This document shows, one piece after another, positions 1 through 64,000 of a stretch of DNA of 64,000 nucleotides (the first letter of the stretch is position 1; the number at the start of each line of letters is the position of its first letter). The stretch lies in the NCBI GenBank assembly GCA_945903275.1, contig CAMDNW010000005.1:1-64000 (forward strand). The letters are read 5' to 3'. The translations under genes and the position numbers were made by a program. This DNA comes from Thermoflexus hugenholtzii JAD2 (GTDB taxonomy: Bacteria > Chloroflexota > Dehalococcoidia > UBA2979). The notes beneath the pieces were generated by a model. The model worked only from the letters and a program-made list of their open reading frames with translations, made no database searches and had not been told where the DNA came from.

Positions 1-127
1 AGTAGCCGCAGGCATCGCACTTCTGCACGACGAGTTTGCCCTGCTTGGCGGCCTCCCAGATGGGAGCGGTATCCGGTGTGGAGACCGGGACAATGTTGTA
101 CGGAACCATGGTCGTGTGGAACGGCAT
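1..127 (-). CDS. DUF35 OB-fold/zinc-ribbon protein, N-terminal part (runs off left edge)
   Basis: Read on the minus strand from an ATG at 127, this gives the first 42 residues of a DUF35 acyl-CoA-associated protein, including the first zinc-ribbon knuckle (CDAC). The rest lies outside the window. The 128 bases 1-128 are identical to 2085-2212, the start of the intact DUF35 gene here, and the identity stops right after the start codon. Either two tandem near-identical paralogues flank the thioesterase/phosphoesterase block, or the edge reflects an assembly duplication. Its role is inferred from the full-length copy. Confidence 0.7.
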   Translation of the reverse strand, partial: MPFHTTMVPYNIVPVSTPDTAPIWEAAKQGKLVVQKCDACGY

Positions 128-190
128 GCGTGTGTCCTTACCCCCCGCGCGTCTGGCGCGGCATGCAGAGAGGATTCTACATGAGCCTGT

Positions 191-628
191 CTAGGGGTGT
201 GGCTGTTCGGTTTCGGCAGCAGTCTCATCCCGATGGATCGTGTATGAGATAAGCACTTTCGCGTTCAGGATATTCGTGGCGGCGTCGCGGACTTCGGCAT
301 CAAGGACGGCAATGCGGCCGCCTTTGCGCAGTAGGCGCGCCTCGATGACTATGTCCTCGCCGCGAGCCGAAGAGAGATACGAAACAGTGAGCTCCTGCAG
401 GAGCCCGACCACTTCGTTGTCATCGAGTGAGGCCTGAAGGCACACTGCGGCCGCTGCTTGTGCCAGCGAGGCCACGATGCCGCCGTTGATCGAGGCGCGC
501 ACGCCGCGCAACTGAATCTTGCCACGGTCGACTGTGAGGCGGGCGTAGCTGGGGTCGGTAGTGTTGACCGCCACCCCAAAGGTGCGGAAAAACGGCTGCG
601 CAGCCCAGTCGGTGCGGTGTGGAGTCAT
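191..628 (-). CDS. PaaI-like hotdog-fold thioesterase
   Basis: A 145-residue protein of the usual length for single-domain hotdog thioesterases, which hydrolyse acyl-CoA in the cytosol. The segment INGGIVASLAQAAAAVC near residues 47-63 resembles the central helix of PaaI-type enzymes, where a small-residue-rich helix follows the HGG-like turn; here the turn reads NGG rather than HGG. The start overlaps the stop of the upstream hotdog gene by 4 bases (625-628), so the two are translationally coupled and may form a hetero-oligomer. The natural acyl-CoA is unknown; the neighbourhood suggests a short or branched acyl-CoA from a catabolic pathway. Confidence 0.75.
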   Translation of the reverse strand: MTPHRTDWAAQPFFRTFGVAVNTTDPSYARLTVDRGKIQLRGVRASINGGIVASLAQAAAAVCLQASLDDNEVVGLLQELTVSYLSSARGEDIVIEARLLRKGGRIAVLDAEVRDAATNILNAKVLISYTIHRDETAAETEQPHP

Positions 629-1065
629 GCCAGTTGATTCGTGTCCGCAGGTGGCTTAGGGCGAAGTGAGTAACCGCTGAGTCCTTGCGCGACGAGCGCC
701 CCGGTTGCGTCGTGCGCCGTGACCTCCACGAGCGCTTGGAAGGTGGCCCAGTGCGTCACGCGTGCCTGCACGCGGATCGCGCCTTCTGGCGCTGCGACGA
801 AATTGAGGAAGAGGCTCGCGGTACCGTTGGTTTGTTCACGCACTGGGTCGACATGTGCGCCTACAGATGCGACTGCTGCGATGTCCACGGCGTAGGTGAT
901 CGCGGCGTCGAGTAGCAATGGGTCGCTATCGCGCTCGTCACCGTAGGGCTGTTCGACCACAAACTCCGCGTAGCCATCGCCGATGTCCACGCCACGGACG
1001 CCGAGGTAGCGAACTTGCTCACCTGTCCACCGCCCGCGCCAAGTTTCAAGGTCGGGAATGGGCAT
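625..1065 (-). CDS. Second hotdog-fold thioesterase-like protein
   Basis: 146 residues with the hotdog pattern: an N-terminal strand region (GVDIGDGYAEFVV), a central helix DPLLLDAAITYAVDIAAVASV and C-terminal strands rich in V/A. It is too divergent from its neighbour to be a recent duplicate. The two ORFs overlap by 4 bases and the upstream phosphoesterase ends only 4 bases before this start, so the three form one tight minus-strand operon. The catalytic acid cannot be assigned from sequence alone, so it could be a non-catalytic partner or a dehydratase-like hotdog protein. Confidence 0.6.
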   Translation of the reverse strand: MPIPDLETWRGRWTGEQVRYLGVRGVDIGDGYAEFVVEQPYGDERDSDPLLLDAAITYAVDIAAVASVGAHVDPVREQTNGTASLFLNFVAAPEGAIRVQARVTHWATFQALVEVTAHDATGALVAQGLSGYSLRPKPPADTNQLA

Positions 1066-1069
1066 GAGG

Positions 1070-1654
1070 CTAGTTCGTGACTGTCTGCTGGACGTACTGG
1101 AGATTCTCCCCGGTGGGTACGGTGCCCTCGAGTTCTAGGAGTGGGTGCTCCAAATCCGGCAGATAATAGAGTTCAGCGCGTGGCGCCTTGCCCTGCTCAA
1201 GCGTGAGGAACGTAATATGACCGGGGCGTGGCGCCCGATTGCGCGGCATGGTGGCGCTGCCGGCATTGATGCACAGGGAACCCTCGACGATCGCCATGCC
1301 TTCGAGGTGCGAGTCGCCGGAAATAAAGACATCAGCCCACTTGCCGCCGACCAGCCCGCTGAGCCACGTTCGCCCGCTGTCCCACGGCTCAAACACATGG
1401 AGCAATGCCACGGCGAACCCATTGAGGTTGAGGATGTGAACCGGCTTCACGCGCGGGTCATCGGCGAGGTGCCCATCGTGGTTGCCCTGCGCTGCGTAGA
1501 CGGGCGCGATCTCTTCCAGTTCATCAAGCACGCGTGACAACACGATATCTCCGGCGTGCAGGATCACATCGACACCGCGGAGCGCATCCTTGATCTCGGG
1601 GTAGAGGATTGGTGCGACCGGAATGTGAGTATCGGAGATGATTCCTATTCGCAT
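1070..1654 (-). CDS. YfcE/MJ0936-type metallophosphoesterase
   Basis: 194 residues with all the calcineurin-like metal-binding blocks in order: SDTH near residue 7, HAGDI near 33, QGNHD near 56, SGDSH near 111 and NAGSA near 130. This subfamily contains small two-metal phosphodiesterases acting on bis(p-nitrophenyl) phosphate or cyclic nucleotides in vitro; the physiological substrate is usually unknown. It is the first gene of the operon with the two hotdog proteins. A diverged paralogue lies at 32589-33257. The ATG start gives the canonical MRIGIISDTH opening of the family. Confidence 0.88.
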   Translation of the reverse strand: MRIGIISDTHIPVAPILYPEIKDALRGVDVILHAGDIVLSRVLDELEEIAPVYAAQGNHDGHLADDPRVKPVHILNLNGFAVALLHVFEPWDSGRTWLSGLVGGKWADVFISGDSHLEGMAIVEGSLCINAGSATMPRNRAPRPGHITFLTLEQGKAPRAELYYLPDLEHPLLELEGTVPTGENLQYVQQTVTN

Positions 1655-1684
1655 GACAACCCCATCGTACTTCGCGCCGGATAC

Positions 1685-1720
1685 ACAACGGCGCCCCTCG
1701 ACTCTGAGGGGCGCCGTTGT
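1685..1720 (-). terminator. Hairpin terminator after the DUF35 gene
   Basis: A perfect 15-bp stem (ACAACGGCGCCCCTC paired with its complement) with a 6-base loop lies 39 bases past the stop of the DUF35 gene and just before the phosphoesterase start. The minus-strand bases after the hairpin are not U-rich, so it may work by stem stability alone or with a factor. Confidence 0.6.
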
Positions 1721-1758
1721 AGGTGTGTTGGCCGAGTGAACGGCGAATAGGCGAGTGG

Positions 1759-2211
1759 TTAGGCGTCGGGCTCGAACTGAATGACGGGTAGTCCAGAACC
1801 TGGGTCGTCATCGAAGCAGACCTTGAGGCGCATACCGTTGTCGAGGCCCTCGCCGAGTACGCCGTACTCGAAGTTGAGGATGTTGGACATGAGGATGAGG
1901 CCCGGCTGCTCATCGAGTTCGGTAAGGATCACGGCGTAGGGGACTTTTTCCTCGAAACCAGTGATGGAGGTGTCGTGGCAGATATACCAGCAGTAGAGGG
2001 AACCCTTGCCGGAGACCTCAACGAAGGATTTGGTGGTGTCTGGATCCTTGCAGCCGTTGCACCAGATGGCAGGTGGCCAGTTGAAGTAGCCGCAGGCATC
2101 GCACTTCTGCACGACGAGTTTGCCCTGCTTGGCGGCCTCCCAGATGGGAGCGGTATCCGGTGTGGAGACCGGGACAATGTTGTACGGAACCATGGTCGTG
2201 TGGAACGGCAT
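1759..2211 (-). CDS. DUF35 zinc-ribbon/OB-fold acyl-CoA-associated protein
   Basis: 150 residues. The N-terminal rubredoxin-like zinc ribbon has CDAC at 37-40 and CNGC at 51-54, followed by an OB-fold ending in VIQFEPDA. Proteins of this family partner with SCP-x/thiolase-like enzymes; the steroid-degradation proteins ChsH2 and Ltp2 are the characterised model, where the DUF35 part supports hydration or retro-aldol cleavage of CoA thioesters. No thiolase is adjacent in the window, so its partner may lie to the left of the edge or be one of the two thiolases at 14.4 and 50.2 kb. Its first 127 bp are duplicated exactly at 1-127. It ends in its own hairpin at 1685-1720. Confidence 0.85.
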   Translation of the reverse strand: MPFHTTMVPYNIVPVSTPDTAPIWEAAKQGKLVVQKCDACGYFNWPPAIWCNGCKDPDTTKSFVEVSGKGSLYCWYICHDTSITGFEEKVPYAVILTELDEQPGLILMSNILNFEYGVLGEGLDNGMRLKVCFDDDPGSGLPVIQFEPDA

Positions 2212-2212
2212 G
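2085..2212 (-). repeat. 128-bp perfect direct repeat of window bases 1-128
   Basis: Bases 2085-2212 and 1-128 are identical without a mismatch, in the same orientation, about 2.08 kb apart. The repeat covers the 5' part of the DUF35 gene and ends immediately after the start codon, where the upstream sequences diverge completely. Confidence 0.95.
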
Positions 2213-2553
2213 CCGGGTTCCCTCCTCTAGGGTAAGGACTGTGTGTGTCGCCCCGGCATTTTACACATCTGGCAGGGCGCGGCAATGGGGTGAAGACTTC
2301 CGATGCATAGGTTCGTCTGGTATTCGTTCCATGTGTTCGCTGACTGCCGATAACCAACAACGCCGCAGATAGAGGAAGACGGAAGCCGGGCCTCGGGGCT
2401 TGCCGCGGCATTTGCATATGCAGTTAGATGCGTTTTATGAGATCGCAGTCGCACTGCATTGATCAGCGATGTGGCGGCTTCTCATCGACAGACGTGAGTG
2501 GTGTCAAGGTCGAGTGAGGATGGGGTCAGCGGCTTCGTGTGGACAAAGTTTGA
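2212..2553. other. Intergenic region without recognisable gene
   Basis: About 340 bases between the DUF35 gene start and the ABC-permease terminator. The ORFs in the track show low-complexity translations with no family pattern. It should contain the minus-strand promoter for the DUF35 gene, but I see no convincing -35/-10 pair. Confidence 0.4.
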
Positions 2554-2583
2554 CCAGAGGGCTGCCAAGTGGCAGCCCTCTGG
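2554..2583 (-). terminator. Hairpin terminator of the ABC importer operon
   Basis: A 13-bp perfect stem (CCAGAGGGCTGCC and complement) with a 4-base loop lies 41 bases after the stop of the last permease gene. The minus-strand tail begins TCAAACTTT, a weak U-tract. Confidence 0.65.
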
Positions 2584-2623
2584 TCTTGAACCAATTCACG
2601 TGAGTCCAGCTGGCTCGGTTACG

Positions 2624-3532
2624 TTACCGACTCCCTCGCAGGCGCGGGTCGAGAACATCGCGCACTGCATCTCCGAACATATTCATGCCGAAGATGACGA
2701 GGCTGAGCGCGATTGTAGGTGCCCAGAACATGTGCGGTGCGGTGAGCATGAAGCGGCGGGCATCCAGCGCCATCATGTTGCCCCATGACGGAGCCGGCGG
2801 TGCGATGCCGTACCCGAGGAAGCTGAGTGATGCCTCGGCGAGGATGTAGCCACCGAAACTCAGCGAGATCACGATGATGATCGGCGCGATGATGTTCGGC
2901 AGGACGTGTTGCATCATGACCCGCCAGTTGCTCGCACCCGATGCTTGCGCCGCCAGTATGTAGTCTTGACTCGATACCTGTAACGCTGCTGAACGTTTCA
3001 GGCGCGTGCTCGTAATCATCCGCGGTAGCGACAGGGCAATGATCACATTCCACATGCCGCCGCCCAGCACGGAGACAATCGTGATCAGCAGAATCAGGCC
3101 CGGTACAGCTTGTACCGCGTCGACGACGCGTTGGAAGACCATGTCGAACCAGCCCTTAAAGTAGGCACAGGCGATACCGAGGATCGTGCTAGGGATGATC
3201 ACCAAGACCGTGCAGCCGACTGCCACGAGGAGTGAGATGCGTGCCCCGAACACGATTCTCGAGAACATGTCGCGTCCGAAGTTGTCGGTTCCCAACCAGT
3301 GCGCCGTGCTCGGCGAACCCAACTGAGGGCCGACCATCTGCTTCAGTGGGTCGTAGGGTGCGATCACGTCTGCGAACACCCCGACCACTGTCAGCACAAT
3401 CAGCACGACTGCTCCGAATGCGCCCAACGGCTTCCGGCGAGCGAACTGCGTAGCTTTCCGCAAAACCTTCCCGGCCGTTCCGGAGAATATGCCCCTGCGT
3501 ACGTCGTGTTCGATCTGGATTCCTATAGCCAT
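2624..3532 (-). CDS. Peptide/nickel-type ABC transporter permease (DppC-like)
   Basis: 302 residues: a cytoplasmic N-terminus, a first membrane helix (GAFGAVVLIVLTVVGVF), the OppC_N signature HWLGTDNFGRDMFSRIVFGAR and a C-terminal BPD_transp_1 domain with the ATPase-contacting EAA loop around QASGASNWRVMMQHVLPN. This is the DppC/OppC half of the inner-membrane channel for di/oligopeptides or similar solutes. It follows the DppB-like gene by 41 bases and the binding protein further upstream, so the operon order is binding protein, B, C. No ATP-binding subunits follow; a hairpin ends the unit. Confidence 0.9.
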   Translation of the reverse strand: MAIGIQIEHDVRRGIFSGTAGKVLRKATQFARRKPLGAFGAVVLIVLTVVGVFADVIAPYDPLKQMVGPQLGSPSTAHWLGTDNFGRDMFSRIVFGARISLLVAVGCTVLVIIPSTILGIACAYFKGWFDMVFQRVVDAVQAVPGLILLITIVSVLGGGMWNVIIALSLPRMITSTRLKRSAALQVSSQDYILAAQASGASNWRVMMQHVLPNIIAPIIIVISLSFGGYILAEASLSFLGYGIAPPAPSWGNMMALDARRFMLTAPHMFWAPTIALSLVIFGMNMFGDAVRDVLDPRLRGSR

Positions 3533-3573
3533 CGCGTGCGTTGTCCTTCCCCTTGCCGACCTGCGTGCTGCTG

Positions 3574-4542
3574 CTACCTCAGCCGGATGCGTGGATCCAG
3601 CCAGCCGTATGACAGATCCACAAGGAGGTTCATCATCATGAGGAACATGGCAGTCATCACGACGATGCCCTGCACGACCGGATAATCGCGTGTGTTGATT
3701 GAGTTGACCATCAGCCGCCCCAGCCCAGGTAGCGCGAAGATCGTCTCGGTGATCACGGAGCCGCCGAGCAGCCCTTCGATCTGTCCGCCGAATACGGTGA
3801 CTACAGGAATTAGTGCGTTCTTAAGGCCGTGTTTCATGATGACGGTGCTCTCGATCAGACCTTTCGCGCGGGCCGTACGGATATAATCTTGCTGCAAGAC
3901 CTCCAGCATCATCGTACGTGTCAGCCGGGCGGAGCTAGCGGATAACTGGATGCCGAGCACGAGCGCTGGCGGAATCAGAATTTTCAGGTGTGCGAGCGGG
4001 TCTTCTGTGAGTGTTACGTAGTTGAACGAGACGCCCCAGCCCCACCACAACTGGGGGAACAGGATGATGGCGGTGCCGATGGCGAACCCGGGTACGCTGA
4101 TCCCCGCGACGGTAATGCCCCTGAGCAGGTAGTCAGTGCCCTGATCTCGGCGGATCGCCGACAGCACGCCTACCGGGATGGCGATGATCACGGCGGTCGT
4201 GAATGCAAGCACAGCCACTTCAGCGGTCACGGGCATCCGCTGCGCGATCAACCTGGTGACCGGCTCTTGGCTCCACAGCGAACGCCCGAAGTCCCCTTGT
4301 ACGACTCCGCCTACGTACCGGAGGTACTGAATCGGAATGGGGACATCCAGACCCATGCGCTTGAGCAACTCGTTCCTCTCGACATTAGCGCGGCCGCCGA
4401 GTTGGCCTTGACCGCCCTGCTCTTGAAGCAGGATGTCCACAACGCTTCCGGGCATCAGCCGCACGAGTGCGATGACCGTAAATATGATGATCAGCCATGT
4501 CGGGATCATCGCGAGCAACCGCCGGATGATGTACGTACTCAT
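3574..4542 (-). CDS. Peptide/nickel-type ABC transporter permease (DppB-like)
   Basis: The ORF begins at 4575, but the family opening MSTYIIRRLLAMIPTW starts at an internal ATG at 4542, giving 322 residues. DppB features are the N-terminal helix with a GxVVDILL-like region, the long periplasmic loop before VTRLIAQRMPVTAEVAV, and the EAA motif in RTARAKGLIESTVIMKHGLKN. It pairs with the DppC-like protein to form the translocation pore. Spacing to the binding-protein gene upstream is 81 bases. The substrate cannot be inferred beyond the peptide/nickel family. Confidence 0.9.
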   Translation of the reverse strand: MSTYIIRRLLAMIPTWLIIIFTVIALVRLMPGSVVDILLQEQGGQGQLGGRANVERNELLKRMGLDVPIPIQYLRYVGGVVQGDFGRSLWSQEPVTRLIAQRMPVTAEVAVLAFTTAVIIAIPVGVLSAIRRDQGTDYLLRGITVAGISVPGFAIGTAIILFPQLWWGWGVSFNYVTLTEDPLAHLKILIPPALVLGIQLSASSARLTRTMMLEVLQQDYIRTARAKGLIESTVIMKHGLKNALIPVVTVFGGQIEGLLGGSVITETIFALPGLGRLMVNSINTRDYPVVQGIVVMTAMFLMMMNLLVDLSYGWLDPRIRLR

Positions 4543-4623
4543 AGCCCTGCTCTCTACCTGCCCGACTGCCAGCACCGATGTCGGCGCTCGCAGTCGGGTC
4601 GGGGTTGGGGTGCTTCGGTCCGC

Positions 4624-6387
4624 CTACTTGTCCACGTACTGGAGAAGGCGGACCTTGTTCTGCGCGTTGTACGCGGACCAAGTGCCAGCGATCTCATGGA
4701 AGCCGGCAACGTTGGCCTGCACCATGGTCTTGGTTGCGTTTGCGTGCATCACGTACATCGGTCGCCACTCGCTGATCCACTTCTGCTGGAACTCCTCAAG
4801 CAGTTGCTTGCGCGCATCCGCGTTCAGCTCGCTGATCGTCTTGTCGATGATTTGGTCGAGATCCGTGTTGGAGAAGTTCCCGTAGTTACGGCTTCCGCCT
4901 GTGCGGTATTGCGAAATCATCTCGATGACAGGGTCGGTGGTGGCGGTGATGGTGTACGCAAGCATGGTGAAGTCGCCCTTAGCCTGCCGGTTGGCGAAAG
5001 TAGCGCCTCCGCCGAGCGGTTTCACGACCGGCTTCATTTCAGTGAACGCCTCTTTCATCATGGCTTCCCACCGAAGGGCGTGGTTGTTCGTCGAGCCGCC
5101 GTGAATGATCTCGTATCCGATACCCTTGCCGTTCGGGTAGCCAGCGGCGGCCATGAGCTTCTGGGCCTCGGCTATATCAGCAGCCTTGGTGTCCGGGTTG
5201 TAGCCCGCGATCGACTGCACTTTGTCCGAACTCCACCCTTCCGGAAACGCCGGGTGCAGCGCCGCCATGTAAGCCCATCCGCCGTCTTTCCCGTATTCCG
5301 AATCACCCTGCCGTTTGTAGTCGAACGCCAGATGCATGGCCTGACGCACGCGGTAGTCCTTGAAGGGCGGGAAGTCGCAACTCGGCCGCACGTGGAACCA
5401 GTTGGAGTCGACCCATGTGTAAAGGTTCGCATCGGGCCGGCCGCGGCGGATTGCATCGAGCAGATCGGGCGCTCCAACGCCAACGGTTGCGATCTGTCCG
5501 GAGATAAACGCCGACTGTGCCGCCACAGTGTCTGGGATACCAATGGTTCTGAAGGTGTCGAAGTGGGGCTGGCCCGGCTGAAACTCCGCGTAGCGCGGAT
5601 TCTTCTTGAAGACGGTACGGGTGTCAGTCACCCACTCAGCGACTTCATAGGGCCCAATGTTCCCCATCTTCATTGGGTCGGTGTAACCGATGTCATCCAT
5701 CTCCCGCGGCATGAGCATGACGCGAACTTCCAGTAAGCCGTTGAAGAATGAGGCGTTCGGCTTGGAGAGCGTGACTTTGCAGGTCAGCGGGTCGACCGCC
5801 TCTGCCTTGATCAGGTTCTCTACCATCGAGGCGCGCTGGAAGGATGCCTTCGGAATCTTGAGGCGCTCGGCGTAAAGCCCGCGGTGACGCTCAAGGTTCC
5901 ATGCGAGGTCTTCTGCGGTGAACTGGCGTCCGTTCCACGGCGGCTTGTTGTGGATGAACAGTTTCGGGTGCAGCTTGAGGATGAGCGTCAGCCCTCCCTT
6001 GTCCGGGACCTCCCATGACTGGACGACATGCGGCTTGATCTTCATGGTCACTGGGTCTGGCTCGAGGGCCTTCTCGCCGATGACGTGGTGGATGTTGCCC
6101 GCAAGAGCTGTATGCCCGTCGAACTGAACCTGAGTGGTCTCGCCGCCGCTGAGGGTGTACACGCCACCCTCCTTTTTATTGCCCTGGACGACCGGCGCGT
6201 TTAGAGGCAACCCTTTACCGCTCGTCGCACCTTCGACCTGACCGCTCTTGCCCGCGGCAACTTGGCCGGTACCACCCGCGTTGCTGCCGCCACCGCAGCC
6301 GAAGAGGGCCGCACCGGCTAAGCCCAGTGCGCCTACGCCTATCCCCTTGATGGCCGAACGTCGATTGACGATAGAGTGCATAACCAT
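4624..6387 (-). CDS. ABC transporter solute-binding lipoprotein, family 5
   Basis: 587 residues. The N-terminus has twin arginines (NRRSAIKG), a hydrophobic stretch and a lipobox ending ALFGC near residue 31, followed by a Gly/Ser-rich linker, so it is a Tat-type or Sec lipoprotein anchored outside the membrane. The mature part has the SBP_bac_5 organisation, including FTAEDLAWNLER and a C-terminal lobe ending RLLQYVDK. It captures the solute for the two permeases downstream. The ATG at 6387 follows GGAGAGG at good spacing; ATG codons two residues further in are possible. About 180 AT-rich bases upstream probably hold the operon promoter. Missing ATPases imply a shared ATPase elsewhere. Confidence 0.9.
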   Translation of the reverse strand: MVMHSIVNRRSAIKGIGVGALGLAGAALFGCGGGSNAGGTGQVAAGKSGQVEGATSGKGLPLNAPVVQGNKKEGGVYTLSGGETTQVQFDGHTALAGNIHHVIGEKALEPDPVTMKIKPHVVQSWEVPDKGGLTLILKLHPKLFIHNKPPWNGRQFTAEDLAWNLERHRGLYAERLKIPKASFQRASMVENLIKAEAVDPLTCKVTLSKPNASFFNGLLEVRVMLMPREMDDIGYTDPMKMGNIGPYEVAEWVTDTRTVFKKNPRYAEFQPGQPHFDTFRTIGIPDTVAAQSAFISGQIATVGVGAPDLLDAIRRGRPDANLYTWVDSNWFHVRPSCDFPPFKDYRVRQAMHLAFDYKRQGDSEYGKDGGWAYMAALHPAFPEGWSSDKVQSIAGYNPDTKAADIAEAQKLMAAAGYPNGKGIGYEIIHGGSTNNHALRWEAMMKEAFTEMKPVVKPLGGGATFANRQAKGDFTMLAYTITATTDPVIEMISQYRTGGSRNYGNFSNTDLDQIIDKTISELNADARKQLLEEFQQKWISEWRPMYVMHANATKTMVQANVAGFHEIAGTWSAYNAQNKVRLLQYVDK

Positions 6388-6565
6388 GCCTCTCCTTGGT
6401 CGGGCGAGCCTTTCGAATCAATTGTTTGTAAACCTATTCTATTATTACGGATATAAGCAAACACATAGGTAATGCTTTACATGGAGATGCGAGCGTTCTG
6501 CCTGCTGTGGACTCGCGCAGGCAGACTTCGATCAGTGACAGGCTGTCCCAAGTTCCACGCGGGCG
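6388..6565 (-). promoter_or_regulatory. AT-rich leader upstream of the binding-protein gene
   Basis: The stretch 6421-6480 is markedly AT-rich against a GC-rich background and lies 35-95 bases upstream of the binding-protein ATG on the minus strand. Several partial -35/-10 combinations exist (for example TTGCTT with a TAATAAT further on) but none has ideal spacing, so the promoter is placed only approximately. Confidence 0.3.
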
Positions 6566-7820
6566 TTAGACGACGCCAGCTACCTTGAGGTTGGCCAGTC
6601 CAAGCGCATCGATGCTGAAGTCGCCGTACACCGTTGCGTTGTCTTCGCCGAGGAGTGGCGCGCGGCGGTAGATACGCCACGGTGAGGCGGAATAGATGGC
6701 AGCGGCGCCAGAGTAGGTGAAGCGCTGGGTTAGTTCCGGATGCTCCACCTCAGGGAAGAAGCCCCGCAATCGGAAATGGTCATCGTCGAGTAAGTCATTC
6801 GGGGCGCGAACGATGCCCCACGGGGCACCGCCCTGTTGGGCGCTGTTGAACGCCTCGTCGGCAGAGACGGTGGCGATGAAGTTTCGCAGGTGATCGACGA
6901 AGCGCGCCTGGTGCTCTTGCAGGACGTTGGGGTCCTCGTACTGTGGGTCGTCCCACTCGCCAGCAGCATCGTGAGATTTCATCCACTCGACGACGCTCTT
7001 GAAGCGGCCTGCGTTGATGCCTCCGCCGGTGTTTACGAAACGACCGTCGCCGGTCGGGAACTGGGTGCGAGGCGTGCCTCCACGCGCGTTGGCATGGCGT
7101 CCGGTCTGCCGATGGACGACCTGCTTCGCGTATATCCATTGCGGCACGTGCGACTCGGTGGTGAGTGCACATGCTTCGTGCACCGAGCAGTCGAGGTACT
7201 GGCCTTCGCCCGTCAGGTTGCTGTAGTGGAGTGCCGCAGTAATGGCGATGTAGGCGTAGTAGGAACCCATGTGCCAGCCATTACCGCCGCCAGGCGCGGT
7301 CGGGGGCGGTATTCGGGGTCGTCCTCAGGTTGGTAGCCGCTGCCAGTCATCTGGCCGCCGCCTGCAAGGTGCAGCATGTCGGTAGTGAGGTAGTCACGCC
7401 ACGGCCCATCCTGCCCGAACGGCGTGAGCGAGCACATGACCAGCGATGGGTTCTGTGCTGATAGTGACTCGTACGTCAGGCCAAGCGCGGCAAGCGTGCC
7501 GGGCTGCGTGGTTTCGAGGAGCACGTCGGCCGTGGCGACCAGCGTGCGGAACAGATCGCGGCCCTCCTCGCGTTCGAGGTTGAGCGTGATCGAGCGCTTG
7601 CTGGTGTTGTAATGCCAGAAATAGAGCGAACGATCGAGGTGCTCGACATCTTGGTAGAACGGCCCAACGCGCCGTTCGGCGACACCACCTAGAGGTTCAA
7701 TCTTGGTGACGTGCGCACCGAAATCGGCCATGAGTTTGCCGCACCACTAGCCGATGCGGTCGCGACTTCGATGACGCGCAGGCCCGCGAGCGGCCCCGGA
7801 GGGGGCGAAGCGTTGGTCAC
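6566..7820 (-). pseudogene. CaiB/BaiF class III CoA-transferase, type B, broken
   Basis: The homology begins at a GTG at 7820 preceded by GGAGG and reads PPGPLAGLRVIEVA before the frame is lost. Compared with the intact type B paralogue at 48135, one base is missing after the GTCGC of the VIEVA region, a TAG replaces the CAG of GQWCG, and one C is missing from a C-run near 7300, where the frame moves from RPRPRL back to GSYYAYIAIT. The ORF track therefore shows it as two pieces (7213-7731 and 6566-7270). The rest is full length and well conserved to the C-terminus. It lies 24 bases downstream of an intact type A gene, the normal A-B pair arrangement. Two single-base deletions could be sequencing errors, but the TAG needs a substitution. 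Confidence 0.85.
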
Positions 7821-7844
7821 GAGACGCCCCCTCCGGTGTGCGGA

Positions 7845-9203
7845 TCAGCCGACTTTTTGGCCCTCGAGTGCTTCGATGAGATATGGCTCCACCGGGACGG
7901 ATTTCGGCCAGAAAGTGTTGTCTTCATAGCCTGCGCGTAGTTCCTCTTGAGTCACGCCGAGCATGCCGCAGAGGACATCGATGTTGTTCTCGCCACACAG
8001 CGGCCCGCCGCGGTCGACGGGCGTGGGCGTCTTCGACATTTTCCACGGAGCCTGCTGGATCGGCCACGTGCCGAGCACCGGATGCGGCGCCGGTTCGTAC
8101 ATGCCACGGTGCTTCAACTGGGGGTCGTGCTCGACACGATCCTCGCTGCTCTGCACCGCCATAGCGGGAACACCGCCTGACTGGCACATCGCGGTGAGTT
8201 CGTACTTATCCAGATTAGCGGCCCACTCTTGGATGTGCTCATCCAATGCTTCCTGGTGCTCGAGGCGGCCATTAAGTGTGTCGAAACGGGCATCGGCCCA
8301 GGCCGGGTTGCCCATGACGCGCCTGAGGTTTTGCCATTGCTCATCCGTCTCGCAGACGATCACAGACCAGTCGTTGTGGCCGTCGCCTTTGGTGCGGTAC
8401 GAGTTATGCGGTGCGGAGATCGGGCCGCGGTGATTGTACACCTTGGGGGTTCCGGGCCAGACGCTGCGGTCTCCGGGCGGGTAGCCCTCGCGACGCACGC
8501 CCCGGCCGTTCACGGTGAGGTCGAGCAAGGCGGGGCCGGTGAGGGTCATTGCAGCGGCGACCTGTGAGAGATCGACGTGCTGGCCTTCGCCGGTGTTGTG
8601 CCGGTGCTGCAGCGCAGTGAGCACCCCGATCGCACCGTACATGCCGCCGGTGTCGTCCATGTACGACCAGCCCCAGCCTGCCGGCTGCTTGCCAGGAAGG
8701 CCGGAGGTGAACGTCAGGCCAGAAAGCGCCTGTACCGATGGCCCCATCGTCTGGTACTCGGCACGCGGGCCGGTTTGGCCGAATCCAGCCATCGAGACGT
8801 AGATGATGTCCTTCTTGACGGCCTGCATCTCCTGGAAGGAGAGGCCCCACGACTTCAATACCCCGGCGCTGAAGTTCTCGATCACGACATCGGACTGCGC
8901 GATCAGATCCTTCGCGAGTTGGAGACCGCGAGGGGAGCGCAGGTTCAGCGTGGCGCTCCGTTTCATGGCGTGCATGTCGCTGAAGTGGCCATCGGAGTTC
9001 ATGCTCCGCGGCACGCCTTCAGGGGTGGTGCCCATACCGGGCACGTTACGCACGACTCGACCGGTGGAGCCGCCGATTGCCGGGTCGGGCCATTCGACCT
9101 TGATGACATCGGCACCGAGCAAGGCGAGCCAGCGGCAGGCCCACGGGCCAGCGCGCACCCATGTGAAGTCGACGACGCGTACTCCTTCGAGCGGTCTTAC
9201 CAT
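7845..9203 (-). CDS. CaiB/BaiF class III CoA-transferase, type A subunit
   Basis: The true start is the ATG at 9203 (MVRPLEGVRVVDFTW), preceded by AGAGGAGA; the ORF extension to 9491 has no homology. 452 residues with the CoA-transferase III layout: an N-terminal Rossmann-like half with ADVIKVEWP, ENFSAGVLKSWG and a YVSMAGFGQTGP strand, then YMDDTGGMYG near 181-190, whose first Asp aligns with catalytic Asp169 of formyl-CoA transferase, then TGEGQHVDLSQ. The enzyme moves CoA between carboxylic acids through aspartyl-CoA anhydride chemistry. The acid substrates are unknown. The adjacent type B gene is broken, so this subunit may act alone or borrow another B. Confidence 0.9.
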   Translation of the reverse strand: MVRPLEGVRVVDFTWVRAGPWACRWLALLGADVIKVEWPDPAIGGSTGRVVRNVPGMGTTPEGVPRSMNSDGHFSDMHAMKRSATLNLRSPRGLQLAKDLIAQSDVVIENFSAGVLKSWGLSFQEMQAVKKDIIYVSMAGFGQTGPRAEYQTMGPSVQALSGLTFTSGLPGKQPAGWGWSYMDDTGGMYGAIGVLTALQHRHNTGEGQHVDLSQVAAAMTLTGPALLDLTVNGRGVRREGYPPGDRSVWPGTPKVYNHRGPISAPHNSYRTKGDGHNDWSVIVCETDEQWQNLRRVMGNPAWADARFDTLNGRLEHQEALDEHIQEWAANLDKYELTAMCQSGGVPAMAVQSSEDRVEHDPQLKHRGMYEPAPHPVLGTWPIQQAPWKMSKTPTPVDRGGPLCGENNIDVLCGMLGVTQEELRAGYEDNTFWPKSVPVEPYLIEALEGQKVG

Positions 9204-9657
9204 CAGAGTCTCCTCTCGGCTGGCATCGGGGGCACCCCGACCTCGTCCGTGCCGCAGGCACGGACGGATTGCGGTAGGTATACCACTTTCGTGATGCGCC
9301 TCGAAAGGGGGGAGGCCGCCAAAGCGGGCCGGCTGGCGCGGGGAAGGCGAGCATCGCCGCTGCGGAGGAGGGTGCGGCGGACTGAGGTAGGGTGAAGGCA
9401 AGGAGCAGTGCAGTGCTGCGATCGTGGTCGCGGCCAAGCGTGCAGCGGGTGGAACAATACGAGGCGATGATAATCGGTGCTCCACGCGCACGGCACCACG
9501 CGGAACCTGTGTTGCGTGATCGTGGCTGGACAGGTTGTGTTTTTAGAACGCCTTGTGGGTGGATGCGTTCGTATCAGTCTCGTGGGGCGGGGGCCAGTCA
9601 GGCAGGGAAAGAGGATCAAGAAACTGGAAAGGTCTGTGCTGGCGAGAGGATCGGGCG
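9204..9657. other. Intergenic region with a short hairpin
   Basis: About 450 bases with no recognisable gene on either strand. A 10-bp perfect hairpin (CGTCCGTGCC-GCA-complement) lies at 9244-9266, some 40 bases upstream of the CoA-transferase start on the minus strand, so it would sit in that gene's leader. No homology is seen in the ORF translations. Confidence 0.4.
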
Positions 9658-10413
9658 CTAAGCCACTCGCTTTGCGACGACAACATCACGATCTAGGTAT
9701 TCGCCAAAGCCAGTGGTCACGTCGTAGACGATGCGCCCGCCGCACGTGATGAGCGTGATCCACTCTTCCCCGAACTTGCGGGCAGATGGATTCAGAATCT
9801 CGACCATGGGCATCTTGTTGATGTCGTACCGAATGTTGCTTGTGATTTGGTAGCGGATCGTGCGGCCGTCAGCCATGTTCACGAAGATCGATTCACCGAG
9901 TTTGGCCTGGTGCACCTGATAGAACGGGCCCTGTAGGTGGTTCCAAGTCTCATGTGCGGAGAAGATCGCGTTACCCGATTGGCCGGGCTTTGGGAAGTCA
10001 GGATAGAACCCAACTGAGTAGTTCCCATCGATAGGCGACTGCATTTCCCCGTTTACGACCCCCACGATTTCGATGTAGTGGTCGAGTCTCAATGTGGGAG
10101 CGCTGATGCGGGCGAGGCCGTACTGGTTCGCTGGCACGATGCCTGTATGCGGTGGTGGCGGTGGAAAGTAGAGAGGCGGCGTTCTGACAGGCGTTGGCGC
10201 TGCGGTTGGAGTGGGCGAGGGAGCCGGTGTTGGAGTGGTAGTTGGGGTTGATGTGGTGACGATGACGGCCATCTCGATCGGTTGCGTTGACTGTTTGGCC
10301 ATCACGCGAGTGCCTAGTACGACCGCTACGCCGAGCAGGGCGACGACCATCAGCGCCGCAGGGACCGCGATTCCGGGACGCTGACGCATGCGTTGTAGTA
10401 GGTTTCCTGCCAC
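9658..10413 (-). CDS. Membrane-anchored sortase (class D/E/F-like)
   Basis: 251 residues: a cytoplasmic tail, one N-terminal membrane helix (about 15-35), a long Pro/Thr-rich spacer (about 50-90), then a sortase beta-barrel. The catalytic triad can be placed: His154 in FSAHETW, Cys224 in the LITCGG motif (sortase TLxTC) and Arg249 near the end (VVVAKR). Sortases cleave a sorting signal in secreted proteins and join them to another protein or to the cell wall. No protein with an LPxTG-like signal is apparent nearby, so the substrate is elsewhere. The gene stands alone. Its presence fits a cell with one membrane and an exposed wall or surface layer. Confidence 0.88.
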   Translation of the reverse strand: MAGNLLQRMRQRPGIAVPAALMVVALLGVAVVLGTRVMAKQSTQPIEMAVIVTTSTPTTTPTPAPSPTPTAAPTPVRTPPLYFPPPPPHTGIVPANQYGLARISAPTLRLDHYIEIVGVVNGEMQSPIDGNYSVGFYPDFPKPGQSGNAIFSAHETWNHLQGPFYQVHQAKLGESIFVNMADGRTIRYQITSNIRYDINKMPMVEILNPSARKFGEEWITLITCGGRIVYDVTTGFGEYLDRDVVVAKRVA

Positions 10414-10600
10414 TTGTGTGTCGAGAATCCGGTACTGTTGCGTGAGTGTCCAGCCCCCATCCGCCGTTCAACCCTGCTTGGCCGCGTGTTATGCAGTCGT
10501 GCCGCCGACACACCTGTGCCAGTGGCGGTCTGCTCGTGCGGCGCCGCAGCGGCTACCGATGAGTGGATCATAGGGAGGACCGGTAGAGAGCGGGAGACGA

Positions 10601-10642
10601 GACACTGTGAGGGCGGGCCTCGTAGCCCGCCCTCACAGTGTC
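10601..10642 (-). terminator. Hairpin terminator of the first molybdenum-subunit gene
   Basis: An 18-bp perfect stem starting GACACTGTGAGGGCGGGC with a 6-base loop (CTCGTA) lies 17 bases after the stop codon at 10660. No U-tract follows on the minus strand. This is one of the longest perfect stems in the window. Confidence 0.75.
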
Positions 10643-10659
10643 GTGCTACGAGGCCATCG

Positions 10660-12975
10660 CTAGGAAGCGGCGTCGACACCCTTCTCGCCATCGCGGTCAA
10701 GGATCTGGTCGAGCAGTACGCGCGGCGTCGCAGGGAGCGAGCGCGGGCGTACGCCGATTGCATCGGCGATCGCGTTGGAGATGGCGCCCATGGGCGGCAC
10801 GATCGGGATTTCGCCGACGCCGCGGACGCCCATCGGGTGGCCGGGGTTCGGGATTTCCAAGACGATCGTGTCGATCATCGGGAGGTCGAGCGCGGTGGGC
10901 ATGCGGTAGTCCAACAGGCTGGCGTTCCGCAGCACGCCCTTGTCGTCGTAGAAGTACTCCTCGGTCAGCGCCATGCCGATGCCCTGTGCGGCGCCGCCCT
11001 GCAGCTGGCCCTCAACGTAGGAGGGGTGCATAGCCTTGCCGACATCGGTGACGCAGGTGTACCGGAGGATGGTGACCTTGCCGGTGTCCGTGTCGACCTG
11101 GACGTCCACGATGTGGCCGGCGTAGGTCGGGCCGCCGGTAGCCCCACCGGTGTCGATGTGGCCGGATACGGGGCCGCCAGTGCCCTGGAGCTGCGAGGCG
11201 AGCTGGCGGAATGTCATGGTCTTCGGCTTGCCGTCTTCGCTGGCGGGGCCGGTGAGCGATGCGTCCGGTTCCCATGTGACGTTGGCGACATCGGTCTCCC
11301 AGATCTTGGCGGCGCGCTCGATGAGGCGCTCCTTGATCTGTTTGGCGACCTTGTAAATGCTCGCCGAGGTGCCGGAGGCGGTGCCGCTGCCGGCGGTGAG
11401 CGTGCTGTAGCCGATCGCGTCCGTGTCCATTACTCGCACCTTGATGGACTCGTAGGGGATGCCGAGGACTTCGGCGACGGTCATGGCCTCGGTGGCGCGG
11501 AGGCCGCCGATGTCGACAGCGCCAGTGTTCACGCTGACCGTGCCGTCGTTGTTCACGACGGCGTTGATGCTGTGCGAGCCGGATCCGGCGTGCCAAAAGC
11601 CCATTGCGACGCCACGGCCAGTGTTGGAGCCGGTGAGTTCCGAGCGGTAGTGGGCGCTGTTCTTCAGGGACTCCATGACTTCCTGGTTGCCGCTCAGCGG
11701 GAGCACCATGCCGTTGGCGCGGCGGTCGCCCTGCTTGGAGGCGTTCTGGATGCGGAGATCCATCGGTTCGCGGTCGAGGCGCTCGGCGAGTTCATCGATG
11801 AGGGACTCGCAGGCGAAGGTCGGGGCGGGGACGCCGGGGGCGCGGTAGGCCGCGTTGCGGGGGCGGTTCACGACGACGTCGTAGCCATCCACCAGCGTGT
11901 TGGGGATGTTGTAGTTGCCGAAGGCGTGGTTGGCGCCGCCGCCGACACCGGAGCCCGGCCATGCGCCCGCCTCGTAGGCCATCCAGAACTGGGCGGCGAC
12001 GATGGTGCCGTCATTCTTGGCGCCCATCTTGCCTCGGATGTAGGTGCCGGAGGTGGGGCCGGTGGCCTGAATGACTTCCTCGCGGGTCATGGTCAGTTTG
12101 ACGGGGCGGCCGGTCTTCTGCGCGAGGATTGCAGCGAGCGGCTCACAGTAGAGGCGGTTCTTGCCGCCGAAGCCGCCGCCGATTTCCATCGGGATGGCGC
12201 GGATGCGGGAAGACGGGATCTTGAGGATCGTGGCGAGCGGGTCGCGGACGATCTGGAAGATACCCTGCGAAGACGAGTAGATGACGAGGCTGCCGTCCGG
12301 GTTCCACAACGCGGTGGCGGTGTGGGGCTCGATATAGCCTTGGTGGGCGGTGCCGGTGTGGAACTCGTCCTCAACGATGATGTCGCAGTCAGCCCAGGCG
12401 GCGGCGACATCGCCCATGGCGAGTTGCAGGTGGCTGGCGATGTTGGTGGGCTTGTCCTCGGCGGCGTCCTTGGGGGCGCCCATTGGCTCGGCGGTGCGCA
12501 TGGTGGGGTGGAGGATGGGCGAGTCGGGCTGCATGGCGCGCTCGACGGTCATCACCGGGTCGAGGACTTCGTACTCGACCTCGATGAGAGCGATGGCGTC
12601 CTCGGCGATGTGCGGGTCGGTGGCGGCGACGGCGGCGACCGGGTGGCCGTAGTAGAGGGCCTTGTCGGTGGCGATGAAGTTGCTGATGAGGAAGCGGCGC
12701 GTGGTCGCGCCGGGGCCCGCGCCGGTGCGCTCGTCGTTCACGTCTGGGAAGTCCGCGGCGGTGACGACAGCCTCGACGCCGGGGAGGGCGAGGGCTTTCG
12801 AGACATCGATGCTCTTGATAATGGCGTGGGCGTGGGGGCTGCGCACGAGGCGCGCGTGGAGCATGCGCGGGAGGTGCACGTCGGCGCCGTAGTCGGCGCG
12901 GCCAGTGACCTTGTCGATGCCGTCGGGACGGATGGGGCGGGTGCCAATTATGCGGAACTTCTCAGTGGTGGTCAT
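10660..12975 (-). CDS. Xanthine dehydrogenase/aldehyde oxidase family molybdenum-binding subunit
   Basis: 771 residues, the usual length for a stand-alone large subunit. The N-terminal Ald_Xan_dh a/b-hammerhead domain (GRADYGADVHLPRMLHARLV) is followed by the MoCoBD domains. Visible cofactor motifs are GGGFGGK near 266-272, AYRAPG near 376-381, and a C-terminal GVGEIPIVPP near 718, whose Glu is the conserved catalytic base. It hydroxylates an unknown aldehyde, N-heterocycle or acyl-CoA substrate. The form I CO-dehydrogenase loop AYxCSFR is absent. The expected FAD and 2Fe-2S subunits are not adjacent. A diverged paralogue lies at 29386-31674. The start ATG follows GAAAGGGTGACC. Confidence 0.9.
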   Translation of the reverse strand: MTTTEKFRIIGTRPIRPDGIDKVTGRADYGADVHLPRMLHARLVRSPHAHAIIKSIDVSKALALPGVEAVVTAADFPDVNDERTGAGPGATTRRFLISNFIATDKALYYGHPVAAVAATDPHIAEDAIALIEVEYEVLDPVMTVERAMQPDSPILHPTMRTAEPMGAPKDAAEDKPTNIASHLQLAMGDVAAAWADCDIIVEDEFHTGTAHQGYIEPHTATALWNPDGSLVIYSSSQGIFQIVRDPLATILKIPSSRIRAIPMEIGGGFGGKNRLYCEPLAAILAQKTGRPVKLTMTREEVIQATGPTSGTYIRGKMGAKNDGTIVAAQFWMAYEAGAWPGSGVGGGANHAFGNYNIPNTLVDGYDVVVNRPRNAAYRAPGVPAPTFACESLIDELAERLDREPMDLRIQNASKQGDRRANGMVLPLSGNQEVMESLKNSAHYRSELTGSNTGRGVAMGFWHAGSGSHSINAVVNNDGTVSVNTGAVDIGGLRATEAMTVAEVLGIPYESIKVRVMDTDAIGYSTLTAGSGTASGTSASIYKVAKQIKERLIERAAKIWETDVANVTWEPDASLTGPASEDGKPKTMTFRQLASQLQGTGGPVSGHIDTGGATGGPTYAGHIVDVQVDTDTGKVTILRYTCVTDVGKAMHPSYVEGQLQGGAAQGIGMALTEEYFYDDKGVLRNASLLDYRMPTALDLPMIDTIVLEIPNPGHPMGVRGVGEIPIVPPMGAISNAIADAIGVRPRSLPATPRVLLDQILDRDGEKGVDAAS

Positions 12976-13261
12976 CGGTCACCCTTTCGGCGTGGTCTCA
13001 CGGATATGCGGGACAGTATAGCGCCTGCCCATTACCGGTCTCAGCCACGAGCTGAACGTGCGAGGATCGTGTAGTAGAGCGCGTGCAGGTGCATTTGATG
13101 GCCTCGACGAGGGGATTTGGGGTGTGGTGCGCTTCGGAGGTGGATTCGGCACGGTAGGCCGCGAACGGCCCACCGCGCGCCACAATCGGAAGCGATGGGG
13201 GGCGTGGCGGTCTATCATCCGCGCGGCGGATGCCGAAGGTGGGTGGGGATAGGACGCGAAC

Positions 13262-13810
13262 GTGACGAGTGAACCATTGCAGCCGCGTGCGAGGGCGCTG
13301 GCGCGGGAGGCGCGGCTGCTGCTGACTGAGGAGATATTGCCTGCAGGGGCGTTTGTGTCGTTGCCGGTGCCGGTGTTGCGGGACGGTGTGGTGGCGGCCT
13401 CGTTCTTTGGGGCGATGACGGTGGCTAGCGAGGATGGGACAAACGAGGAGATGTACGCACCGGCGGTGGAGTTGATGCTGGACTGGGCGACGGGGCAGCA
13501 GATCGATCTGCGGGTGCTGCGGCCAGCGGTTCCGACGGCGGGGTCGATGCCGGTGGCGGAGATTCGCCCGGTGAACTTCCAGTTGCGGATGCCTCCGGGG
13601 ATGGAGGCGAACTTGGAAGCGCAGATTGAGCGGCTGCACGGGCTGCTGGATGCGGCGGTGCGGCGGTATGGGGTGTCGCCGCAGCGGCCGCCGATGGACG
13701 ATGGGACACGGTACCTAGAGCAGTGGGAGGACCTGGTGCCTCGGACGGCGCGGGCGTACTACACGGCGCTGAATCCTGACTTCTTCGCGTGGGTGGCGCG
13801 GGGGCGGTAG
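13262..13810 (+). CDS. Hypothetical protein, 182 residues
   Basis: GTG start at 13262; no family is recognised. The protein is soluble, with no signal peptide or membrane helix. It contains a mixed alpha/beta N-terminal half (GAFVSLPVPVLRDGVVAASFFGA), a possible helix (EEMYAPAVELMLDWATG), a coiled segment around EANLEAQIERLHGLLDAAVRRY and an aromatic C-terminus (RAYYTALNPDFFAWVARGR). Codon use and the lack of competing stops support it as real. It is transcribed divergently from the molybdenum-subunit gene and has its own hairpin downstream. Confidence 0.7.
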   Translation: MTSEPLQPRARALAREARLLLTEEILPAGAFVSLPVPVLRDGVVAASFFGAMTVASEDGTNEEMYAPAVELMLDWATGQQIDLRVLRPAVPTAGSMPVAEIRPVNFQLRMPPGMEANLEAQIERLHGLLDAAVRRYGVSPQRPPMDDGTRYLEQWEDLVPRTARAYYTALNPDFFAWVARGR

Positions 13811-13851
13811 TGCGGGGCGCGCGACGCGCGCGGGACAAAAGGACAGCAGGA

Positions 13852-13872
13852 AGGCGGCCACACGGGCCGCCT
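13852..13872 (+). terminator. Hairpin terminator after the 182-residue hypothetical gene
   Basis: AGGCGGCC pairs with GGCCGCCT across a 5-base loop, and imperfect flanking complementarity (GGACAGC with GCTGTTGTCC) extends the stem. It starts 41 bases past the stop at 13810. Confidence 0.6.
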
Positions 13873-13904
13873 CGCTGTTGTCCCGTTGAGGGCGACGTTG
13901 GGCA

Positions 13905-14160
13905 CCACATGGTGTTGAAGGTTTCGCAGACCTGCACCATGTCGCCGCCGGCGAGGACGAGGCAGCCCTTGGCGGTCTTCACGGTGGCCTCGAGGGTGCC
14001 GGCCTTGAGCACGCTGTAGCCGCTGATCTCGGCGGGGCCACCGCCACCGGTCATGCCATTGCCGTCGACCATCTGCACTTTGCTGACGGGGTTACCGCCG
14101 TCGACCACAGCTGCGCCGAGGCCCTCGAGCCACTTCGCTGGAACGGGGACGGGCTTGCTG
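13905..14160 (-). pseudogene. YCII/DGPF-like protein, truncated remnant
   Basis: A minus-strand frame reads AKWLEGLGAAVVDGGNPV, then SGYSVLKAGTLEATVKTAKGC and VQVCETFNTM, which matches the C-terminal two-thirds of small YCII-related (DGPF) proteins. The N-terminal strand expected before this is absent: the frame instead runs into a Pro-rich stretch and a G-run at about 14177-14186. There is no stop at the usual C-terminus. The remnant lies between two hairpins and is probably not expressed as a functional protein. Confidence 0.5.
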
Positions 14161-14238
14161 GATGGGTGCGCCGAGCGGGGGGGGGTGGTGGGCGAGATCG
14201 GAGGGAGCGGTGGTGTGTGGTGGTGTGCGGTGGTGTGG

Positions 14239-14285
14239 CGACTACCCGCTCGTCCTGCGACAGGCTCAGGATGAGCGGGTAGTCG
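14239..14285. repeat. REP-like palindromic repeat
   Basis: CGACTACCCGCTCGTCCTG and a near-perfect complement (one G-U type mismatch) flank a 9-base spacer reading CGACAGGCT. The core, TCCTGCGACAGGCTCAGGA, belongs to a type of short palindromic intergenic repeat often seen in many copies in environmental bacterial genomes. A possibly related unit lies near 37110-37160. Confidence 0.6.
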
Positions 14286-14340
14286 GGGAGTGAGGGTTGA
14301 GTGGTGGTGGGATCAGAGGAGTGCGGATGTGGATTGAAAG

Positions 14341-14372
14341 CAGCAGGGCGGGCCATATGGCCCGCCCTGCTG
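14341..14372 (-). terminator. Palindromic hairpin terminator of the thiolase gene
   Basis: A 32-base perfect palindrome (CAGCAGGGCGGGCC-ATAT-complement) lies 24 bases past the thiolase stop at 14397. The minus-strand tail starts CTTTCAATCC. Confidence 0.75.
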
Positions 14373-14396
14373 GGTGTTGCATCGCTGCGGAGCGAG

Positions 14397-15587
14397 TTAC
14401 TCCTTGGTGGCGATGAAGGAGGAAGCACTGCCGAAGGGGCCCGTTTCGCAGAGGGCGACCTGTGCGTTGGGAACCTGCCGGACACCGGCGGTGCCCATCA
14501 TCTGCATCGCGGTCTCCATGACATGCCCGAAGCCGTGCACGCGACCGCTGCCGAGGTTACCGCCGGACATGTTGAGCGGGTCGGTGCCGCCGCGACCGAT
14601 GGTGGCCGGCTGCGCCCACGCGTGGGCCTCGCCCTGCGGCGCGAAGCCGAAGGCTTCGATCCACATCCATACCATCGGGCTGAAGCCGTCATAGACGTGC
14701 TTCACGTTGATGTCACTCGGCTTCTGGCCGGCGCTGTCGTAGAGGTTGCGGGCGTGCCACGAGTTCATCTCTTCGAGGTTCTCGAGGGGTTCGGCGGCGC
14801 CGGTGCCGCGGTGGTGCCACGGGATGGCGGCCATGCCCGAGACGTAGCCACCGGGGTGTGGGGTGTTCTTGGCGCGATCCTCGGTGGTCATGACGACTGC
14901 GAGGACGCCGTCACACGGCATGTCGTTGTCGAAGATGTTCATCGGGTAGCCGATGAGGCGCGCGTTCAGGTAGTCCTCTTCGGTGATGAGGCGGCCTCGC
15001 CACACCGACTGGGGGGTGTCTTGGCCGTTCTTGTGGGCGGTGATGACGTAGCCGGCCATCTCCTCGCGCTTGGCGTTGTACTTGGCCAGATAGCGTTGGT
15101 AGGTGACCGACTGGCCGGAGCCGCCGACGCCGTGGCCGTAGGAGGTAGTGAAGGCGGAGTTGCCGGGAGCACGGTTGCTGCTGATCTGGCGGTAGCGCAC
15201 GCCAGCCGGGTGGTGGCCGGTGCGGATGACGAGCGCGTAGTTCACGGCGCCCGCGCCGAGGGCCAGCGCGGCGCAGTGGATGCCACTGCAGGAGCCGGCG
15301 GCGACGGCTTCTGGCTGGAGCCAGAACTTGATGTTCTTCCACGGCATGACCGACATCATCTGTGAGACGTCGAGCCAGACGGTTGGGCCCTGGACGTTGC
15401 CCCAGTTGGGGTTGGCCCAGATGAAGATGCCGTCGATGTCCTCGACTTGGAGGCCAGCATCGGCGATCGCCATGGTGGCCGCTTCCTTGGCGTTGCTCGC
15501 CTTGGTGCGCGGCATGTACCGGCGGATCATGGTCCAGCCAGCACCCACGAATACCGGACGCTTGCCGGGGGGGAACTGAATTGTCAT
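14397..15587 (-). CDS. SCP-x/thiolase-like lipid-transfer protein
   Basis: The ATG at 15587 (MTIQFPPGKRP), with GGAGG ten bases upstream, gives 396 residues. The fold is thiolase-like, with the nucleophile-site Cys at about residue 100 in AAGSCSGIHCA and family segments DVSQMMSVMPW, GSGQSVTYQRY and the late GGNLGSGRVHGFGH loop. Such proteins catalyse thiolytic or retro-aldol cleavage of CoA thioesters, frequently together with a DUF35 protein. No DUF35 gene is adjacent, unlike the second thiolase at 50187. It is monocistronic, with its own hairpin. Confidence 0.85.
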   Translation of the reverse strand: MTIQFPPGKRPVFVGAGWTMIRRYMPRTKASNAKEAATMAIADAGLQVEDIDGIFIWANPNWGNVQGPTVWLDVSQMMSVMPWKNIKFWLQPEAVAAGSCSGIHCAALALGAGAVNYALVIRTGHHPAGVRYRQISSNRAPGNSAFTTSYGHGVGGSGQSVTYQRYLAKYNAKREEMAGYVITAHKNGQDTPQSVWRGRLITEEDYLNARLIGYPMNIFDNDMPCDGVLAVVMTTEDRAKNTPHPGGYVSGMAAIPWHHRGTGAAEPLENLEEMNSWHARNLYDSAGQKPSDINVKHVYDGFSPMVWMWIEAFGFAPQGEAHAWAQPATIGRGGTDPLNMSGGNLGSGRVHGFGHVMETAMQMMGTAGVRQVPNAQVALCETGPFGSASSFIATKE

Positions 15588-15765
15588 CGCTCGTACCTCC
15601 ATTAGTGAAGTCGGCTAACCGCCGCGCACTCTATCACGAATGCCGAGGCGTGGAACGGGGGTGGCGGGGAATTTCTCTCGCGTATCGCTTCCTCGGGCGC
15701 GCCGGTACGATTCGTGCCTTCCCGACTCGCCAGCCCGCCGGGCGGCGCACCAGCAGGGGGATTTA

Positions 15766-17040
15766 ATGCTGGCCAGAATCAAACGCCCGTTCTACGGCTG
15801 GTACATCGTAGGCGCGGCGATCGTATTACAAGTAATGCCTTCAGGACTGGTGATGAACGCCTTCGGCACGTACGTGGTGCTGCTGGAACGGGAGTTTGGC
15901 TGGAGCCGAGCGGTGCTCTCCGGGGCCTTCGCGGTGATGCGCATCGAGGAAGGGCTGCTGGGCCCGATCGAGGGCTGGCTGCTCGACAAGTTCGGGCCGC
16001 GCGCGGTGATGCGCGTGGGCACCATCCTGTTCGCTCTTGGCCTATTCATGTTCGCGCAGGTCGACTCGATCATCGACTTCTACATCGCGTTCACGGTGAT
16101 CGCGGTTGGGGTCTCGCTGGCTGGTTTTCTGGCACTGACGACGGCAGTCGTGAACTGGTTCGAACGCAAGCGGTCGATGGCGATGGGGCTGGCGCTGCTG
16201 GGCGGCGCGGCAGGTGGGCTGATCCTGCCGCTGGTGGTGAACGCCCTTGAGGTTTGGGGGTGGCGCACGGTCGCGAACGCGTCGGCGATCATTGTGCTAG
16301 TTGTTGGATTGCCGACCGTACAGGTGATCCGTGGCCGCCCGGAAGAATACGGGCTGTTGCAGGACGGACGGTCCCGGGATGAAACAGCTGGGGTGACAGC
16401 AGACGGGCAAGCTCGGTATGAGCCACCGATCGAATTCACCGCGCGTGAGGCGATGCGGGAGCGGGCGTTTTGGCTGATCTCGCTCGCACATGCGGCATCG
16501 GTGCTGGTGGTGTCGGTGGTGACCGTGCACTTCGCACTGCACGCGGTGGAGCTGGGCTACACGTTGCAGCAGGCGGCGCTGGTGATTGGGATTCAGACGG
16601 TCGCCAATCTCGTGGCGCGCCCAATCGGGGGGTGGGTAAGCGACCTCGTGGGTTCGCGTCTCGTCATCCTGCTTTCGATGCTCACACATGCGGTGGCGCT
16701 GCTGTTGCTCGCACATGCGGTGGAGTTCTGGATGCTCGCCGCGTTTGCGGTTCTGAACGGGCTCGCGTGGGGTACACGCGTGCCCGTGATCGTGGCGATG
16801 CGCGCGGAATACTTTGGATCGCGATCATTCGGCACCATCATGGGTATCTCGTCGGTGGTGGTGACGGCGGCCTCAGTGGTGGCGCCGGTGCTGGCGGGGT
16901 GGTCGTATGACGTGCTTGGTTCGTACACGCTGTCGTTCACGATCTTGGCTGTTCTGGCTGGCATGGGCTCACTGTTTGTGGTGTTCACGCCACCGCCGAC
17001 ACGCGCGAGTACGGCTCCCGCTGTGCCCGCTGAGAGATAG
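15766..17040 (+). CDS. MFS transporter (monocarboxylate/oxalate-formate type)
   Basis: The start ATG at 15766 (MLARIKRPFYGWYIVGAA) is placed by the family opening and an upstream GGGGG; it gives 424 residues and about 12 membrane helices. The opening FYGWYIV with a following GVFG-like region (MNAFGTYVVLLEREFGWSRAVLSGAF) is typical of the OFA/MCT-like branch, which moves small carboxylates in symport or antiport with protons. It lies 3 bases from the AEC carrier gene, so the two are co-transcribed and may serve uptake and export of related organic acids. Confidence 0.85.
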   Translation: MLARIKRPFYGWYIVGAAIVLQVMPSGLVMNAFGTYVVLLEREFGWSRAVLSGAFAVMRIEEGLLGPIEGWLLDKFGPRAVMRVGTILFALGLFMFAQVDSIIDFYIAFTVIAVGVSLAGFLALTTAVVNWFERKRSMAMGLALLGGAAGGLILPLVVNALEVWGWRTVANASAIIVLVVGLPTVQVIRGRPEEYGLLQDGRSRDETAGVTADGQARYEPPIEFTAREAMRERAFWLISLAHAASVLVVSVVTVHFALHAVELGYTLQQAALVIGIQTVANLVARPIGGWVSDLVGSRLVILLSMLTHAVALLLLAHAVEFWMLAAFAVLNGLAWGTRVPVIVAMRAEYFGSRSFGTIMGISSVVVTAASVVAPVLAGWSYDVLGSYTLSFTILAVLAGMGSLFVVFTPPPTRASTAPAVPAER

Positions 17041-17043
17041 CGC

Positions 17044-17943
17044 ATGTTACAAGTCTTCTTCAACGTAGTGCTGCCGGTGGCACTGGTGGCCGTTGCGGGC
17101 GGCGCGGTGGGGTCGTGGCGGAAGATTGCGCTGGCACCGGTTTCGGCGCTGGCGTTCTGGCTGTTTACCCCGGCGCTGGTGTTCCACTCGCTGTCGGGCA
17201 CCACGTTGTCGGCTGGGGCGTCGATGCGAATCATCGCGGTGATGCTGGTAACGTTCATCGGCGTGTATGCGGTGTCTGCGGTGTGGTCGCTCATCGTGCG
17301 GCACGAAAGCCCGATGCGCGCCGGGTTCGCGCTGGCGGCGACGACGCCGAACTCGGGGAACATGGGGCTGCCGGTGATCGCGCTCGCGTTCGGGAGTGCG
17401 GGGTTCGATGTGGCGATTATGAACTTTGTGGGCGGTGCTGTGCTGGCAAATTCCGGGGGTATCGCGATCGCCTCTATGGCCAGTGGAGGGTCGGCGCTGG
17501 ATGCTCTGCGCGCGCCGTTCCGGTATCCGTCGGTGTATGCGGCGGCGGCGGGCGTGCTGGTGAATGTGCTCGGCATCACGTTGCCGGGTGCCATCGACGC
17601 GCCGCTCACCACGCTGGCGGCGGCGGCTGTTCCGGTGATGCTGGTCGTGCTGGGATTGCAGTTAAAGCAGGCAGTAGGACTGGATCACTTGCGTGATGCG
17701 GTCGCGGTGAACGCGATCCGACTGCTGGTGGGCCCCGGGATCTCATGGTTGGTGTGCACAGCGCTGGGTCTAGACGGGATTACACGCGGGACGTTGGTGG
17801 TGCTGGCGGCGATGCCGACGGCGGTGATCGCGACGATTATCGCGACGGAGTTCGAATCGGAGCCGGGGTTTGTGACACGAGCGGTGGTGACCTCGACGGT
17901 CGTGAGCATGGTGTCGCTGACCGTGTTGATCAGCCTAGTCTAG
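17044..17943 (+). CDS. AEC-family (auxin efflux carrier-like) membrane transporter
   Basis: 299 residues with ten predicted membrane helices in two five-helix halves. The family motif TTPNSGNMGLPV near residue 100 is the broken-helix substrate site of AEC carriers; a matching segment near 250-265 covers the second half. Bacterial members often move malate, malonate or other small carboxylates. It starts 3 bases after the MFS stop (17040), so it is the second gene of a two-gene transport operon, and is convergent with rsmJ (7 bases between stops). Confidence 0.85.
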   Translation: MLQVFFNVVLPVALVAVAGGAVGSWRKIALAPVSALAFWLFTPALVFHSLSGTTLSAGASMRIIAVMLVTFIGVYAVSAVWSLIVRHESPMRAGFALAATTPNSGNMGLPVIALAFGSAGFDVAIMNFVGGAVLANSGGIAIASMASGGSALDALRAPFRYPSVYAAAAGVLVNVLGITLPGAIDAPLTTLAAAAVPVMLVVLGLQLKQAVGLDHLRDAVAVNAIRLLVGPGISWLVCTALGLDGITRGTLVVLAAMPTAVIATIIATEFESEPGFVTRAVVTSTVVSMVSLTVLISLV

Positions 17944-17949
17944 TAAGCT

Positions 17950-18768
17950 TCACTCTTGGACTGCGCCGGCTGGGAAGTAGACATCGAAGCGTGCGGCGCG
18001 GCCTTCGAGGTGCAGGGACGGCGGCGGGCTCCCGGGTATAGTGAGTTGCGGCGCGTGTTTCGGGCGCTTCATTACCACCCGGCGACAGCCGGTAGCTAGG
18101 GCGGCGCCTAACAGGCGGAGGGCGTCAGCGTCAGTGCTTTCGCCGAGCAGGCGTCTGAGCAGCACCATTTCTTTCTTGGAGAGCGAGGAGTTGGTACGGG
18201 CGGGAAACATCGGGTCGAGGTAGACGGCATCGGGCGGTGTGTCGCGAGGCAGCGCGGCTAGTCTGTCCACCGCATCGCCGGAGACGAGATGCAGACGCCC
18301 CTCGATGCGCCGCGCCATGTCGGGGTCGAGGCGGACGCGACGGAGCCCATCTTCGAGCAGTTCGAAGACGATGGGGTGGAACTCGATGGCGGTCACGCGG
18401 CAGCCGAGTAGCGCGAGCACCATGGCATCGCGGCCCAGGCCGGCGGTTGCATCGATGACATTGAGTGGGACGTCTTTGAAGCCGATGGCGCGGGCGAGCA
18501 GTTCGTGACGCAGGGATGACGCCTTGCGATAGCCGAAAGGCCCGGAGATGAACTCGCAGTAGACGGGGCCGGATGTGCTGTCAGTCTGACGGACCTCAAT
18601 GCGTGTATCGGTCACGATGAGTAGCAGGGGGTAGTTGTGGGTATCGGGACTGGAGAGCGGCACATGGAGGCGGTGTGCGAGGACTTCGGCGAGCGCGATG
18701 GCCTGAGGCTTGGAGGCATCGCAGGCGACCGCAAGCAGGGCAGTGCTGAATGTAGATTCGTGTGTCAC
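17950..18768 (-). CDS. rsmJ: 16S rRNA (guanine(1516)-N2)-methyltransferase
   Basis: 272 residues, slightly longer than the E. coli enzyme. SAM-binding motif I is DATAGLGRDAMVLALLG (about 125-141), the acidic motif II follows at TAIEFHP, and the family-specific catalytic segment YLDPMFPARTNSSLSKKEM is clear, as is the late RRVVMKRPKHAP. RsmJ methylates N2 of G1516 in 16S rRNA. The family is best known from Gammaproteobacteria, so its presence here is worth noting. It is convergent with the AEC gene and separated from the MFS gene upstream by 151 bases. Confidence 0.9.
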   Translation of the reverse strand: MTHESTFSTALLAVACDASKPQAIALAEVLAHRLHVPLSSPDTHNYPLLLIVTDTRIEVRQTDSTSGPVYCEFISGPFGYRKASSLRHELLARAIGFKDVPLNVIDATAGLGRDAMVLALLGCRVTAIEFHPIVFELLEDGLRRVRLDPDMARRIEGRLHLVSGDAVDRLAALPRDTPPDAVYLDPMFPARTNSSLSKKEMVLLRRLLGESTDADALRLLGAALATGCRRVVMKRPKHAPQLTIPGSPPPSLHLEGRAARFDVYFPAGAVQE

Positions 18769-18919
18769 GCGAGTTAGTCTATGGGGCGGTGAGCGCTAAC
18801 CGGCGATAGAGCCACGAGGACGCGCACGATCGCGTCGGCAGCCGCGAGATATGATCCGTACGAACTAATGTGGTGGCCCGGCTGGAGTGAGGCGTGCAGG
18901 GCCGTTCAACCGGCTCTAG

Positions 18920-20242
18920 TCACATCTTACGTACGGATGGCCAGACTATGGTGAAGAGGATAAACACAATGGTCGCCGCGACCATGAAGGTGCCCATCCC
19001 AAACGGGACGCCATATCGGTCGATCATGAAGCCCATCGGGAGCGCGCCGAGCGGCTGTAGCCCAGATGTGAGTTGCCAGATGCCCATTACGCGCCCGCGC
19101 ACCTCGTTGCGTGCGGCCATTTGCACGAGGGTGGTGTTGAGGGCAAAGGCGACGGAGTTCACAAAGCCGACCAGTACCAGCATGGTCATAGTGAGCCAGC
19201 GCAGTTCGGATATGGCCACGACGATCAGACAGGCCGAGTAGATGGTGAAGCAGACGAGCATGAGTAGGCCCTTGCGCATCGGATCGCGCAGTAGGGCGAG
19301 GCCGAACAGGCCGACTACCGCACCCCATCCCACCATAGAAGTCAGCAATCCGAAGAGCGATGCGTCGCCTTGGAGCACGGTCTTGGCGATGACGGAAAGG
19401 TATGGGAGGTAGGGGATCACGAACAGCGTGGGGATGGTGTGCACCACGATCAGTCCGAGCACCCGGCGGTCTTGCCATGTGGCGCGGAAGCCCTCTGCTA
19501 TCTGGGCAACGGGGTTCTGTCCTCTGCCGATGCGCACCTGGCGGGTACGCTTGCTGATCATGAGTGTGAGGAGCACCGCGAGCACCTTTGTGGCCGCGAG
19601 GAAACCGAACGCAGCGCTGACGCCCCAGAAGCCGATCATCGCGCCTGCGAGCGGCGGGCCACCGATGCGCGCGAAGTTCTGGATGAGTGAGTTCATAGTC
19701 ACCGCGTTGACCAGTGTTTCATCGGTGGTGATGTCGAAGACGAACGACTGTCGCGCGGGCTGAGTTAGGGATTGGAACGCCCCGCCTGCGAGCGCGAGTG
19801 CGTATAGCTGCCAGAGTTCCATCGTGCCCGAGATGGCGAGCATGGCGAGCAGGCTGGCCTGCAGCGCGCTGCCCGCAGTGGACCAGACAATCACCAACCG
19901 GCGGGGATAGCGGTCAGCGAGGTAGCCGGCGAATGGCGCGGTTACTAAGCCGATGCCGCCCTGCACAGCGGCGATTCCACCGATCTGCGTTGCGCTCCCG
20001 GTCAGTTCAAGCGCGAGCCACGGCAGGGCGACTTGCTGCGCCCACTGGCCGAAACCGAGTGTGAGCGAGGAAAGACAGAGCAGTCGGAAGTCGGCTGATT
20101 GGAGCGAGACAAAGATTTCGCGCGCGGTGGGACGGCCCCGCCATCCGTCGTGGCCAGTATGCGGGGCGGTACCGTCGTCGTCGCCAGCTTTTGTCGCGGT
20201 GGCCTCTGTGGTGGCGCGCTTAGGAGGCCCCGGCTCGTTCAT
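18920..20242 (-). CDS. MFS transporter, EntS/DHA3-like
   Basis: 440 residues: a hydrophilic 40-residue N-terminus (possibly too long; an internal start is possible), then 12 membrane helices. The opening ADFRLLCLSSLTLGFGQWAQQVALPWLALELTGSA and the cytoplasmic loop ADRYPRRLVIVW are typical of the MFS-3/EntS group, which exports siderophores, macrolides and similar compounds. The substrate is unknown. About 890 bases upstream contain no intact gene. Confidence 0.85.
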   Translation of the reverse strand: MNEPGPPKRATTEATATKAGDDDGTAPHTGHDGWRGRPTAREIFVSLQSADFRLLCLSSLTLGFGQWAQQVALPWLALELTGSATQIGGIAAVQGGIGLVTAPFAGYLADRYPRRLVIVWSTAGSALQASLLAMLAISGTMELWQLYALALAGGAFQSLTQPARQSFVFDITTDETLVNAVTMNSLIQNFARIGGPPLAGAMIGFWGVSAAFGFLAATKVLAVLLTLMISKRTRQVRIGRGQNPVAQIAEGFRATWQDRRVLGLIVVHTIPTLFVIPYLPYLSVIAKTVLQGDASLFGLLTSMVGWGAVVGLFGLALLRDPMRKGLLMLVCFTIYSACLIVVAISELRWLTMTMLVLVGFVNSVAFALNTTLVQMAARNEVRGRVMGIWQLTSGLQPLGALPMGFMIDRYGVPFGMGTFMVAATIVFILFTIVWPSVRKM

Positions 20243-20300
20243 GGCCTTGTATTCCCCTCGCCTAAGGCCGGCGGCTGGCTCGCGGCCACCATACGCTTCA

Positions 20301-20950
20301 CTACCAGTATGTGTGAGGTTTGTGGACCCTCGCTAGATAGCCTTCACTGAGCTGGTCGATGCCGAAGTTGGCTGCGAGAGAGTCGCCTGTGGTGACGTAC
20401 ACCGGGGAGCCGGGGCGTTCGGTGCGATCATCCGGTCGAAGCCGAGGCGCTCTCGGAGCACGGCTTGCTACGCACCGAGCGAGGAGGCGCAAGAGCTGAT
20501 GCCGGAGAGGATGCCGTCGGGTGGCACGACTTTGCCGTAGTCCTCTGTGCCGATGATTTTCAGGCGATCATCGGTGATGGCAAGCGACTAAAAGTTGACG
20601 CGCCTTTCCTTGAGCACGGAGTCGAGATCCGCGACCTGACCGGGGTTGGCGGCTGCGCTCTGGAGTTGCGCGGTGTCGACTGGCTCGGCGGCGACTTCGA
20701 TGGCCATGAGTCCTAATGCCAGAGGGGGAGACGCTCCAGCCGGGGTAGGTGAGGAAGCCGACTAGGATGACGATCAGGGCAAGGATCGTCATGAGGCTCA
20801 TTGCTGCGGCCAGAACCAGTCTCTCAGCACGGATATGACGAGTACTAAGGCGAACACGCCGATGTTGGTGGCTTCCCCGGCGGCCGACAGGGTAGCTGTG
20901 CCCGCAGCGATGGCGGCTAACGGCCACAGCAGAATCAACATGACCGGCAT
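20301..20950 (-). pseudogene. Decayed coding remnants, family not recognised
   Basis: Minus-strand reading gives protein-like pieces separated by stops and frame changes: MPVMLILLWPLAAIAAG near 20940, MSLMTILALIVILVGFL near 20800, AIEVAAEPVDTAQLQSAAA near 20700, SLAITDDRLKIIGTEDYGK near 20580 and PVYVTTGDSLAANFGID near 20390. Two in-frame TAG-type stops and at least one frameshift break the last three pieces. The membrane pieces may be separate small genes. I cannot name the family; a secreted or membrane protein is likely from composition. Confidence 0.4.
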
Positions 20951-21068
20951 GGAGGTCTCCGGTCGCGCACGTATGGCGCAACGCGTGCCCGATCCGGAAA
21001 CGTAGGACGCAGCCCGGATCTATGTAATGCGTGAGGGCTGCGTATGCGCCAAACGGGGAAGCCTCGAG

Positions 21069-21081
21069 TTGTTATTAACAA
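21069..21081. promoter_or_regulatory. Palindromic operator candidate for MarR
   Basis: TTGTTA-T-TAACAA is a perfect 6+1+6 inverted repeat about 20 bases upstream of the -35 element of the marR promoter. MarR-family dimers bind such AT-rich palindromes, usually near their own gene. Confidence 0.5.
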
Positions 21082-21099
21082 ACATGATAAACATAGCAT

Positions 21100-21128
21100 T
21101 TGGAACTATCACGATTTAGTGGTATAAA
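21100..21128 (+). promoter_or_regulatory. Sigma70-like promoter of the MarR-RND operon
   Basis: TTGGAA (21100-21105), a 17-base spacer and TATAAA (21123-21128) make a near-consensus promoter in an unusually AT-rich island. Transcription would start at or within a base or two of 21135, the first base of the marR ATG, so the message may be leaderless. Confidence 0.6.
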
Positions 21129-21134
21129 TGGTCA

Positions 21135-21668
21135 ATGCCAAGCACGAAGCGCCGTCAGTCGGAGATAGAGACGATCGAGCGCTTGATGGCCTCGATCCAC
21201 CAGTCGATCACGGCTGTAGCGCCGCCTGAGCTATGGCTGAGAATCGATATCTCGATGGTGCAGTTGAAGGCGTTGTGCGTGATTCATCACCTCGGTGAGG
21301 TGCGAGTGGGCAATGTTGCACGGGCGGTGGGGCTGTCGTTGAACGCGACGACGACCGTGCTCGATCGGCTGGAGCAGAAACGCCTTGTTGTGCGGAAGCC
21401 AGACGATTCTGACCGTCGGGCGGTGCTCGTTCATGTGACAAAGGGAGGAAAGGAGCTGATGCAGCAGTTGCTAGTCTCTAGCACGCAGATGCTGACCCCT
21501 TATCTCCAATTGATAGGCGAAGAGGACATTGAGTCTCTGCAGCGCGGATTGTCCGCGCTGGTCGTCGCAATCCGTGACGCGGATGCGGTAGCGCAGCCAG
21601 CAGGTGCGCATTCACAGTCTGGAGTACGTCCTTACGGCCGGCACCGCGGGATGGCAGGGGTCAGCTAA
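21135..21668 (+). CDS. MarR-family transcriptional regulator
   Basis: 177 residues. The winged helix-turn-helix is clear: a helix pair around QLKALCVIHHLGEVRVGNVARAVGLS, the recognition helix NATTTVLDRLEQK, and the wing KPDDSDRRAVLVHVTKGG. MarR proteins usually repress a neighbouring efflux operon and release DNA on ligand binding. The RND permease begins 3 bases after the stop (21671), so the regulator heads the operon it most likely controls. There is no Shine-Dalgarno sequence, consistent with the predicted leaderless transcript. Confidence 0.88.
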   Translation: MPSTKRRQSEIETIERLMASIHQSITAVAPPELWLRIDISMVQLKALCVIHHLGEVRVGNVARAVGLSLNATTTVLDRLEQKRLVVRKPDDSDRRAVLVHVTKGGKELMQQLLVSSTQMLTPYLQLIGEEDIESLQRGLSALVVAIRDADAVAQPAGAHSQSGVRPYGRHRGMAGVS

Positions 21669-21670
21669 CG

Positions 21671-24600
21671 ATGCTGTTCACTTTTACACGGCTTGCAATC
21701 GTGCGGCACTGGGCGACGACGGCGATTGTGATTGCCGTCTGTTTGCTGGGCTTCGTAACGTACCTCGGATTGCCGCTCAATCAGTTCCCGAATGTCCCGA
21801 TCCCGGTAGTGACCATCATGACCGTGTACCCGGGTGCGAACCCTGAGGAGATAGAGGCGCAGATTTCCCGCCCGATCGAGGATGCGGTCGCTAGCCTGAG
21901 CGACATCGATCAATTGAGGAGCACGTCGGGAGACGGGTTCTCGATGGTAACGGTGCTGTTCACGGACCGGGCTGACAACGACAAGATCAGCCAAGAGGTC
22001 GAGCGGCGCCTGAACACGATCGTGGGCGACTTCCCGATCGGTGCGAACCGGCCCGTGGTCCAGAAGGCTGACCTGAGCCAGGTACCGGTGATGCAGATCG
22101 CGGTTGTGAACGGGACTCTCAGCCCGGAGGAGATCTATAGGGCGACGAAGGATATCGTTCGGCCTGGCATCGAGCAGATCAGCGGTGTAGCTCAGGTGCA
22201 GCTGGTCGGGGGACGGCAGTCCGAGGTACGGGTGGCCGTAGACCCGATCCGGATGGGGGCCTATGGGGTGACGCTTGCGCAGGTGCAGGGTGCGCTCGCA
22301 GGCAGCAACGCATCGTTGCCGGGTGGACGTGTGGTGCAGGGTGCGCAGCAGTTTGACCTGCAAGTTACCGGGCGTGCCACTCGGCCGGAAGATCTTGCGG
22401 ACATCGTGGTCGGAGGAGCGCCAGGGCAGGCGGTGCGCGTTCGGGACATTGCGACGGTATCAGTGGCGGCTCGTGAGCAGGCGCAGATTACGCGGGTGAA
22501 CAGTGAGCAATCTGTACTGCTGGCGATTGGGCAGCAGCCCGGAACCGATTTGACCGATGTGACTGACAAAGTCCGTGAGGAGTTGCCCCGGCTGCGCGAC
22601 GCGCTCCCGCTGGGTAGCGAGCTGATCGTCGCGCAGGATCTGACGCCCTTTGTGCGTGCCTCGCTAGTAGGCATTCAGGAAGAATTGCTGCTCGGTGTGA
22701 TTCTCACGAGCGTGATCTTGTTCCTGTTCCTGCACAACTGGCGCGCGGCAGTGATTGTGCTGGTCTCGATCCCGACGACATTGCTGACGACGTTCGTGCT
22801 GATGGACCTGATGGGGTTCAGTCTCAACTTTCTGAGCATGCTTGGGCTGACGCTCACGATCGGCATTCTTGTCGACGACTCGATCGTGGTGATCGAGAAC
22901 ACTTTGCGTCACCTCGACCGAGGAGAGCCTCCTTTCGAGGCGGCTATGCACGGTCGCGCTGAGATCGGACTCGCGGCGGTCGCGATCACGCTCGTTGATG
23001 TGGTGATCTTCGCGCCGACGGGGTTGGTCAGCGGCCAGATCGGCGGGTTCTTCCGGGAATTTGGCTTCACTATTGCGGCAGCCACGCTGGTGTCGCTCGT
23101 CGTCTCGTTCGCACTGACGCCCATGCTGTCAGCACGTTTCTTGAAGCCTGAGTCGCACACCGGCCATGGGCGAGGCGCACGATTTAGCGCGTGGTGGGAT
23201 CGGGGCTTTGCGAATTTGGAACGGCGCTACCGTGACTTGCTGGTCTGGTCGCTCGGGTCGCTCTGGCACCGGTTGGCGATCTGTGTCGGCGCAGGGGCCA
23301 CGGTAGTGGCAGGCGTGTGGTTGATTGTGGCGGGGTTGATCCCGGTTGAGTTCGTCCCGTTGCAGGACAACGGATACTTTGTGGTGCGGACTGAGGCGGC
23401 GCCCGGCACGTCACTTGAGGCTCACGACGCAGCGATGCGGCAGGTCGAGGCGATCCTGCTGGACATGCCGGAAGTGAAGACCGTCACGGCCTCTATTGGC
23501 ATCAGTGCTGCGGGATTCTTCGGCAGCGTCTCGGCTGGACAGGCCCGGTTCGGGAATGTGACGGTGGTGACGACTCCGCATGAGAGCGGGCGCCGAGACG
23601 TATTCTCGATTAGCGATGACGCGCGCGAGCGTCTCCAGGCCGTGACCGGCGTTGAAATCAAGGTGAACGTGCAGGGCGGAGGCAGCGACAACCAACAGCC
23701 GGTTGCGATACGCTTGGTCGGGCCTGAGTTCGGCACTCTTTCACTGTTAGCAACTCAGTTGCAAGAGGCTATGGAGCGCACACCGGGGTTAATCAACGTC
23801 GGCAACGGCGCGCCGGTGGGCCAGCCACAATTGCGGATCGAGGTCGACCAGTTGCGCGCCGCGGAACTGGGTGTGAGCACGGCGTCGATTGGCCTCGCGG
23901 TACGCACGGCGTTCGCCGGGGTAGTGGCGACGAAATTCCAGCAGCCCGATGGGACGTTCCAGGATGTCCGGCTGCAACTCTCGCCAGAGTCGCGCATGGA
24001 CATCTCACGAGTCATGGATCTGCCCGTGCCAACCGCGACCGGACAGATCGTGCGGCTCGGGCAGGTCACTAATATCACACGGAAGTCTGGCCCGACACAG
24101 ATCGATCACTTCGATCGCGAGCGGGTGATAACCGTTGGCGCCCAGCTTGAAACCGGCTATGCACTGGGACAGATGACGCCGGTGGTCGTGGGCCTCGCCA
24201 ACCAACTCGACCTGCTTGACGGTTATGCAGCAACACTTGCTGGTACGAGTGAGGAGCAGGCGGAAAGCTTTGGGCAGTTGTTCTTTGCACTGGGCGCCTC
24301 GGTGCTGTTCGCCTATCTGTTGATGGCGGTGCTGTACAACTCGCTCACCCACCCGCTGGTGATTTTGTTCTCGTTGCCGGCAGCGGTGGGTGGTGCGATG
24401 TTCGGGCTGCTAGCGTTTGGTTACACGTTCAGCATATTCTCGATGATAGGGTTGATCCTGCTGGTGGGGCTTGCGATCAAGAACGGGATTCTGCTCGTTG
24501 ATCGCACCAATCACAATCGCGAGCGCGGGATGAGCGCCATTGACTCGCTGCTGGAGGCAGGCCCCGCACGGTTGCGTGCGATTCTGATGACCAGTCTGAC

Positions 24601-24841
24601 GATCGCGCTCGCCCTCACCCCGATCGCGTTCAAACTGAGCGAAGGCGCTGAGCAGCGAGCACCGCTTGCGGCGACAGTGCTCGGCGGCGTGATTTCTTCG
24701 ACGGTACTAACTCTGGTGCTGATCCCGATTGTCTATGTGTTCCTGGATAGCTTGGCGCAATTGTTCCGTCAGGTGGTTGGTCTGCAACCGACAGGGCAGC
24801 CTAGTGGTGAGTCTGAGCGTGCTTCGGAGGTGTCGTTGTGA
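21671..24841 (+). CDS. RND (AcrB-type) efflux permease
   Basis: 1056 residues with the full RND layout: helix 1 at about 12-30, the large porter loop, helices 2-6 from about 335, a second extracellular loop, and helices 7-12 near the C-terminus. Proton-relay residues are present: the double Asp in GILVDDSIVVIEN (helix 4) and the Lys in GLAIKNGILLVD (helix 10). It exports hydrophobic compounds by proton antiport. It is downstream of marR and overlaps the adaptor start by 4 bases (GTGA). No outer-membrane TolC-type gene follows. Confidence 0.93.
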   Translation: MLFTFTRLAIVRHWATTAIVIAVCLLGFVTYLGLPLNQFPNVPIPVVTIMTVYPGANPEEIEAQISRPIEDAVASLSDIDQLRSTSGDGFSMVTVLFTDRADNDKISQEVERRLNTIVGDFPIGANRPVVQKADLSQVPVMQIAVVNGTLSPEEIYRATKDIVRPGIEQISGVAQVQLVGGRQSEVRVAVDPIRMGAYGVTLAQVQGALAGSNASLPGGRVVQGAQQFDLQVTGRATRPEDLADIVVGGAPGQAVRVRDIATVSVAAREQAQITRVNSEQSVLLAIGQQPGTDLTDVTDKVREELPRLRDALPLGSELIVAQDLTPFVRASLVGIQEELLLGVILTSVILFLFLHNWRAAVIVLVSIPTTLLTTFVLMDLMGFSLNFLSMLGLTLTIGILVDDSIVVIENTLRHLDRGEPPFEAAMHGRAEIGLAAVAITLVDVVIFAPTGLVSGQIGGFFREFGFTIAAATLVSLVVSFALTPMLSARFLKPESHTGHGRGARFSAWWDRGFANLERRYRDLLVWSLGSLWHRLAICVGAGATVVAGVWLIVAGLIPVEFVPLQDNGYFVVRTEAAPGTSLEAHDAAMRQVEAILLDMPEVKTVTASIGISAAGFFGSVSAGQARFGNVTVVTTPHESGRRDVFSISDDARERLQAVTGVEIKVNVQGGGSDNQQPVAIRLVGPEFGTLSLLATQLQEAMERTPGLINVGNGAPVGQPQLRIEVDQLRAAELGVSTASIGLAVRTAFAGVVATKFQQPDGTFQDVRLQLSPESRMDISRVMDLPVPTATGQIVRLGQVTNITRKSGPTQIDHFDRERVITVGAQLETGYALGQMTPVVVGLANQLDLLDGYAATLAGTSEEQAESFGQLFFALGASVLFAYLLMAVLYNSLTHPLVILFSLPAAVGGAMFGLLAFGYTFSIFSMIGLILLVGLAIKNGILLVDRTNHNRERGMSAIDSLLEAGPARLRAILMTSLTIALALTPIAFKLSEGAEQRAPLAATVLGGVISSTVLTLVLIPIVYVFLDSLAQLFRQVVGLQPTGQPSGESERASEVSL

Positions 24842-26418
24842 ATCTGAAGCAAGTGGCGGTTGTCCGGTGGGTAGCTGGTGGTCTGCTGGTGGCACTGATT
24901 GGCGCGGTGGTGATAGGACGGATATCGGGCGCTTCTGAGACGGCTGAGCCAGCGGCACGCAGCAGGCAGTCGGTGGCGGTGCAGACCATGAAGGTCGCTA
25001 CCGCTCCGATCCGGTCGACGTTGACGTATTCGGGCACCATCTATTCGAACCAGCAGGTTGGCGTGGCCCCCCGAATCGCTGGGCAGGTCACGCAGCTTCT
25101 CGTAGGCGTTGGTGCGAGTGTGCGCACCGGCGAGATACTCGCGACGCTCGACGTCGGTACGTTGCCAGCGCAGGTTTCGCAAGGGCAAGCCTCGGTTGCG
25201 TCGGCGCAGGCACGCCTCGCACTCGTGCTGGCGGGAGCTCGGGTGACGGATGTGAGCAGCGCGCGCGCGGCGCTCGAAGCAGCGGAGGCGAAGCTGGCCC
25301 AGTTGCTCAAGCCGTCGGCGTCTGACCTTGCGGCGCAGGACTCAGCAGTGGCGACGGCGAAGGCTGCGGCGGATAACGGCGTCTCAACTATCGCGAACAC
25401 CAAGGCAACATTGCTTGGCTACATCTATATCGTATGCAGTCAGCCGGGCCCTATCGTTTCTGGTGTGCCATGCAACAACTTCACGCTGCCATTGTCGCAG
25501 GACGTGACCGACTCCATCTCTTCGGTTCTTCAGACCGGGGTCGGGCAGATTGGTTCTCCGACGTCGGCCAATGGGACAGCGCTATTGAGTGCGAATGCGG
25601 CATACGTCACCGCGCTGAACAGCCATGTCGCGCTGCGGCAGGCGCTGGTGGCGGCGCAGGCGAAGCGTGATGTACTCGTGGCCCCGACGCCTTCGGATGT
25701 CGCGGCGCAGCAGTCGGCGGTGGAGGCGGCGCGAAACACGCTTGACAGCAAGACGACGCCGTACACGAACGCGGACATTGAGGCGGCACGGGCGGCGCTT
25801 GCGCTGGCGTTAGCCTCGTTGGCTGCGAGCCAAGCTAGCCTCGATCAGACAGCACTGCGCGCGCCGTTTGATGGTGTGATAGCACAGCAGAACCTCGAAG
25901 TTGGAGCGTGGGCATCGCCCACGAGCTCGGCTTTCCTGCTGACCGGTCTGGCCGTGGAGGTGCGGCTTAAGGTCGAAGAGTCACGCGTTGGGCTGTTGAG
26001 CCCGGGCCTTGACGCCGAAATGACGTTGATGGCGTTCCCCGGCCGGACCTTTCCGGCGAAGGTCTCGTCGGTAGCACCGGTAGGGGATACGCGTGGACAG
26101 ACGTTTGATGTGAAGGTAGTGGCGGAGGGTACAGACGGTCTGTTGCGGCAGGGGATGTTCGCGCAGGTCAGCATTGTGACCGCGCGGAAGGCGGCAGCCA
26201 CGGCGGTGCCGGTTGATGCGATAGTTGAGCGGCAGGGTAAGCCGGTTGTGTTCGTGCTGAAAGATGGCAAGGCCTCGCAGCGCACAGTGCAGCGGGGGAT
26301 CACGAACACGACGACCACTGAGGTAGTCAGCGGTTTAACTGTAGGCGACGAGATCGTCGTGGTAGGGCAGAACATCGTGCGCGACGGCCAGGAAGTGCGT
26401 GTGATCCTGCGGTCGTGA
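24838..26418 (+). CDS. RND periplasmic adaptor (membrane fusion protein) with Cys-pair insert
   Basis: GTG start overlapping the permease stop. 526 residues, long for an adaptor. An N-terminal membrane anchor (about 10-28) is followed by a beta-barrel strand region, a biotinyl-lipoyl half (VGVGASVRTGEILATLD), an Ala/Gln-rich alpha-hairpin, the second lipoyl half (ALRAPFDGVIAQQNLEVGAW) and the barrel and proximal domains. The hairpin is interrupted near its tip by about 70 non-heptad residues with Cys200 and Cys212 (IVC...GVPCNN). The same insert occurs in the orphan adaptor at 38568. Signature repeats SDLAAQ and SDVAAQQSAVEAAR mark the two arms. Confidence 0.9.
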   Translation: MNLKQVAVVRWVAGGLLVALIGAVVIGRISGASETAEPAARSRQSVAVQTMKVATAPIRSTLTYSGTIYSNQQVGVAPRIAGQVTQLLVGVGASVRTGEILATLDVGTLPAQVSQGQASVASAQARLALVLAGARVTDVSSARAALEAAEAKLAQLLKPSASDLAAQDSAVATAKAAADNGVSTIANTKATLLGYIYIVCSQPGPIVSGVPCNNFTLPLSQDVTDSISSVLQTGVGQIGSPTSANGTALLSANAAYVTALNSHVALRQALVAAQAKRDVLVAPTPSDVAAQQSAVEAARNTLDSKTTPYTNADIEAARAALALALASLAASQASLDQTALRAPFDGVIAQQNLEVGAWASPTSSAFLLTGLAVEVRLKVEESRVGLLSPGLDAEMTLMAFPGRTFPAKVSSVAPVGDTRGQTFDVKVVAEGTDGLLRQGMFAQVSIVTARKAAATAVPVDAIVERQGKPVVFVLKDGKASQRTVQRGITNTTTTEVVSGLTVGDEIVVVGQNIVRDGQEVRVILRS

Positions 26419-26432
26419 TGCGCGAGTGTGGG

Positions 26433-27050
26433 GTGCACCTCGAAGTCATCAGGACGAAGGTGGACGGTGGTTCGCTGGCCTTCGCGCATCACGGCGTTGA
26501 CCACGGTGCGGTTGGTATCGACGTGACCGAAGGCGTCGCCCGAGATGTAGAGGCGGGTCTCTTAGCCCTGTTCGAGGCCGACGCCGCACTTCGTCAGTGT
26601 GTGTTCGCCGGAGGTGCTGGGTTGCAGGTCGCCGAAGATGTCGCGCAGCGCGCGTTCGCCGGTCTTGCAGACGGCGCGCGGTGTGAGTTAGCAGTCCTTG
26701 CCTTTGCGCCTGAGGAGCCCCTCTTCTTCGAGCATTGAAGTCAGTTCCTGCAGCCGCTCGGCGATGCGGCGGGAGTCTTAGCCGAGGAGGCGCTCGATCT
26801 TGTCGAGGTAGAGGGTGGAGGCGTCGTTCATGCGGATGGCGCGTTCGAAGTCGCGCTCCATCAGGTCGCGCATTCCTAGCATGCGCTGGCCGCCGGGGTA
26901 CTCGGTACCCTCGCGGAGCATCCAGTTCAGCACGTCGCGGAGGTCGCTGCCGTCCAGCAGTTCCTGAGCGATGCGATCCATGGCATCGTCGGTGGTGAAC
27001 GACTCCAGCGACTGAGTGCCGTCTCATACGCAGTAGCGGTACTGCGTCAC
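26433..27050 (-). pseudogene. VWA-domain (CoxE/chelatase-like) protein, truncated and with in-frame stops
   Basis: Read from a GTG at 27050 (GGAGG upstream), one uninterrupted frame shows the N-terminal region of a VWA-domain protein family: QYRYCV-stop-DGTQ, then RMLGMRDLMERDFER, LTPRAVCKTGERALRDIFGDL, and TNRTVVNAVMREGQRTTVHL followed by DDFEVH. The frame is kept for about 600 bases but contains four stops: TGA where the family has Trp (WDGTQ), and three TAA codons. Homology ends exactly where the VWA domain should begin, next to the RND operon end. So both nonsense mutations and loss of the 3' half have occurred. Confidence 0.75.
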
Positions 27051-27117
27051 GAGACCTCCGAGGCTGCGCTTGCCTCGATGTTCATCCTACGTGCAACGCG
27101 GGTGGGAAAGCGGGCGG

Positions 27118-29094
27118 TTAGGAGTCAGGCGTGCGGCCGGCGGCGGCGGCGGCGGCGATCAGGCCAGCGTAGAAGGCGGCGCCTTCCGGCTTGAGGTGGA
27201 TGTGGTCGTCGTAGAGCAGGTTGGTCTTGCCGTCGCTCGCCGCGTGCCAGTCGACGAGCACGGTGTTGGGGTACCGGCGGGCCACGCGGGCGAGCAGTGC
27301 ATTGTTCGGCGCTTCCCAAGGACGGGGGACGCGGACATTCACAAGGAAGACCCGGTGGTCAGGTGCGAGGAAATCGAGCAGCAGATGGAGTTCATCATCG
27401 CGGATGATGCCGTTGTTCCCGATCTGAATGACGACGTTTGTATTGAGCGTGCCGGCGTCCGCGCGGTCACGGAGGACGCGGATGACGCTGTCGACGCTAC
27501 GTCCGGCGGCGGCATCGAGATCGACGACGCCAAACACGCGCGCGAGCGCGTAGGCGCTGCCGAGCATGACGGAATCACCGACGGCGGTGACGATCTCCGC
27601 CGCCGGGCGGTCGGCGGCCGGGTCGCCGACCACGAAGCCATGCATCGCTGTCGGCGCGATCGAGGAGGACGACTGGATCCCGGAGCTGGCGAGTTGCGGC
27701 TCGAGGATCGCTGCTGGCGGCACGGCGTCAGGCGCATCCACCGTGGGTTCAGGCACGCGAGTGGCCGTGGCGATCGGCAGCGGGGCGATGGCTAGTGGGG
27801 CCGCAGGGGTCACCGGGCTACCAGCGATTGCCGGGGCAGGCGGGATATCGGAGACGAAGATGCCGCTGCGGTTCGAGACGGCGAGGTAGGGGGGCGGCTC
27901 GGGGGCGCGCGCGGCGATCGTGGCACCGCCAAGTAGCAGCAGCCCGCCAGCCGCAGCCACTGCGCCGGCCAGCGCGCCGGCGCGGCTGAGACCCGGCCAG
28001 CGAGCGACTTCGGTGCGCCATTGCCAGATGGCACCTGTACGGAAGGGAGTCTCGATGAACTGATACGACAGTTCGGCCGCGAGCAGTGTGAGCGCGATCT
28101 GGGGAGCGAGCACCTGCCATGTGCCGTCGCGCAGGCCGAGCGCGCCGGGGAGCAGCAGCACGACGGGCCAGTGCCAGAGATAGATGCTGTACGAGCGGAG
28201 GCCAAGCCAGCGCAGCGGGGCGGAACCCAGTAACTGCGTCACAGGCATCTCCATGCGCACGCAGAGCGCGATCAAGGCCGCGCTGGTGAGCGTCATCAGC
28301 TCCAGACCGCCGCGGAACAGCAGCGTCGAGCTGCCGTCGAGGAACAGGAACAGGTCGACCGCGACGACGAGCCCCACGATGCCCAGTGCGCCGATGGTGG
28401 CCTCTTCCGTGTACCCGATACGGCGGCCGAGCACAGGCTTGCAGATGAACGCGAGCGCCGCGCCGACGAGCAGCGCGGAGGCGCGGGTGTCGGTGGCGTA
28501 GTAGAGGCGGTCGAGCGACGCGCCGCCGATGTCGAGGAAGTAGGCGAGTAGCGCTGACGCGATCGCTGTGGCGAGGATCAACATGAAGACGAAACTGTGA
28601 CGTAGCCGAGGCAGCAACAGCATGAGCACGATGGGCCAGATGAGGTAGAACTGCTCCTCGACCGCGAGTGACCAGAGGTGCCGGAGGACGGATGGCTGGC
28701 CGATGGTCTCGAAGTAGGGCTGTTCACGGAAGACGAAGTACCAGTTGGTGACGTAGACGAAGGTGGCGAGTGCCTCGCTGCGCAGGGTGCTGAGGCGCAC
28801 GGGGTCGGTGAGCGCGGTGAGGGCGAGCATTGCGAGGACGAGTGCGCCGACTGCGGGAATCAGGCGTTTCGCACGGCGGAGCCAGAAGTGGCGGAGACCG
28901 ATCTGTCCGGTGGCGGCGTGCTCCTCGATCAGTCCGAGGGTGATGAGGTAGCCGCTGATGACGAAAAAGAGGTCGACGCCGAGGTAGCCGCCGGGGACGA
29001 GGGCGGGGTTGAAGTGGTACGCGAAGACGGCAGTGACCGCGAGCGCGCGTAATCCATCGATAGCGGGAAGGTATGCGGTAGACCTGCTCAGCAT
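27118..29094 (-). CDS. Acyltransferase-3 / SGNH-hydrolase fusion, cell-surface O-acetyltransferase
   Basis: 658 residues. The N-terminal 350 or so form an OafA/YrhL-type acyltransferase 3 domain with about ten helices; it opens with YLPAIDGLRALAVTAVFAYH, which includes the catalytic-type His, and FFVISGYLI. A linker rich in Pro/Ala follows, then a C-terminal SGNH domain with GDS at 506-508, GNN near 559 and the DxxH block DDHIHL near 629. Such two-domain proteins move acetyl groups across the membrane and place them on peptidoglycan, polysaccharide or lipid sugars. It is monocistronic in this window. Confidence 0.9.
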   Translation of the reverse strand: MLSRSTAYLPAIDGLRALAVTAVFAYHFNPALVPGGYLGVDLFFVISGYLITLGLIEEHAATGQIGLRHFWLRRAKRLIPAVGALVLAMLALTALTDPVRLSTLRSEALATFVYVTNWYFVFREQPYFETIGQPSVLRHLWSLAVEEQFYLIWPIVLMLLLPRLRHSFVFMLILATAIASALLAYFLDIGGASLDRLYYATDTRASALLVGAALAFICKPVLGRRIGYTEEATIGALGIVGLVVAVDLFLFLDGSSTLLFRGGLELMTLTSAALIALCVRMEMPVTQLLGSAPLRWLGLRSYSIYLWHWPVVLLLPGALGLRDGTWQVLAPQIALTLLAAELSYQFIETPFRTGAIWQWRTEVARWPGLSRAGALAGAVAAAGGLLLLGGATIAARAPEPPPYLAVSNRSGIFVSDIPPAPAIAGSPVTPAAPLAIAPLPIATATRVPEPTVDAPDAVPPAAILEPQLASSGIQSSSSIAPTAMHGFVVGDPAADRPAAEIVTAVGDSVMLGSAYALARVFGVVDLDAAAGRSVDSVIRVLRDRADAGTLNTNVVIQIGNNGIIRDDELHLLLDFLAPDHRVFLVNVRVPRPWEAPNNALLARVARRYPNTVLVDWHAASDGKTNLLYDDHIHLKPEGAAFYAGLIAAAAAAGRTPDS

Positions 29095-29318
29095 CTGTGC
29101 CCTAACTGACCGGACGCGCGCAGCAGAGTGTAGCGGCTCACGTGCTTGAGTTCGCGGCGATCCGGCAGGATCACGTGGAACGTTTAGAGACTGGGGCTAC
29201 GGGCGTGGTGGTTGTGCGGCGGCACGGGCTGCCGCGCCATCGTCGCCGTCGCGGCAGCTCGTGCCGCCGCCGCAGGCAACGAGTCGACATTTCCACCGTG
29301 CTCGGCCGTGACTGCGGG

Positions 29319-29358
29319 AACGACGAAGCCCGCGTCATATGACACGGGCTTCGTCGTT
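29319..29358 (-). terminator. Long hairpin terminator of the second molybdenum-subunit gene
   Basis: AACGACGAAGCCCG pairs perfectly with CGGGCTTCGTCGTT; after one mismatch the interior GTCATATGAC is itself a palindrome, so nearly all 40 bases pair. It lies 28 bases past the stop at 29386. The minus-strand tail is GC-rich. Confidence 0.75.
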
Positions 29359-29385
29359 ATATGCGAGCCGATGGATCGGAGCGGA

Positions 29386-31674
29386 TCACGCTCCGGCATC
29401 GCCGTTCTTGTCCATGAGTGCCTCGACGAGCACGCGCGGCGTGGCCGGGAGGGTGCGGGGGCGGATGCCGATTGCGGCGTTGATCGCGTTGGAGATTGCG
29501 CCCAGCGGCGGCACGAAGGTGATCTCACCTACCCCACGGACACCGAACGGGTGGCTGGGGTTGGGGACTTCCAGCACCACCGTGTCGATCATGGGCAGGT
29601 CAAGGGCGGTGGGCATCCGGTAGTCCAGCAGGCTGGAGTTCCGCAGGACGCCGTCCTTGTCGTAGAAGTACTCCTCAGTGAGTGCCATGCCGATCCCCTG
29701 TGCGGCGCCACCCTGGATCTGGCCCTCGACGTATGAGGGGTGCATGGCCATGCCGACCTCGGTTACGGTGGTGTACTTGAGTATGGTGACCTTGCCGGTG
29801 TCGGTATCGACTTCGACATCGACGATGTGGCCGGCGTAGGTGGGCGCGCGGGTGCCGCCAGCGTTGTCGGCATGGCCGCTGATGGGGCCGCCAGTGCCCT
29901 GCAATTGGGCTGCCAGTTGCTTGAAGGTGAGGGTGCGGGGCTTGCCGTCTTCGCCGGCGGGGCCAGTGACAGAGCCGTCAGCCTCGTAGGTCACCTTGTC
30001 GGGTGTGGTCTCCCAGATGCGGGCGACGCGCTCAACGAGGCGGTCCTTAACCTCGATAGCGGCCTTGTAGACGCTGGCGGCGGTGCCAGCGCCGGTACCG
30101 GAGCCGCCGGTGTTTCCGGTGAAGCCGATGGCGTCCGTGCCGACGAGGCGTGGCTTCACGTCCGCGTACGGGATACCGAGGACTTCGGCCATCGCCATGG
30201 CCTCGGTGGCGCGGAGGCCACCAATGTCCATCGCGGCGGCGTTGAGGGTGATGGTGCCGTCGTTGTTCACGGCGGCGTTGATGCTGTGCTGGCCTGTGTT
30301 TGCGTGCCAGAAGCCCACTGCGACGCCGCGGCCACGGTTTGTGCCGGTGAGTTCTGAGCGGTAGTGCGCGGTGTTCTTGACGGCTTCCATGACCTGCACG
30401 TTGCCACTCAAGGGGAGGACCATGCCGTTGGGGCGGCGGTCACCTTCCTTGGAGGCGTTCTGGAGGCGGAGGTCCATCGGGTCGACATCGAGGCGGTCGG
30501 CGAGTTCGTCAATGAGCGATTCGCAGACGAAGGTCGGCTGCGGGACGCCCGGGGCGCGGTAAGCCGCGTTACGGGGGCGGTTCACGACGACGTCGTAGGC
30601 GTCGATAAGGACGTGGGGGATGTCATAGTTGCCGAAGGCATGGTTGGCGCCGCCGCCCATGGAGGAACCGGGGAATGCGCCGGCCTCGTAGGCCATCCAG
30701 AGCTGGCCGGCGACGATGGTGCCGTCCTTCATCGCGCCGATCTTGCCGCGGATGTAGGTGCCGGAGGTGGGGCCGGTGGCCTGGATGACTTCCTCGCGGG
30801 TCATGGTGAGTTTGACGGGCTTGTTGGCCTTGCGGGCGAGCAGGGCAGCGATGGGCTCGCAGTAGATGCGGTTCTTGCCGCCGAAGCCGCCGCCGATTTC
30901 CATCGGGACGATGCGGATGCGGGAGGTGGGCATCTGGAGGATGCCGGCGAGCGGGTCGCGCACCGCGCCGAACTGGCCCTGCGAGGACGAGTAGATGACG
31001 AGGCTGCCGTCCGGGTTCCACGAGGCTGTGGCGGTGTGCGGCTCGATGTAGCCCTGGTGCGTGGTGCCCGTGTAGAACTCGTCTTCGACAATGATGTCGG
31101 CCTTCGAGAAGGCGTCGTTGACGTCACCCATTGCGACCTGGATGTGGCTGGCGATGTTGGTGGGCTTGTCTTCGCCCTTCGGGACGCCGGTCGGCTCCGC
31201 CGTGCGCATCTCCGGGTGGAGGATGGTGGCGTCTGCAGCCATGGCCTGCTGGGCGGTCATGACCGGTGGCAGCACTTGGTACTCGACCTCGATGAGGGCG
31301 AGGGCGTCTTCGGCGACGTGGACGCTGGTCGCGGCGATGGCAGCGACGGTGTGGCCGTGGAAAAGCACTTTGTTGACGGCGATGAAGTTGCCGATGGTGT
31401 AGTGGCGCGGCGTCGCGCCTGCGCCCTGTGGGGCGTCCATGCCGGGGAAGTCACGGCCGGTGATGATGGCTTCGACGCCGGGGAGAGCGAGGGCCTTCGA
31501 GATGTCGATCTTCTTGATGATGGCGTGGGCGTAGGGGCTCTTGAGCAGGCGCGCATAGAGCATGCGTGGGAGCCGGACATCGGCACCGTACTCGGCGCGC
31601 CCGGTGACTTTGTCGATGCCGTCGGGCCGGATGGGCCGGGTGCCGAGGACGCGGAACTTGGGTTGCGTGGTCAT
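29386..31674 (-). CDS. Xanthine dehydrogenase/aldehyde oxidase family molybdenum-binding subunit, second copy
   Basis: 762 residues, colinear with the subunit at 10660-12975 and clearly a paralogue: both open with an FRxxGTRPIRPDGIDKVTGR-type start. GGGFGGKNRIYCEP, AYRAPGVPQPTF and the C-terminal GVGEITFVPPLGA carry the molybdopterin and catalytic Glu positions. The most variable parts lie in the substrate-facing middle region (around AAMDIGGLRATEAMAMAE), suggesting a different substrate. As with the first copy, no FAD or iron-sulfur subunit genes are adjacent. It has its own hairpin downstream. Confidence 0.9.
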   Translation of the reverse strand: MTTQPKFRVLGTRPIRPDGIDKVTGRAEYGADVRLPRMLYARLLKSPYAHAIIKKIDISKALALPGVEAIITGRDFPGMDAPQGAGATPRHYTIGNFIAVNKVLFHGHTVAAIAATSVHVAEDALALIEVEYQVLPPVMTAQQAMAADATILHPEMRTAEPTGVPKGEDKPTNIASHIQVAMGDVNDAFSKADIIVEDEFYTGTTHQGYIEPHTATASWNPDGSLVIYSSSQGQFGAVRDPLAGILQMPTSRIRIVPMEIGGGFGGKNRIYCEPIAALLARKANKPVKLTMTREEVIQATGPTSGTYIRGKIGAMKDGTIVAGQLWMAYEAGAFPGSSMGGGANHAFGNYDIPHVLIDAYDVVVNRPRNAAYRAPGVPQPTFVCESLIDELADRLDVDPMDLRLQNASKEGDRRPNGMVLPLSGNVQVMEAVKNTAHYRSELTGTNRGRGVAVGFWHANTGQHSINAAVNNDGTITLNAAAMDIGGLRATEAMAMAEVLGIPYADVKPRLVGTDAIGFTGNTGGSGTGAGTAASVYKAAIEVKDRLVERVARIWETTPDKVTYEADGSVTGPAGEDGKPRTLTFKQLAAQLQGTGGPISGHADNAGGTRAPTYAGHIVDVEVDTDTGKVTILKYTTVTEVGMAMHPSYVEGQIQGGAAQGIGMALTEEYFYDKDGVLRNSSLLDYRMPTALDLPMIDTVVLEVPNPSHPFGVRGVGEITFVPPLGAISNAINAAIGIRPRTLPATPRVLVEALMDKNGDAGA

Positions 31675-31783
31675 GTGGTAGCCTCCAGTGCGTGGCGCTG
31701 ATCTGGGCGAGTATATGCGCCGCCGTGATAGATGAGTATGTCGGGCAGGTGGAGAGATTCCGTTGCCACGCCTCGGTTCTGGC

Positions 31784-32096
31784 CTACGTTAGCGATTTGA
31801 GGATATTCTTGGCTTCACCCTCGGTGAAGGCCCGCGTGGTCTGGGTGCTGGCGTTTCCGCCGCGACCGAGTTCGAGGAGGATGCGGGCGGCGGGGGCGGC
31901 GGGGGCGGCGGGGGCGTCGTCGGCGACCTCGATGAGGGTGGCGAAGTCGTGGTCACCCATGAGCATGTAGAAGAAGATGAGGCGTCCGTCGGCGTATGTG
32001 ACGGCCCGCTTGTAGGCGTAGATGCGGGCGGGGGGAATTCTTGATGTTCCGGACGCCCTGTTCGGTCAAAGAGACGAGGCTGAGGTAGGACGGCAT
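31784..32096 (-). pseudogene. GYD-domain protein with a +1 shift in a C-run
   Basis: From an ATG at 32096 with GGAG upstream, the reading MPSYLSLVSLTEQGVRNIKN matches the start of small GYD-domain proteins. At a run of six G (plus strand 32030-32035) one base too many moves the frame; the continuation in the other frame reads FFYMLMGDHDFATLIEV and ends GRGGNASTQTTRAFTEG, the normal C-terminal half. Removing one base restores about 103 residues. An Ala/Pro repeat (DDAPAAPAAPAA) sits in the C-terminal half. It may be a genuine pseudogene, a phase-variable tract or a sequencing error. Confidence 0.7.
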
Positions 32097-32201
32097 GGTG
32101 GTGCTCCTTGCTTGCGGAGTGTGTCGAGCGTCGAGGATGTTGGTGATGGGCTGGATGGTATTAGGTAGGGATGTGGAAGTGGTGTGTGAGCGGAGGGTGC
32201 G

Positions 32202-32570
32202 ATGAGGCGATGGTGGCAGGCCGGAGCGATGGTGGCGGTGTTGCTGGGTGGGGTGATGGCGATGGCACCCACGACAGTGCAGGCGGATGACGAGCACATG
32301 ATGGGTGCGCCGGCCATGACACCGATGCCGCCTCGACGTGCGGCACGGTCGGTGTGGCTGGTGGTACATGCCGGCGGGCCGGTGACATCGACGGTGGCGG
32401 CGGCGGGATGCCCGGCTCGGAGCGTGGGGCGGATCTTTGCGCTGGATGGGGCGGGGACGTTCGTGGGATTCGACCCTGCACCGGACTTTCCGTCGCTGAA
32501 TGCGGACTGGCTGGTCTTGTTCGCGGGTGGGGTGCCGGCGGGTATGCCGTTGGTCGTGGTGTGCGACTAG
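32202..32570 (+). CDS. Small secreted protein of unknown function
   Basis: 122 residues. The N-terminus (MRRWWQAGAMVAVLLGGVMAM) is a Sec signal peptide with probable cleavage near TVQA-DD. The mature part is about 90 residues with two Cys (GCPARSVGRIFALDG and the penultimate Cys of VVVCD) that could form a disulfide. No family is recognised. It lies between the GYD remnant and a convergent phosphoesterase gene whose stop is 18 bases away. Confidence 0.6.
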   Translation: MRRWWQAGAMVAVLLGGVMAMAPTTVQADDEHMMGAPAMTPMPPRRAARSVWLVVHAGGPVTSTVAAAGCPARSVGRIFALDGAGTFVGFDPAPDFPSLNADWLVLFAGGVPAGMPLVVVCD

Positions 32571-32588
32571 CGGGACGGTGAGGCTGAG

Positions 32589-33257
32589 TTAGAGTTGGTC
32601 GTCAGGGCCGTAGCGGCCGGGCCAGCGGATGGAGGGGCCGGTAGGGCGAACCTCGATGGGGATAGGGGAACCGTCGAAGGAGGCGGTGAGGGGGCCGTTG
32701 CGGTCGAAGTCGATATGGCCGATGTGGGAAGGGTTGGGGAGGCCGGGGGTTTCGCCGAGGCGGATCAGTTCGGCATGGCCTCGATCGGGGGTGAGTTCGA
32801 GGAGGGCGACGAGGCCCAGTCGGTGGCTGGACTGGTGGGGTATGAGTGCACTGCCGGAGTTGAGCAGGAGCGTGTGGTCCTCGTAGTCGAGTCGTTCGTA
32901 GTGTGAGTCGCCGGCGATGAGGATGTCGTATTCACCATCGCGGTAGGACTGGTACTTCATCCAAGCGACGCGGTCGGGGCGTTCGCGGTTGTCATCGGCG
33001 ATGTGGATGGCACCGATGCGCCAGCGTTCTCGTTCGAATGCGAGAAATTCGAGCATGCGAGCGTCTGGGTAGGTGTCATGATTGCCTTGGAGGGCGAGTA
33101 GTGGGGCGAACTGCTCGAGCCAGTCGAGGACTGCGGGGGCTGTGATGTCACCGGTGTGAAGGATGAGGTCGCAGGTGGAGAAGAAGGCGCGCGGCTCGGG
33201 CCCGAAGTTGTCGAGGCTCTGGGAATAGTGGGTGTCGGTGAGGATGCCGATGCGCAT
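32589..33257 (-). CDS. Metallophosphoesterase, YfcE-like, second copy
   Basis: The internal ATG at 33257 gives the family opening MRIGILTDTHYS; the ORF extension adds six residues without support. 222 residues carry the metal-binding blocks TDTH, HTGDI, QGNHD, AGDSHYE and the late NSGSA, so both metal sites look intact. It is longer than the paralogue at 1070 by a C-terminal extension ending WPGRYGPDDQL. It is followed upstream by the SDR gene (40 bases), so the two may form one transcript. The substrate is unknown. Confidence 0.85.
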   Translation of the reverse strand: MRIGILTDTHYSQSLDNFGPEPRAFFSTCDLILHTGDITAPAVLDWLEQFAPLLALQGNHDTYPDARMLEFLAFERERWRIGAIHIADDNRERPDRVAWMKYQSYRDGEYDILIAGDSHYERLDYEDHTLLLNSGSALIPHQSSHRLGLVALLELTPDRGHAELIRLGETPGLPNPSHIGHIDFDRNGPLTASFDGSPIPIEVRPTGPSIRWPGRYGPDDQL

Positions 33258-33297
33258 GGTGTCGGAGAGTAGCACGGGTGCTTACGCCAGTATTTGC

Positions 33298-34095
33298 CTA
33301 TCCGTCGGCGAGAGGTGTGAGGCCGGCAGGGAGGACGCCGGAGGAGGTCGATGCGCCGTCGATGAGGAAGATGGCGCCGGAGGCGTAATCGGAGGCCTCG
33401 GAGGCGAGGTAGACGGCGAGGGGGCCGATCTCGTAGTCGTGGCCGCGGCGGCCGATAGGCTGTGCGAGACCGCGTTCGTCGACTTCATCAGGGTTGATGA
33501 AGTGTGGGAAGGAGCCAGGGGCGATGCCGGTGCAGCGGATGTTTGCGCGGGCATATGTCATGGCGTAGGCGCGGGTGAGTTGGATCATGCCGGCTTTGGC
33601 GATACCGTACATAAAGTCGTCGCGACGGCCTCGCATGCCTGAGGGCGAGACAATGTTGATTACGCGGCCACCGCCCAGTTCGAGCAGATGCGGGGTGACG
33701 GCGCGCATGCAAAGGAAGGCTGATGTGAGGCTGCCATCGATGCCAGCGTGCCAGTCATCCAGGGTGTAGTCGGGGAAGGTTTTGCCTCGCGTGTCTCCGC
33801 CGCGGCCGGCGTTGTTGACGAGGATGTCGAGACGGCCGAAGGCGCCGATTGTGCTGGAGATCATCGCGTTGACCTGAGTTTCATCGGTGACATCACAGGA
33901 GATGGCGAGGGCGCGGCGGCCTTTCGCCTCGATCATTGCGCGCGTCTCGTCGATGGGGCCGGTGCGGCGACCGCAGATGACGACATCGGCACCGGCGTCG
34001 GCGAGGGAGAGGGCGATGGCCTGTCCGAGGCCAGAGCCCCCGCCGGTGACGAGTGCGACCTTGCCGGTGAGGTTCAGGCGGTCGAGGACGGACAT
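33298..34095 (-). CDS. Short-chain dehydrogenase/reductase
   Basis: The ATG at 34095 (MSVLDRLNLTGKVALVTGG) with GGAGGAG upstream gives 265 residues. Cofactor motif TGGGSGLG near 17, NNAG near 94, a Ser-containing strand (NIVSPSG) and YGIAKAG with the catalytic Tyr/Lys near 160 make it a complete classical SDR. The CGRRTGP turn after the second strand suggests NADP(H). It probably acts on a hydroxyacyl-CoA or a secondary alcohol. It lies immediately upstream of the phosphoesterase gene. Confidence 0.9.
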   Translation of the reverse strand: MSVLDRLNLTGKVALVTGGGSGLGQAIALSLADAGADVVICGRRTGPIDETRAMIEAKGRRALAISCDVTDETQVNAMISSTIGAFGRLDILVNNAGRGGDTRGKTFPDYTLDDWHAGIDGSLTSAFLCMRAVTPHLLELGGGRVINIVSPSGMRGRRDDFMYGIAKAGMIQLTRAYAMTYARANIRCTGIAPGSFPHFINPDEVDERGLAQPIGRRGHDYEIGPLAVYLASEASDYASGAIFLIDGASTSSGVLPAGLTPLADG

Positions 34096-34153
34096 GAGTG
34101 CTCCTCCGTGGTACGCACAGGGAAGGTAGTGCATCTGTGATATGGATGCGTGG

Positions 34154-34282
34154 CTACGGGATGGTTAACACCATTACCGTGCGGACGATGTAGTTGAGGC
34201 CGGTGATGTTGTTGGTCTTGACGATGCGGAGCCAATCGATACCTTAGCGCCCGCCGATGTCTGTGAGAGTTTCGCAGCGATA
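34154..34282 (-). pseudogene. LysM-domain C-terminal fragment
   Basis: One minus-strand frame reads CETLTDIGGR-stop-GIDWLRIVKTNNITGLNYI and ends VMVLTIP followed by a natural TAG. That is a complete LysM repeat at a protein C-terminus, with TAA where LysM has Tyr (GGRYGID). The upstream part of the protein is missing or unrecognisable; a further stop lies just before it. LysM domains bind peptidoglycan or other glycans. Confidence 0.65.
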
Positions 34283-34345
34283 CGGCGATGTTACCCCTAT
34301 CAGAAATCACTTTGCTGCTATGCCAATGGAGAAGGCGGTGTGGGC

Positions 34346-35746
34346 TCAGGAACGTGCGCGGAGAGGCATAACCGTCTCTACGAAGCAGGGGGCGAGACTG
34401 GAGGCTGAGGCGAAGTGGAGATGGAGGTAGGAGGCCCAGATATTGCCGCTGGCGTAGCCGTCGGGACGGGCGTCGGGGGCGAGGGTGTAGGCGGCGCGGG
34501 CTGGTTCGGCGGGGGCATCGAGGGTGGACCAGTGGAATTCGTGGCCGCGGACGGTTTCTCCAAGTGTGATGTGGGGGCCATTGTGCTGGGCGGTGGCGAC
34601 GCGGTACCCGAGGGTGAGTCGGCGCTGCGTCGTTGACATCGATGAGCGGAGTGGTAAGAGACCTGCCATGGCATGCGAGCGTCCATCCTCGGCGGTGAGG
34701 GTTTCGGCGAGGTACATGAGGCCGCCGCACTCGGCGTAGATGGGGAGGCCGCGGGCGGCGGCGTCGCGGAGCGAGGCGAGGAGCTGGGCATTGGCGGCGA
34801 GGCCCTCGGCATAGAGTTCTGGGAAGCCGCCACCTATATATACGCCGCGTGCGTGTGCCGGCAGGGCGGTGTCGCGGAGCGGGCTGAAGGGGATGATCTC
34901 GGCACCGTGCGCTTCGAGCAGGTCGATGTTCTCGGGATACATAAATGAGAACGCCTCGTCGCGGGCGACGGCGATGGTGGTGCGAGCCGGCACGGGATCG
35001 GTAGGCCACGGGGACTCGGCGTATGGCTTGGGTGATGGGGGGTGGGCCTCGGCAGCGATGCGGAGGAGGTGGTCAAGGTCTAGTTGGGTGGCGACGCGCT
35101 CGGTGGCGGCGGTGAAGAAGTCATCGGCGATACGGCCTTCGACAGTGGGGACGAGGCCGAGGTAGCGCTCGGGGAGACGGAGAGCGTCGTTGCGTATGAG
35201 CGCGCCGAGGACGGGGAGACCGGTGCTGGCAGTGATCGGTTCGGCGCAGAGCGCAGCATGATTCGCGCTGCCGACATTGTTTAGGATTACGGCGGCGATA
35301 CGGAGTGTGGGGTCGAAGTGCTGGAAGCCCAGCACCTGCGCAGCAACGCTGCGGGCGGCCTTGGCGGCGTCGACGACGAGGATGACGGGGAGACCGAGTA
35401 GTTTGGCGACCTCGGCTGTGCTGCCTGCTTCGCCTTCGTTTGAGCGTCCGTCATAGAGACCCATAACGCCCTCGACTACGGCGATGTCGGCGTCGCGCGT
35501 GGCGCGGGTGAAGACCTCGCGCAGCGCGTTGTGGGGTAACAGCCACGAGTCGAGGTTGGAGCAGGGGTGGCCGGCGGAGCGGGCATGGTACGAGGGGTCG
35601 ATGTAGTCGGGGCCGACCTTGAAGGGGGCGACGCGGAAGCCTCGATCGCGTAGCGCACCGATGAGGCCAGTGGTGATGGTGGTTTTGCCGGTGCCGGAGG
35701 CGGTACCGGCGATCACGACGCCAGCGAGCGACGTGGCGTGGGTCAT
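34346..35746 (-). CDS. cbiA: Cobyrinate a,c-diamide synthase
   Basis: The ATG at 35746 (MTHATSLAGVVIAGTASG) gives 466 residues, the usual length. The N-terminal P-loop GTASGTGKTT (about 14-23) and KVGPDYIDP belong to the ATP-dependent synthetase half; the C-terminal class I glutamine amidotransferase half has AECGGLMYLAE with the nucleophilic Cys and GHEFHWS with the catalytic His. It amidates the a and c side chains of cobyrinate in cobalamin synthesis or salvage. It overlaps the upstream MFS gene by 4 bases. No other cobalamin gene is in the window. Confidence 0.9.
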   Translation of the reverse strand: MTHATSLAGVVIAGTASGTGKTTITTGLIGALRDRGFRVAPFKVGPDYIDPSYHARSAGHPCSNLDSWLLPHNALREVFTRATRDADIAVVEGVMGLYDGRSNEGEAGSTAEVAKLLGLPVILVVDAAKAARSVAAQVLGFQHFDPTLRIAAVILNNVGSANHAALCAEPITASTGLPVLGALIRNDALRLPERYLGLVPTVEGRIADDFFTAATERVATQLDLDHLLRIAAEAHPPSPKPYAESPWPTDPVPARTTIAVARDEAFSFMYPENIDLLEAHGAEIIPFSPLRDTALPAHARGVYIGGGFPELYAEGLAANAQLLASLRDAAARGLPIYAECGGLMYLAETLTAEDGRSHAMAGLLPLRSSMSTTQRRLTLGYRVATAQHNGPHITLGETVRGHEFHWSTLDAPAEPARAAYTLAPDARPDGYASGNIWASYLHLHFASASSLAPCFVETVMPLRARS

Positions 35747-36996
35747 CGATGGGTCTCGGTTCGGTGTAGGGGGTGCGGGGTGAGGACGACGAAGCGGCTG
35801 TAAGTGATGGCGACGAGGGTAAGGATGCAGGCGGAGCTGAAAAAGAGGATGCGGAGGGCATCGAGGCTTTCCCATGCGAGGCCGAGGAGGGGGCCGAGGG
35901 CGGCACCGAGATCCTGGAAAGTCGCGTAGGCGGAGAGGACAGCGGCACGCCTCGAAGGCGGGGCGAGGTCACCGGCGGCGGTCTGGAGTTGCACTAGCGC
36001 GGCGGCAGCGGAGACGAACGCGACGAGGATCGCGATGAGCGCGAGCCAGAGGGTGGTGGCGAGGGCGAGCACGGCGACGCTGACGGCGGAGATGAGGATG
36101 GCGACTATGGTTCCGGTGACACGACCGACACGGTCAGAGATCGCCCCGGCGATTGGGCCGGTGGTGACATCGCTCAGGCTGCGGAGGCCTAGCATGACGC
36201 CGGTGAAGGCAGCGGCGCCGATTGTGAGGGGTCCTAGCGCAATCTGGTCGCCGTACATGGCACGGAAGTAGAAGCCAAGCGCTGCACCAAGCAAGCCGGC
36301 GGAGACCATGCCGACGACGAGACCGCTGACACTGACGAGCAGCAGGGCGCGATCGCGGAGGACGCGTGCGACCTCGATGAACTCGGCGAGGCTGGAGCGG
36401 GCGGAGGTGGGCGGCCGGGCACCGGGGTGCTGGCGGGTGGCGAAGTGCCATGCGAGGCCGACGAGCGCGGTGACAACGGCGAAGGCGGTGAGGGTGAGAC
36501 GGTGGCCAATGGCCTCGGCGAGGAGGCCGCCGAGGAGCGCGCCGCCGACAGCGCCGGAGCGGGTGACGGCGGTGTACCAGCCCATGAGGCGGCCCCGGTC
36601 GGCATCGGTGGCTTCGTCGAGGACGGTCCACTGGCCGCCGAGGCGCAGGACGGACCAGCAGACGCCCCATGCGCAGCGGGCGGCGAGGAGGAGCCAGAAG
36701 GATGTGAGCCAGCCGTAGGCGGCTGTGATGACGACGGTGGCGGCCATGGCGACGGCGAAGGGGGCGTGGACGCCGTAGCGGTGGAAGAGGACGGCGGCGA
36801 GGGGGTTTGAGAGAAGGCGGATGAAGCGGTTGGCGCTGAGGAGGACGCCGACAGCGGCGATGGAGAGCGTCCAGCGCTGGGGGCTGGCGGGCATGACGGT
36901 GTAGAGCATCTGGTCGCCGAGCAGAGTGACGGCGACGGCGCCGGCAGCGGCGACGATGGGAAGGGGGATGAGGGCGGCGCGGCGGGCGATAGTCAC
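35743..36996 (-). CDS. MFS transporter coupled to cbiA
   Basis: 417 residues with 12 membrane helices. The loop SNPLAAVLFHRYGVH after helix 2 and GRLMGWYTAVTRSGAVGGALLGG in the first half are MFS-1 features. The stop overlaps the cbiA start (ATGA), so both proteins are made from one message; a role in moving a corrinoid, its precursor or cobalt-related compound is a reasonable guess but not shown by sequence. The start ATG at 36996 is the first in frame. Confidence 0.8.
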   Translation of the reverse strand: MTIARRAALIPLPIVAAAGAVAVTLLGDQMLYTVMPASPQRWTLSIAAVGVLLSANRFIRLLSNPLAAVLFHRYGVHAPFAVAMAATVVITAAYGWLTSFWLLLAARCAWGVCWSVLRLGGQWTVLDEATDADRGRLMGWYTAVTRSGAVGGALLGGLLAEAIGHRLTLTAFAVVTALVGLAWHFATRQHPGARPPTSARSSLAEFIEVARVLRDRALLLVSVSGLVVGMVSAGLLGAALGFYFRAMYGDQIALGPLTIGAAAFTGVMLGLRSLSDVTTGPIAGAISDRVGRVTGTIVAILISAVSVAVLALATTLWLALIAILVAFVSAAAALVQLQTAAGDLAPPSRRAAVLSAYATFQDLGAALGPLLGLAWESLDALRILFFSSACILTLVAITYSRFVVLTPHPLHRTETHR

Positions 36997-37143
36997 TCAG
37001 GGACTATACGGGGGTGTAGCCGGCAGGCTAGGAGGGATCGGAGGTGGGATGCGGTGTACGGTGCCCCCGCTTGCACTGCGTTGACGGTCGGCTACGCCTT
37101 GGGGACATGCTCACCACGAGCGGCAGTGGTTTGACGGACTCGT

Positions 37144-37311
37144 TCAGGACGAGTGTGGATTTGGGGTGGGGGTTGCCTCTGGAGCGTGGGTGGCTTCGGT
37201 TGGTTGGGAGGTGCGGCGGGCGCGCCAGTTGATGATGGCGGTGCGGGCGGTGCGGCCGAAGGGGGCGAGGGCGGCCATTAGGGGTAGCCAGATGTGGACG
37301 GGGCAGGACAT
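37144..37311 (-). CDS. Possible small protein (55 residues) after the OYE gene
   Basis: An ATG at 37311 with GAGG upstream opens MSCPVHIWLPLMAALAPFGR, a short hydrophobic stretch, followed by a basic segment (NWRARR) and a Pro/Thr-rich tail. It starts 29 bases past the OYE stop, so it could be the last gene of that transcript. The stop falls in an inverted repeat (ACTCGT-TCAGG-ACGAGT) that may be part of a REP-like element spanning about 37110-37160, so the tail may be accidental. Confidence 0.35.
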   Translation of the reverse strand: MSCPVHIWLPLMAALAPFGRTARTAIINWRARRTSQPTEATHAPEATPTPNPHSS

Positions 37312-37340
37312 TGCGGTGGCCTCGTGTTCCTCGGAGGGGG

Positions 37341-38408
37341 TTAGCGGCGAGCGCGCTGGTACTGGAGGGGCCAGTCCATGTCGGCACGGAGTTCGGCGGC
37401 GGCGTGGAGGGGGAAGTAGGGATCGCGGAGTTCTTCACGCGCCATGAAGATGGCGTCGGCGTCGCCGCCGGCAACGATAGCCTCGGCGTGTGCGGCGGTG
37501 GTGATGAGGCCGACCGCGCCGGTGGGGATGGCTGCATGTTCACGGATGGCGCGGGCGAAGTGCACCTGATAGCCGGGGTAGGGGTGCAGTTGCTGGTGGG
37601 GGAGGTTACCACCAGATGAGGCGTCGATGAGGTCGACGCCGACGGCCTTGAGGCGCTTGCTCAACTCGATGGTCTGTTCGAGATCCCAGCCATCGGTGAC
37701 GTACTCGCTGGTAGAGAGGCGGACGAAGATCGGGATGCCAGCGGGGATCGACTCGCGAATGGCGCGTGCGACTTCGATGGCGATGCGGGTGCGGCCATCG
37801 AAGTCGCCGCCGTACTGATCTGTGCGCTGGTTGGTGAAGGGAGAGAGAAACTCGGCGATGAGGTAGCCGTGCGCCTCGTGAATCTCGATGGCGCGGAAGC
37901 CTGCGGCGACGGCGCGACGCGCGCCCTCGGCGAAGGCCTCAACGATGCCGTGGACATCGGCGGTGGTGAGTTCGCGAGGGGCGGGGTAGCCCTCGGTGTA
38001 GGCGATAGCGCTGGGGGCGACTGCCTGCCATGCGCCACTGGCGTCGTCGAGGGGGCCGGTGCCGTCCCACGGGCGCATGGTGGAGGACTTTCGCCCGGCG
38101 TGTGCGAGTTGGATGGCGGGCACTGCTCCGTGCTCGGCGATGAAGCGGACGATGGGCTTCCATGCCTCGACCTGCGCGTCGGACCAGATACCGGTGTCGG
38201 CGAGGGAGATACGGCCCTCGGCGGTGACAGCGGTCGCTTCGGTCATGACGAGGCCAGCACCGCCGACGGCGCGGGAGCCGAGGTGGACGAGGTGCCAGTC
38301 GGTGGCGAGGCCGTCAGGAGTTGCGGAGTATTGGCACATGGGGGAGACCCAGAGGCGGTTGCGGGCCTCGACATCGCGGAGAGCAAAGGAGGTGAAGAGG
38401 TCGCTCAC
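37341..38408 (-). CDS. NADH:flavin oxidoreductase, YqjM-like old yellow enzyme
   Basis: 355 residues forming one FMN-binding TIM barrel. YqjM-class marks are NRLWVSPMCQYSA at the N-terminus (with the Cys that tunes FMN), QLAHAGRKSS near 110, EIHEAHGYLIAEFLSPFTNQRTD near 180 with the substrate-binding HxxH-type pair, and a C-terminal phosphate-binding TxxHAEAIVAGG. These enzymes reduce activated C=C bonds of enones and similar compounds using NAD(P)H. It is convergently or independently placed next to the MFS-cbiA operon. Confidence 0.9.
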   Translation of the reverse strand: MSDLFTSFALRDVEARNRLWVSPMCQYSATPDGLATDWHLVHLGSRAVGGAGLVMTEATAVTAEGRISLADTGIWSDAQVEAWKPIVRFIAEHGAVPAIQLAHAGRKSSTMRPWDGTGPLDDASGAWQAVAPSAIAYTEGYPAPRELTTADVHGIVEAFAEGARRAVAAGFRAIEIHEAHGYLIAEFLSPFTNQRTDQYGGDFDGRTRIAIEVARAIRESIPAGIPIFVRLSTSEYVTDGWDLEQTIELSKRLKAVGVDLIDASSGGNLPHQQLHPYPGYQVHFARAIREHAAIPTGAVGLITTAAHAEAIVAGGDADAIFMAREELRDPYFPLHAAAELRADMDWPLQYQRARR

Positions 38409-38465
38409 GGGGGGGGGGCTCCTGGGATGCTAGGGGGCAGGTTCGTCGTGGCGAGTATCGCATGT

Positions 38466-38508
38466 GCGGCGACAGCGGCGACAGCGGCGACAGCGGCGAA
38501 GCATACCG
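38466..38508. repeat. 9-bp tandem repeat
   Basis: GCGGCGACA repeats four times perfectly, followed by a partial fifth unit, just upstream of the orphan adaptor gene. A run of ten G lies nearby at about 38408. Confidence 0.85.
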
Positions 38509-38567
38509 GTCGTGATAGGATGCGGCGCGATACCGGGGGATAGGCTGAGCAAGCTGAGGCGATTGTG

Positions 38568-39905
38568 ATGCGTACGTTCTGGCGAGGTGCGGTGGGTAGT
38601 CTCGCGGTTTACATACTGCTGGCGTTCACGGCGCTCGTGGTTGCCTCGGGGTGTACCGAGGAGAAAGAGGCGCCGAGCGCGCCTGTGAGCGTGCCCACGC
38701 CGGTGCAGCAGGCGCTACCGGCGACGGTGGGGTCGATGCTGGGGTCGTACTCGGGGGGTGTGGTCGCGATCCAGCAGGTGAGCCTGTCGCCGCGGATGAG
38801 CGGGCAGATCGTCGCGTTGCATGTGGATGTGGGGAGTGAGGTGCGTGCGGGCGACGCGCTGGCGGTGCTCGACGCAGGAGTGCTGCAGGCGCAGTTGTTC
38901 CAGGCACAGGCCGCGTTGCAGTCGGCGCAGGCGCGACTGGAGCAGATATTGGCGGGGCCGCGCGCGTCAGATCTCGCGTCGGCGCGATCGGCGCTGGAGG
39001 CGGCGGAGACCAAGTTGATGTTGATGCTGAATCCGTCAGCGGTCGATGTGGCGGTGGCAGAGGCGGCGCTTGCTTCCGCGCAGGCGTCGGCGCAGAACGC
39101 AGAGTCGGCAGTGGCGAACGCGCGGTCGGCGTTGCTGGGACACATTTTCGCAGCGTGCGCCACGTTCACGTCGGTTGGTGTGCCGTGCAGTAACGTCGTG
39201 TTGCCGATGCCGCAAGGTGTGGTGGACGGTATCTCGAGTTCGTTGACGAGCAAGGTGGGGGTGATCGACGCGGCGATCGGTGCGCGGACGGTCGCGATGC
39301 TGAACGCGAACGAGAGCCTCAAATCGGCGCTAGTGAGCGTCACAGTGGCGGAAGCCGCGTTGCGTGCCGCGCAGGTGAAGCGTGAGGCAGTGAGGAATCC
39401 GCTAGCGGTGGAGTTGGCGGCGCAGCGATCGGCGGTTGAGCAAGCGCGTGGGAACCTCGAAGCCAGACAGCAGCCGAGTACCGAGGCGGATGTGCAGGCG
39501 GCGCGGGCGGGAGTGGCACAGGCGCAGGCCTCGCTGGCGGTGGCGCGGGCGAACGTTGAACAGACGGTGATCGCCGCGCCGTTTGACGGCACGATCGCGC
39601 AGCGAATGCTCAGCGCGGGTGCAGTCGCGACGGCGCAGACGCCGGTGTTCACGCTGGTCGGGCGCGCGGTGGAGATTCGACTGGCAGTGGAAGACAACAT
39701 TGCCGCGCGGGTGCGGCGCGGCGATAAGGCGGACGTGTCAGTGTCCGCGGTACCTGGCAAGAGTTTTGGTGGTGAGGTATCGATCGTGTCGCCGATTGCT
39801 GATGCGCGAACGCATCTGGTGGATGTGCATGTGTTGGTGCGCGATCCCGAGGTGCTGTTGAAGCCTGGAATGGCGGCGCGAGTGGTGCTGACGGCAGCCC
39901 GCTAG
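38568..39905 (+). CDS. Orphan RND-type adaptor lipoprotein with Cys-pair insert
   Basis: ATG at 38568 has GAGG eight bases upstream (a GTG precedes it directly). A signal peptide with lipobox VASGC makes this a membrane-anchored lipoprotein. Then come lipoyl half (VDVGSEVRAGDALAVLD), a long Ala/Gln hairpin, second lipoyl half (AAPFDGTIAQRMLSAGA) and barrel domains. It is a paralogue of the RND adaptor at 24838 and shares the hairpin-tip insert with two Cys (AACATF...GVPCSN, about residues 198 and 208 of the long ORF). No permease gene is adjacent. Confidence 0.85.
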   Translation: MRTFWRGAVGSLAVYILLAFTALVVASGCTEEKEAPSAPVSVPTPVQQALPATVGSMLGSYSGGVVAIQQVSLSPRMSGQIVALHVDVGSEVRAGDALAVLDAGVLQAQLFQAQAALQSAQARLEQILAGPRASDLASARSALEAAETKLMLMLNPSAVDVAVAEAALASAQASAQNAESAVANARSALLGHIFAACATFTSVGVPCSNVVLPMPQGVVDGISSSLTSKVGVIDAAIGARTVAMLNANESLKSALVSVTVAEAALRAAQVKREAVRNPLAVELAAQRSAVEQARGNLEARQQPSTEADVQAARAGVAQAQASLAVARANVEQTVIAAPFDGTIAQRMLSAGAVATAQTPVFTLVGRAVEIRLAVEDNIAARVRRGDKADVSVSAVPGKSFGGEVSIVSPIADARTHLVDVHVLVRDPEVLLKPGMAARVVLTAAR

Positions 39906-39921
39906 GGAAGCGTGCCGCGCA

Positions 39922-40839
39922 TTACGGTGAACGTGTGACGCGCGCTGGGCATGTCGCGGGCCACGATGTGTCGACGATCTGCCAGCGGTCATCCACCTGC
40001 TGCACTGGGAACACGACTGAACGTGCGGTTTGAATGCCGCCGGCCGGGAAGGACTCCGAGACGCGTACGCGCATCTCGGCGGTTGTGTCGCGGCGGGTGG
40101 TGAGCTCGAGGACAGCGCGCATAGCGTTGCTCTCACGCAGGCTGATGGCCTCGCGGATGGCGTCCCGGCATTGCGGGGCAAGTGACGCTGGCAGCGACGT
40201 GAGGGCGGCGATGAAATCACGGTCGGCGACGGCGCGGACATAGTCCTGGACGGTGCGTTCCGGGCTGCTTGCGGGAAACACGGGCGCGCTGCTGCCGACC
40301 ATGGCGATGTGAATCTCGGTTGGGACGGTGGGTGCAGTGACGCAGTTGGCGCGTGACCATGCGTTGACCCGCGTGCCGGCGTTGCGGAGTGCGTCCTGCA
40401 CGGCAGGGTCGATTTCGATTGCGGTCAAGTTGTAGCCGTTGCGGATGATGATATCGGCGTAGTCCGACCAGACGACTGCGTACGTATAGAACTCGCGTCC
40501 CGCGCCGGGTGGCGCGGTCTCCCGGAGTGACCAGACGAAGGCGGTGGTGGCATCAAAGTTGGTGGTGAGTGTGGGAGGCGTGTTGGCTGGTGCGGTCGCG
40601 AACTCCATGGCGCGGCCCTCGAGGCTCGCCCAGTGGTCGCAGAAGTTTGTGTGGAGCACCGATACAGCAGCGACACGATGGCTTCGGCGGATGGTCATGA
40701 CGCCCTTGTCGTCTGCCACCGCCATCGATGTGATGGTTTCGACCGGCACTTCCCTCCGGCAGGCCATAAGGAAGAGTGCAAGGGCGAGTACGGCGCTGTA
40801 CTGGAGTAGCCGGCTGAGTGTGGGGATGTGGCCGTGCAC
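39922..40839 (-). CDS. Lipoprotein of unknown function
   Basis: A GTG at 40839 with GAGAGGA upstream opens a lipoprotein signal (LLQYSAVLALALFLMAC), whereas the ATG at 40923 adds a non-homologous stretch. The mature protein of about 280 residues has two parts: an N-terminal half (SVLHTNFCDHWASLEGR, FYTYAVVWSDYADIIIRNGYN) and a C-terminal half resembling a DUF4878/NTF2-like fold (TVQDYVRAVADRDFIAALTSLP). No catalytic motif is visible. It is convergent with the orphan adaptor gene (17 bases between stops). Confidence 0.65.
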   Translation of the reverse strand: MHGHIPTLSRLLQYSAVLALALFLMACRREVPVETITSMAVADDKGVMTIRRSHRVAAVSVLHTNFCDHWASLEGRAMEFATAPANTPPTLTTNFDATTAFVWSLRETAPPGAGREFYTYAVVWSDYADIIIRNGYNLTAIEIDPAVQDALRNAGTRVNAWSRANCVTAPTVPTEIHIAMVGSSAPVFPASSPERTVQDYVRAVADRDFIAALTSLPASLAPQCRDAIREAISLRESNAMRAVLELTTRRDTTAEMRVRVSESFPAGGIQTARSVVFPVQQVDDRWQIVDTSWPATCPARVTRSP

Positions 40840-40941
40840 GCCAGTCGTCCTCTCGTGGCCTTGCGCGGGAGATGGCTGGCCCCGCGAGGGGACTCTACCA
40901 CGAGCATAATGATGCGCTGCCAAGGCAGCCGGGCGGGGTGG

Positions 40942-41448
40942 CTAGGGAGCAGCCTCGATCAGTGTGTCGCGGAGGAAGCGGAGGGTGTGGGTGGTGAAGG
41001 CGGCCATATTCTCGCCGCGATCGGCGAGGCCAGTCTCGATGCGAGTGGTGCGGGGGAGGGGGCCGGCGACAGCGATGGTGGTGCGGCCGGGAGGCGCACC
41101 GGAGCGGCCGGAAGTTGGGCCAGCGAGACCGGCCTCGCCGATGGCCCAGGTGGCGTTGAGGCGGACGCGCATCGCTTCGGCGAGGGCGGCGAGCATCTCG
41201 GGTGTGGTGCCTTGGTAGTTGGTGTAGAGGTCACGGGACATGCCAGCGAGGGCTACGCGCGAGTCGATGGTGTAGAGGACGCCGCCGCCCTTGTAGTAGT
41301 GGGAGGCACCGGCGACCCAGAGGAGAGCGGCAGAGACGAGGCCGCCGGTGGTGGATTCCGCGACGGCGACGGTCTCGCTTCGGTTCGTGAGGAGGTCGGC
41401 GATTTCCTGTGCGAGGGCTTGCTGATCGGAGTCGAGGAATGTGGTCAT
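40942..41448 (-). CDS. pncC: CinA C-terminal / nicotinamide-nucleotide amidase-like protein
   Basis: ATG at 41448 (MTTFLDSDQQALAQ) gives 168 residues, the normal length of stand-alone PncC. The active-site helix VAVAESTTGGLVSAAL and the YKGGGVLYTIDSR segment are the CinA_C signature; GEAGLAGPTSGR near 115 corresponds to the family GIAGPxG loop, here shifted to GLAGPTSG. PncC deamidates nicotinamide mononucleotide in pyridine nucleotide recycling. The residue change in the glycine loop means activity should be checked rather than assumed. Confidence 0.8.
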   Translation of the reverse strand: MTTFLDSDQQALAQEIADLLTNRSETVAVAESTTGGLVSAALLWVAGASHYYKGGGVLYTIDSRVALAGMSRDLYTNYQGTTPEMLAALAEAMRVRLNATWAIGEAGLAGPTSGRSGAPPGRTTIAVAGPLPRTTRIETGLADRGENMAAFTTHTLRFLRDTLIEAAP

Positions 41449-41564
41449 GCAGGGAGGATAGCGGGCGGGTGCGTGCAGCGGGTAACAGCCGCGATGGTGT
41501 AACGGATGCGTGACATGGCGGTGGATAGCGTCTGTGCAACGAGTCACTCAGGGGTGGAAGTCAA

Positions 41565-41723
41565 ATGATGACTGAACGTGTACCGCCCGCGAAACCCGCC
41601 GAGCAGGCAGAGCCCGGCAATCCGGCTCAGCAGGCGCAGCCTGCGAAGCCGATGCAGGAGCCGAAAGCGGGAGCGCAGATGCAGCAGGCACCGCGTCCGC
41701 CCGCGGAAGTAGCGCAACCCTAG
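41565..41723 (+). CDS. Possible Pro/Ala/Gln-rich small protein (52 residues)
   Basis: Tandem ATGs at 41565 and 41568 follow a purine-rich GGGGTGGAAG. The translation is almost only P, A, Q, E, K (MTERVPPAKPAEQAEPG...). It ends 31 bases before a strong hairpin. The composition resembles the next small gene. Low complexity in a GC-rich genome makes chance possible. Confidence 0.35.
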   Translation: MMTERVPPAKPAEQAEPGNPAQQAQPAKPMQEPKAGAQMQQAPRPPAEVAQP

Positions 41724-41753
41724 CCGCACGGTTGGGAGACTGGGCTTGCTTGA

Positions 41754-41809
41754 GCTGAACGGCTCCGCCGGAGCAGCGAGGAAGCGCTTCGCTGGCGGTA
41801 CCGTTCAGC
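41754..41809 (+). other. Long imperfect hairpin
   Basis: GCTGAACGG and CCGTTCAGC close a 56-base element; inside, CCGCC pairs with GGCGG and AGCGA with TCGCT. It could be a terminator for the small ORF before it or a small structured RNA. Confidence 0.4.
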
Positions 41810-41921
41810 AACGTGGTGCGTCCGATGTCTCGCTTGACGGGCCGAATGATGAGACGCTAAGGGCGGATGCCGCCAGATTGCAGCCGCCGAGTGTGGCCAG
41901 CGTGGCGCCCTGAGGAGCGTG

Positions 41922-42209
41922 ATGCCCCGACGACCAAACTTTTCCTATGAACGATCGCAGCGTGAGGCGGCGAAAGCGGCGAAGCGCAACGCGAAGCGTG
42001 AGTCGCGCATGAGCGGCAATGCGTCGCCGGATGAGCCGCCCGTGGGCAGCGTAGACGGCGCTGTCTCGGATGCCGGGAACGCTGCCGCGCCGGATAGCGT
42101 CGATGGCACAGGCGAGCCCGCATCCGAGCGCAGAGCGCCGGATGTCGTCGCGCCTGATGCGCCGCCGCCGCACCGCACCGCACAGGACTCGCTCGCAGGT
42201 CGCGAGTAG
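41922..42209 (+). CDS. Small basic/acidic protein of a conserved hypothetical type
   Basis: ATG at 41922 with GAGGAG six bases upstream. The first 30 residues (MPRRPNFSYERSQREAAKAA) are strongly basic and helical and match a widespread class of small bacterial proteins beginning MPRRP-x-[YF]-x-[FY]-ER; the remaining 65 residues are acidic, Pro-rich and probably disordered. The function is unknown. It is about 150 bases upstream of the Cys-cluster protein gene on the same strand. Confidence 0.6.
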   Translation: MPRRPNFSYERSQREAAKAAKRNAKRESRMSGNASPDEPPVGSVDGAVSDAGNAAAPDSVDGTGEPASERRAPDVVAPDAPPPHRTAQDSLAGRE

Positions 42210-42361
42210 GGGCTGATGCCGGTTGTATCCGCGCTGCCTCGCGAAACTCGGTCCAGCACCGCTGGCGTAGGAGCGAGCGAGTCGGCACGATGATCCAGTT
42301 CGGCGGCTCTGCTAGGCTCGACGGCGGAGCATTGAGGCACGCAGCTGGGCAGGATTTCGCG

Positions 42362-43114
42362 ATGCAACTGAACCGTACACTCAGGAAACTGCGGAACGCG
42401 CACGACCGCGAGACGCCGGAGATGTTCGAGTACGACCCGAAGACATCGGGGCCCCCGGAGAACGTGCGGTACATGACGCTCACCGAGGCGAAGTCACTCG
42501 AATGCAACCTATGCGGGGGCTGCTGCGGGTCGGCGGAGACTGATGCTGACGACCTGCGCGCGTACACGTTTGGCCCGATTGGCAAGCGGCAGTGGGCGCA
42601 TTTGAATGGTGGCGAGCCGCTGATCATCCCGCTCACGCCATCCGGCAAGCCTCGTGCGTGGCAGTCGAGGGATGCGGAGGCGAAGACGCCGCCGCCGTTT
42701 CAATGCGCGGCGCTCTCGCACGCAGGGGACGGCACAACGCGATGTGCGCTCTGGCAGTCGCGACGACCGCCGCAGTGTGATGAGTTCCCGATCAACGCAT
42801 CGCACTACCCGGCGGAGTTGCAAGCCGGGGCGTATCTGCTGTTGAACACGAAGTACCAGCGCGTGTGCACGTGGGTTGATGTGCTGGTTTGCCCAGACGA
42901 CTCGGTGGTTCTCGGCTGGCGGAAGGCGGACGGGACCTTGCGGCGGCGACTCTCGGACGACCGCTGGGAGTACGTGAGCTACGTGTTCAGCGAGGCGTAC
43001 TGCGACCTATTCGAGATTGGCGAAGTGCACACACTGCGCGAGTGGCGCGCGATCCGCCAGGCGGAGGCGCAGTGGCGTTTGACTCCATCTGCGTCGACCG
43101 GAGCGCGTCGATGA
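42362..43114 (+). CDS. YkgJ-like Cys-cluster (metal-chelating) protein
   Basis: Starting at 42362 (MQLNRTLRKLRNAHDRETPE) gives 250 residues; the ORF extends 24 residues further without homology. The Cys set is CNLCGGCCG near 66, CAAL near 133, CALW near 146 and CDEFP near 158, the spacing seen in the YkgJ (CxxCxxCC) family, thought to bind iron-sulfur or zinc. The C-terminal half (KYQRVCTWVDVLVCPDDSVVLGW) has two more Cys and a beta-rich character. The function is unknown; no partner is obvious. Confidence 0.6.
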   Translation: MQLNRTLRKLRNAHDRETPEMFEYDPKTSGPPENVRYMTLTEAKSLECNLCGGCCGSAETDADDLRAYTFGPIGKRQWAHLNGGEPLIIPLTPSGKPRAWQSRDAEAKTPPPFQCAALSHAGDGTTRCALWQSRRPPQCDEFPINASHYPAELQAGAYLLLNTKYQRVCTWVDVLVCPDDSVVLGWRKADGTLRRRLSDDRWEYVSYVFSEAYCDLFEIGEVHTLREWRAIRQAEAQWRLTPSASTGARR

Positions 43115-43210
43115 GCTAGGAGACGCACGCACGAGAAATTCAGGACATCAGTAACTGGTGGTTGAGGCAGTGCAATCGATGTAGGCTACTCGAGCAGCTC
43201 GGGAGGCCAC

Positions 43211-44005
43211 ATGTCACTCGATGGCAAAGTCGCGATTGTCACCGGGGCGAGTCGCGGGATCGGTGCAGATATCGCCCGCTACCTCGCGAAGTACGGTGCC
43301 GGCGTAGCGCTTGTTGCGCGCTCCGTAGATGCGCCCGTCGACCCACGCATGCCGGGCAACATGAAGGATGTGGAATCCTCGATCACGGCTGTCGGTGGTG
43401 TTGCGATCAGCATCGGGGCGAACCTCCGCGAAGCGGAGAGCGTGCGCTCCGCAGTCGAACAGACGGTGGCGCACTTCGGCCGACTCGACATCGTCGTCAA
43501 CAACGCTGTCGTCGTCGCACCTGGCCGCTTCGACTTGATCCTCGATCGCTACATCGAGCTGATGTGGCAGGTCAGTCTGCGCGCGCCGCTGCTGCTGATG
43601 AAAGAAGCCATCCCCCACCTCCGCGCTGCGGGCGGAGGTGACATCATCAATGTCTCCTCCGGTGCGGCGCGGTTCCCAGGGCCGGGCCCCTATGCAAACC
43701 CGCCCAGCGGCACTGGCGGTGCCGATGTGATGTACGGGACTGTGAAGTCAGCGCTCGATCGGGCGACCCAGGGCATCGCGATGGAACTGCAGGAAGACGA
43801 GATCAAAGTGAACGCGTTGTCACCGGGAGGGCTCATCAAGACACCCGGCACTGTGTTCGCCCGTGGGCTCGGGATTCCGGAAGAGGGTTACGAGTCCGCC
43901 GATTGGATGGGCCGCATGGCAGTGTGGATCTGCGAGCAGCCTCCCACGTTTACCGGGAACATCCTGTTCGATGGCGATTTCCGCGATCGGATCGCACACC
44001 TTTAG
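43211..44005 (+). CDS. Short-chain dehydrogenase/reductase
   Basis: GGGAGG five bases before the ATG. 264 residues with TGASRGIG at 11-18, NNAV (instead of NNAG) near 97, a Ser strand (DIINVSSGAARF) and YGTVKSALDRATQG with Tyr/Lys near 178. The insert PGPGPYANPPSGTGGAD before the active-site Tyr is longer than usual and may form a substrate lid. It is the first gene of the catabolic block and probably oxidises a hydroxy intermediate using NAD(P). Confidence 0.88.
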   Translation: MSLDGKVAIVTGASRGIGADIARYLAKYGAGVALVARSVDAPVDPRMPGNMKDVESSITAVGGVAISIGANLREAESVRSAVEQTVAHFGRLDIVVNNAVVVAPGRFDLILDRYIELMWQVSLRAPLLLMKEAIPHLRAAGGGDIINVSSGAARFPGPGPYANPPSGTGGADVMYGTVKSALDRATQGIAMELQEDEIKVNALSPGGLIKTPGTVFARGLGIPEEGYESADWMGRMAVWICEQPPTFTGNILFDGDFRDRIAHL

Positions 44006-44057
44006 TGCGCGGCACGGTACCCCTGAACGATCACGCTCCTACGCAGCCTGTTGGCGA

Positions 44058-44846
44058 CTACCGGTATGGTTTAGCAGACCGCAGTGATCCAAGCCCTGAC
44101 TGAATTCCTTGCGTGGCCCACTCGGCCCAAGGGACAGTGAAAAGACGGAAGCCCTTCTGGATGAAGAATGCAGGCTCCATGCCTGGTGGAATGAAGTACA
44201 TCCCGGGCACGACGCCATGACGCCGACAGGCCGCGGCAATCGCGTCAAGTGCCTCGATGTATCTGGGATGGTCGTACTCGAGCGGGACGTCGAGCGCGAT
44301 CGACAGGTCTGACGGGCCAACGAGCAGGACATCGATCCCCGGGACATCGAGAATCTCGTCGATCTGCTCCATGGCCTCGATGGTCTCGATCATGGGAATG
44401 ATTACGAGTTCGTCATTCACCGCGTCCATGAACGCGCGGTACGAGTCGAACTCACCCCACTCTCCACGGATGCCGGAGTTGCTGCGGATGCCGGCCGGAT
44501 GATACTTGCAGGCGCGCACCATTCGATCAGCTTCTTCTGCGGTGTTGACCATCGGGACGATGATGCCCTTCGCACCTGCATCGAGCGCGTAGCAGATAAG
44601 TTCTGGGCGGTTATCACCCACGCGCACTACTGGCGAGGCGCCGGTACCGCGGGTCTGCGCGATCGCTGGGCCGAGATCCTTGATGTCGACTGAGGCATGC
44701 TGCGTGTCGAAGAGCAGGAAGTCGAACCCAGCGCCGGCGAGGAAACGCACTTCGCTCTGCGGTCCCACGGTCGTACCAATTGCGGCGGGTCCCGGGGCAA
44801 GCGTTTCGCCTCGAATAACACGAACTACGTCCTTCAGGTGGTTCAT
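44058..44846 (-). CDS. HpcH/HpaI family aldolase
   Basis: 262 residues of a TIM-barrel class II aldolase. Recognisable parts are GFDFLLFDTQHASVDIKDL (family D-E/H region near 40), VVRVGDNRPELICYALDAGAKGIIVPM, KYHPAGIRSNSG, the metal-site Glu in IIPMIETIEAMEQ and GPSDLSIALDVP. Members cleave 2-keto-3-deoxy or 4-hydroxy-2-oxo acids to pyruvate and an aldehyde with a divalent metal. It is convergent with the SDR gene upstream. The upstream 340 bases hold a broken hydrolase. Confidence 0.9.
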   Translation of the reverse strand: MNHLKDVVRVIRGETLAPGPAAIGTTVGPQSEVRFLAGAGFDFLLFDTQHASVDIKDLGPAIAQTRGTGASPVVRVGDNRPELICYALDAGAKGIIVPMVNTAEEADRMVRACKYHPAGIRSNSGIRGEWGEFDSYRAFMDAVNDELVIIPMIETIEAMEQIDEILDVPGIDVLLVGPSDLSIALDVPLEYDHPRYIEALDAIAAACRRHGVVPGMYFIPPGMEPAFFIQKGFRLFTVPWAEWATQGIQSGLGSLRSAKPYR

Positions 44847-44901
44847 CAGTAGACCTCATTCTCCCCGGCAGTCGCGATAATGACCTATTTCTTGGTTGCG
44901 T

Positions 44902-45172
44902 TCACGACGGCTCGACAACGTGCTGCACTAGAGACTGCAGTTGTTCGGCGACGTCGGGGAACGGCTGTGGCGTCCCACTGGTCGTTTCGTCCATTTAGAG
45001 AACAGTGGTTCACCTCGATCATCACTGCTTGTACGGCAGGATCGGTGCCGTAGTGCGTAACGGGATCAGAGCGCCTGCGATAGCGCGGTTGACTGCTGTC
45101 GTCCAGTTTCGGGCCTGATATGCTGCGGCGATCGTTGCCCGACGTTCGGGGGTTTAGTGCGCTGAGTACGAC
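44902..45172 (-). pseudogene. N-formylglutamate amidohydrolase-like C-terminal remnant
   Basis: Three minus-strand pieces line up with the C-terminal region of this family: TPERRATIAAAYQARNWTTA near 45150, then in another frame THYGTDPAVQAVMIEVN (the IEVNRxLYM block, here IEVNHCSL), then MDETTSGTPQPFPDVAEQLQ in a third frame, ending at a TGA at 44902. There is a stop before the first piece (SAH-stop-TPE). The N-terminal two-thirds are missing; the esterase gene ends at 45191, where they should be. Confidence 0.55.
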
Positions 45173-45190
45173 ACCACGAGATGCTCCACG

Positions 45191-46132
45191 CTAGTCCGCC
45201 GTGCCCGGGCCGCCGAACGCCTGGCGCAGGGCTGCTGCCACCTGCGCGCGAGCGACTCCGGCAGGCTGCAGCACACCAACCATGCCGAAGAAGCCGTGGA
45301 TCATCCCGTCGTATCGGGTAATGGTCACAGGCACGTCGGCCGCCTCCAGCTTGGCGGCGAACGCCTCGCCCTCGTCACGCAACGGGTCGTACTCGGCGGT
45401 GATCACCGTCGCAGCGGGCAGCCCGGCGAGGCTTGGCGCGTGCAGCGGCGCCGCATACGCTTGGCCCCAATCCTGCGTGCCCATGTACTGTTCCCAGAAC
45501 CAGCGCATCCCGCTGCGGGTCAGCAGGAACCCCTCGGCGTTCGCGTGATAGGATTCCGTCTCCAGCCGGTGGTCGGTCACCGGATAGATCAGCGCCTGAT
45601 GTACAAGCGCCGGGCCGCTGCGGTCGCGTGCCATGAGGCTCACCGCAGCCGCGAGGTTGCCACCCGCGGAGTCCCCGCCGACCGCGATGCGTAAAGCGTC
45701 GATGCCATACTCAGCACCGTGCTCGGCGGCCCACCGCACAGCGGCGTAGGCGTCCTCCACCGCGCCGGGAAACGGTGTCTCTGGCGCCAGCCGGTAGTCG
45801 ACCGAGACGACGACACACCCGACGGTGTTCGCGAGGGCCCGGCAGGTAGGGTCGGCCATCTCGAGATCACCCAGCACCCAGCCGCCACCGTGGAACCAGA
45901 TCAGCGCCGGCAGCGATGCCGCCTCCGACGGCCGGTAGATGCGGACCGGAATGGCGGAGGCGGGGCCGGGTATCGTGCGGTCGGTTATCTGGTAGACCGG
46001 TTCGGGATTGGCGATTACCAAGCGGCGCGCGAGGCTCGCGGCACGCGCCGCGGGGGCGGGCACAGTACCGATCGGCGGACCGGAGGCCGCGAACGCATCA
46101 ATGACGGTCCGCGCGGCTGGATCGAGTGGCAT
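45191..46132 (-). CDS. Alpha/beta hydrolase (hormone-sensitive-lipase family esterase)
   Basis: 313 residues with the HSL layout: oxyanion-hole HGGGWVLGD near 79-87, nucleophile in GDSAGGNLA near 152-160, acid in AEYDPLRDEG near 251, and His in MIHGFFGM near 283. These enzymes hydrolyse short-chain esters or lactones in the cytosol; after a Baeyer-Villiger step they open the lactone or ester product. The divergent BVMO gene 126 bases away fits that pairing. The ATG at 46132 has a weak upstream purine run. Confidence 0.9.
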   Translation of the reverse strand: MPLDPAARTVIDAFAASGPPIGTVPAPAARAASLARRLVIANPEPVYQITDRTIPGPASAIPVRIYRPSEAASLPALIWFHGGGWVLGDLEMADPTCRALANTVGCVVVSVDYRLAPETPFPGAVEDAYAAVRWAAEHGAEYGIDALRIAVGGDSAGGNLAAAVSLMARDRSGPALVHQALIYPVTDHRLETESYHANAEGFLLTRSGMRWFWEQYMGTQDWGQAYAAPLHAPSLAGLPAATVITAEYDPLRDEGEAFAAKLEAADVPVTITRYDGMIHGFFGMVGVLQPAGVARAQVAAALRQAFGGPGTAD

Positions 46133-46257
46133 GGGCAGCCTCCTTGCGTACTGGAGAGGTCTGAGCGTCTCGCGGCGATGGTCACGGGACTACTTGAGTT
46201 GTATAAGGCATGTGATAACGCCTTGGGAAGAGAGCCTCGGCGTGACTAGGAGATGCC

Positions 46258-47916
46258 ATGACTACGACTCAGCAGACCGACCAAGCCGCAGCACCGCCCA
46301 CCGCAGAAGGCGACCAGTTGCAGTACGACCTCGTCGTCGTCGGTGCCGGGTTCGCGGGGATGTATATGCTCCATCGCGCCCGCACCGCTGGATTCTCCGT
46401 CCACGTGTACGAGGCTGGCTCCGGTGTCGGCGGGACTTGGTACTGGAACCGCTACCCTGGCGCGCGTTGCGACGTCGAGAGTCTCGAGTACTCGTACTCG
46501 TTCTCGAAAGAGCTGCGCGATGAGTGGGAGTGGCCGGAGCGCTACTCGGGGCAGCCAGACATCGAACGGTACGCCAATCATGTCGCCGACCGATTCGACC
46601 TCCGGCGCGACATCCAGTTCGAGACGCGGGTCACCTCCGCTGTGTTCGACGAAGCCCAGCATGTGTGGGCGATCGCGACCAGCGCCGGCGATCGGGTGCG
46701 CGCGCGCTACCTGATCATGGCAACCGGCTGTCTCTCCGCGGTGAACCTGCCGAACATCCCCGGCCGCGACTCCTTCGTGCGCGAGTCGTATCACACGGGC
46801 CAGTGGCCGAAGGAGCCGGTCTCGTTCGCGGGCAAGCGCGTCGCCGTGATTGGCACAGGCTCTTCTGGGGTCCAATCGGTTCCGGTGATCGCCAGCCAGG
46901 CCGCATCGCTCACGGTCTTCCAGCGCACGCCGTCCTATTCGCTGCCCTCGGCGAACGGCCCGATCCCCGTCGATGAGGTGCAGCAGTTTCGTGCGAACTT
47001 CGAAGCGATCCACGCGGCGAACCTAAAGATGCCCGGCGGCACCGGTTCGCGGTTCACGGCCGCTGTTCAGGGTTCCGTGCTGCAGGTGCCGATCGAGCGG
47101 CGCAGCGACGTCTTCGGTAAAGCGTGGACGGCCGGCGGGTTCTCGTTTATGCGCTCGTTCTCCGACATCGCGACCAGCCACGAGGCGAACGGGGTCGCTG
47201 CAGGCTTCGTGAAGGAGAAGATCCGCGAGTTGGTGCGCGACCAAGAGACCGCCGAGCTGCTCTGCCCCGAGATCCCGATCGGCTGCAAGCGGATGATCAT
47301 CGACTCCGGCTATTACGAGACCTTCAACATGTCGCATGTCACTCTCTGCGACGCGCGGATCGAGCCGATCGAGGCGATCACCGCAACAGGAGTCCGCACG
47401 GTGAAGGGCGACTACGAATTCGACATGATCGTCTTCGCGACCGGGTTCGATGCGATGGTCGGGTCGCTCACGCGCATCGACATCCAGGGGCGCGCTGGCC
47501 TGCAACTGCGTGATGCGTGGGAGGCCGGGCCTCGCACGTATCTGGGACTCGCAGTTACAGACTTCCCCAACCTGTTCACGATTACTGGTCCAGGCAGTCC
47601 CTCAGTGCTCACGAACATGATGGTCTCGATCGAGCAGCATGTGGATTGGATCACCAATTGCCTGGAGTACGTGCGCGAACGCGGTGCGAGCACGATCGAG
47701 CCGACGCTGGCGGCGCAGGAGGCGTGGGTCGATCACGTCAATGACGTCGCGACGCGCGACATCATGCACACCGCCCCATCCTGTGACTCATGGTACCTAG
47801 GCTCGAACATCCCCGGGAAGCCGCGCGTCTTCATGCCGCTGCCGGGACTGCCCGCCTACATCGAGCGCTGCAATCAGGTGGCTGCTGCGGGCTACGAGGG
47901 CTTCGTACTTGCGTAG
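46258..47916 (+). CDS. Flavin-dependent monooxygenase, Baeyer-Villiger type
   Basis: 552 residues. The FAD-binding motif GAGFAG (29-34), the substrate/FAD region GGTWYWNRYPGARCDVES, and the NADPH Rossmann GTGSSGVQ (near 199) are all clear. The BVMO fingerprint before the second Rossmann reads FVRESYHTGQWP, fitting FxGxxxHxxxW(P/D) except that Gly is Arg. These enzymes insert oxygen next to a ketone to give esters or lactones. It is divergent from the esterase and precedes a CoA-transferase gene on the same strand by 218 bases. Confidence 0.88.
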   Translation: MTTTQQTDQAAAPPTAEGDQLQYDLVVVGAGFAGMYMLHRARTAGFSVHVYEAGSGVGGTWYWNRYPGARCDVESLEYSYSFSKELRDEWEWPERYSGQPDIERYANHVADRFDLRRDIQFETRVTSAVFDEAQHVWAIATSAGDRVRARYLIMATGCLSAVNLPNIPGRDSFVRESYHTGQWPKEPVSFAGKRVAVIGTGSSGVQSVPVIASQAASLTVFQRTPSYSLPSANGPIPVDEVQQFRANFEAIHAANLKMPGGTGSRFTAAVQGSVLQVPIERRSDVFGKAWTAGGFSFMRSFSDIATSHEANGVAAGFVKEKIRELVRDQETAELLCPEIPIGCKRMIIDSGYYETFNMSHVTLCDARIEPIEAITATGVRTVKGDYEFDMIVFATGFDAMVGSLTRIDIQGRAGLQLRDAWEAGPRTYLGLAVTDFPNLFTITGPGSPSVLTNMMVSIEQHVDWITNCLEYVRERGASTIEPTLAAQEAWVDHVNDVATRDIMHTAPSCDSWYLGSNIPGKPRVFMPLPGLPAYIERCNQVAAAGYEGFVLA

Positions 47917-48134
47917 GCTCTATCAGCCGTGTTGATGACACCGCCGGTACGGGGCAGGGCAGGATCGTGTGTGCGAGTGTGTCGCGGCGACGGGGTCGGA
48001 AACCCAGCCTCTGGCTACTCAGTGGAGCGCGATTCCGGCATGACGTGTTCCAGTGGGGATCATGCCGCATTGCGGAGTCAGATCACGTACCATCCCGCTG
48101 CGAAGCGGCAAGGCAGTCCCGGAGGCGTGTCCCG

Positions 48135-49388
48135 ATGACAACCCAGCCAACCACCCAACCCGGCCCGCTCGCGGGCCTGCGCGTCATCGAAGTCGCCGAC
48201 CGCATCGGTCAGTGGTGCGGCAAACTCATGGCCGATTTCGGTGCGGATGTCATCAAGATCGAACCGCCGGGAGGCGTGGCCGAGCGTCAGGTTGGCCCCT
48301 TCTACAAGGACATCGAGGATCCCAACCGATCGCTCTACTTCTGGCACTACAACACCAGCAAGAGATCGGTCACGCTTGACCTGTCGCAGGAGGAAGGCCG
48401 CGAACTGTTCCGCGAGCTCGTGCGCACAGCCGACGTACTCCTCGAAACGATGCGGCCGGGCATGCTGCCCTCACTCGGCCTCGGCTACGAGTCGCTCGCC
48501 GCGGACAACCCGGCCCTTATCATGTGCTCGCTCACGCCCTTCGGGCAGGATGGGCCGTGGCGTGACTACCTCTCCACCGACATGGTCCAACTCGCCGGCG
48601 GCGGGCAGATGGCGGCCTCCGGGTATGACGAAGTTGATGACCCCGAGCGGCGTCCGATCGCGCCCGGGGGCGGCAACGGCTACCACATGGGCGCCCACTA
48701 TGCGTACATCGCGCTCACCGCGGCGCTTCATTGCCGCAACATGACAGGCCAGGGCCAGTATTTGGACGTCTCGGCGCACGAGGCGGCCGCTCTGACCACT
48801 GAGATGCACGTGCCGAACTGGATCTATGCACACAACGTCGTACAGCGACAGACCGGGCGCCACGCCGGTGCGCGCCCAACTGCCCCCTCGCAGATGCCGA
48901 CCGGGGACGGCCGCTACATCAACATGGGCGGCGGCCTCAGTTCATCATTCCGGGCCTTCGTCGAAGTCATGGCAGAGACTGGCATGGCCGGCGACTTGCA
49001 AGACATCAAGTACCTCGACCCGGAAGTGATGCAGGAGAACACGGACCACATTCGGGACGTGATCCGCGAGTACGTGAAGACCGTTCCCGCTGCCGATTCA
49101 TTCAAGGCCGCACAGGAAATCGCGGGCATGCCTTGGGGTATCGTACGTGCACCCGACGACCTACTGGACGACGATCATTTCCGGGCGCGTGGGTTCTTCC
49201 TCGAGGTGGAGCACCCGGAACTGGGCGAGACCTTCACCTATCCAGGCGCCGGTGCCATATACAGTGCATCACCCCAGCGCATTAGCCGGCGCGCACCCCT
49301 CATCGGCGAGGACAACACCGCCGTGTACACCTCGATCGGGGTAGGCGCAGAGCGGCTGGCCCAGCTGCGCGCGACGGGCGTCGTATAG
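48135..49388 (+). CDS. CaiB/BaiF class III CoA-transferase, type B, unpaired
   Basis: ATG at 48135 with GGAGG upstream (the ORF track start is far too early) gives 417 residues. The type B fingerprint is VADRIGQWCGKLMADFGAD, RSLYFWHYNTSKRS and MCSLTPFGQDGPWRDY; at the position of the catalytic Asp of formyl-CoA transferase it has GGGNGYHMGAHYAY with no Asp. It is the intact match to the broken gene at 6566-7820. It has no type A gene beside it, so it either works with a remote type A subunit (7845 or 52889) or serves a different role with the BVMO upstream. Confidence 0.9.
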   Translation: MTTQPTTQPGPLAGLRVIEVADRIGQWCGKLMADFGADVIKIEPPGGVAERQVGPFYKDIEDPNRSLYFWHYNTSKRSVTLDLSQEEGRELFRELVRTADVLLETMRPGMLPSLGLGYESLAADNPALIMCSLTPFGQDGPWRDYLSTDMVQLAGGGQMAASGYDEVDDPERRPIAPGGGNGYHMGAHYAYIALTAALHCRNMTGQGQYLDVSAHEAAALTTEMHVPNWIYAHNVVQRQTGRHAGARPTAPSQMPTGDGRYINMGGGLSSSFRAFVEVMAETGMAGDLQDIKYLDPEVMQENTDHIRDVIREYVKTVPAADSFKAAQEIAGMPWGIVRAPDDLLDDDHFRARGFFLEVEHPELGETFTYPGAGAIYSASPQRISRRAPLIGEDNTAVYTSIGVGAERLAQLRATGVV

Positions 49389-50125
49389 CGAATTCCCGCT
49401 ACCGTTGAGGTTGGCGCCCTCGCTCCGCCTGCGGCTCCACACCCTAACTATGGCCCGCTGATGGGGCGAGGTAGCTGCGCGCAGTGGGAACCGCGGCTGC
49501 ATGTGGGACAGCAGATCGTCAGCGCGTAACCCTTTCAGGCGATCCGTGGTCATTCTGCGCGATACTCGCTTCCCGAGGTCTGGTGTGTGGCGAACGAACC
49601 GGCGAGTTCGAGTCACACGACCACTGCACGTACAGTCTGGAGCCGCTTGTGCCGGCGAGACCATGAGTGACGGCCGGGAGGCGACTACCAGCAGTTGCGG
49701 CGAGGTGAGACTAATGGCCACTCCGGGCAGGAGGCCCGTCGGGCTGAACCAACCGGGTCCCGGATGAGATCCGGAACACGGAACTCCGTCGCGCCCGACC
49801 TAACTGTCAGGCGCGGGTTGGAAGATGTTGAGGCACACGTAGCGATATGGCGTGTGCCCGTCGCACCCTACGTGCGGCCGCTCAGCACGACCGCGACCTA
49901 GTTGGCGCGCAATGTCCTTCCAGGTGTTCACGAACTCTAGGGCACCCCGGATGTAGGTCAGCCACCGGTAGTCCCCGGCGTGAGCGTCCAGAGCGCCTGA
50001 GGCAGCGTGCGAGATCCTGTCGTCCACGCCAGCAACGAGAACCCTGAAGGCGCGGCGCTGCCGCAAACATCACGAGCGCGACGGACCGCCGCTCAGCAGC
50101 GCATCTGAGCCGGTGTCCCTAGCGC
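49389..50125. other. Intergenic stretch, possible decayed coding near 49800-50060
   Basis: About 740 bases without a recognisable gene. On the minus strand 49800-50060 reads SGALDAHAGDYRWLTYIRGALEFV and ends in a stop, which looks protein-like but has no good start and no family I can name. The rest shows nothing. Confidence 0.35.
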
Positions 50126-50167
50126 ACGCATCGACGCCGCTGCATAGGAGAGGCGGCATCGATGCGT
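50126..50167 (-). terminator. Hairpin terminator of the thiolase/DUF35 operon
   Basis: ACGCATCGACGCCGC and GCGGCATCGATGCGT form a 15-base stem with one mismatch around a 12-base loop, 20 bases after the thiolase stop at 50187. Confidence 0.65.
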
Positions 50168-50186
50168 CGTGAGCGTGAGTGCGTGG

Positions 50187-51551
50187 CTAGTCGGGCGACG
50201 AGCTCCACACGACGAAGTTGCTCCAGAAGGGCATGAAGCCGCCCGACAGTCCGACCTCGACCTGCTTCTTCATCTGGCGGGCCCCTGCGCGCCCTTGCAA
50301 CTGCTGAATCGAGTCCGTGTGGTTCCAGAAGCGCGTCCGGCCGCTGCCGATGTTGCCGCCACTCGGCGACACGGGGAAGGCGCTGTCGATGCTGATATCG
50401 TCCTGGAAGAGGTCGAGCGCCTCCCCTTCCTTGATGCCCGCGTAGCGGATGCCCTCGATGTGGAACACGTGGAACAGCCCGAAGCCGTCGTACATGTTCT
50501 CGAAGTCGATGTCCGTCGACTGGATGCCGGCTGCCTCGAAGAGCTTGCGACCGGTTGAGGCGGCGTTGCCCTGCGCTTCCTCGAGCGTTTCGATGACGCC
50601 CCGTGACTTGGCACCTAGGTAGAGTCCGTTCTCGAAGCGTCCCGCGCCGGCGTGGCCGAGGACGTACACGGGCTTCTGGCGCATGTCCTTGGCGCGTTCC
50701 GCGGTGGTGATCAGGTAGGCACCGGCCGCCTGTATCGGGATGTCGTTGTCGAAGAGATTCGCTGGTTTGGCGACCCACCGCGCGTTGTTGTAATCCTCGG
50801 CGGTGAGTGGTTCGGGGCGGTGCTGCGCCCAGTAGCCTTCGGGGAAGAGCAGGCCGTTGCGCCGGGAGTTCACGACGAACGGCGCCATCATCTCGTGAGT
50901 CTTTCCGTACTTGTGCAGGTAGCGCTGGAACTGCATCGCGGTCCCGTACGAGGCTGGCCCGGCGAGCGCCTGGCCGAACTTGCCGGGCCCTGCGACCGTG
51001 TCCTGCGCATTCGCGCCACCTTGGTAGTAGCGGCCGGAGAAGTTGTGCCATCCCTTGAGCACAAGGCACGTGTGCGTGCGGCCATCGCCGACTGCCTGGA
51101 TCGCGGCGGTGAGCACCATCGACATGCACACCGGAGCTGTGATGACGGTCTTGACGTTCGTTAGCTCCGGCATGTTCTTCAGGATCCATGCGGCGCTTAA
51201 CTTCGCGAGTCCGTCCAGCGGGTTGTCGGTCTGCTGGAACGCGTTCAGGAAGTCCTCCGGAATCGGCTTCTCAGCAGGCCAGAACGAGCCGGTCGTCGTT
51301 TCCTCACCGAGTACGAGGCCATCGACCTGATCCGGCGTGACTCCGGCGTCCTCCATCGCCTTGCGCAGTGCGAGGATCGCCCAGGCGCCGACGCTGGTCT
51401 CGGGGCGCTCGTCCCAACGCCGCATCGTCGGCGAGTGGCCGATGCCGACTGCGGCGACCTTGCCACGGTGTTTCCAGACCCCCAGCCCTTCCTTCGTCCT
51501 GTACAGCGAGCCAACGTCGCCCGCCGGTACCTCGGTTGCTTCCGTGGTCAT
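50187..51551 (-). CDS. SCP-x/thiolase-like protein paired with DUF35
   Basis: 454 residues, thiolase fold. The nucleophile-site Cys is probably Cys142 in APVCMSMVLTAAIQA; other family parts are VDGLVLGEETTTGS, NARWVAKPANLFDNDIPIQAAG and the late SPSGGNIGSGRTRFWNH loop. The gene starts 46 bases after the stop of the upstream DUF35 gene, the order seen for aldolase pairs such as ChsH2-Ltp2, which cleave CoA thioesters in steroid side-chain breakdown. A retro-aldol or thiolytic step on a branched or cyclic acyl-CoA is the likely role. It ends in a hairpin. Confidence 0.85.
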   Translation of the reverse strand: MTTEATEVPAGDVGSLYRTKEGLGVWKHRGKVAAVGIGHSPTMRRWDERPETSVGAWAILALRKAMEDAGVTPDQVDGLVLGEETTTGSFWPAEKPIPEDFLNAFQQTDNPLDGLAKLSAAWILKNMPELTNVKTVITAPVCMSMVLTAAIQAVGDGRTHTCLVLKGWHNFSGRYYQGGANAQDTVAGPGKFGQALAGPASYGTAMQFQRYLHKYGKTHEMMAPFVVNSRRNGLLFPEGYWAQHRPEPLTAEDYNNARWVAKPANLFDNDIPIQAAGAYLITTAERAKDMRQKPVYVLGHAGAGRFENGLYLGAKSRGVIETLEEAQGNAASTGRKLFEAAGIQSTDIDFENMYDGFGLFHVFHIEGIRYAGIKEGEALDLFQDDISIDSAFPVSPSGGNIGSGRTRFWNHTDSIQQLQGRAGARQMKKQVEVGLSGGFMPFWSNFVVWSSSPD

Positions 51552-51597
51552 CCTCGTACCTCCGCATTCGTGTGCACGTTCGCTGGTCCCCCAACGA

Positions 51598-52011
51598 TCA
51601 GGAGACGACCTGCCACTCCGGGACCTTCTGTCCGGTGGCTGGGGTAGTTTCGAAGATCAAGCGTACCTTCGCGCCGATCGGCACCGCGTCCGCCGGCGTG
51701 CCGGGCAGGTGCGACATCACATTCAGCCCGGGTGCATCGTCGAGGTCGATGACTGCGACGTTATATGGCTGGTCGAACTGCAGCGAGGCAATCGGTGTGT
51801 CGTAGATTACGCCGAAGCTGTAGATGACGCCTGCGCCACTGTTCTCGCGCCAGCGTAGCTTTTCGGCCGACTTGCACTCGTAGCAGACCGCCTCCGGCGG
51901 GTGCTGCCAGCGGGTGCAGCTGTCGCAGTACTGTAGGACCAAGCGCTCGTCGTTACAGGCGTCCCAGAAGGGGCGGTCGAGGTCGTTCGGAACGGGTGAT
52001 TGCTTCGGCAT
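51598..52011 (-). CDS. DUF35 zinc-ribbon/OB-fold partner of the thiolase
   Basis: 137 residues. The zinc ribbon has CDSC at 29-32 and CYEC at 43-46 with the typical WQHPP between them, followed by an OB-fold (IYSFGVIYDTPIASLQFDQPYNVAVIDLDD). It is co-transcribed with the thiolase downstream, so the two most likely form one enzyme complex. It is diverged from the DUF35 protein at 1759, which suggests a separate substrate range. Confidence 0.88.
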   Translation of the reverse strand: MPKQSPVPNDLDRPFWDACNDERLVLQYCDSCTRWQHPPEAVCYECKSAEKLRWRENSGAGVIYSFGVIYDTPIASLQFDQPYNVAVIDLDDAPGLNVMSHLPGTPADAVPIGAKVRLIFETTPATGQKVPEWQVVS

Positions 52012-52189
52012 CAGTATGTCTCCTTTCGCAGCGCCATCCTAGGCTACCTCGTCGGACTCGTCACTGAGTCAGGACTCGGGACGTCGTGGGGATCGTCGCA
52101 CGGCTCGATTGCAGTGGCGCGCACCGCGTTCCGAAGGCTCGCCGACTTGCGCCGCGCGACCTGACGGCTAGATGGTTGGCGCCGCTGCA

Positions 52190-52406
52190 CTGCGCCGAGG
52201 GCGATGGCATAGATGGAGAGGAACTGGACGACCACAGTGTCGGAGGCGTTGGCCGCGAGGCCGTCCGCGAAGAACCACCGTTGCGCCGGTGTCCCGAAGA
52301 TGCGGGTCTGGTAGGACGTGTGGAGGTGTTCGGAGGGCGGGCCGCTTGGAATGCGCCACCGCCACTGCAGGTTGTTCTGGATCGCGAGTCGCAGCCGCCG
52401 GAGCAC
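52190..52406 (-). pseudogene. Probable MFS transporter N-terminal remnant
   Basis: The minus-strand frame reads TSYQTRIFGTPAQRWFFADG then VVVQFLSIYAIALGAVQRR, which resembles the first helix region of MFS proteins (xRxFFLxDGL...xLGAS). After LGA the frame has no hydrophobic continuation, so only the first helix remains. Confidence 0.35.
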
Positions 52407-52888
52407 CCAGATCCCTTTCCGTCGGAACAGTTAAATGCTTCTTGCACTCTAGGTGGTTGTAGCCCGTACTGGGGGTGCCATTAGCCGCCGTGAGCATCGC
52501 GGCCTCTTGGTCGGGAGTACGTTACGGGCTGTGCCACGAACCGCCCGCCCACATCGAGGATTGTCTTGGCGGCGGCTACACGAGCAGCTGGTGGGCAGTC
52601 CATGCCACTACTCGGCAACATCGCTCCCTCCCGCAGCGCAGGAAGGTTCGATCGCTCCGTCGATCACGTCAAACTGGCCGTGGATCGAATAATGGCTCCG
52701 CACACCATTAATCACTCGGAGAGCCCACCGCAGCAACCCACGATCACCGGCTCGTGTATCGCCGAACCCTTCACTACGTGATCGAACGCGGCCTCGCTTT
52801 CGCTGGCTGATTGAAAAGCGTGGTCGAAGCGCGTATGACCTTGCTGGAGATGCCAGCGGGGGCTCGGCGTGCGTGAGGAGGTGTCAGG
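52407..52888. other. Intergenic region upstream of the A-B CoA-transferase pair
   Basis: About 480 bases; no recognisable gene on either strand. It must carry the promoter of the 52889-55506 operon. A Shine-Dalgarno GAGGAGGTG is visible at its end; no clear -35/-10 pair stands out. Confidence 0.4.
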
Positions 52889-54244
52889 TTGACATCAAAG
52901 CCGCTCGAAGGCGTGCGCGTTCTCGACTTCACCTGGGTTCGGGCTGGCCCTTGGTGTACCAGGTGGCTCGCAGTCCTCGGAGCTGAGGTGGTCAAGGTTG
53001 AATGGCCCGACCCGCGCCTCGCCTTCAACGGCCGTATCGGCGGCGCGATGGGAGCGCAAGGAGGTGGCCCGAACGCGGGCGGCCATGCGAATGACCAGAA
53101 CGCTGAAAAGCTCAGCATTACGGTAAATGTCCGCTCGCCGAAGGGCCTGCAGATCATCAAAGACTTGATGCTGGTCACTGACGTCGTTGTCGAGAACTTC
53201 AGCGCGAGTGTCATGGACGACTGGGGCCTCGGCTACGAAGTGATGCGCGAGCTGAAGCCAGACATCATATATGTCTCGATGGCGGGCTTTGGGCACGAAG
53301 GGCGCCACGCTGCGTATACGACGATGGGCCCGTCCGTGCAGGCGCTGTCGGGGCTGACGTTCCTGTCTGGACTGCCCGATGCGCCACCGGCCGGGTGGGG
53401 CTGGTCCTACATGGATGACACCGGCGGTTTGTACGGAGCGATGTCTACGCTCGCCGCGTTGCATCACAAGCAAGCGACGGGCGAAGGCCAGCATGTGGAC
53501 ATGTCGCAGGTTGCCGCCGGAATCACCCTGACGGGACCGGCGCTGCTCGACCTGTCGGCGAATCACCGCCCCTCGCGACGCGCCGGGTACCCACCCGGCA
53601 ATCGCGCGCACTGGCCCGGCACTCCGCTGATGAACAACTATCGCGGGCGCACCGTGGCCCCGCACAACGCGTACCGCACACTCGGTGGTGAACACTTCGA
53701 CTGGTGTGCGATCACCTGCGCCACGGACGAGGAGTGGAGCTCGCTGGTCGCACTCATGGGCTCACCGGCTTGGGCGACGGACGCGCAGTTCGCGACGAAC
53801 GTTGGACGCCTCGAACACCAGCTGGAACTTGATGCCCACATCGAGGACTGGACACGGACCGTCGAGAAATACGAACTCATGGATCGCTGCCAGGCATCCG
53901 GCGTACCAGCGGGGGCAGTACAGAGCACAGAGGATCGCGTTGAGCACGACCCGCAACTCCGCGCCCGCAACCTGTTCACGCCGATGACACATCCCGTCAT
54001 TGGCACGTTCCCGATGCAGCAGGCGCCTTTCCAGCTGTCCGCGACGCCCGTACCCGTGAGCAGGCACGGCCCGCTGCTCGGCGAGCACAACGTGTCGATC
54101 CTCGGTGGGTTGCTTGGGATCTCGTGGGACGAGATCCAGGACGGCTACCGCGACGGCACGCTGTGGCCTGCGCACGTCCCGATGGAGCATGTGGACTACC
54201 TTTTCGAGCGCCCGAGCGGGCAGCTCGCGTCGCGGGAGGGCTGA
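52889..54244 (+). CDS. CaiB/BaiF class III CoA-transferase, type A subunit
   Basis: TTG start at 52889 behind GAGGAGGTG; 451 residues. It shares the type A marks of the 7845 gene: RVLDFTWVRAGPW, AEVVKVEWPDP, YVSMAGFGHEG, GWGWSYMDDTGGLYG (with the Asp aligned to catalytic Asp169 of formyl-CoA transferase) and TGEGQHVDMSQ. The type B gene begins 2 bases after the stop, so both subunits are made together. An Ala/Gly-rich loop (GAMGAQGGGPNAGGHAND) replaces the loop seen in other type A copies and may determine substrate. Confidence 0.92.
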   Translation: MTSKPLEGVRVLDFTWVRAGPWCTRWLAVLGAEVVKVEWPDPRLAFNGRIGGAMGAQGGGPNAGGHANDQNAEKLSITVNVRSPKGLQIIKDLMLVTDVVVENFSASVMDDWGLGYEVMRELKPDIIYVSMAGFGHEGRHAAYTTMGPSVQALSGLTFLSGLPDAPPAGWGWSYMDDTGGLYGAMSTLAALHHKQATGEGQHVDMSQVAAGITLTGPALLDLSANHRPSRRAGYPPGNRAHWPGTPLMNNYRGRTVAPHNAYRTLGGEHFDWCAITCATDEEWSSLVALMGSPAWATDAQFATNVGRLEHQLELDAHIEDWTRTVEKYELMDRCQASGVPAGAVQSTEDRVEHDPQLRARNLFTPMTHPVIGTFPMQQAPFQLSATPVPVSRHGPLLGEHNVSILGGLLGISWDEIQDGYRDGTLWPAHVPMEHVDYLFERPSGQLASREG

Positions 54245-54246
54245 CG

Positions 54247-55506
54247 ATGGCACCGGAACGCTTCGGTAATGGGCCGCTGGGCGATCTGCGGGTGATCGAG
54301 GTCGGCGGTGAAGTCGGTGAGTGGTGCGCCAAGCTGATGGCCGACCTCGGTGCCGACGTGATCAAGATTGAACCGCCGGGAGGGGCTGCCGAGCGCGAGA
54401 TCGGGCCGTTTCTCGATGACATCCCGACCGCCGAGCGCAGCCTGCACTTTTGGCACTACAACACGAGCAAGCGAGGGATCACTCTCGATCTGGAGAGCGC
54501 CGCCGGTCGCGAGCTGTTCCGGCGACTGGCCGACACGGCAGATGTGGTGCTCGAGTCGTACCCACCTGGTTACCTGCCGTCGATCGGTTTGGGCTACCGC
54601 GAGCTTGAGGGGAGTAATCCTCGCCTCGTGATGTGCTCGCTCACCCCATTTGGGCAGCAGGGGCCGTGGCGCGACTATCGCACCTCGGATCTCGTGCATC
54701 TCGCCGTCGGCGGCCAGATGGGCGAGTGCGGCTATGACGAGGTGGACGTGGCGGGCGCCCCCCCGATCGGCCCAGGCGGCGGGAACGCGTGGCACACAGC
54801 GGGACACTACGCCTTCATCGGCATCATGTCGGCGCTCTTCTACCGCGGCGTGCAGGGCGCCGGTCAGTACATCGACGCCAGCGTGCACGACGCCTGCGCG
54901 CTGACGACAGAGGGCGGCGTGACGCAGTGGATCTACAACCATGCGGTCGTGAAGCGGCAAACTGGTCGGCACGCCGCAGCAAACCCATCACCGAGGACGC
55001 AGTTCCTCTGCGCGGACGGTCGCTACGTCAATACGCTCATGTTCGGGCTGCGGATGTCACCACAGCAACTGCTGGTCGTGGCTGACTGGTTCGACCAGCG
55101 CGGGCTCGCCGCCGACCTGAAGGACGAAAAGTACCAAGATCCTGAAGCGTTGAACGGCAGCATGCCGCACATCATCGAGGTGGCCGAACGGTTCTTCGCC
55201 GCGACCACATCGGACGAGGTGTACCACGGCGCGCAGCAGCGCGGATTCGCCCTCGGGCCCGTCCGCGCCCCTGAGGAGGTCGCCGCGGACGAGCATTTCC
55301 GTGACCGTGGCTTCTTCGTTACGGTCGAACATCCCGAACTCGGCCGATCCTTCGAATACCCTGGTGCCGCCGCGATCTACCATGCCTCGCCGTGGAGCAT
55401 CAGGCGAAGAGCCCCGCTCATTGGCGAAGACAACGTCGAGGTCTTCGGCGAAATCGGCGTGGCCCGTGAGGCGCTTGGTGTGCTGCGGGAGTCCGGGGTG
55501 ATCTGA
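54247..55506 (+). CDS. CaiB/BaiF class III CoA-transferase, type B subunit
   Basis: ATG at 54247, two bases after the type A stop; 419 residues. Type B marks are VGGEVGEWCAKLMADLGAD, RSLHFWHYNTSKRG and MCSLTPFGQQGPWRDY. At the catalytic position it reads PGGGNAWHTAGHYAF, with Trp where formyl-CoA transferase has Asp. The conserved HYNTSK block and the late RAPLIGEDN are kept, so the fold is intact. It probably binds CoA or acyl substrate as the second half of an A-B enzyme. Confidence 0.92.
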   Translation: MAPERFGNGPLGDLRVIEVGGEVGEWCAKLMADLGADVIKIEPPGGAAEREIGPFLDDIPTAERSLHFWHYNTSKRGITLDLESAAGRELFRRLADTADVVLESYPPGYLPSIGLGYRELEGSNPRLVMCSLTPFGQQGPWRDYRTSDLVHLAVGGQMGECGYDEVDVAGAPPIGPGGGNAWHTAGHYAFIGIMSALFYRGVQGAGQYIDASVHDACALTTEGGVTQWIYNHAVVKRQTGRHAAANPSPRTQFLCADGRYVNTLMFGLRMSPQQLLVVADWFDQRGLAADLKDEKYQDPEALNGSMPHIIEVAERFFAATTSDEVYHGAQQRGFALGPVRAPEEVAADEHFRDRGFFVTVEHPELGRSFEYPGAAAIYHASPWSIRRRAPLIGEDNVEVFGEIGVAREALGVLRESGVI

Positions 55507-55624
55507 TCGCAGCAGTCCCGGATCGTGCTGTGTGCTAGCCCGTAGACCCCTAGTAATCGACGATCGCTCCCTAGGCGCTCTCAGGCCTCACATGACAAAC
55601 TGCTAAGCGCGGCTCTGCTGACAA

Positions 55625-58264
55625 TCACGCCGTGTTGACTCCCGTCGGCCCTGCCGCAACTGAATCGATCTCTGCGAGGATTTCCGCGGTGTGCTCACCG
55701 AGCATCGGGGCACGCCGCGAGATGGCCGTGGGTGACTTGCCATAGATGGAGGCTGCACCCGGGTACGTGAAGGAGCGCCCGAGCTCGGGGTGCTCCACCT
55801 GCACGAAGAAGCCGCGGTCGGCCCAATGGGGGTCGTTTAGGTTGTCTTCAGGTGCCCGCACGGCGCCGCACAAGAACTCGCGGTCTTGCGCGCTGTGGTA
55901 GACCTCCTCGGACGGCATGCTGCGGATGAAGCGTTCGAACACGTCCGCGATATGGTCAGTCTCAGCTGCTGCGGTTGCCTGATCGGCGTACTTCGGGTCA
56001 TGCAGATCGTGTTCGAAACCCTTGCTCGTCATCCACTCGATGAGCACTGGCAGGCGGTCGTGGGTGATGCGCGTGGCGCCGAAGTTGACGTAGCGGCCGT
56101 CTGCGCAGAGGTGCTGTGTCTTCCTCACAGCGAAATTCATCGAGTCCGCGGCCGCATGGCGGCCCGTCTGGCGCTTCACAACCTGGCGGTTGTAAATCCA
56201 TGTCGCGACGTGCATCTCGGTCGTCAGAGCGAGCGCGCCGTGCACCGAGGTATCGATGTACTGTCCCTCTCCCGTGAGGTCACGGTGCGCGATGGCGGCC
56301 GCGATCGCTATGTAGGCGTAATGCGAGCCGGTGTGCCAGGCGTTGCCGCCACCAGGGGCGATGGGCGGCGCGTCGGGCATGTCGCCCTCGTCGTATCCGC
56401 AGCACGCCATCTGGCCTCCAGCGGCCATGTGTGTCAGATCGGAGGCTTTGTAATCACGCCACGGACCTGTCTGGCCGAAGTCCGTGAGCGAGCACATCAC
56501 GAGGCGTGGGTTGATCCGGTGCAGCGTGTCGTAGGACAGGCCGACCGAGGCCATATACCCGGGCGTCCATGTCTCGAGGAGCACGTCGGCCGTTGCGACG
56601 AGACGCTTCAACCGATCCTGGCCTTCAGCTGTCTCGAGATCGAGCGTGATGCTGCGCTTGCTCGTGTTGTAATGCCAGAAATGCAGGCTCCGCTCCGGAT
56701 TGGGCACATCCTGATAGAACGGTCCGATGGAGCGCTCCGGTGCACCGCCCGGAGGCTCAACCTTGATGACATCCGCCCCCGCGTCAGCGAGGAGTTTTCC
56801 GCACCACTGTCCTTTCTCGTCGGCGAGCTCGATCACTCGCAAGTCGCCGAATGCGCCGTCGCTGTAGCGGCGGGACGAGCGGTCGACCACGGGCCCCGGC
56901 GGTGTCTGGCCGATCGGCATTGGCATCAGGCCGGTGCCTTCGAAGAGGTACGGGTCTTTCGATTCGTGGCTCGGCCAGTATTTGTTCTGCTCGAATCCCG
57001 CGAGGAGTTCGTCCTCGGGCGTTCCGAGCAGCTCCCTGAGCACACGTGCGGTGTGCTCACCGAGCAGCGGCGCGTGGTGGTCAGCGCGCACTTCGTTCAC
57101 TGACATCTTGAACGGAGACTGTTGCATGAGGTTCGTCCCCACGACCGGATGATGCACTGGCGCGAACAGTTCCTGATGCCTTAGTTGGAGGTCGTGTTCG
57201 ACGCGGTCCTCGTTCGACTGGACCGGTAACGCGGTCACGCCGGCCGTCTGGCACAGCGCGGCGAGTTCATACTTACCGAACTGCTTCGCCCATTCACCGA
57301 TCTGCTGGTCGATCTCGACTTGGCACTTGATACGGCCCTCCAGCGTTGCTAGTGCCTGGTCGGTGGCCCAGTCGGGTGAGCCCATGAGAAGCACGAGAGC
57401 ATGCCACTCCTCGTCGCTGACGCATGTGATCGCGCACCAGTCGTTGTAGCCGCCTCGGTGCGTGCGATAAGCGTTGTGCGGGACCATCTTCGGGCCTCGA
57501 TAGTTGTCCAGAAGCGGCGCATCTGGCCAGACCGAACGATTGCCGGGCGGGAAGCCCTGCCGACGGGAGCCGCGGCCGTTGACGGTGAGGTCCAGCCAAG
57601 CGGGGCCGAGTAGTGTCATCGCTGCCGCCACCTGCGACAGGTCGACGTGCTGGCCTTCGCCGGTCTGGTTTCGATGATGGAGTGCGGTCAGCGTGCCGAT
57701 GAGGCCATAGAGACCGCCGGTGTCGTCCATGTACGACCAACCCCAACCAGCTGGCTGCTCATCCGGAAGGCCGGACAGGTGCGTGAGGCCAGATAGCGCC
57801 TGCACGATGGGACCAGCGGTCTGATGATGATGGTTGCGCCCCGTGTGGCCGAGACCGGCCATCGATACGTAGATGATGTCCGGTTTGATCTGCGCCATCT
57901 CCTCGTAGCCGAGGCCCCACGACTGCAGGACCCGAGACGAGAAGTTCTCAATCACGATGTCGGACATCGCGATGAGACGCTTGGTCGCCGCGAGACCTTC
58001 GGGCGACCGCACGTTGAACGTGACGCCGAGCTTGTTGTTGTGCATGTCGTTGAAGTTGCCGCCACGAGCGAAAGCCGCCTGCGTGCCAGGCGTCGGTGCC
58101 GGGCCAGGACGCGGACCTCCGCCCATTGCGCCCGGGCCTGGCCGCGGCCACTCGATCTTCACCACCTCGGCACCCATCGCGCCCATCCAGCGTGTGGCCC
58201 AGGGGCCAGCGCGCACCCAAGAGAAATCGGCGACACGGATGCCGGCGAGGGGCCTGCGAGTCAT
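55625..58264 (-). CDS. Fused A-B CaiB/BaiF class III CoA-transferase
   Basis: 879 residues, twice the family length. Residues 1 to about 455 are a complete type A domain (VADFSWVRAGPW, GWGWSYMDDTGGLYG, TGEGQHVDLSQ). After a linker around PIGQTPPGPVVDRSSRR, residues from about 475 form a complete type B domain (ELADEKGQWCGKLLADAGAD, RSLHFWHYNTSKRS, PGGGNAWHTGSHYAY without the catalytic Asp). The order A-B equals that of the separate genes at 52889/54247, only about 120 bases away on the opposite strand. The fusion argues that A and B form one enzyme in a 1:1 ratio. Confidence 0.93.
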   Translation of the reverse strand: MTRRPLAGIRVADFSWVRAGPWATRWMGAMGAEVVKIEWPRPGPGAMGGGPRPGPAPTPGTQAAFARGGNFNDMHNNKLGVTFNVRSPEGLAATKRLIAMSDIVIENFSSRVLQSWGLGYEEMAQIKPDIIYVSMAGLGHTGRNHHHQTAGPIVQALSGLTHLSGLPDEQPAGWGWSYMDDTGGLYGLIGTLTALHHRNQTGEGQHVDLSQVAAAMTLLGPAWLDLTVNGRGSRRQGFPPGNRSVWPDAPLLDNYRGPKMVPHNAYRTHRGGYNDWCAITCVSDEEWHALVLLMGSPDWATDQALATLEGRIKCQVEIDQQIGEWAKQFGKYELAALCQTAGVTALPVQSNEDRVEHDLQLRHQELFAPVHHPVVGTNLMQQSPFKMSVNEVRADHHAPLLGEHTARVLRELLGTPEDELLAGFEQNKYWPSHESKDPYLFEGTGLMPMPIGQTPPGPVVDRSSRRYSDGAFGDLRVIELADEKGQWCGKLLADAGADVIKVEPPGGAPERSIGPFYQDVPNPERSLHFWHYNTSKRSITLDLETAEGQDRLKRLVATADVLLETWTPGYMASVGLSYDTLHRINPRLVMCSLTDFGQTGPWRDYKASDLTHMAAGGQMACCGYDEGDMPDAPPIAPGGGNAWHTGSHYAYIAIAAAIAHRDLTGEGQYIDTSVHGALALTTEMHVATWIYNRQVVKRQTGRHAAADSMNFAVRKTQHLCADGRYVNFGATRITHDRLPVLIEWMTSKGFEHDLHDPKYADQATAAAETDHIADVFERFIRSMPSEEVYHSAQDREFLCGAVRAPEDNLNDPHWADRGFFVQVEHPELGRSFTYPGAASIYGKSPTAISRRAPMLGEHTAEILAEIDSVAAGPTGVNTA

Positions 58265-58541
58265 GGCGTATTCCGTTCCGCCTCACGCGCGAGGTAATGG
58301 TAAGGCGGCCGCATGCTATCGCTTTTATGAGAGCCGTGGGGCGTCAGCACTGAAACGAATTTGGCGACGGTGTGGGCGCTGGCTTGCAGGCGTCGGGACA
58401 GGTGGCGTGACCGATGCGGTCGTTGGTGGCGCAGCCGGGAGCTACGCGTACCTAAAAGCGAGATGCGGACGCCGGGGTCTAGGAGGGGAGCCCGCCTGCC
58501 GAGGATGTCGCCTGGTCAGGCGAACACAGGGGTGAGGGGAT

Positions 58542-58587
58542 TGGAGCGGGAGGCCGGATTCGAACCGGCGATCCGCTGCTTGGGAAT
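58542..58587 (-). tRNA. 3' fragment of tRNA-Gly(CCC), anticodon loop to CCA
   Basis: The minus strand reads TTCCCAA (anticodon loop, CCC), GCAGC, a 5-base variable loop, a perfect T-arm GCCGG-TTCGAAT-CCGGC, acceptor strand CTCCCGC, discriminator T and CCA. The bases upstream of the loop (CATCA) cannot pair with GCAGC, and no D-arm or 5' acceptor strand is present. It is therefore a partial tRNA, of the extent typical for attachment sites of tyrosine integrases. Confidence 0.8.
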
Positions 58588-58594
58588 GATGAGA

Positions 58595-59560
58595 CTATCT
58601 GTCTCTCACGATCGCCAGCTCGAGCAGCTCGGAAGGTCGGTCCGGATCGTCAGCGTCGACGGTGGCCAGCATATTTCCCGTGCTTGCGTCGAAGACGAGG
58701 CCTTCGAGCTTGGCCACGAGCGGCGCCCCATGCTCGTCGATCACGTGGCACCACTCGACTTGGCAACTGCTGCTCATTGCGCCGTGAATCCAGCCGACCA
58801 CGCTCCCGGTGACGTGGCCATCATCGTAGGCACTCGTTGTTGCCTCGGCGGTTGCGGCAAAGGCGAGCGCGTCGCCGATGGCCTCAAGCTCGGTCAGATG
58901 CAGCGGCGTACCGCCGAGGTGTCCGAGGTGCAAGGGATGCCATTCGATCGATGGCAGCGGCGCCCCATGGGGATCGTCGATCAGCCGCAGGAACGTGCTC
59001 ACTGGGAGCCGGGTCACCGCGTCCACGGTCGGCACGGCGTCGTTGCCGATGTCGCCGCCGCGATTGCCGAGCACGAGCGTGTCGCCCGAGACCGCTGCCC
59101 CTTCGAGGTTGAGGACACCACGGCCGAGCACGGGCTGGCGGAGCGCCTCGTAGAGACGAGGGAGCGCCACGACTCGCGGCAGCAACGTCGCGTTGTCGAT
59201 GACGACTACCTGCTGGCGCACTGCGAGGCCGTTGTCGGATCCGAACGCCACCAGCCGACCCTCGACGGAGATGACGCATTCGAGATCGAGCTTGTCCGCC
59301 TTATTGCCGCGGCGGGTGTCGAATTGGCGTCGCTGTGCGGGTGCGTGAGGGATGGTGATCGGCTGGGTGCGGCCTGACACGGGGTCGACGAGCCCGACGA
59401 AACTCGTATCGTCCGAAACCGTGGCAAGGTGCTGGCCGAACCAGGTGATCCCGCTCGCAGCTCGGACATGGGCGGGCCGGTCGAGCGTTTCGTCTACGCC
59501 GCCGACGTAGTGCATTGTGACGCGGCGCACGACGCGAAAGGTCTGCCGTAGGTTCTCCAC
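58595..59560 (-). CDS. Predicted beta-propeller-like protein of unknown function
   Basis: The ORF runs from 59848, but that start overlaps the divergent ArsA gene; the first homologous-looking region starts at a GTG at 59560 (321 residues), and this start is uncertain. The sequence is beta-rich with repeating blade-like units (ITWFGQHLATVSDDTSFVGLVD, LVAFGSDNGLAVRQQVVVID, LVLGNRGGDIGND, KLEGLVFDASTGNMLATVD). No signal peptide is seen, so it is probably cytosolic. The function is unknown; lactonase or esterase-like phytase propellers are possible relatives. It lies just inside the tRNA fragment. Confidence 0.55.
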   Translation of the reverse strand: MENLRQTFRVVRRVTMHYVGGVDETLDRPAHVRAASGITWFGQHLATVSDDTSFVGLVDPVSGRTQPITIPHAPAQRRQFDTRRGNKADKLDLECVISVEGRLVAFGSDNGLAVRQQVVVIDNATLLPRVVALPRLYEALRQPVLGRGVLNLEGAAVSGDTLVLGNRGGDIGNDAVPTVDAVTRLPVSTFLRLIDDPHGAPLPSIEWHPLHLGHLGGTPLHLTELEAIGDALAFAATAEATTSAYDDGHVTGSVVGWIHGAMSSSCQVEWCHVIDEHGAPLVAKLEGLVFDASTGNMLATVDADDPDRPSELLELAIVRDR

Positions 59561-59722
59561 GGGCCGGATGGTACGCCGAGTGCCTGCTGTCGCGTACCTC
59601 ACGCAGCGGCGAGACAGACTCCCATATCCAGTTGTCATGCGAGAAGACTTGGTAAGCAGGCCCACTGCTATCCTCAGCCTGCTTTCTTCGCGTGCCAGTC
59701 GCTCCGAAGGAGATGGACCTCG

Positions 59723-60943
59723 ATGACTCGTGTCATCCTCTACACGGGTAAGGGCGGAGTTGGGAAGACCTCGATCGCTGCGGCCACGGCGCTCGCTGCG
59801 TCGCGTCGCGGACTGCGCACCGTCGTGCTGAGCACCGACTCGGCGCATAGCCTAGGCGATTCCTTTGACCTCGAGCTCACACCCGAGCCAACTCTGATCG
59901 CGGAGCGGCTCTGGGCACAAGAGTGCGACGTTTACTTCAACATGGAGAAGTACTGGGGCACCGTGCAGCGGTGGATGGAGTCTCTGCTGGCCTGGGAGGG
60001 ATTTAACCGCGCGCTCGCAGATGAAATGGTCGTCCTCCCCGGGATGGACGAGTTGGCAAGCCTCCTGTGGATCCTCGAGCATCAGCGGAGCGGGCAGTAC
60101 GACCTCGTCGTCGTGGACTGCGCGCCTACTGCGGAGACCTTCCGGCTGCTGAGCTTTCCGGAAGCCGGGCGGTGGTGGCTCGAGAAAATCTTCCCGGTCA
60201 GTCGACGGGTGTCGGGCTTGGCGCGTCCTCTCCTCAAGCGGTTGACTAGCATGCCCCTCCCGGACGACTCGGTCTTCGAGGCGACGCGCGACCTGATGGC
60301 ACGGATAGAGGAGATTCAGGCAGTGCTAGCTGACCCGACAACGACGAGCGTACGGCTCGTGACGAACCCGGAGCGGATGGTAATCAAGGAGACTCAGCGC
60401 GCGTACACGCTTCTGGGGCTGTATGGGTATCTGGCGGACCTCGTGGTCTGCAATCGCGTCCTACCGGCTGAGGCGTTCGAGGGTAGCTACTTCGCAGCGC
60501 GTGCCGCCGACCAGGAACGCTATCTCGCGCAGATCGATGACCTCTTCAGCCCGGTCCCGTTGAAGTTCGCGAGACAGTTCGATCGCGAGCTGGTGGGCTT
60601 TGATGCCTTGGCAGCCCTCGCGGAATCTCTATTCGGAGACGAAGACCCGACGCAGTTCTACTACGATCGACCGCCGTTCCAGGTGCGAAGCGTCACCCCC
60701 GGTGACGCATCGGATGCCGACTCGGCTGTGCCGGAGGCAACGCAGTACGAGCTCAAGCTGACAATCCCCTTCGTCGAACGCGAGGGTCTGGAGTTGGTGA
60801 CGGTCGGCGAGGAACTGGTGTTGGAAGCCGGGCGGCATCGACGGAATATGCTGTTGCCACGGGTACTGCAGTCGCGTCCGGTGCTCGGTGCGCGAATGCG
60901 CGGAGGCACGCTGCACGTGTGGTTCGGAGGCCGTGACAGATGA
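59723..60943 (+). CDS. ArsA/GET3-family ATPase
   Basis: 406 residues. The deviant Walker A GKGGVGKTS is at 9-17; a switch I-like STDSAHSLGD follows near 37, and the switch II-like DCAPTAETFRLLSFPE block near 134 is typical of the family. The C-terminal 90 residues (LKLTIPFVEREGLELVTVGEELVLEAG...) form the HSP20-like/alpha-crystallin domain found in bacterial ArsA proteins that lack an ArsB partner. No arsenite pump gene is near. A small coiled-coil protein overlaps its stop by 4 bases and an FAD enzyme follows, so it is more likely part of a protein-handling or membrane-associated system than arsenite export. Confidence 0.9.
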   Translation: MTRVILYTGKGGVGKTSIAAATALAASRRGLRTVVLSTDSAHSLGDSFDLELTPEPTLIAERLWAQECDVYFNMEKYWGTVQRWMESLLAWEGFNRALADEMVVLPGMDELASLLWILEHQRSGQYDLVVVDCAPTAETFRLLSFPEAGRWWLEKIFPVSRRVSGLARPLLKRLTSMPLPDDSVFEATRDLMARIEEIQAVLADPTTTSVRLVTNPERMVIKETQRAYTLLGLYGYLADLVVCNRVLPAEAFEGSYFAARAADQERYLAQIDDLFSPVPLKFARQFDRELVGFDALAALAESLFGDEDPTQFYYDRPPFQVRSVTPGDASDADSAVPEATQYELKLTIPFVEREGLELVTVGEELVLEAGRHRRNMLLPRVLQSRPVLGARMRGGTLHVWFGGRDR

Positions 60944-61200
60944 ACGAACAGGAACGCATCGCCGAGCTGGAGAGCCGTATCGCAGAACTCGAGCGAAAGC
61001 TCGATGAGCCATCAATGGCGCGGATATTCGAGACTTTGATGACGCCGGATGCGCGTACCCGCCTTCGCGCGCTGGCACGTGAGCAGCTGCTGCTGATGGC
61101 GGAGGTCTCACGCGGGCTAGCGGAGTTGTTGTCACCGTCCCCGACCGAGCCCAGCACCAGTCAGGAAGAGCGGCACAGCCGACATGTCCCCGTTGACTAG
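60940..61200 (+). CDS. Small coiled-coil protein between ArsA and the FAD enzyme
   Basis: 86 residues, overlapping the ArsA stop by ATGA. A heptad run EQERIAELESRIAELERKLD (3-22) predicts a coiled coil; a second amphipathic helix follows (RTRLRALAREQLLLMAEVS), then a short polar tail. No known family can be named with certainty, but the tight overlap on both sides (17 bases with the next gene) makes it a real part of the operon and a candidate adaptor between the ATPase and the oxidoreductase. Confidence 0.75.
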   Translation: MNEQERIAELESRIAELERKLDEPSMARIFETLMTPDARTRLRALAREQLLLMAEVSRGLAELLSPSPTEPSTSQEERHSRHVPVD

Positions 61201-62995
61201 CGCGGGGTTCAGCGAGGAGATGGCCGTGGAGTCCCCGCCTGACCTCGAAGTCATCATCGTCGGGGCAGGGATGTCGGGCCTCGCTGCGGCGACCACACTG
61301 ACGGACGCGGGGTTGCGTGTCCGGGTGTTCGAGCGTGAGGACTCGCCGGGTGGGCGAGTCCGGTCGGACTCGGTCAACGGATTTACGATCGACCGTGGAT
61401 TCCAAGTGTATCTGACCGCCTACCCACGCTCGGGACAATTGCTCGACCTCGACGCACTGGCGCTCCAGCAGTTTGAGCCGGGGGCGATGATCTGGACCGG
61501 AGAGGGTTTCACGACGGTCCGCGATCCTCTGCGCCGCCCTCGTGCGCTCCGCGAGTCGATCCGCTCATCAGCCGGGTCGCTCCTCGATAAGGTGCTTGTA
61601 CTAGCGCTCCGTGCCTCAGTCATGCAGCCTACGCTGGAGGCGCTCTTCCACCGTCAGGAGACGACGACAGCGGAGGCGCTGCGGCGACGCGGCTTCAGTG
61701 CAACCTTCCAGCGGCGCTTCCTGCGGCCCTACCTCGCCGGAATCTTCCTCGATCGAGATCTGCAGACCTCATCGCGGATGTTCGAATTCGTCTTTCGGAT
61801 GTTTGGTCAAGGCGCGGGCGCGGTGCCGGCGGCAGGGATGGGCGCGATCCCGGCGCAACTCGCAGGGCGACTCCCAGCCGGGACACTGGAAACTGGCATC
61901 GAGGTGGCGGAGGTATCCACGGACGGTCCCGGCGTCACGCTGGCCGACGGCCGACGTCTCAACGCTCGCTGCGTGGTGCTTGCGGGTGCGTCGCCGCTCG
62001 CAGACCGGCTGAGCGGGCGCGTCGAAGGGAGTCGCACATGGCGAGCCGCGACCAGTCTCTCCTATGACGCGCCTCGATCGCCGGTAGGCGAAGGGATCCT
62101 TGTCCTGAACGGTACTGGCAAGGGGTTGGTCAACCACTTGGTGTGCATGAGCGACGTGGCGCCGTCCTATGCGCCGCCGGGCCGAGCACTGCTGAGCGTG
62201 ACGGTTATCGGCGAGCCGCCTCTGGACGACGACGCGCTGGAGCAGGTTTGTCGGGCAGAGCTCGGTGGCTGGTTCGACCCGGAGACGGTGAGCGAGTGGC
62301 GATTGCTCCGTGTGGACCGGATCCGAGAAGCGCTGCCCGCGGATGTGCACATGACAGCCACTCCAGATGCACCCGAGGTCGCACCGGGCGTTTTCCTCGC
62401 CGGGGACTACCTCGCGATGCCGTCGATCGAAGGCGCGATCAGCTCCGGGCTCGCGGCAGCGCGGGCGACGGCAAAGCGGCTTGGCGTCGGGGCCGCCGTA
62501 GCGGATCTTCCTGCCGGCAGCCCGTCCTTCGAACGGCGGTTCACAGTGGATGCCCCGGTGACGGCTGTGGCTGCCTTCCACGAAGGACCGGATGCGCTGG
62601 CCCGGCTGCAGCCACCGCTCAGCGGGGCGCGATTCCTCCGCGTCGACCCCCTCGGCGAGGGGTCGATCACCGAATTTGAACTCGGGCCTGGCCCGCTACG
62701 GATCCGCTGGACCGCACACCATCGGGACGTGTGCCCGGGCCGTGGCTTCACCGATGTGATGGCGCGAGGTCCGATGCGATTCTGGACCCACCGACACGAA
62801 TACCGATCTCTCGGCCCGGCCACGGCCGAGGTGAGCGACCGGATTTGGTTCCAGCATCCGCAAGGGCCCCGAGGGATCCTGACACGTCTGCTGTTCAACC
62901 CGCTCTCCCTCGGTGTGCTGTTCCGGTTCCGAGCGAATGCGACTCGCCGTGCCATGAAGTCGCCTCACGAAGTTGCCACAACGTTCGACGAGTGA
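61184..62995 (+). CDS. FAD-dependent amine-oxidase-like protein fused to an SRPBCC domain
   Basis: 603 residues. Residues about 20-435 form a flavin-containing amine oxidase/phytoene-desaturase-like domain: IIVGAGMSGLAAATTL with the dinucleotide motif at 27-32, FEREDSPGGRVRSD, and a C-terminal FAD region FLAGDYLAMPSIEGAISSG near 405. From about 448 a SRPBCC (ligand-binding, polyketide-cyclase-like) domain follows: SFERRFTVDAPVTAVAAFHE to the end. The combination suggests a hydrophobic substrate that is bound and then oxidised or desaturated. It is the third gene of the ArsA operon. The internal ATG at 61220 is an alternative start. Confidence 0.85.
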   Translation: MSPLTSAGFSEEMAVESPPDLEVIIVGAGMSGLAAATTLTDAGLRVRVFEREDSPGGRVRSDSVNGFTIDRGFQVYLTAYPRSGQLLDLDALALQQFEPGAMIWTGEGFTTVRDPLRRPRALRESIRSSAGSLLDKVLVLALRASVMQPTLEALFHRQETTTAEALRRRGFSATFQRRFLRPYLAGIFLDRDLQTSSRMFEFVFRMFGQGAGAVPAAGMGAIPAQLAGRLPAGTLETGIEVAEVSTDGPGVTLADGRRLNARCVVLAGASPLADRLSGRVEGSRTWRAATSLSYDAPRSPVGEGILVLNGTGKGLVNHLVCMSDVAPSYAPPGRALLSVTVIGEPPLDDDALEQVCRAELGGWFDPETVSEWRLLRVDRIREALPADVHMTATPDAPEVAPGVFLAGDYLAMPSIEGAISSGLAAARATAKRLGVGAAVADLPAGSPSFERRFTVDAPVTAVAAFHEGPDALARLQPPLSGARFLRVDPLGEGSITEFELGPGPLRIRWTAHHRDVCPGRGFTDVMARGPMRFWTHRHEYRSLGPATAEVSDRIWFQHPQGPRGILTRLLFNPLSLGVLFRFRANATRRAMKSPHEVATTFDE

Positions 62996-63026
62996 TCGTC
63001 TGATGCGAGTCTGGAACGGCGCGTCC

Positions 63027-63290
63027 TTACAGCATCAGCGCCGTGGGGAAGTCAGGGATACTCTCCCAGCGTCCCGGATCGATCGCCCGCATCACCGCGA
63101 TCGTCTTGATAACTTCAGGGTTGGCGAGGCCATGCGGTGCCTTCCCCGTCAGCACCATCAGCACGTTCTCCGCCTGCCGCTTCGAGCTCTCAACCGCGGT
63201 GACCGGCGACACGGAGGCGATATGAGGCGTGATGATCAAGTTGTCTAGGCTCAGCAACGGATCCTCTGCCGGAGGGAAGTGCAAAAGTTT
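63027..63290 (-). pseudogene. D-2-hydroxyacid dehydrogenase, C-terminal fragment
   Basis: The minus strand reads PPAEDPLLSLDNLIITPHIA near 63250, the C-terminal block of D-isomer-specific 2-hydroxyacid dehydrogenases with the catalytic His in TPHIAS, and goes on to a natural end (DFPTALML). Nothing of the NAD-binding domain or N-terminus remains; the open frame before it (RWRKLLHF) is not homologous and runs into the GNAT stop at 63302. Confidence 0.7.
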
Positions 63291-63301
63291 CCTCCAACGA
63301 T

Positions 63302-63829
63302 TCAGGTCAGTTCCGTGGCGAGCAGGTCGAGAAGAAGGCCATCCCGCCACGTGCCGTCGGGATCGCGCTGGTACTGCCGCATAATTCCGACCCGACGGAA
63401 GCCTACCTTCTCGTAGGCGCGGATCGCTCGCTCGTTGTGGGCGACTGGGTCGATGATGAGGCGGTGGTGCTCGAGGTCTTGAATGAGGTGCCGCGCAAGC
63501 GTTCGGACCGTGTCGGTACCTAGCCCGCGATTGTGGTACGGCGCGCCTAAGAACAGATCGATCCCTGCGCTGTGGTACTCGGGGGAGACCTCCTCGTGGT
63601 ATTGGATGAAGCCGACCGTTTCGCCTTCGTAGACCACCGCGAAGAATCCCTGGTGTGGCTTCCCTGCGGCCTTCCTTCGCAGATAGTCCTCGGTCGCGTC
63701 GGGGTACCAGCGGGCGACGTCTGGGTGCGCCGCCAGCTCCGCGATCCTGGAGGCGTCACTCGCCACCAAGGTCCGCAGGACGACGCGCTCGCCACGCAAT
63801 TCAATCAGGCTTGGCGGCTGTTCGTTCAT
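63302..63829 (-). CDS. GNAT N-acetyltransferase, RimJ/RimL type
   Basis: ATG at 63829 (MNEQPPSLIELRGERVVLRTL) with AGAGG upstream gives 175 residues. The acetyl-CoA loop is GLGTDTVRTLARHL near 112, preceded by the beta-4 strand GIDLFLGAPYHNRG, and the C-terminal NERAIRAYEKVGFRRVG is the usual end of the fold. It acetylates an N-terminus, polyamine or small amine. No operon partner is visible. Confidence 0.88.
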   Translation of the reverse strand: MNEQPPSLIELRGERVVLRTLVASDASRIAELAAHPDVARWYPDATEDYLRRKAAGKPHQGFFAVVYEGETVGFIQYHEEVSPEYHSAGIDLFLGAPYHNRGLGTDTVRTLARHLIQDLEHHRLIIDPVAHNERAIRAYEKVGFRRVGIMRQYQRDPDGTWRDGLLLDLLATELT

Positions 63830-64000
63830 CAAGAACCTCTTCTTCGGCAAGAATCTCTCTTACCTACTAGTGCGGGCCGCGAGCAAACTTTCGGGTCAGC
63901 CAGTACACCGTGTCAGCGCGTTCCAGCCTCTCTCACTATGCGCAGGCGAACGCGAGCGTCGTGCGGGGCCGGCGTACGGGGGCGTCCTCGGGACGGGTTA
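63830..64000. other. Right-edge non-coding sequence
   Basis: About 170 bases upstream of the GNAT gene; no gene, repeat or clear promoter is recognisable before the window ends. Confidence 0.4.

Follow-up and report, generated by a model that had tools for sequence, protein, structure and literature searches.

The window, comprising the first 64,000 bases of contig 5 (C5; bases 1–64000) in the genome assembly of a lake bacterium of the Chloroflexota (here G000; 1.75 Mb in 29 contigs), contains a truncated tRNA gene close to its right end. Read on the minus strand from 58586 to 58542, the 45 bases TTCCCAAGCAGCGGATCGCCGGTTCGAATCCGGCCTCCCGCTCCA correspond to the 3′ half of a tRNA-Gly(CCC) and include anticodon-loop bases 32–38 (TTCCCAA), the 3′ anticodon strand, the variable loop, an intact T arm, the 3′ acceptor strand, the discriminator and an encoded CCA; the 5′ half is missing. 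Aligned with the corresponding half of the intact tRNA-Gly(CCC) genes in four relatives (G008, G016, G030 and G061), the fragment is identical at 42 of 45 positions and differs at three. ARAGORN reports no tRNA in the window, the Rfam tRNA model matches the fragment only partially (13.7 bits), and an Rfam search around the site returned nothing relevant. The initial annotation had recognized a tRNA-Gly(CCC) 3′ part running from the anticodon loop to CCA, the extent typical of tyrosine-integrase attachment sites, and the sequence bears this out; the span given, 58542–58587, is correct to within one base, with base 58587 no longer tRNA-like and the right end therefore at 58586. A chance origin can be excluded, since there are six more copies elsewhere in the genome and a control pattern gave 0 matches.

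The fragment was described as lying between a CoA-transferase block and an ArsA operon, and these flanks are as stated, except that a further gene separates the fragment from arsA. Beyond the 3′ end of the fragment, on its far side, is a double CoA-transferase family III gene (55625–58264, minus strand). On the other side is a DUF6929/DUF6910 gene (58595–59848, minus strand; PF22000, E 1.8e-47) with an uncertain start codon and the domain at about 58610–59470, followed by an ArsA-type ATPase (59723–60943, plus strand; PF02374 and PF17886), a flavin amine oxidoreductase (61184–62995, plus strand; PF01593) and a GNAT acetyltransferase (63302–63850, minus strand; PF13302). Beyond this last gene, and extending up to 78.0 kb, are genes for a thiolase, a peptide-binding protein, a dehydrogenase, an amidase and MFS transporters. 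There are two incidental features of the window. First, a minus-strand open reading frame at 63027–63350 resembles, by eye, a 2-hydroxyacid dehydrogenase in its C-terminal part only and is perhaps a truncated gene. Second, a 129-base direct repeat, 100% identical, occupies positions 1–129 and 2085–2213 and possibly represents an assembly or mobile-element edge.

A pattern search of the genome reveals seven diverged copies of the tRNA-Gly(CCC) 3′ half, and their arrangement has several features. First, five of the seven are on contig 5, at 58542, 77982, 81138, 89508 and 99172 (58.5, 78.0, 81.1, 89.5 and 99.2 kb), all on the minus strand; the remaining two (C13:32697 and C26:4428) are on the minus strands of their own contigs. 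Second, all four further copies on contig 5 are to the right of the window fragment and none is to its left; they divide the DNA from 58587 to 99.2 kb into segments of about 19.4, 3.1, 8.3 and 9.6 kb, and the last copy is within about 200 bases of the contig end. Third, genes on these segments encode MFS transporters, an ABC exporter pair and peptide-binding proteins, and none of the four has an integrase. The window was noted earlier to have no integrase, which holds equally for the rest of contig 5, where neither an integrase gene nor a recognizable remnant is present; a search for remnants of integrase or Rep genes on contigs 5, 13 and 26 gave chance-level matches only. An approximately 120-base repeat (85%) is present just beyond the copy at 89508 (G000:C5:88407–88529 and 89377–89493).

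No integrase was found adjoining any of the fragments in this genome, the five PF00589 matches all being on other contigs, and no intact tRNA-Gly(CCC) was found in the assembly. The 40 tRNA genes passing the Rfam threshold include Gly(TCC) and Gly(GCC) and lack Gly(CCC), and a tRNA-Gly(CCC) 5′-half pattern has no match in the genome; the gene may have been lost or may simply be unassembled, and we infer that an intact copy lies beyond the right end of contig 5. With neither an integrase on contig 5 nor an intact tRNA-Gly(CCC) in the assembly, an attachment-site pair is not demonstrable in this genome. A pairing of the contig 13 fragment with an intact tRNA-Gly(TCC) 5 kb away was considered and rejected, as the two are different isoacceptors by sequence. 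The genome has further tRNA islands, with an integrase adjoining tRNA-Phe (G000:C20:3282–3836) and a broken integrase piece adjoining tRNA-Cys (G000:C22:13335–13466).

Intact tRNA-Gly(CCC) genes with adjoining integrases, suggested at the outset as a check on the attachment-site assignment, were not found in this assembly, which has no intact tRNA-Gly(CCC), and are present in relatives. In relatives of the same family, an intact tRNA-Gly(CCC) is directly followed by integrase-bearing elements, each ending in this tRNA 3′ half, to which an element arm is fused at the anticodon loop; the integrases are PF00589 tyrosine recombinases. The clearest array is in G061 (contig 93, L214), in which an intact tRNA-Gly(CCC) (7656–7731) is followed about 110 bases later by an integrase (7839–8774), then by Rep_trans (9519–10703), cargo and a fragment at 12638; a second part consists of another integrase (12759–13760), 62% identical to that of G030, and a fragment at 14446. 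The order in G030 (contig 145) is tRNA-Gly(CCC), integrase, a Rep-like protein (assigned without a Pfam run), two DNA methylases, a fragment and another fragment. A tRNA border with a tyrosine recombinase is therefore present in both G061 and G030, while the contig of the window has no recombinase. In G028 an intact tRNA is present together with two elements, approximately 4.4–4.7 kb in length and one with a type I restriction subunit, each closed by a fragment that corresponds to the 3′ half of the G028 tRNA itself (one with two changes at the extreme 3′ end), and in G014 an integrase is located about 180 bases 3′ of a fragment. Related elements also use the isoacceptor tRNA-Gly(TCC), a side observation from G023 and G028, in which this tRNA has a similar scar or integrase (L222, 6445–6519 and 8028; L216, 8931–10046). 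A fragment in a genome of another family (L215, G078:C35, 9914) has exactly the sequence of the tRNA half found in genus g9 and differs from the tRNA-Gly-like gene of G078 itself, pointing to either transfer or a misbinned contig.

The junctions themselves are informative. Nearly all of those aligned are at the anticodon loop, with the 3′ end retained to CCA, and at many junctions in relatives an element arm resembling GCACAGCGCATATGGGATAATGC immediately precedes TTCCCAAGC; of 294 genomes of the class, 4 have close matches to this type of arm (up to three mismatches). The tRNA-half fragments of G028 are fused to an arm that is also present in G000, G024 and G078, and thus across genera. A motif, AGCAGATAACTG (up to two mismatches), is located at offset −66 from the core in nine arms and at +119 in three opposite arms, with 17 matches near 30 sites where about 1.5 are expected. 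Paired integrase arm sites would be expected to be placed in this way, which suggests that the motif may be bound by the integrase. In the genome containing the window the arm resembling GCACAGCGCATATGGGATAATGC (class 1) is found at the copies at C5:89508 and on contig 13. Three copies, namely that in the window and those at 77982 and 99172, instead have another arm (class 2, AGTCTCATSA), which has three matches in this genome and none in the 43 other family genomes (44 searched). At the window copy the arm GATAGTCTCATCA (58587–58599, minus strand) is in common with C5:78026 and C5:99216 and scores 10 against a shuffled null in which a score of at least 7 occurs at 1e-4; the motif AGCAGATAACTG was not found there. 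The arm pattern and the integrase have no matches in viral contigs. Elsewhere in the genome, a complete class-1 arm and core TTCCCAAGCAG, 89–99% identical to G028, is followed by non-tRNA DNA (G000:C26:8518–8656) and represents either insertion into a different site or an orphan arm. A short MITE-like repeat (approximately 146 bases; terminal inverted repeats near GGTTCCGTCAGAACTCAGGGC) is also present on this contig (about 9471–9616) and in L150 (9487–9632), and an end similar to that of the repeat adjoins class-1 arms.

The fragment is thus very likely an attR-type scar of tyrosine-integrase recombination at the left end of a tandem island built up by serial insertion. The attachment-site reading is supported by the integrase-bearing elements with similar junctions in relatives, by the arm that the window copy has in common with two other copies on contig 5, and by the cargo alongside. 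The five same-strand scars in tandem place the window copy at the left end of the island, and the suggestion that it marks one end of an old genomic island gains support, with an island larger than envisaged, extending from 58.5 kb to the right contig end. In the simplest model, an element carrying a tRNA-Gly(CCC) 3′ half would recombine with the host gene in its anticodon-loop region through a tyrosine integrase. The host tRNA would be rebuilt with the 3′ half of the element, and the displaced host half would remain at the element's far end. Repeated insertion at the rebuilt tRNA would push older elements outward and generate the five same-strand copies, the window copy being the outermost seen and the island starting at 58587 and continuing to the right as far as 99.2 kb or more. 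The integrase belonging to the arm class of the window copy and the orientation of the window element would follow the pattern of the relatives. Counting against this explanation are the lack of an integrase on contig 5 and of an intact tRNA-Gly(CCC) in the assembly, the flat composition, without a G+C step at the 58.5 kb boundary, the short arm at the window copy, in which only 10–14 bases are common with the sister copies and the AGCAGATAACTG motif is missing, and the arrangement in G002, a Lake Zurich genome (ZH-chloro-G3; exact match to QWRD01000011 at three tested stretches; PMC6169038), in which DUF6929 lies 3′ of a fragment that faces the opposite way, a position not explained by the simple model. 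No relative was found to have an empty site at this locus, where the same-genus genomes G001 and G002 have too little gene order in common with it.

A variant of this explanation, sharing its scar mechanism rather than competing with it, is that the copies bound small integrase-free cassettes, mostly of transporters, moved in trans by an integrase encoded elsewhere, and are not relics of complete elements. It accords with the transporter and exporter content of the four integrase-free segments and with the two stretches, DUF6929 (86% DNA identity) and a second (85–86%), that are common to G002 and located next to fragments in a different order. However, loss of the integrase after insertion gives the same picture, and no complete or trans-acting integrase of the group was found in the assembly, from which it may be missing; we regard the variant as possible, if doubtful. 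The fuller proposition, that in this freshwater Chloroflexota genus tRNA-Gly(CCC) 3′ halves bound small integrase-free, transporter-rich cassettes that are inserted and shuffled in trans, with loss of the target tRNA gene itself and only its 3′ halves left, is unlikely.

Returning to a serially built island with the window copy as its left end, there is the question of which side of the fragment the element occupies. We infer that it is on the right, the DUF6929 and ArsA side, since in G061, G030 and G028 the closed element sits on the arm (5′) side of the fragment, which is the right here, and DUF6929 lends support in that it is present in only 2 of 44 family genomes, adjoins a tRNA-Gly 3′ fragment in both, and in G000 has its stop codon within the junction arm. 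By this geometry the ArsA-type ATPase, flavin amine oxidoreductase and GNAT acetyltransferase genes would all be on the element side. The converse, with the element on the CoA-transferase side and old chromosome on the ArsA side, would be consistent with the position of DUF6929 in G002 and with the DNA directly 3′ of the fragment (58452–58541, minus strand), which is similar to that following a fragment in G024 on its 3′ side (contig 88; local score 25 versus a maximum of 15 in 100 shuffles) and may be a shared flank or P′-arm. This resemblance makes it possible that a further element begins to the left, but the closed elements of relatives and the presence of four more copies on the right and none on the left make the converse quite improbable. 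Finally, that the fragment is what remains of a tRNA-Gly(CCC) gene disrupted by a deletion or rearrangement, or was multiplied by ordinary duplication, with no site-specific integrase involved in either case, would fit the short window arm and the lack of an integrase on the contig and of an intact tRNA-Gly(CCC) in the assembly, but is very improbable given that junctions are nearly all at the anticodon loop with the 3′ end kept to CCA, that a like junction in relatives belongs to elements with an integrase adjoining an intact tRNA, and that different hosts join their own tRNA half to a common arm.

The island that we favor, built by serial insertion at tRNA-Gly(CCC), resembles several known systems. 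In Dehalococcoides, ssrA islands are in tandem behind one RNA gene and bounded by repeats of the 3′ end of that gene, and about half have no integration module (McMurdie et al. 2011, PMC3146451). Those islands are likewise in the class Dehalococcoidia, and are similar in their tandem placement at the 3′ end of a single RNA gene and in having segments without an integrase; they differ in having a tmRNA target, a 20-bp repeat and the serine recombinase DsiB, as opposed to tRNA-Gly(CCC), a 45-base repeat and – in relatives – PF00589 tyrosine integrases, and the present island is thus not one of them. Freshwater Methylophilaceae have tRNA-Lys 3′-end repeats and tycheposons (PMC10872708), and these tRNA-bounded flexible islands are comparable in their metabolic cargo and, as far as the relatives G061 and G030 are concerned, in their border tRNA gene and tyrosine recombinase; the tRNA and the phylum are different. 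There are also similarities to integrative and mobilizable elements and chromosomal islands with tyrosine integrases at tRNA 3′ halves, namely, in the relatives, the tRNA-adjoining integrase, Rep_trans, restriction-modification cargo, anticodon-loop junction and paired arm motifs; in contrast to these, the window copy is a relic without an integrase. No description of this tRNA-Gly(CCC) element family was found in the literature searched, and while the proposed mechanism is ordinary and the site is of a known kind, the larger family of transporter-rich tandem islands is apparently undescribed. These observations indicate that tRNA-Gly(CCC) is a recurrent integration hotspot in uncultured lake Chloroflexota, with an identified group of integrases and conserved attachment arms. 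By means of the arms, elements can be recognized in fragmented metagenome-derived genomes even without an integrase, and the scars mark transport and catabolic genes that were probably gained as cargo.
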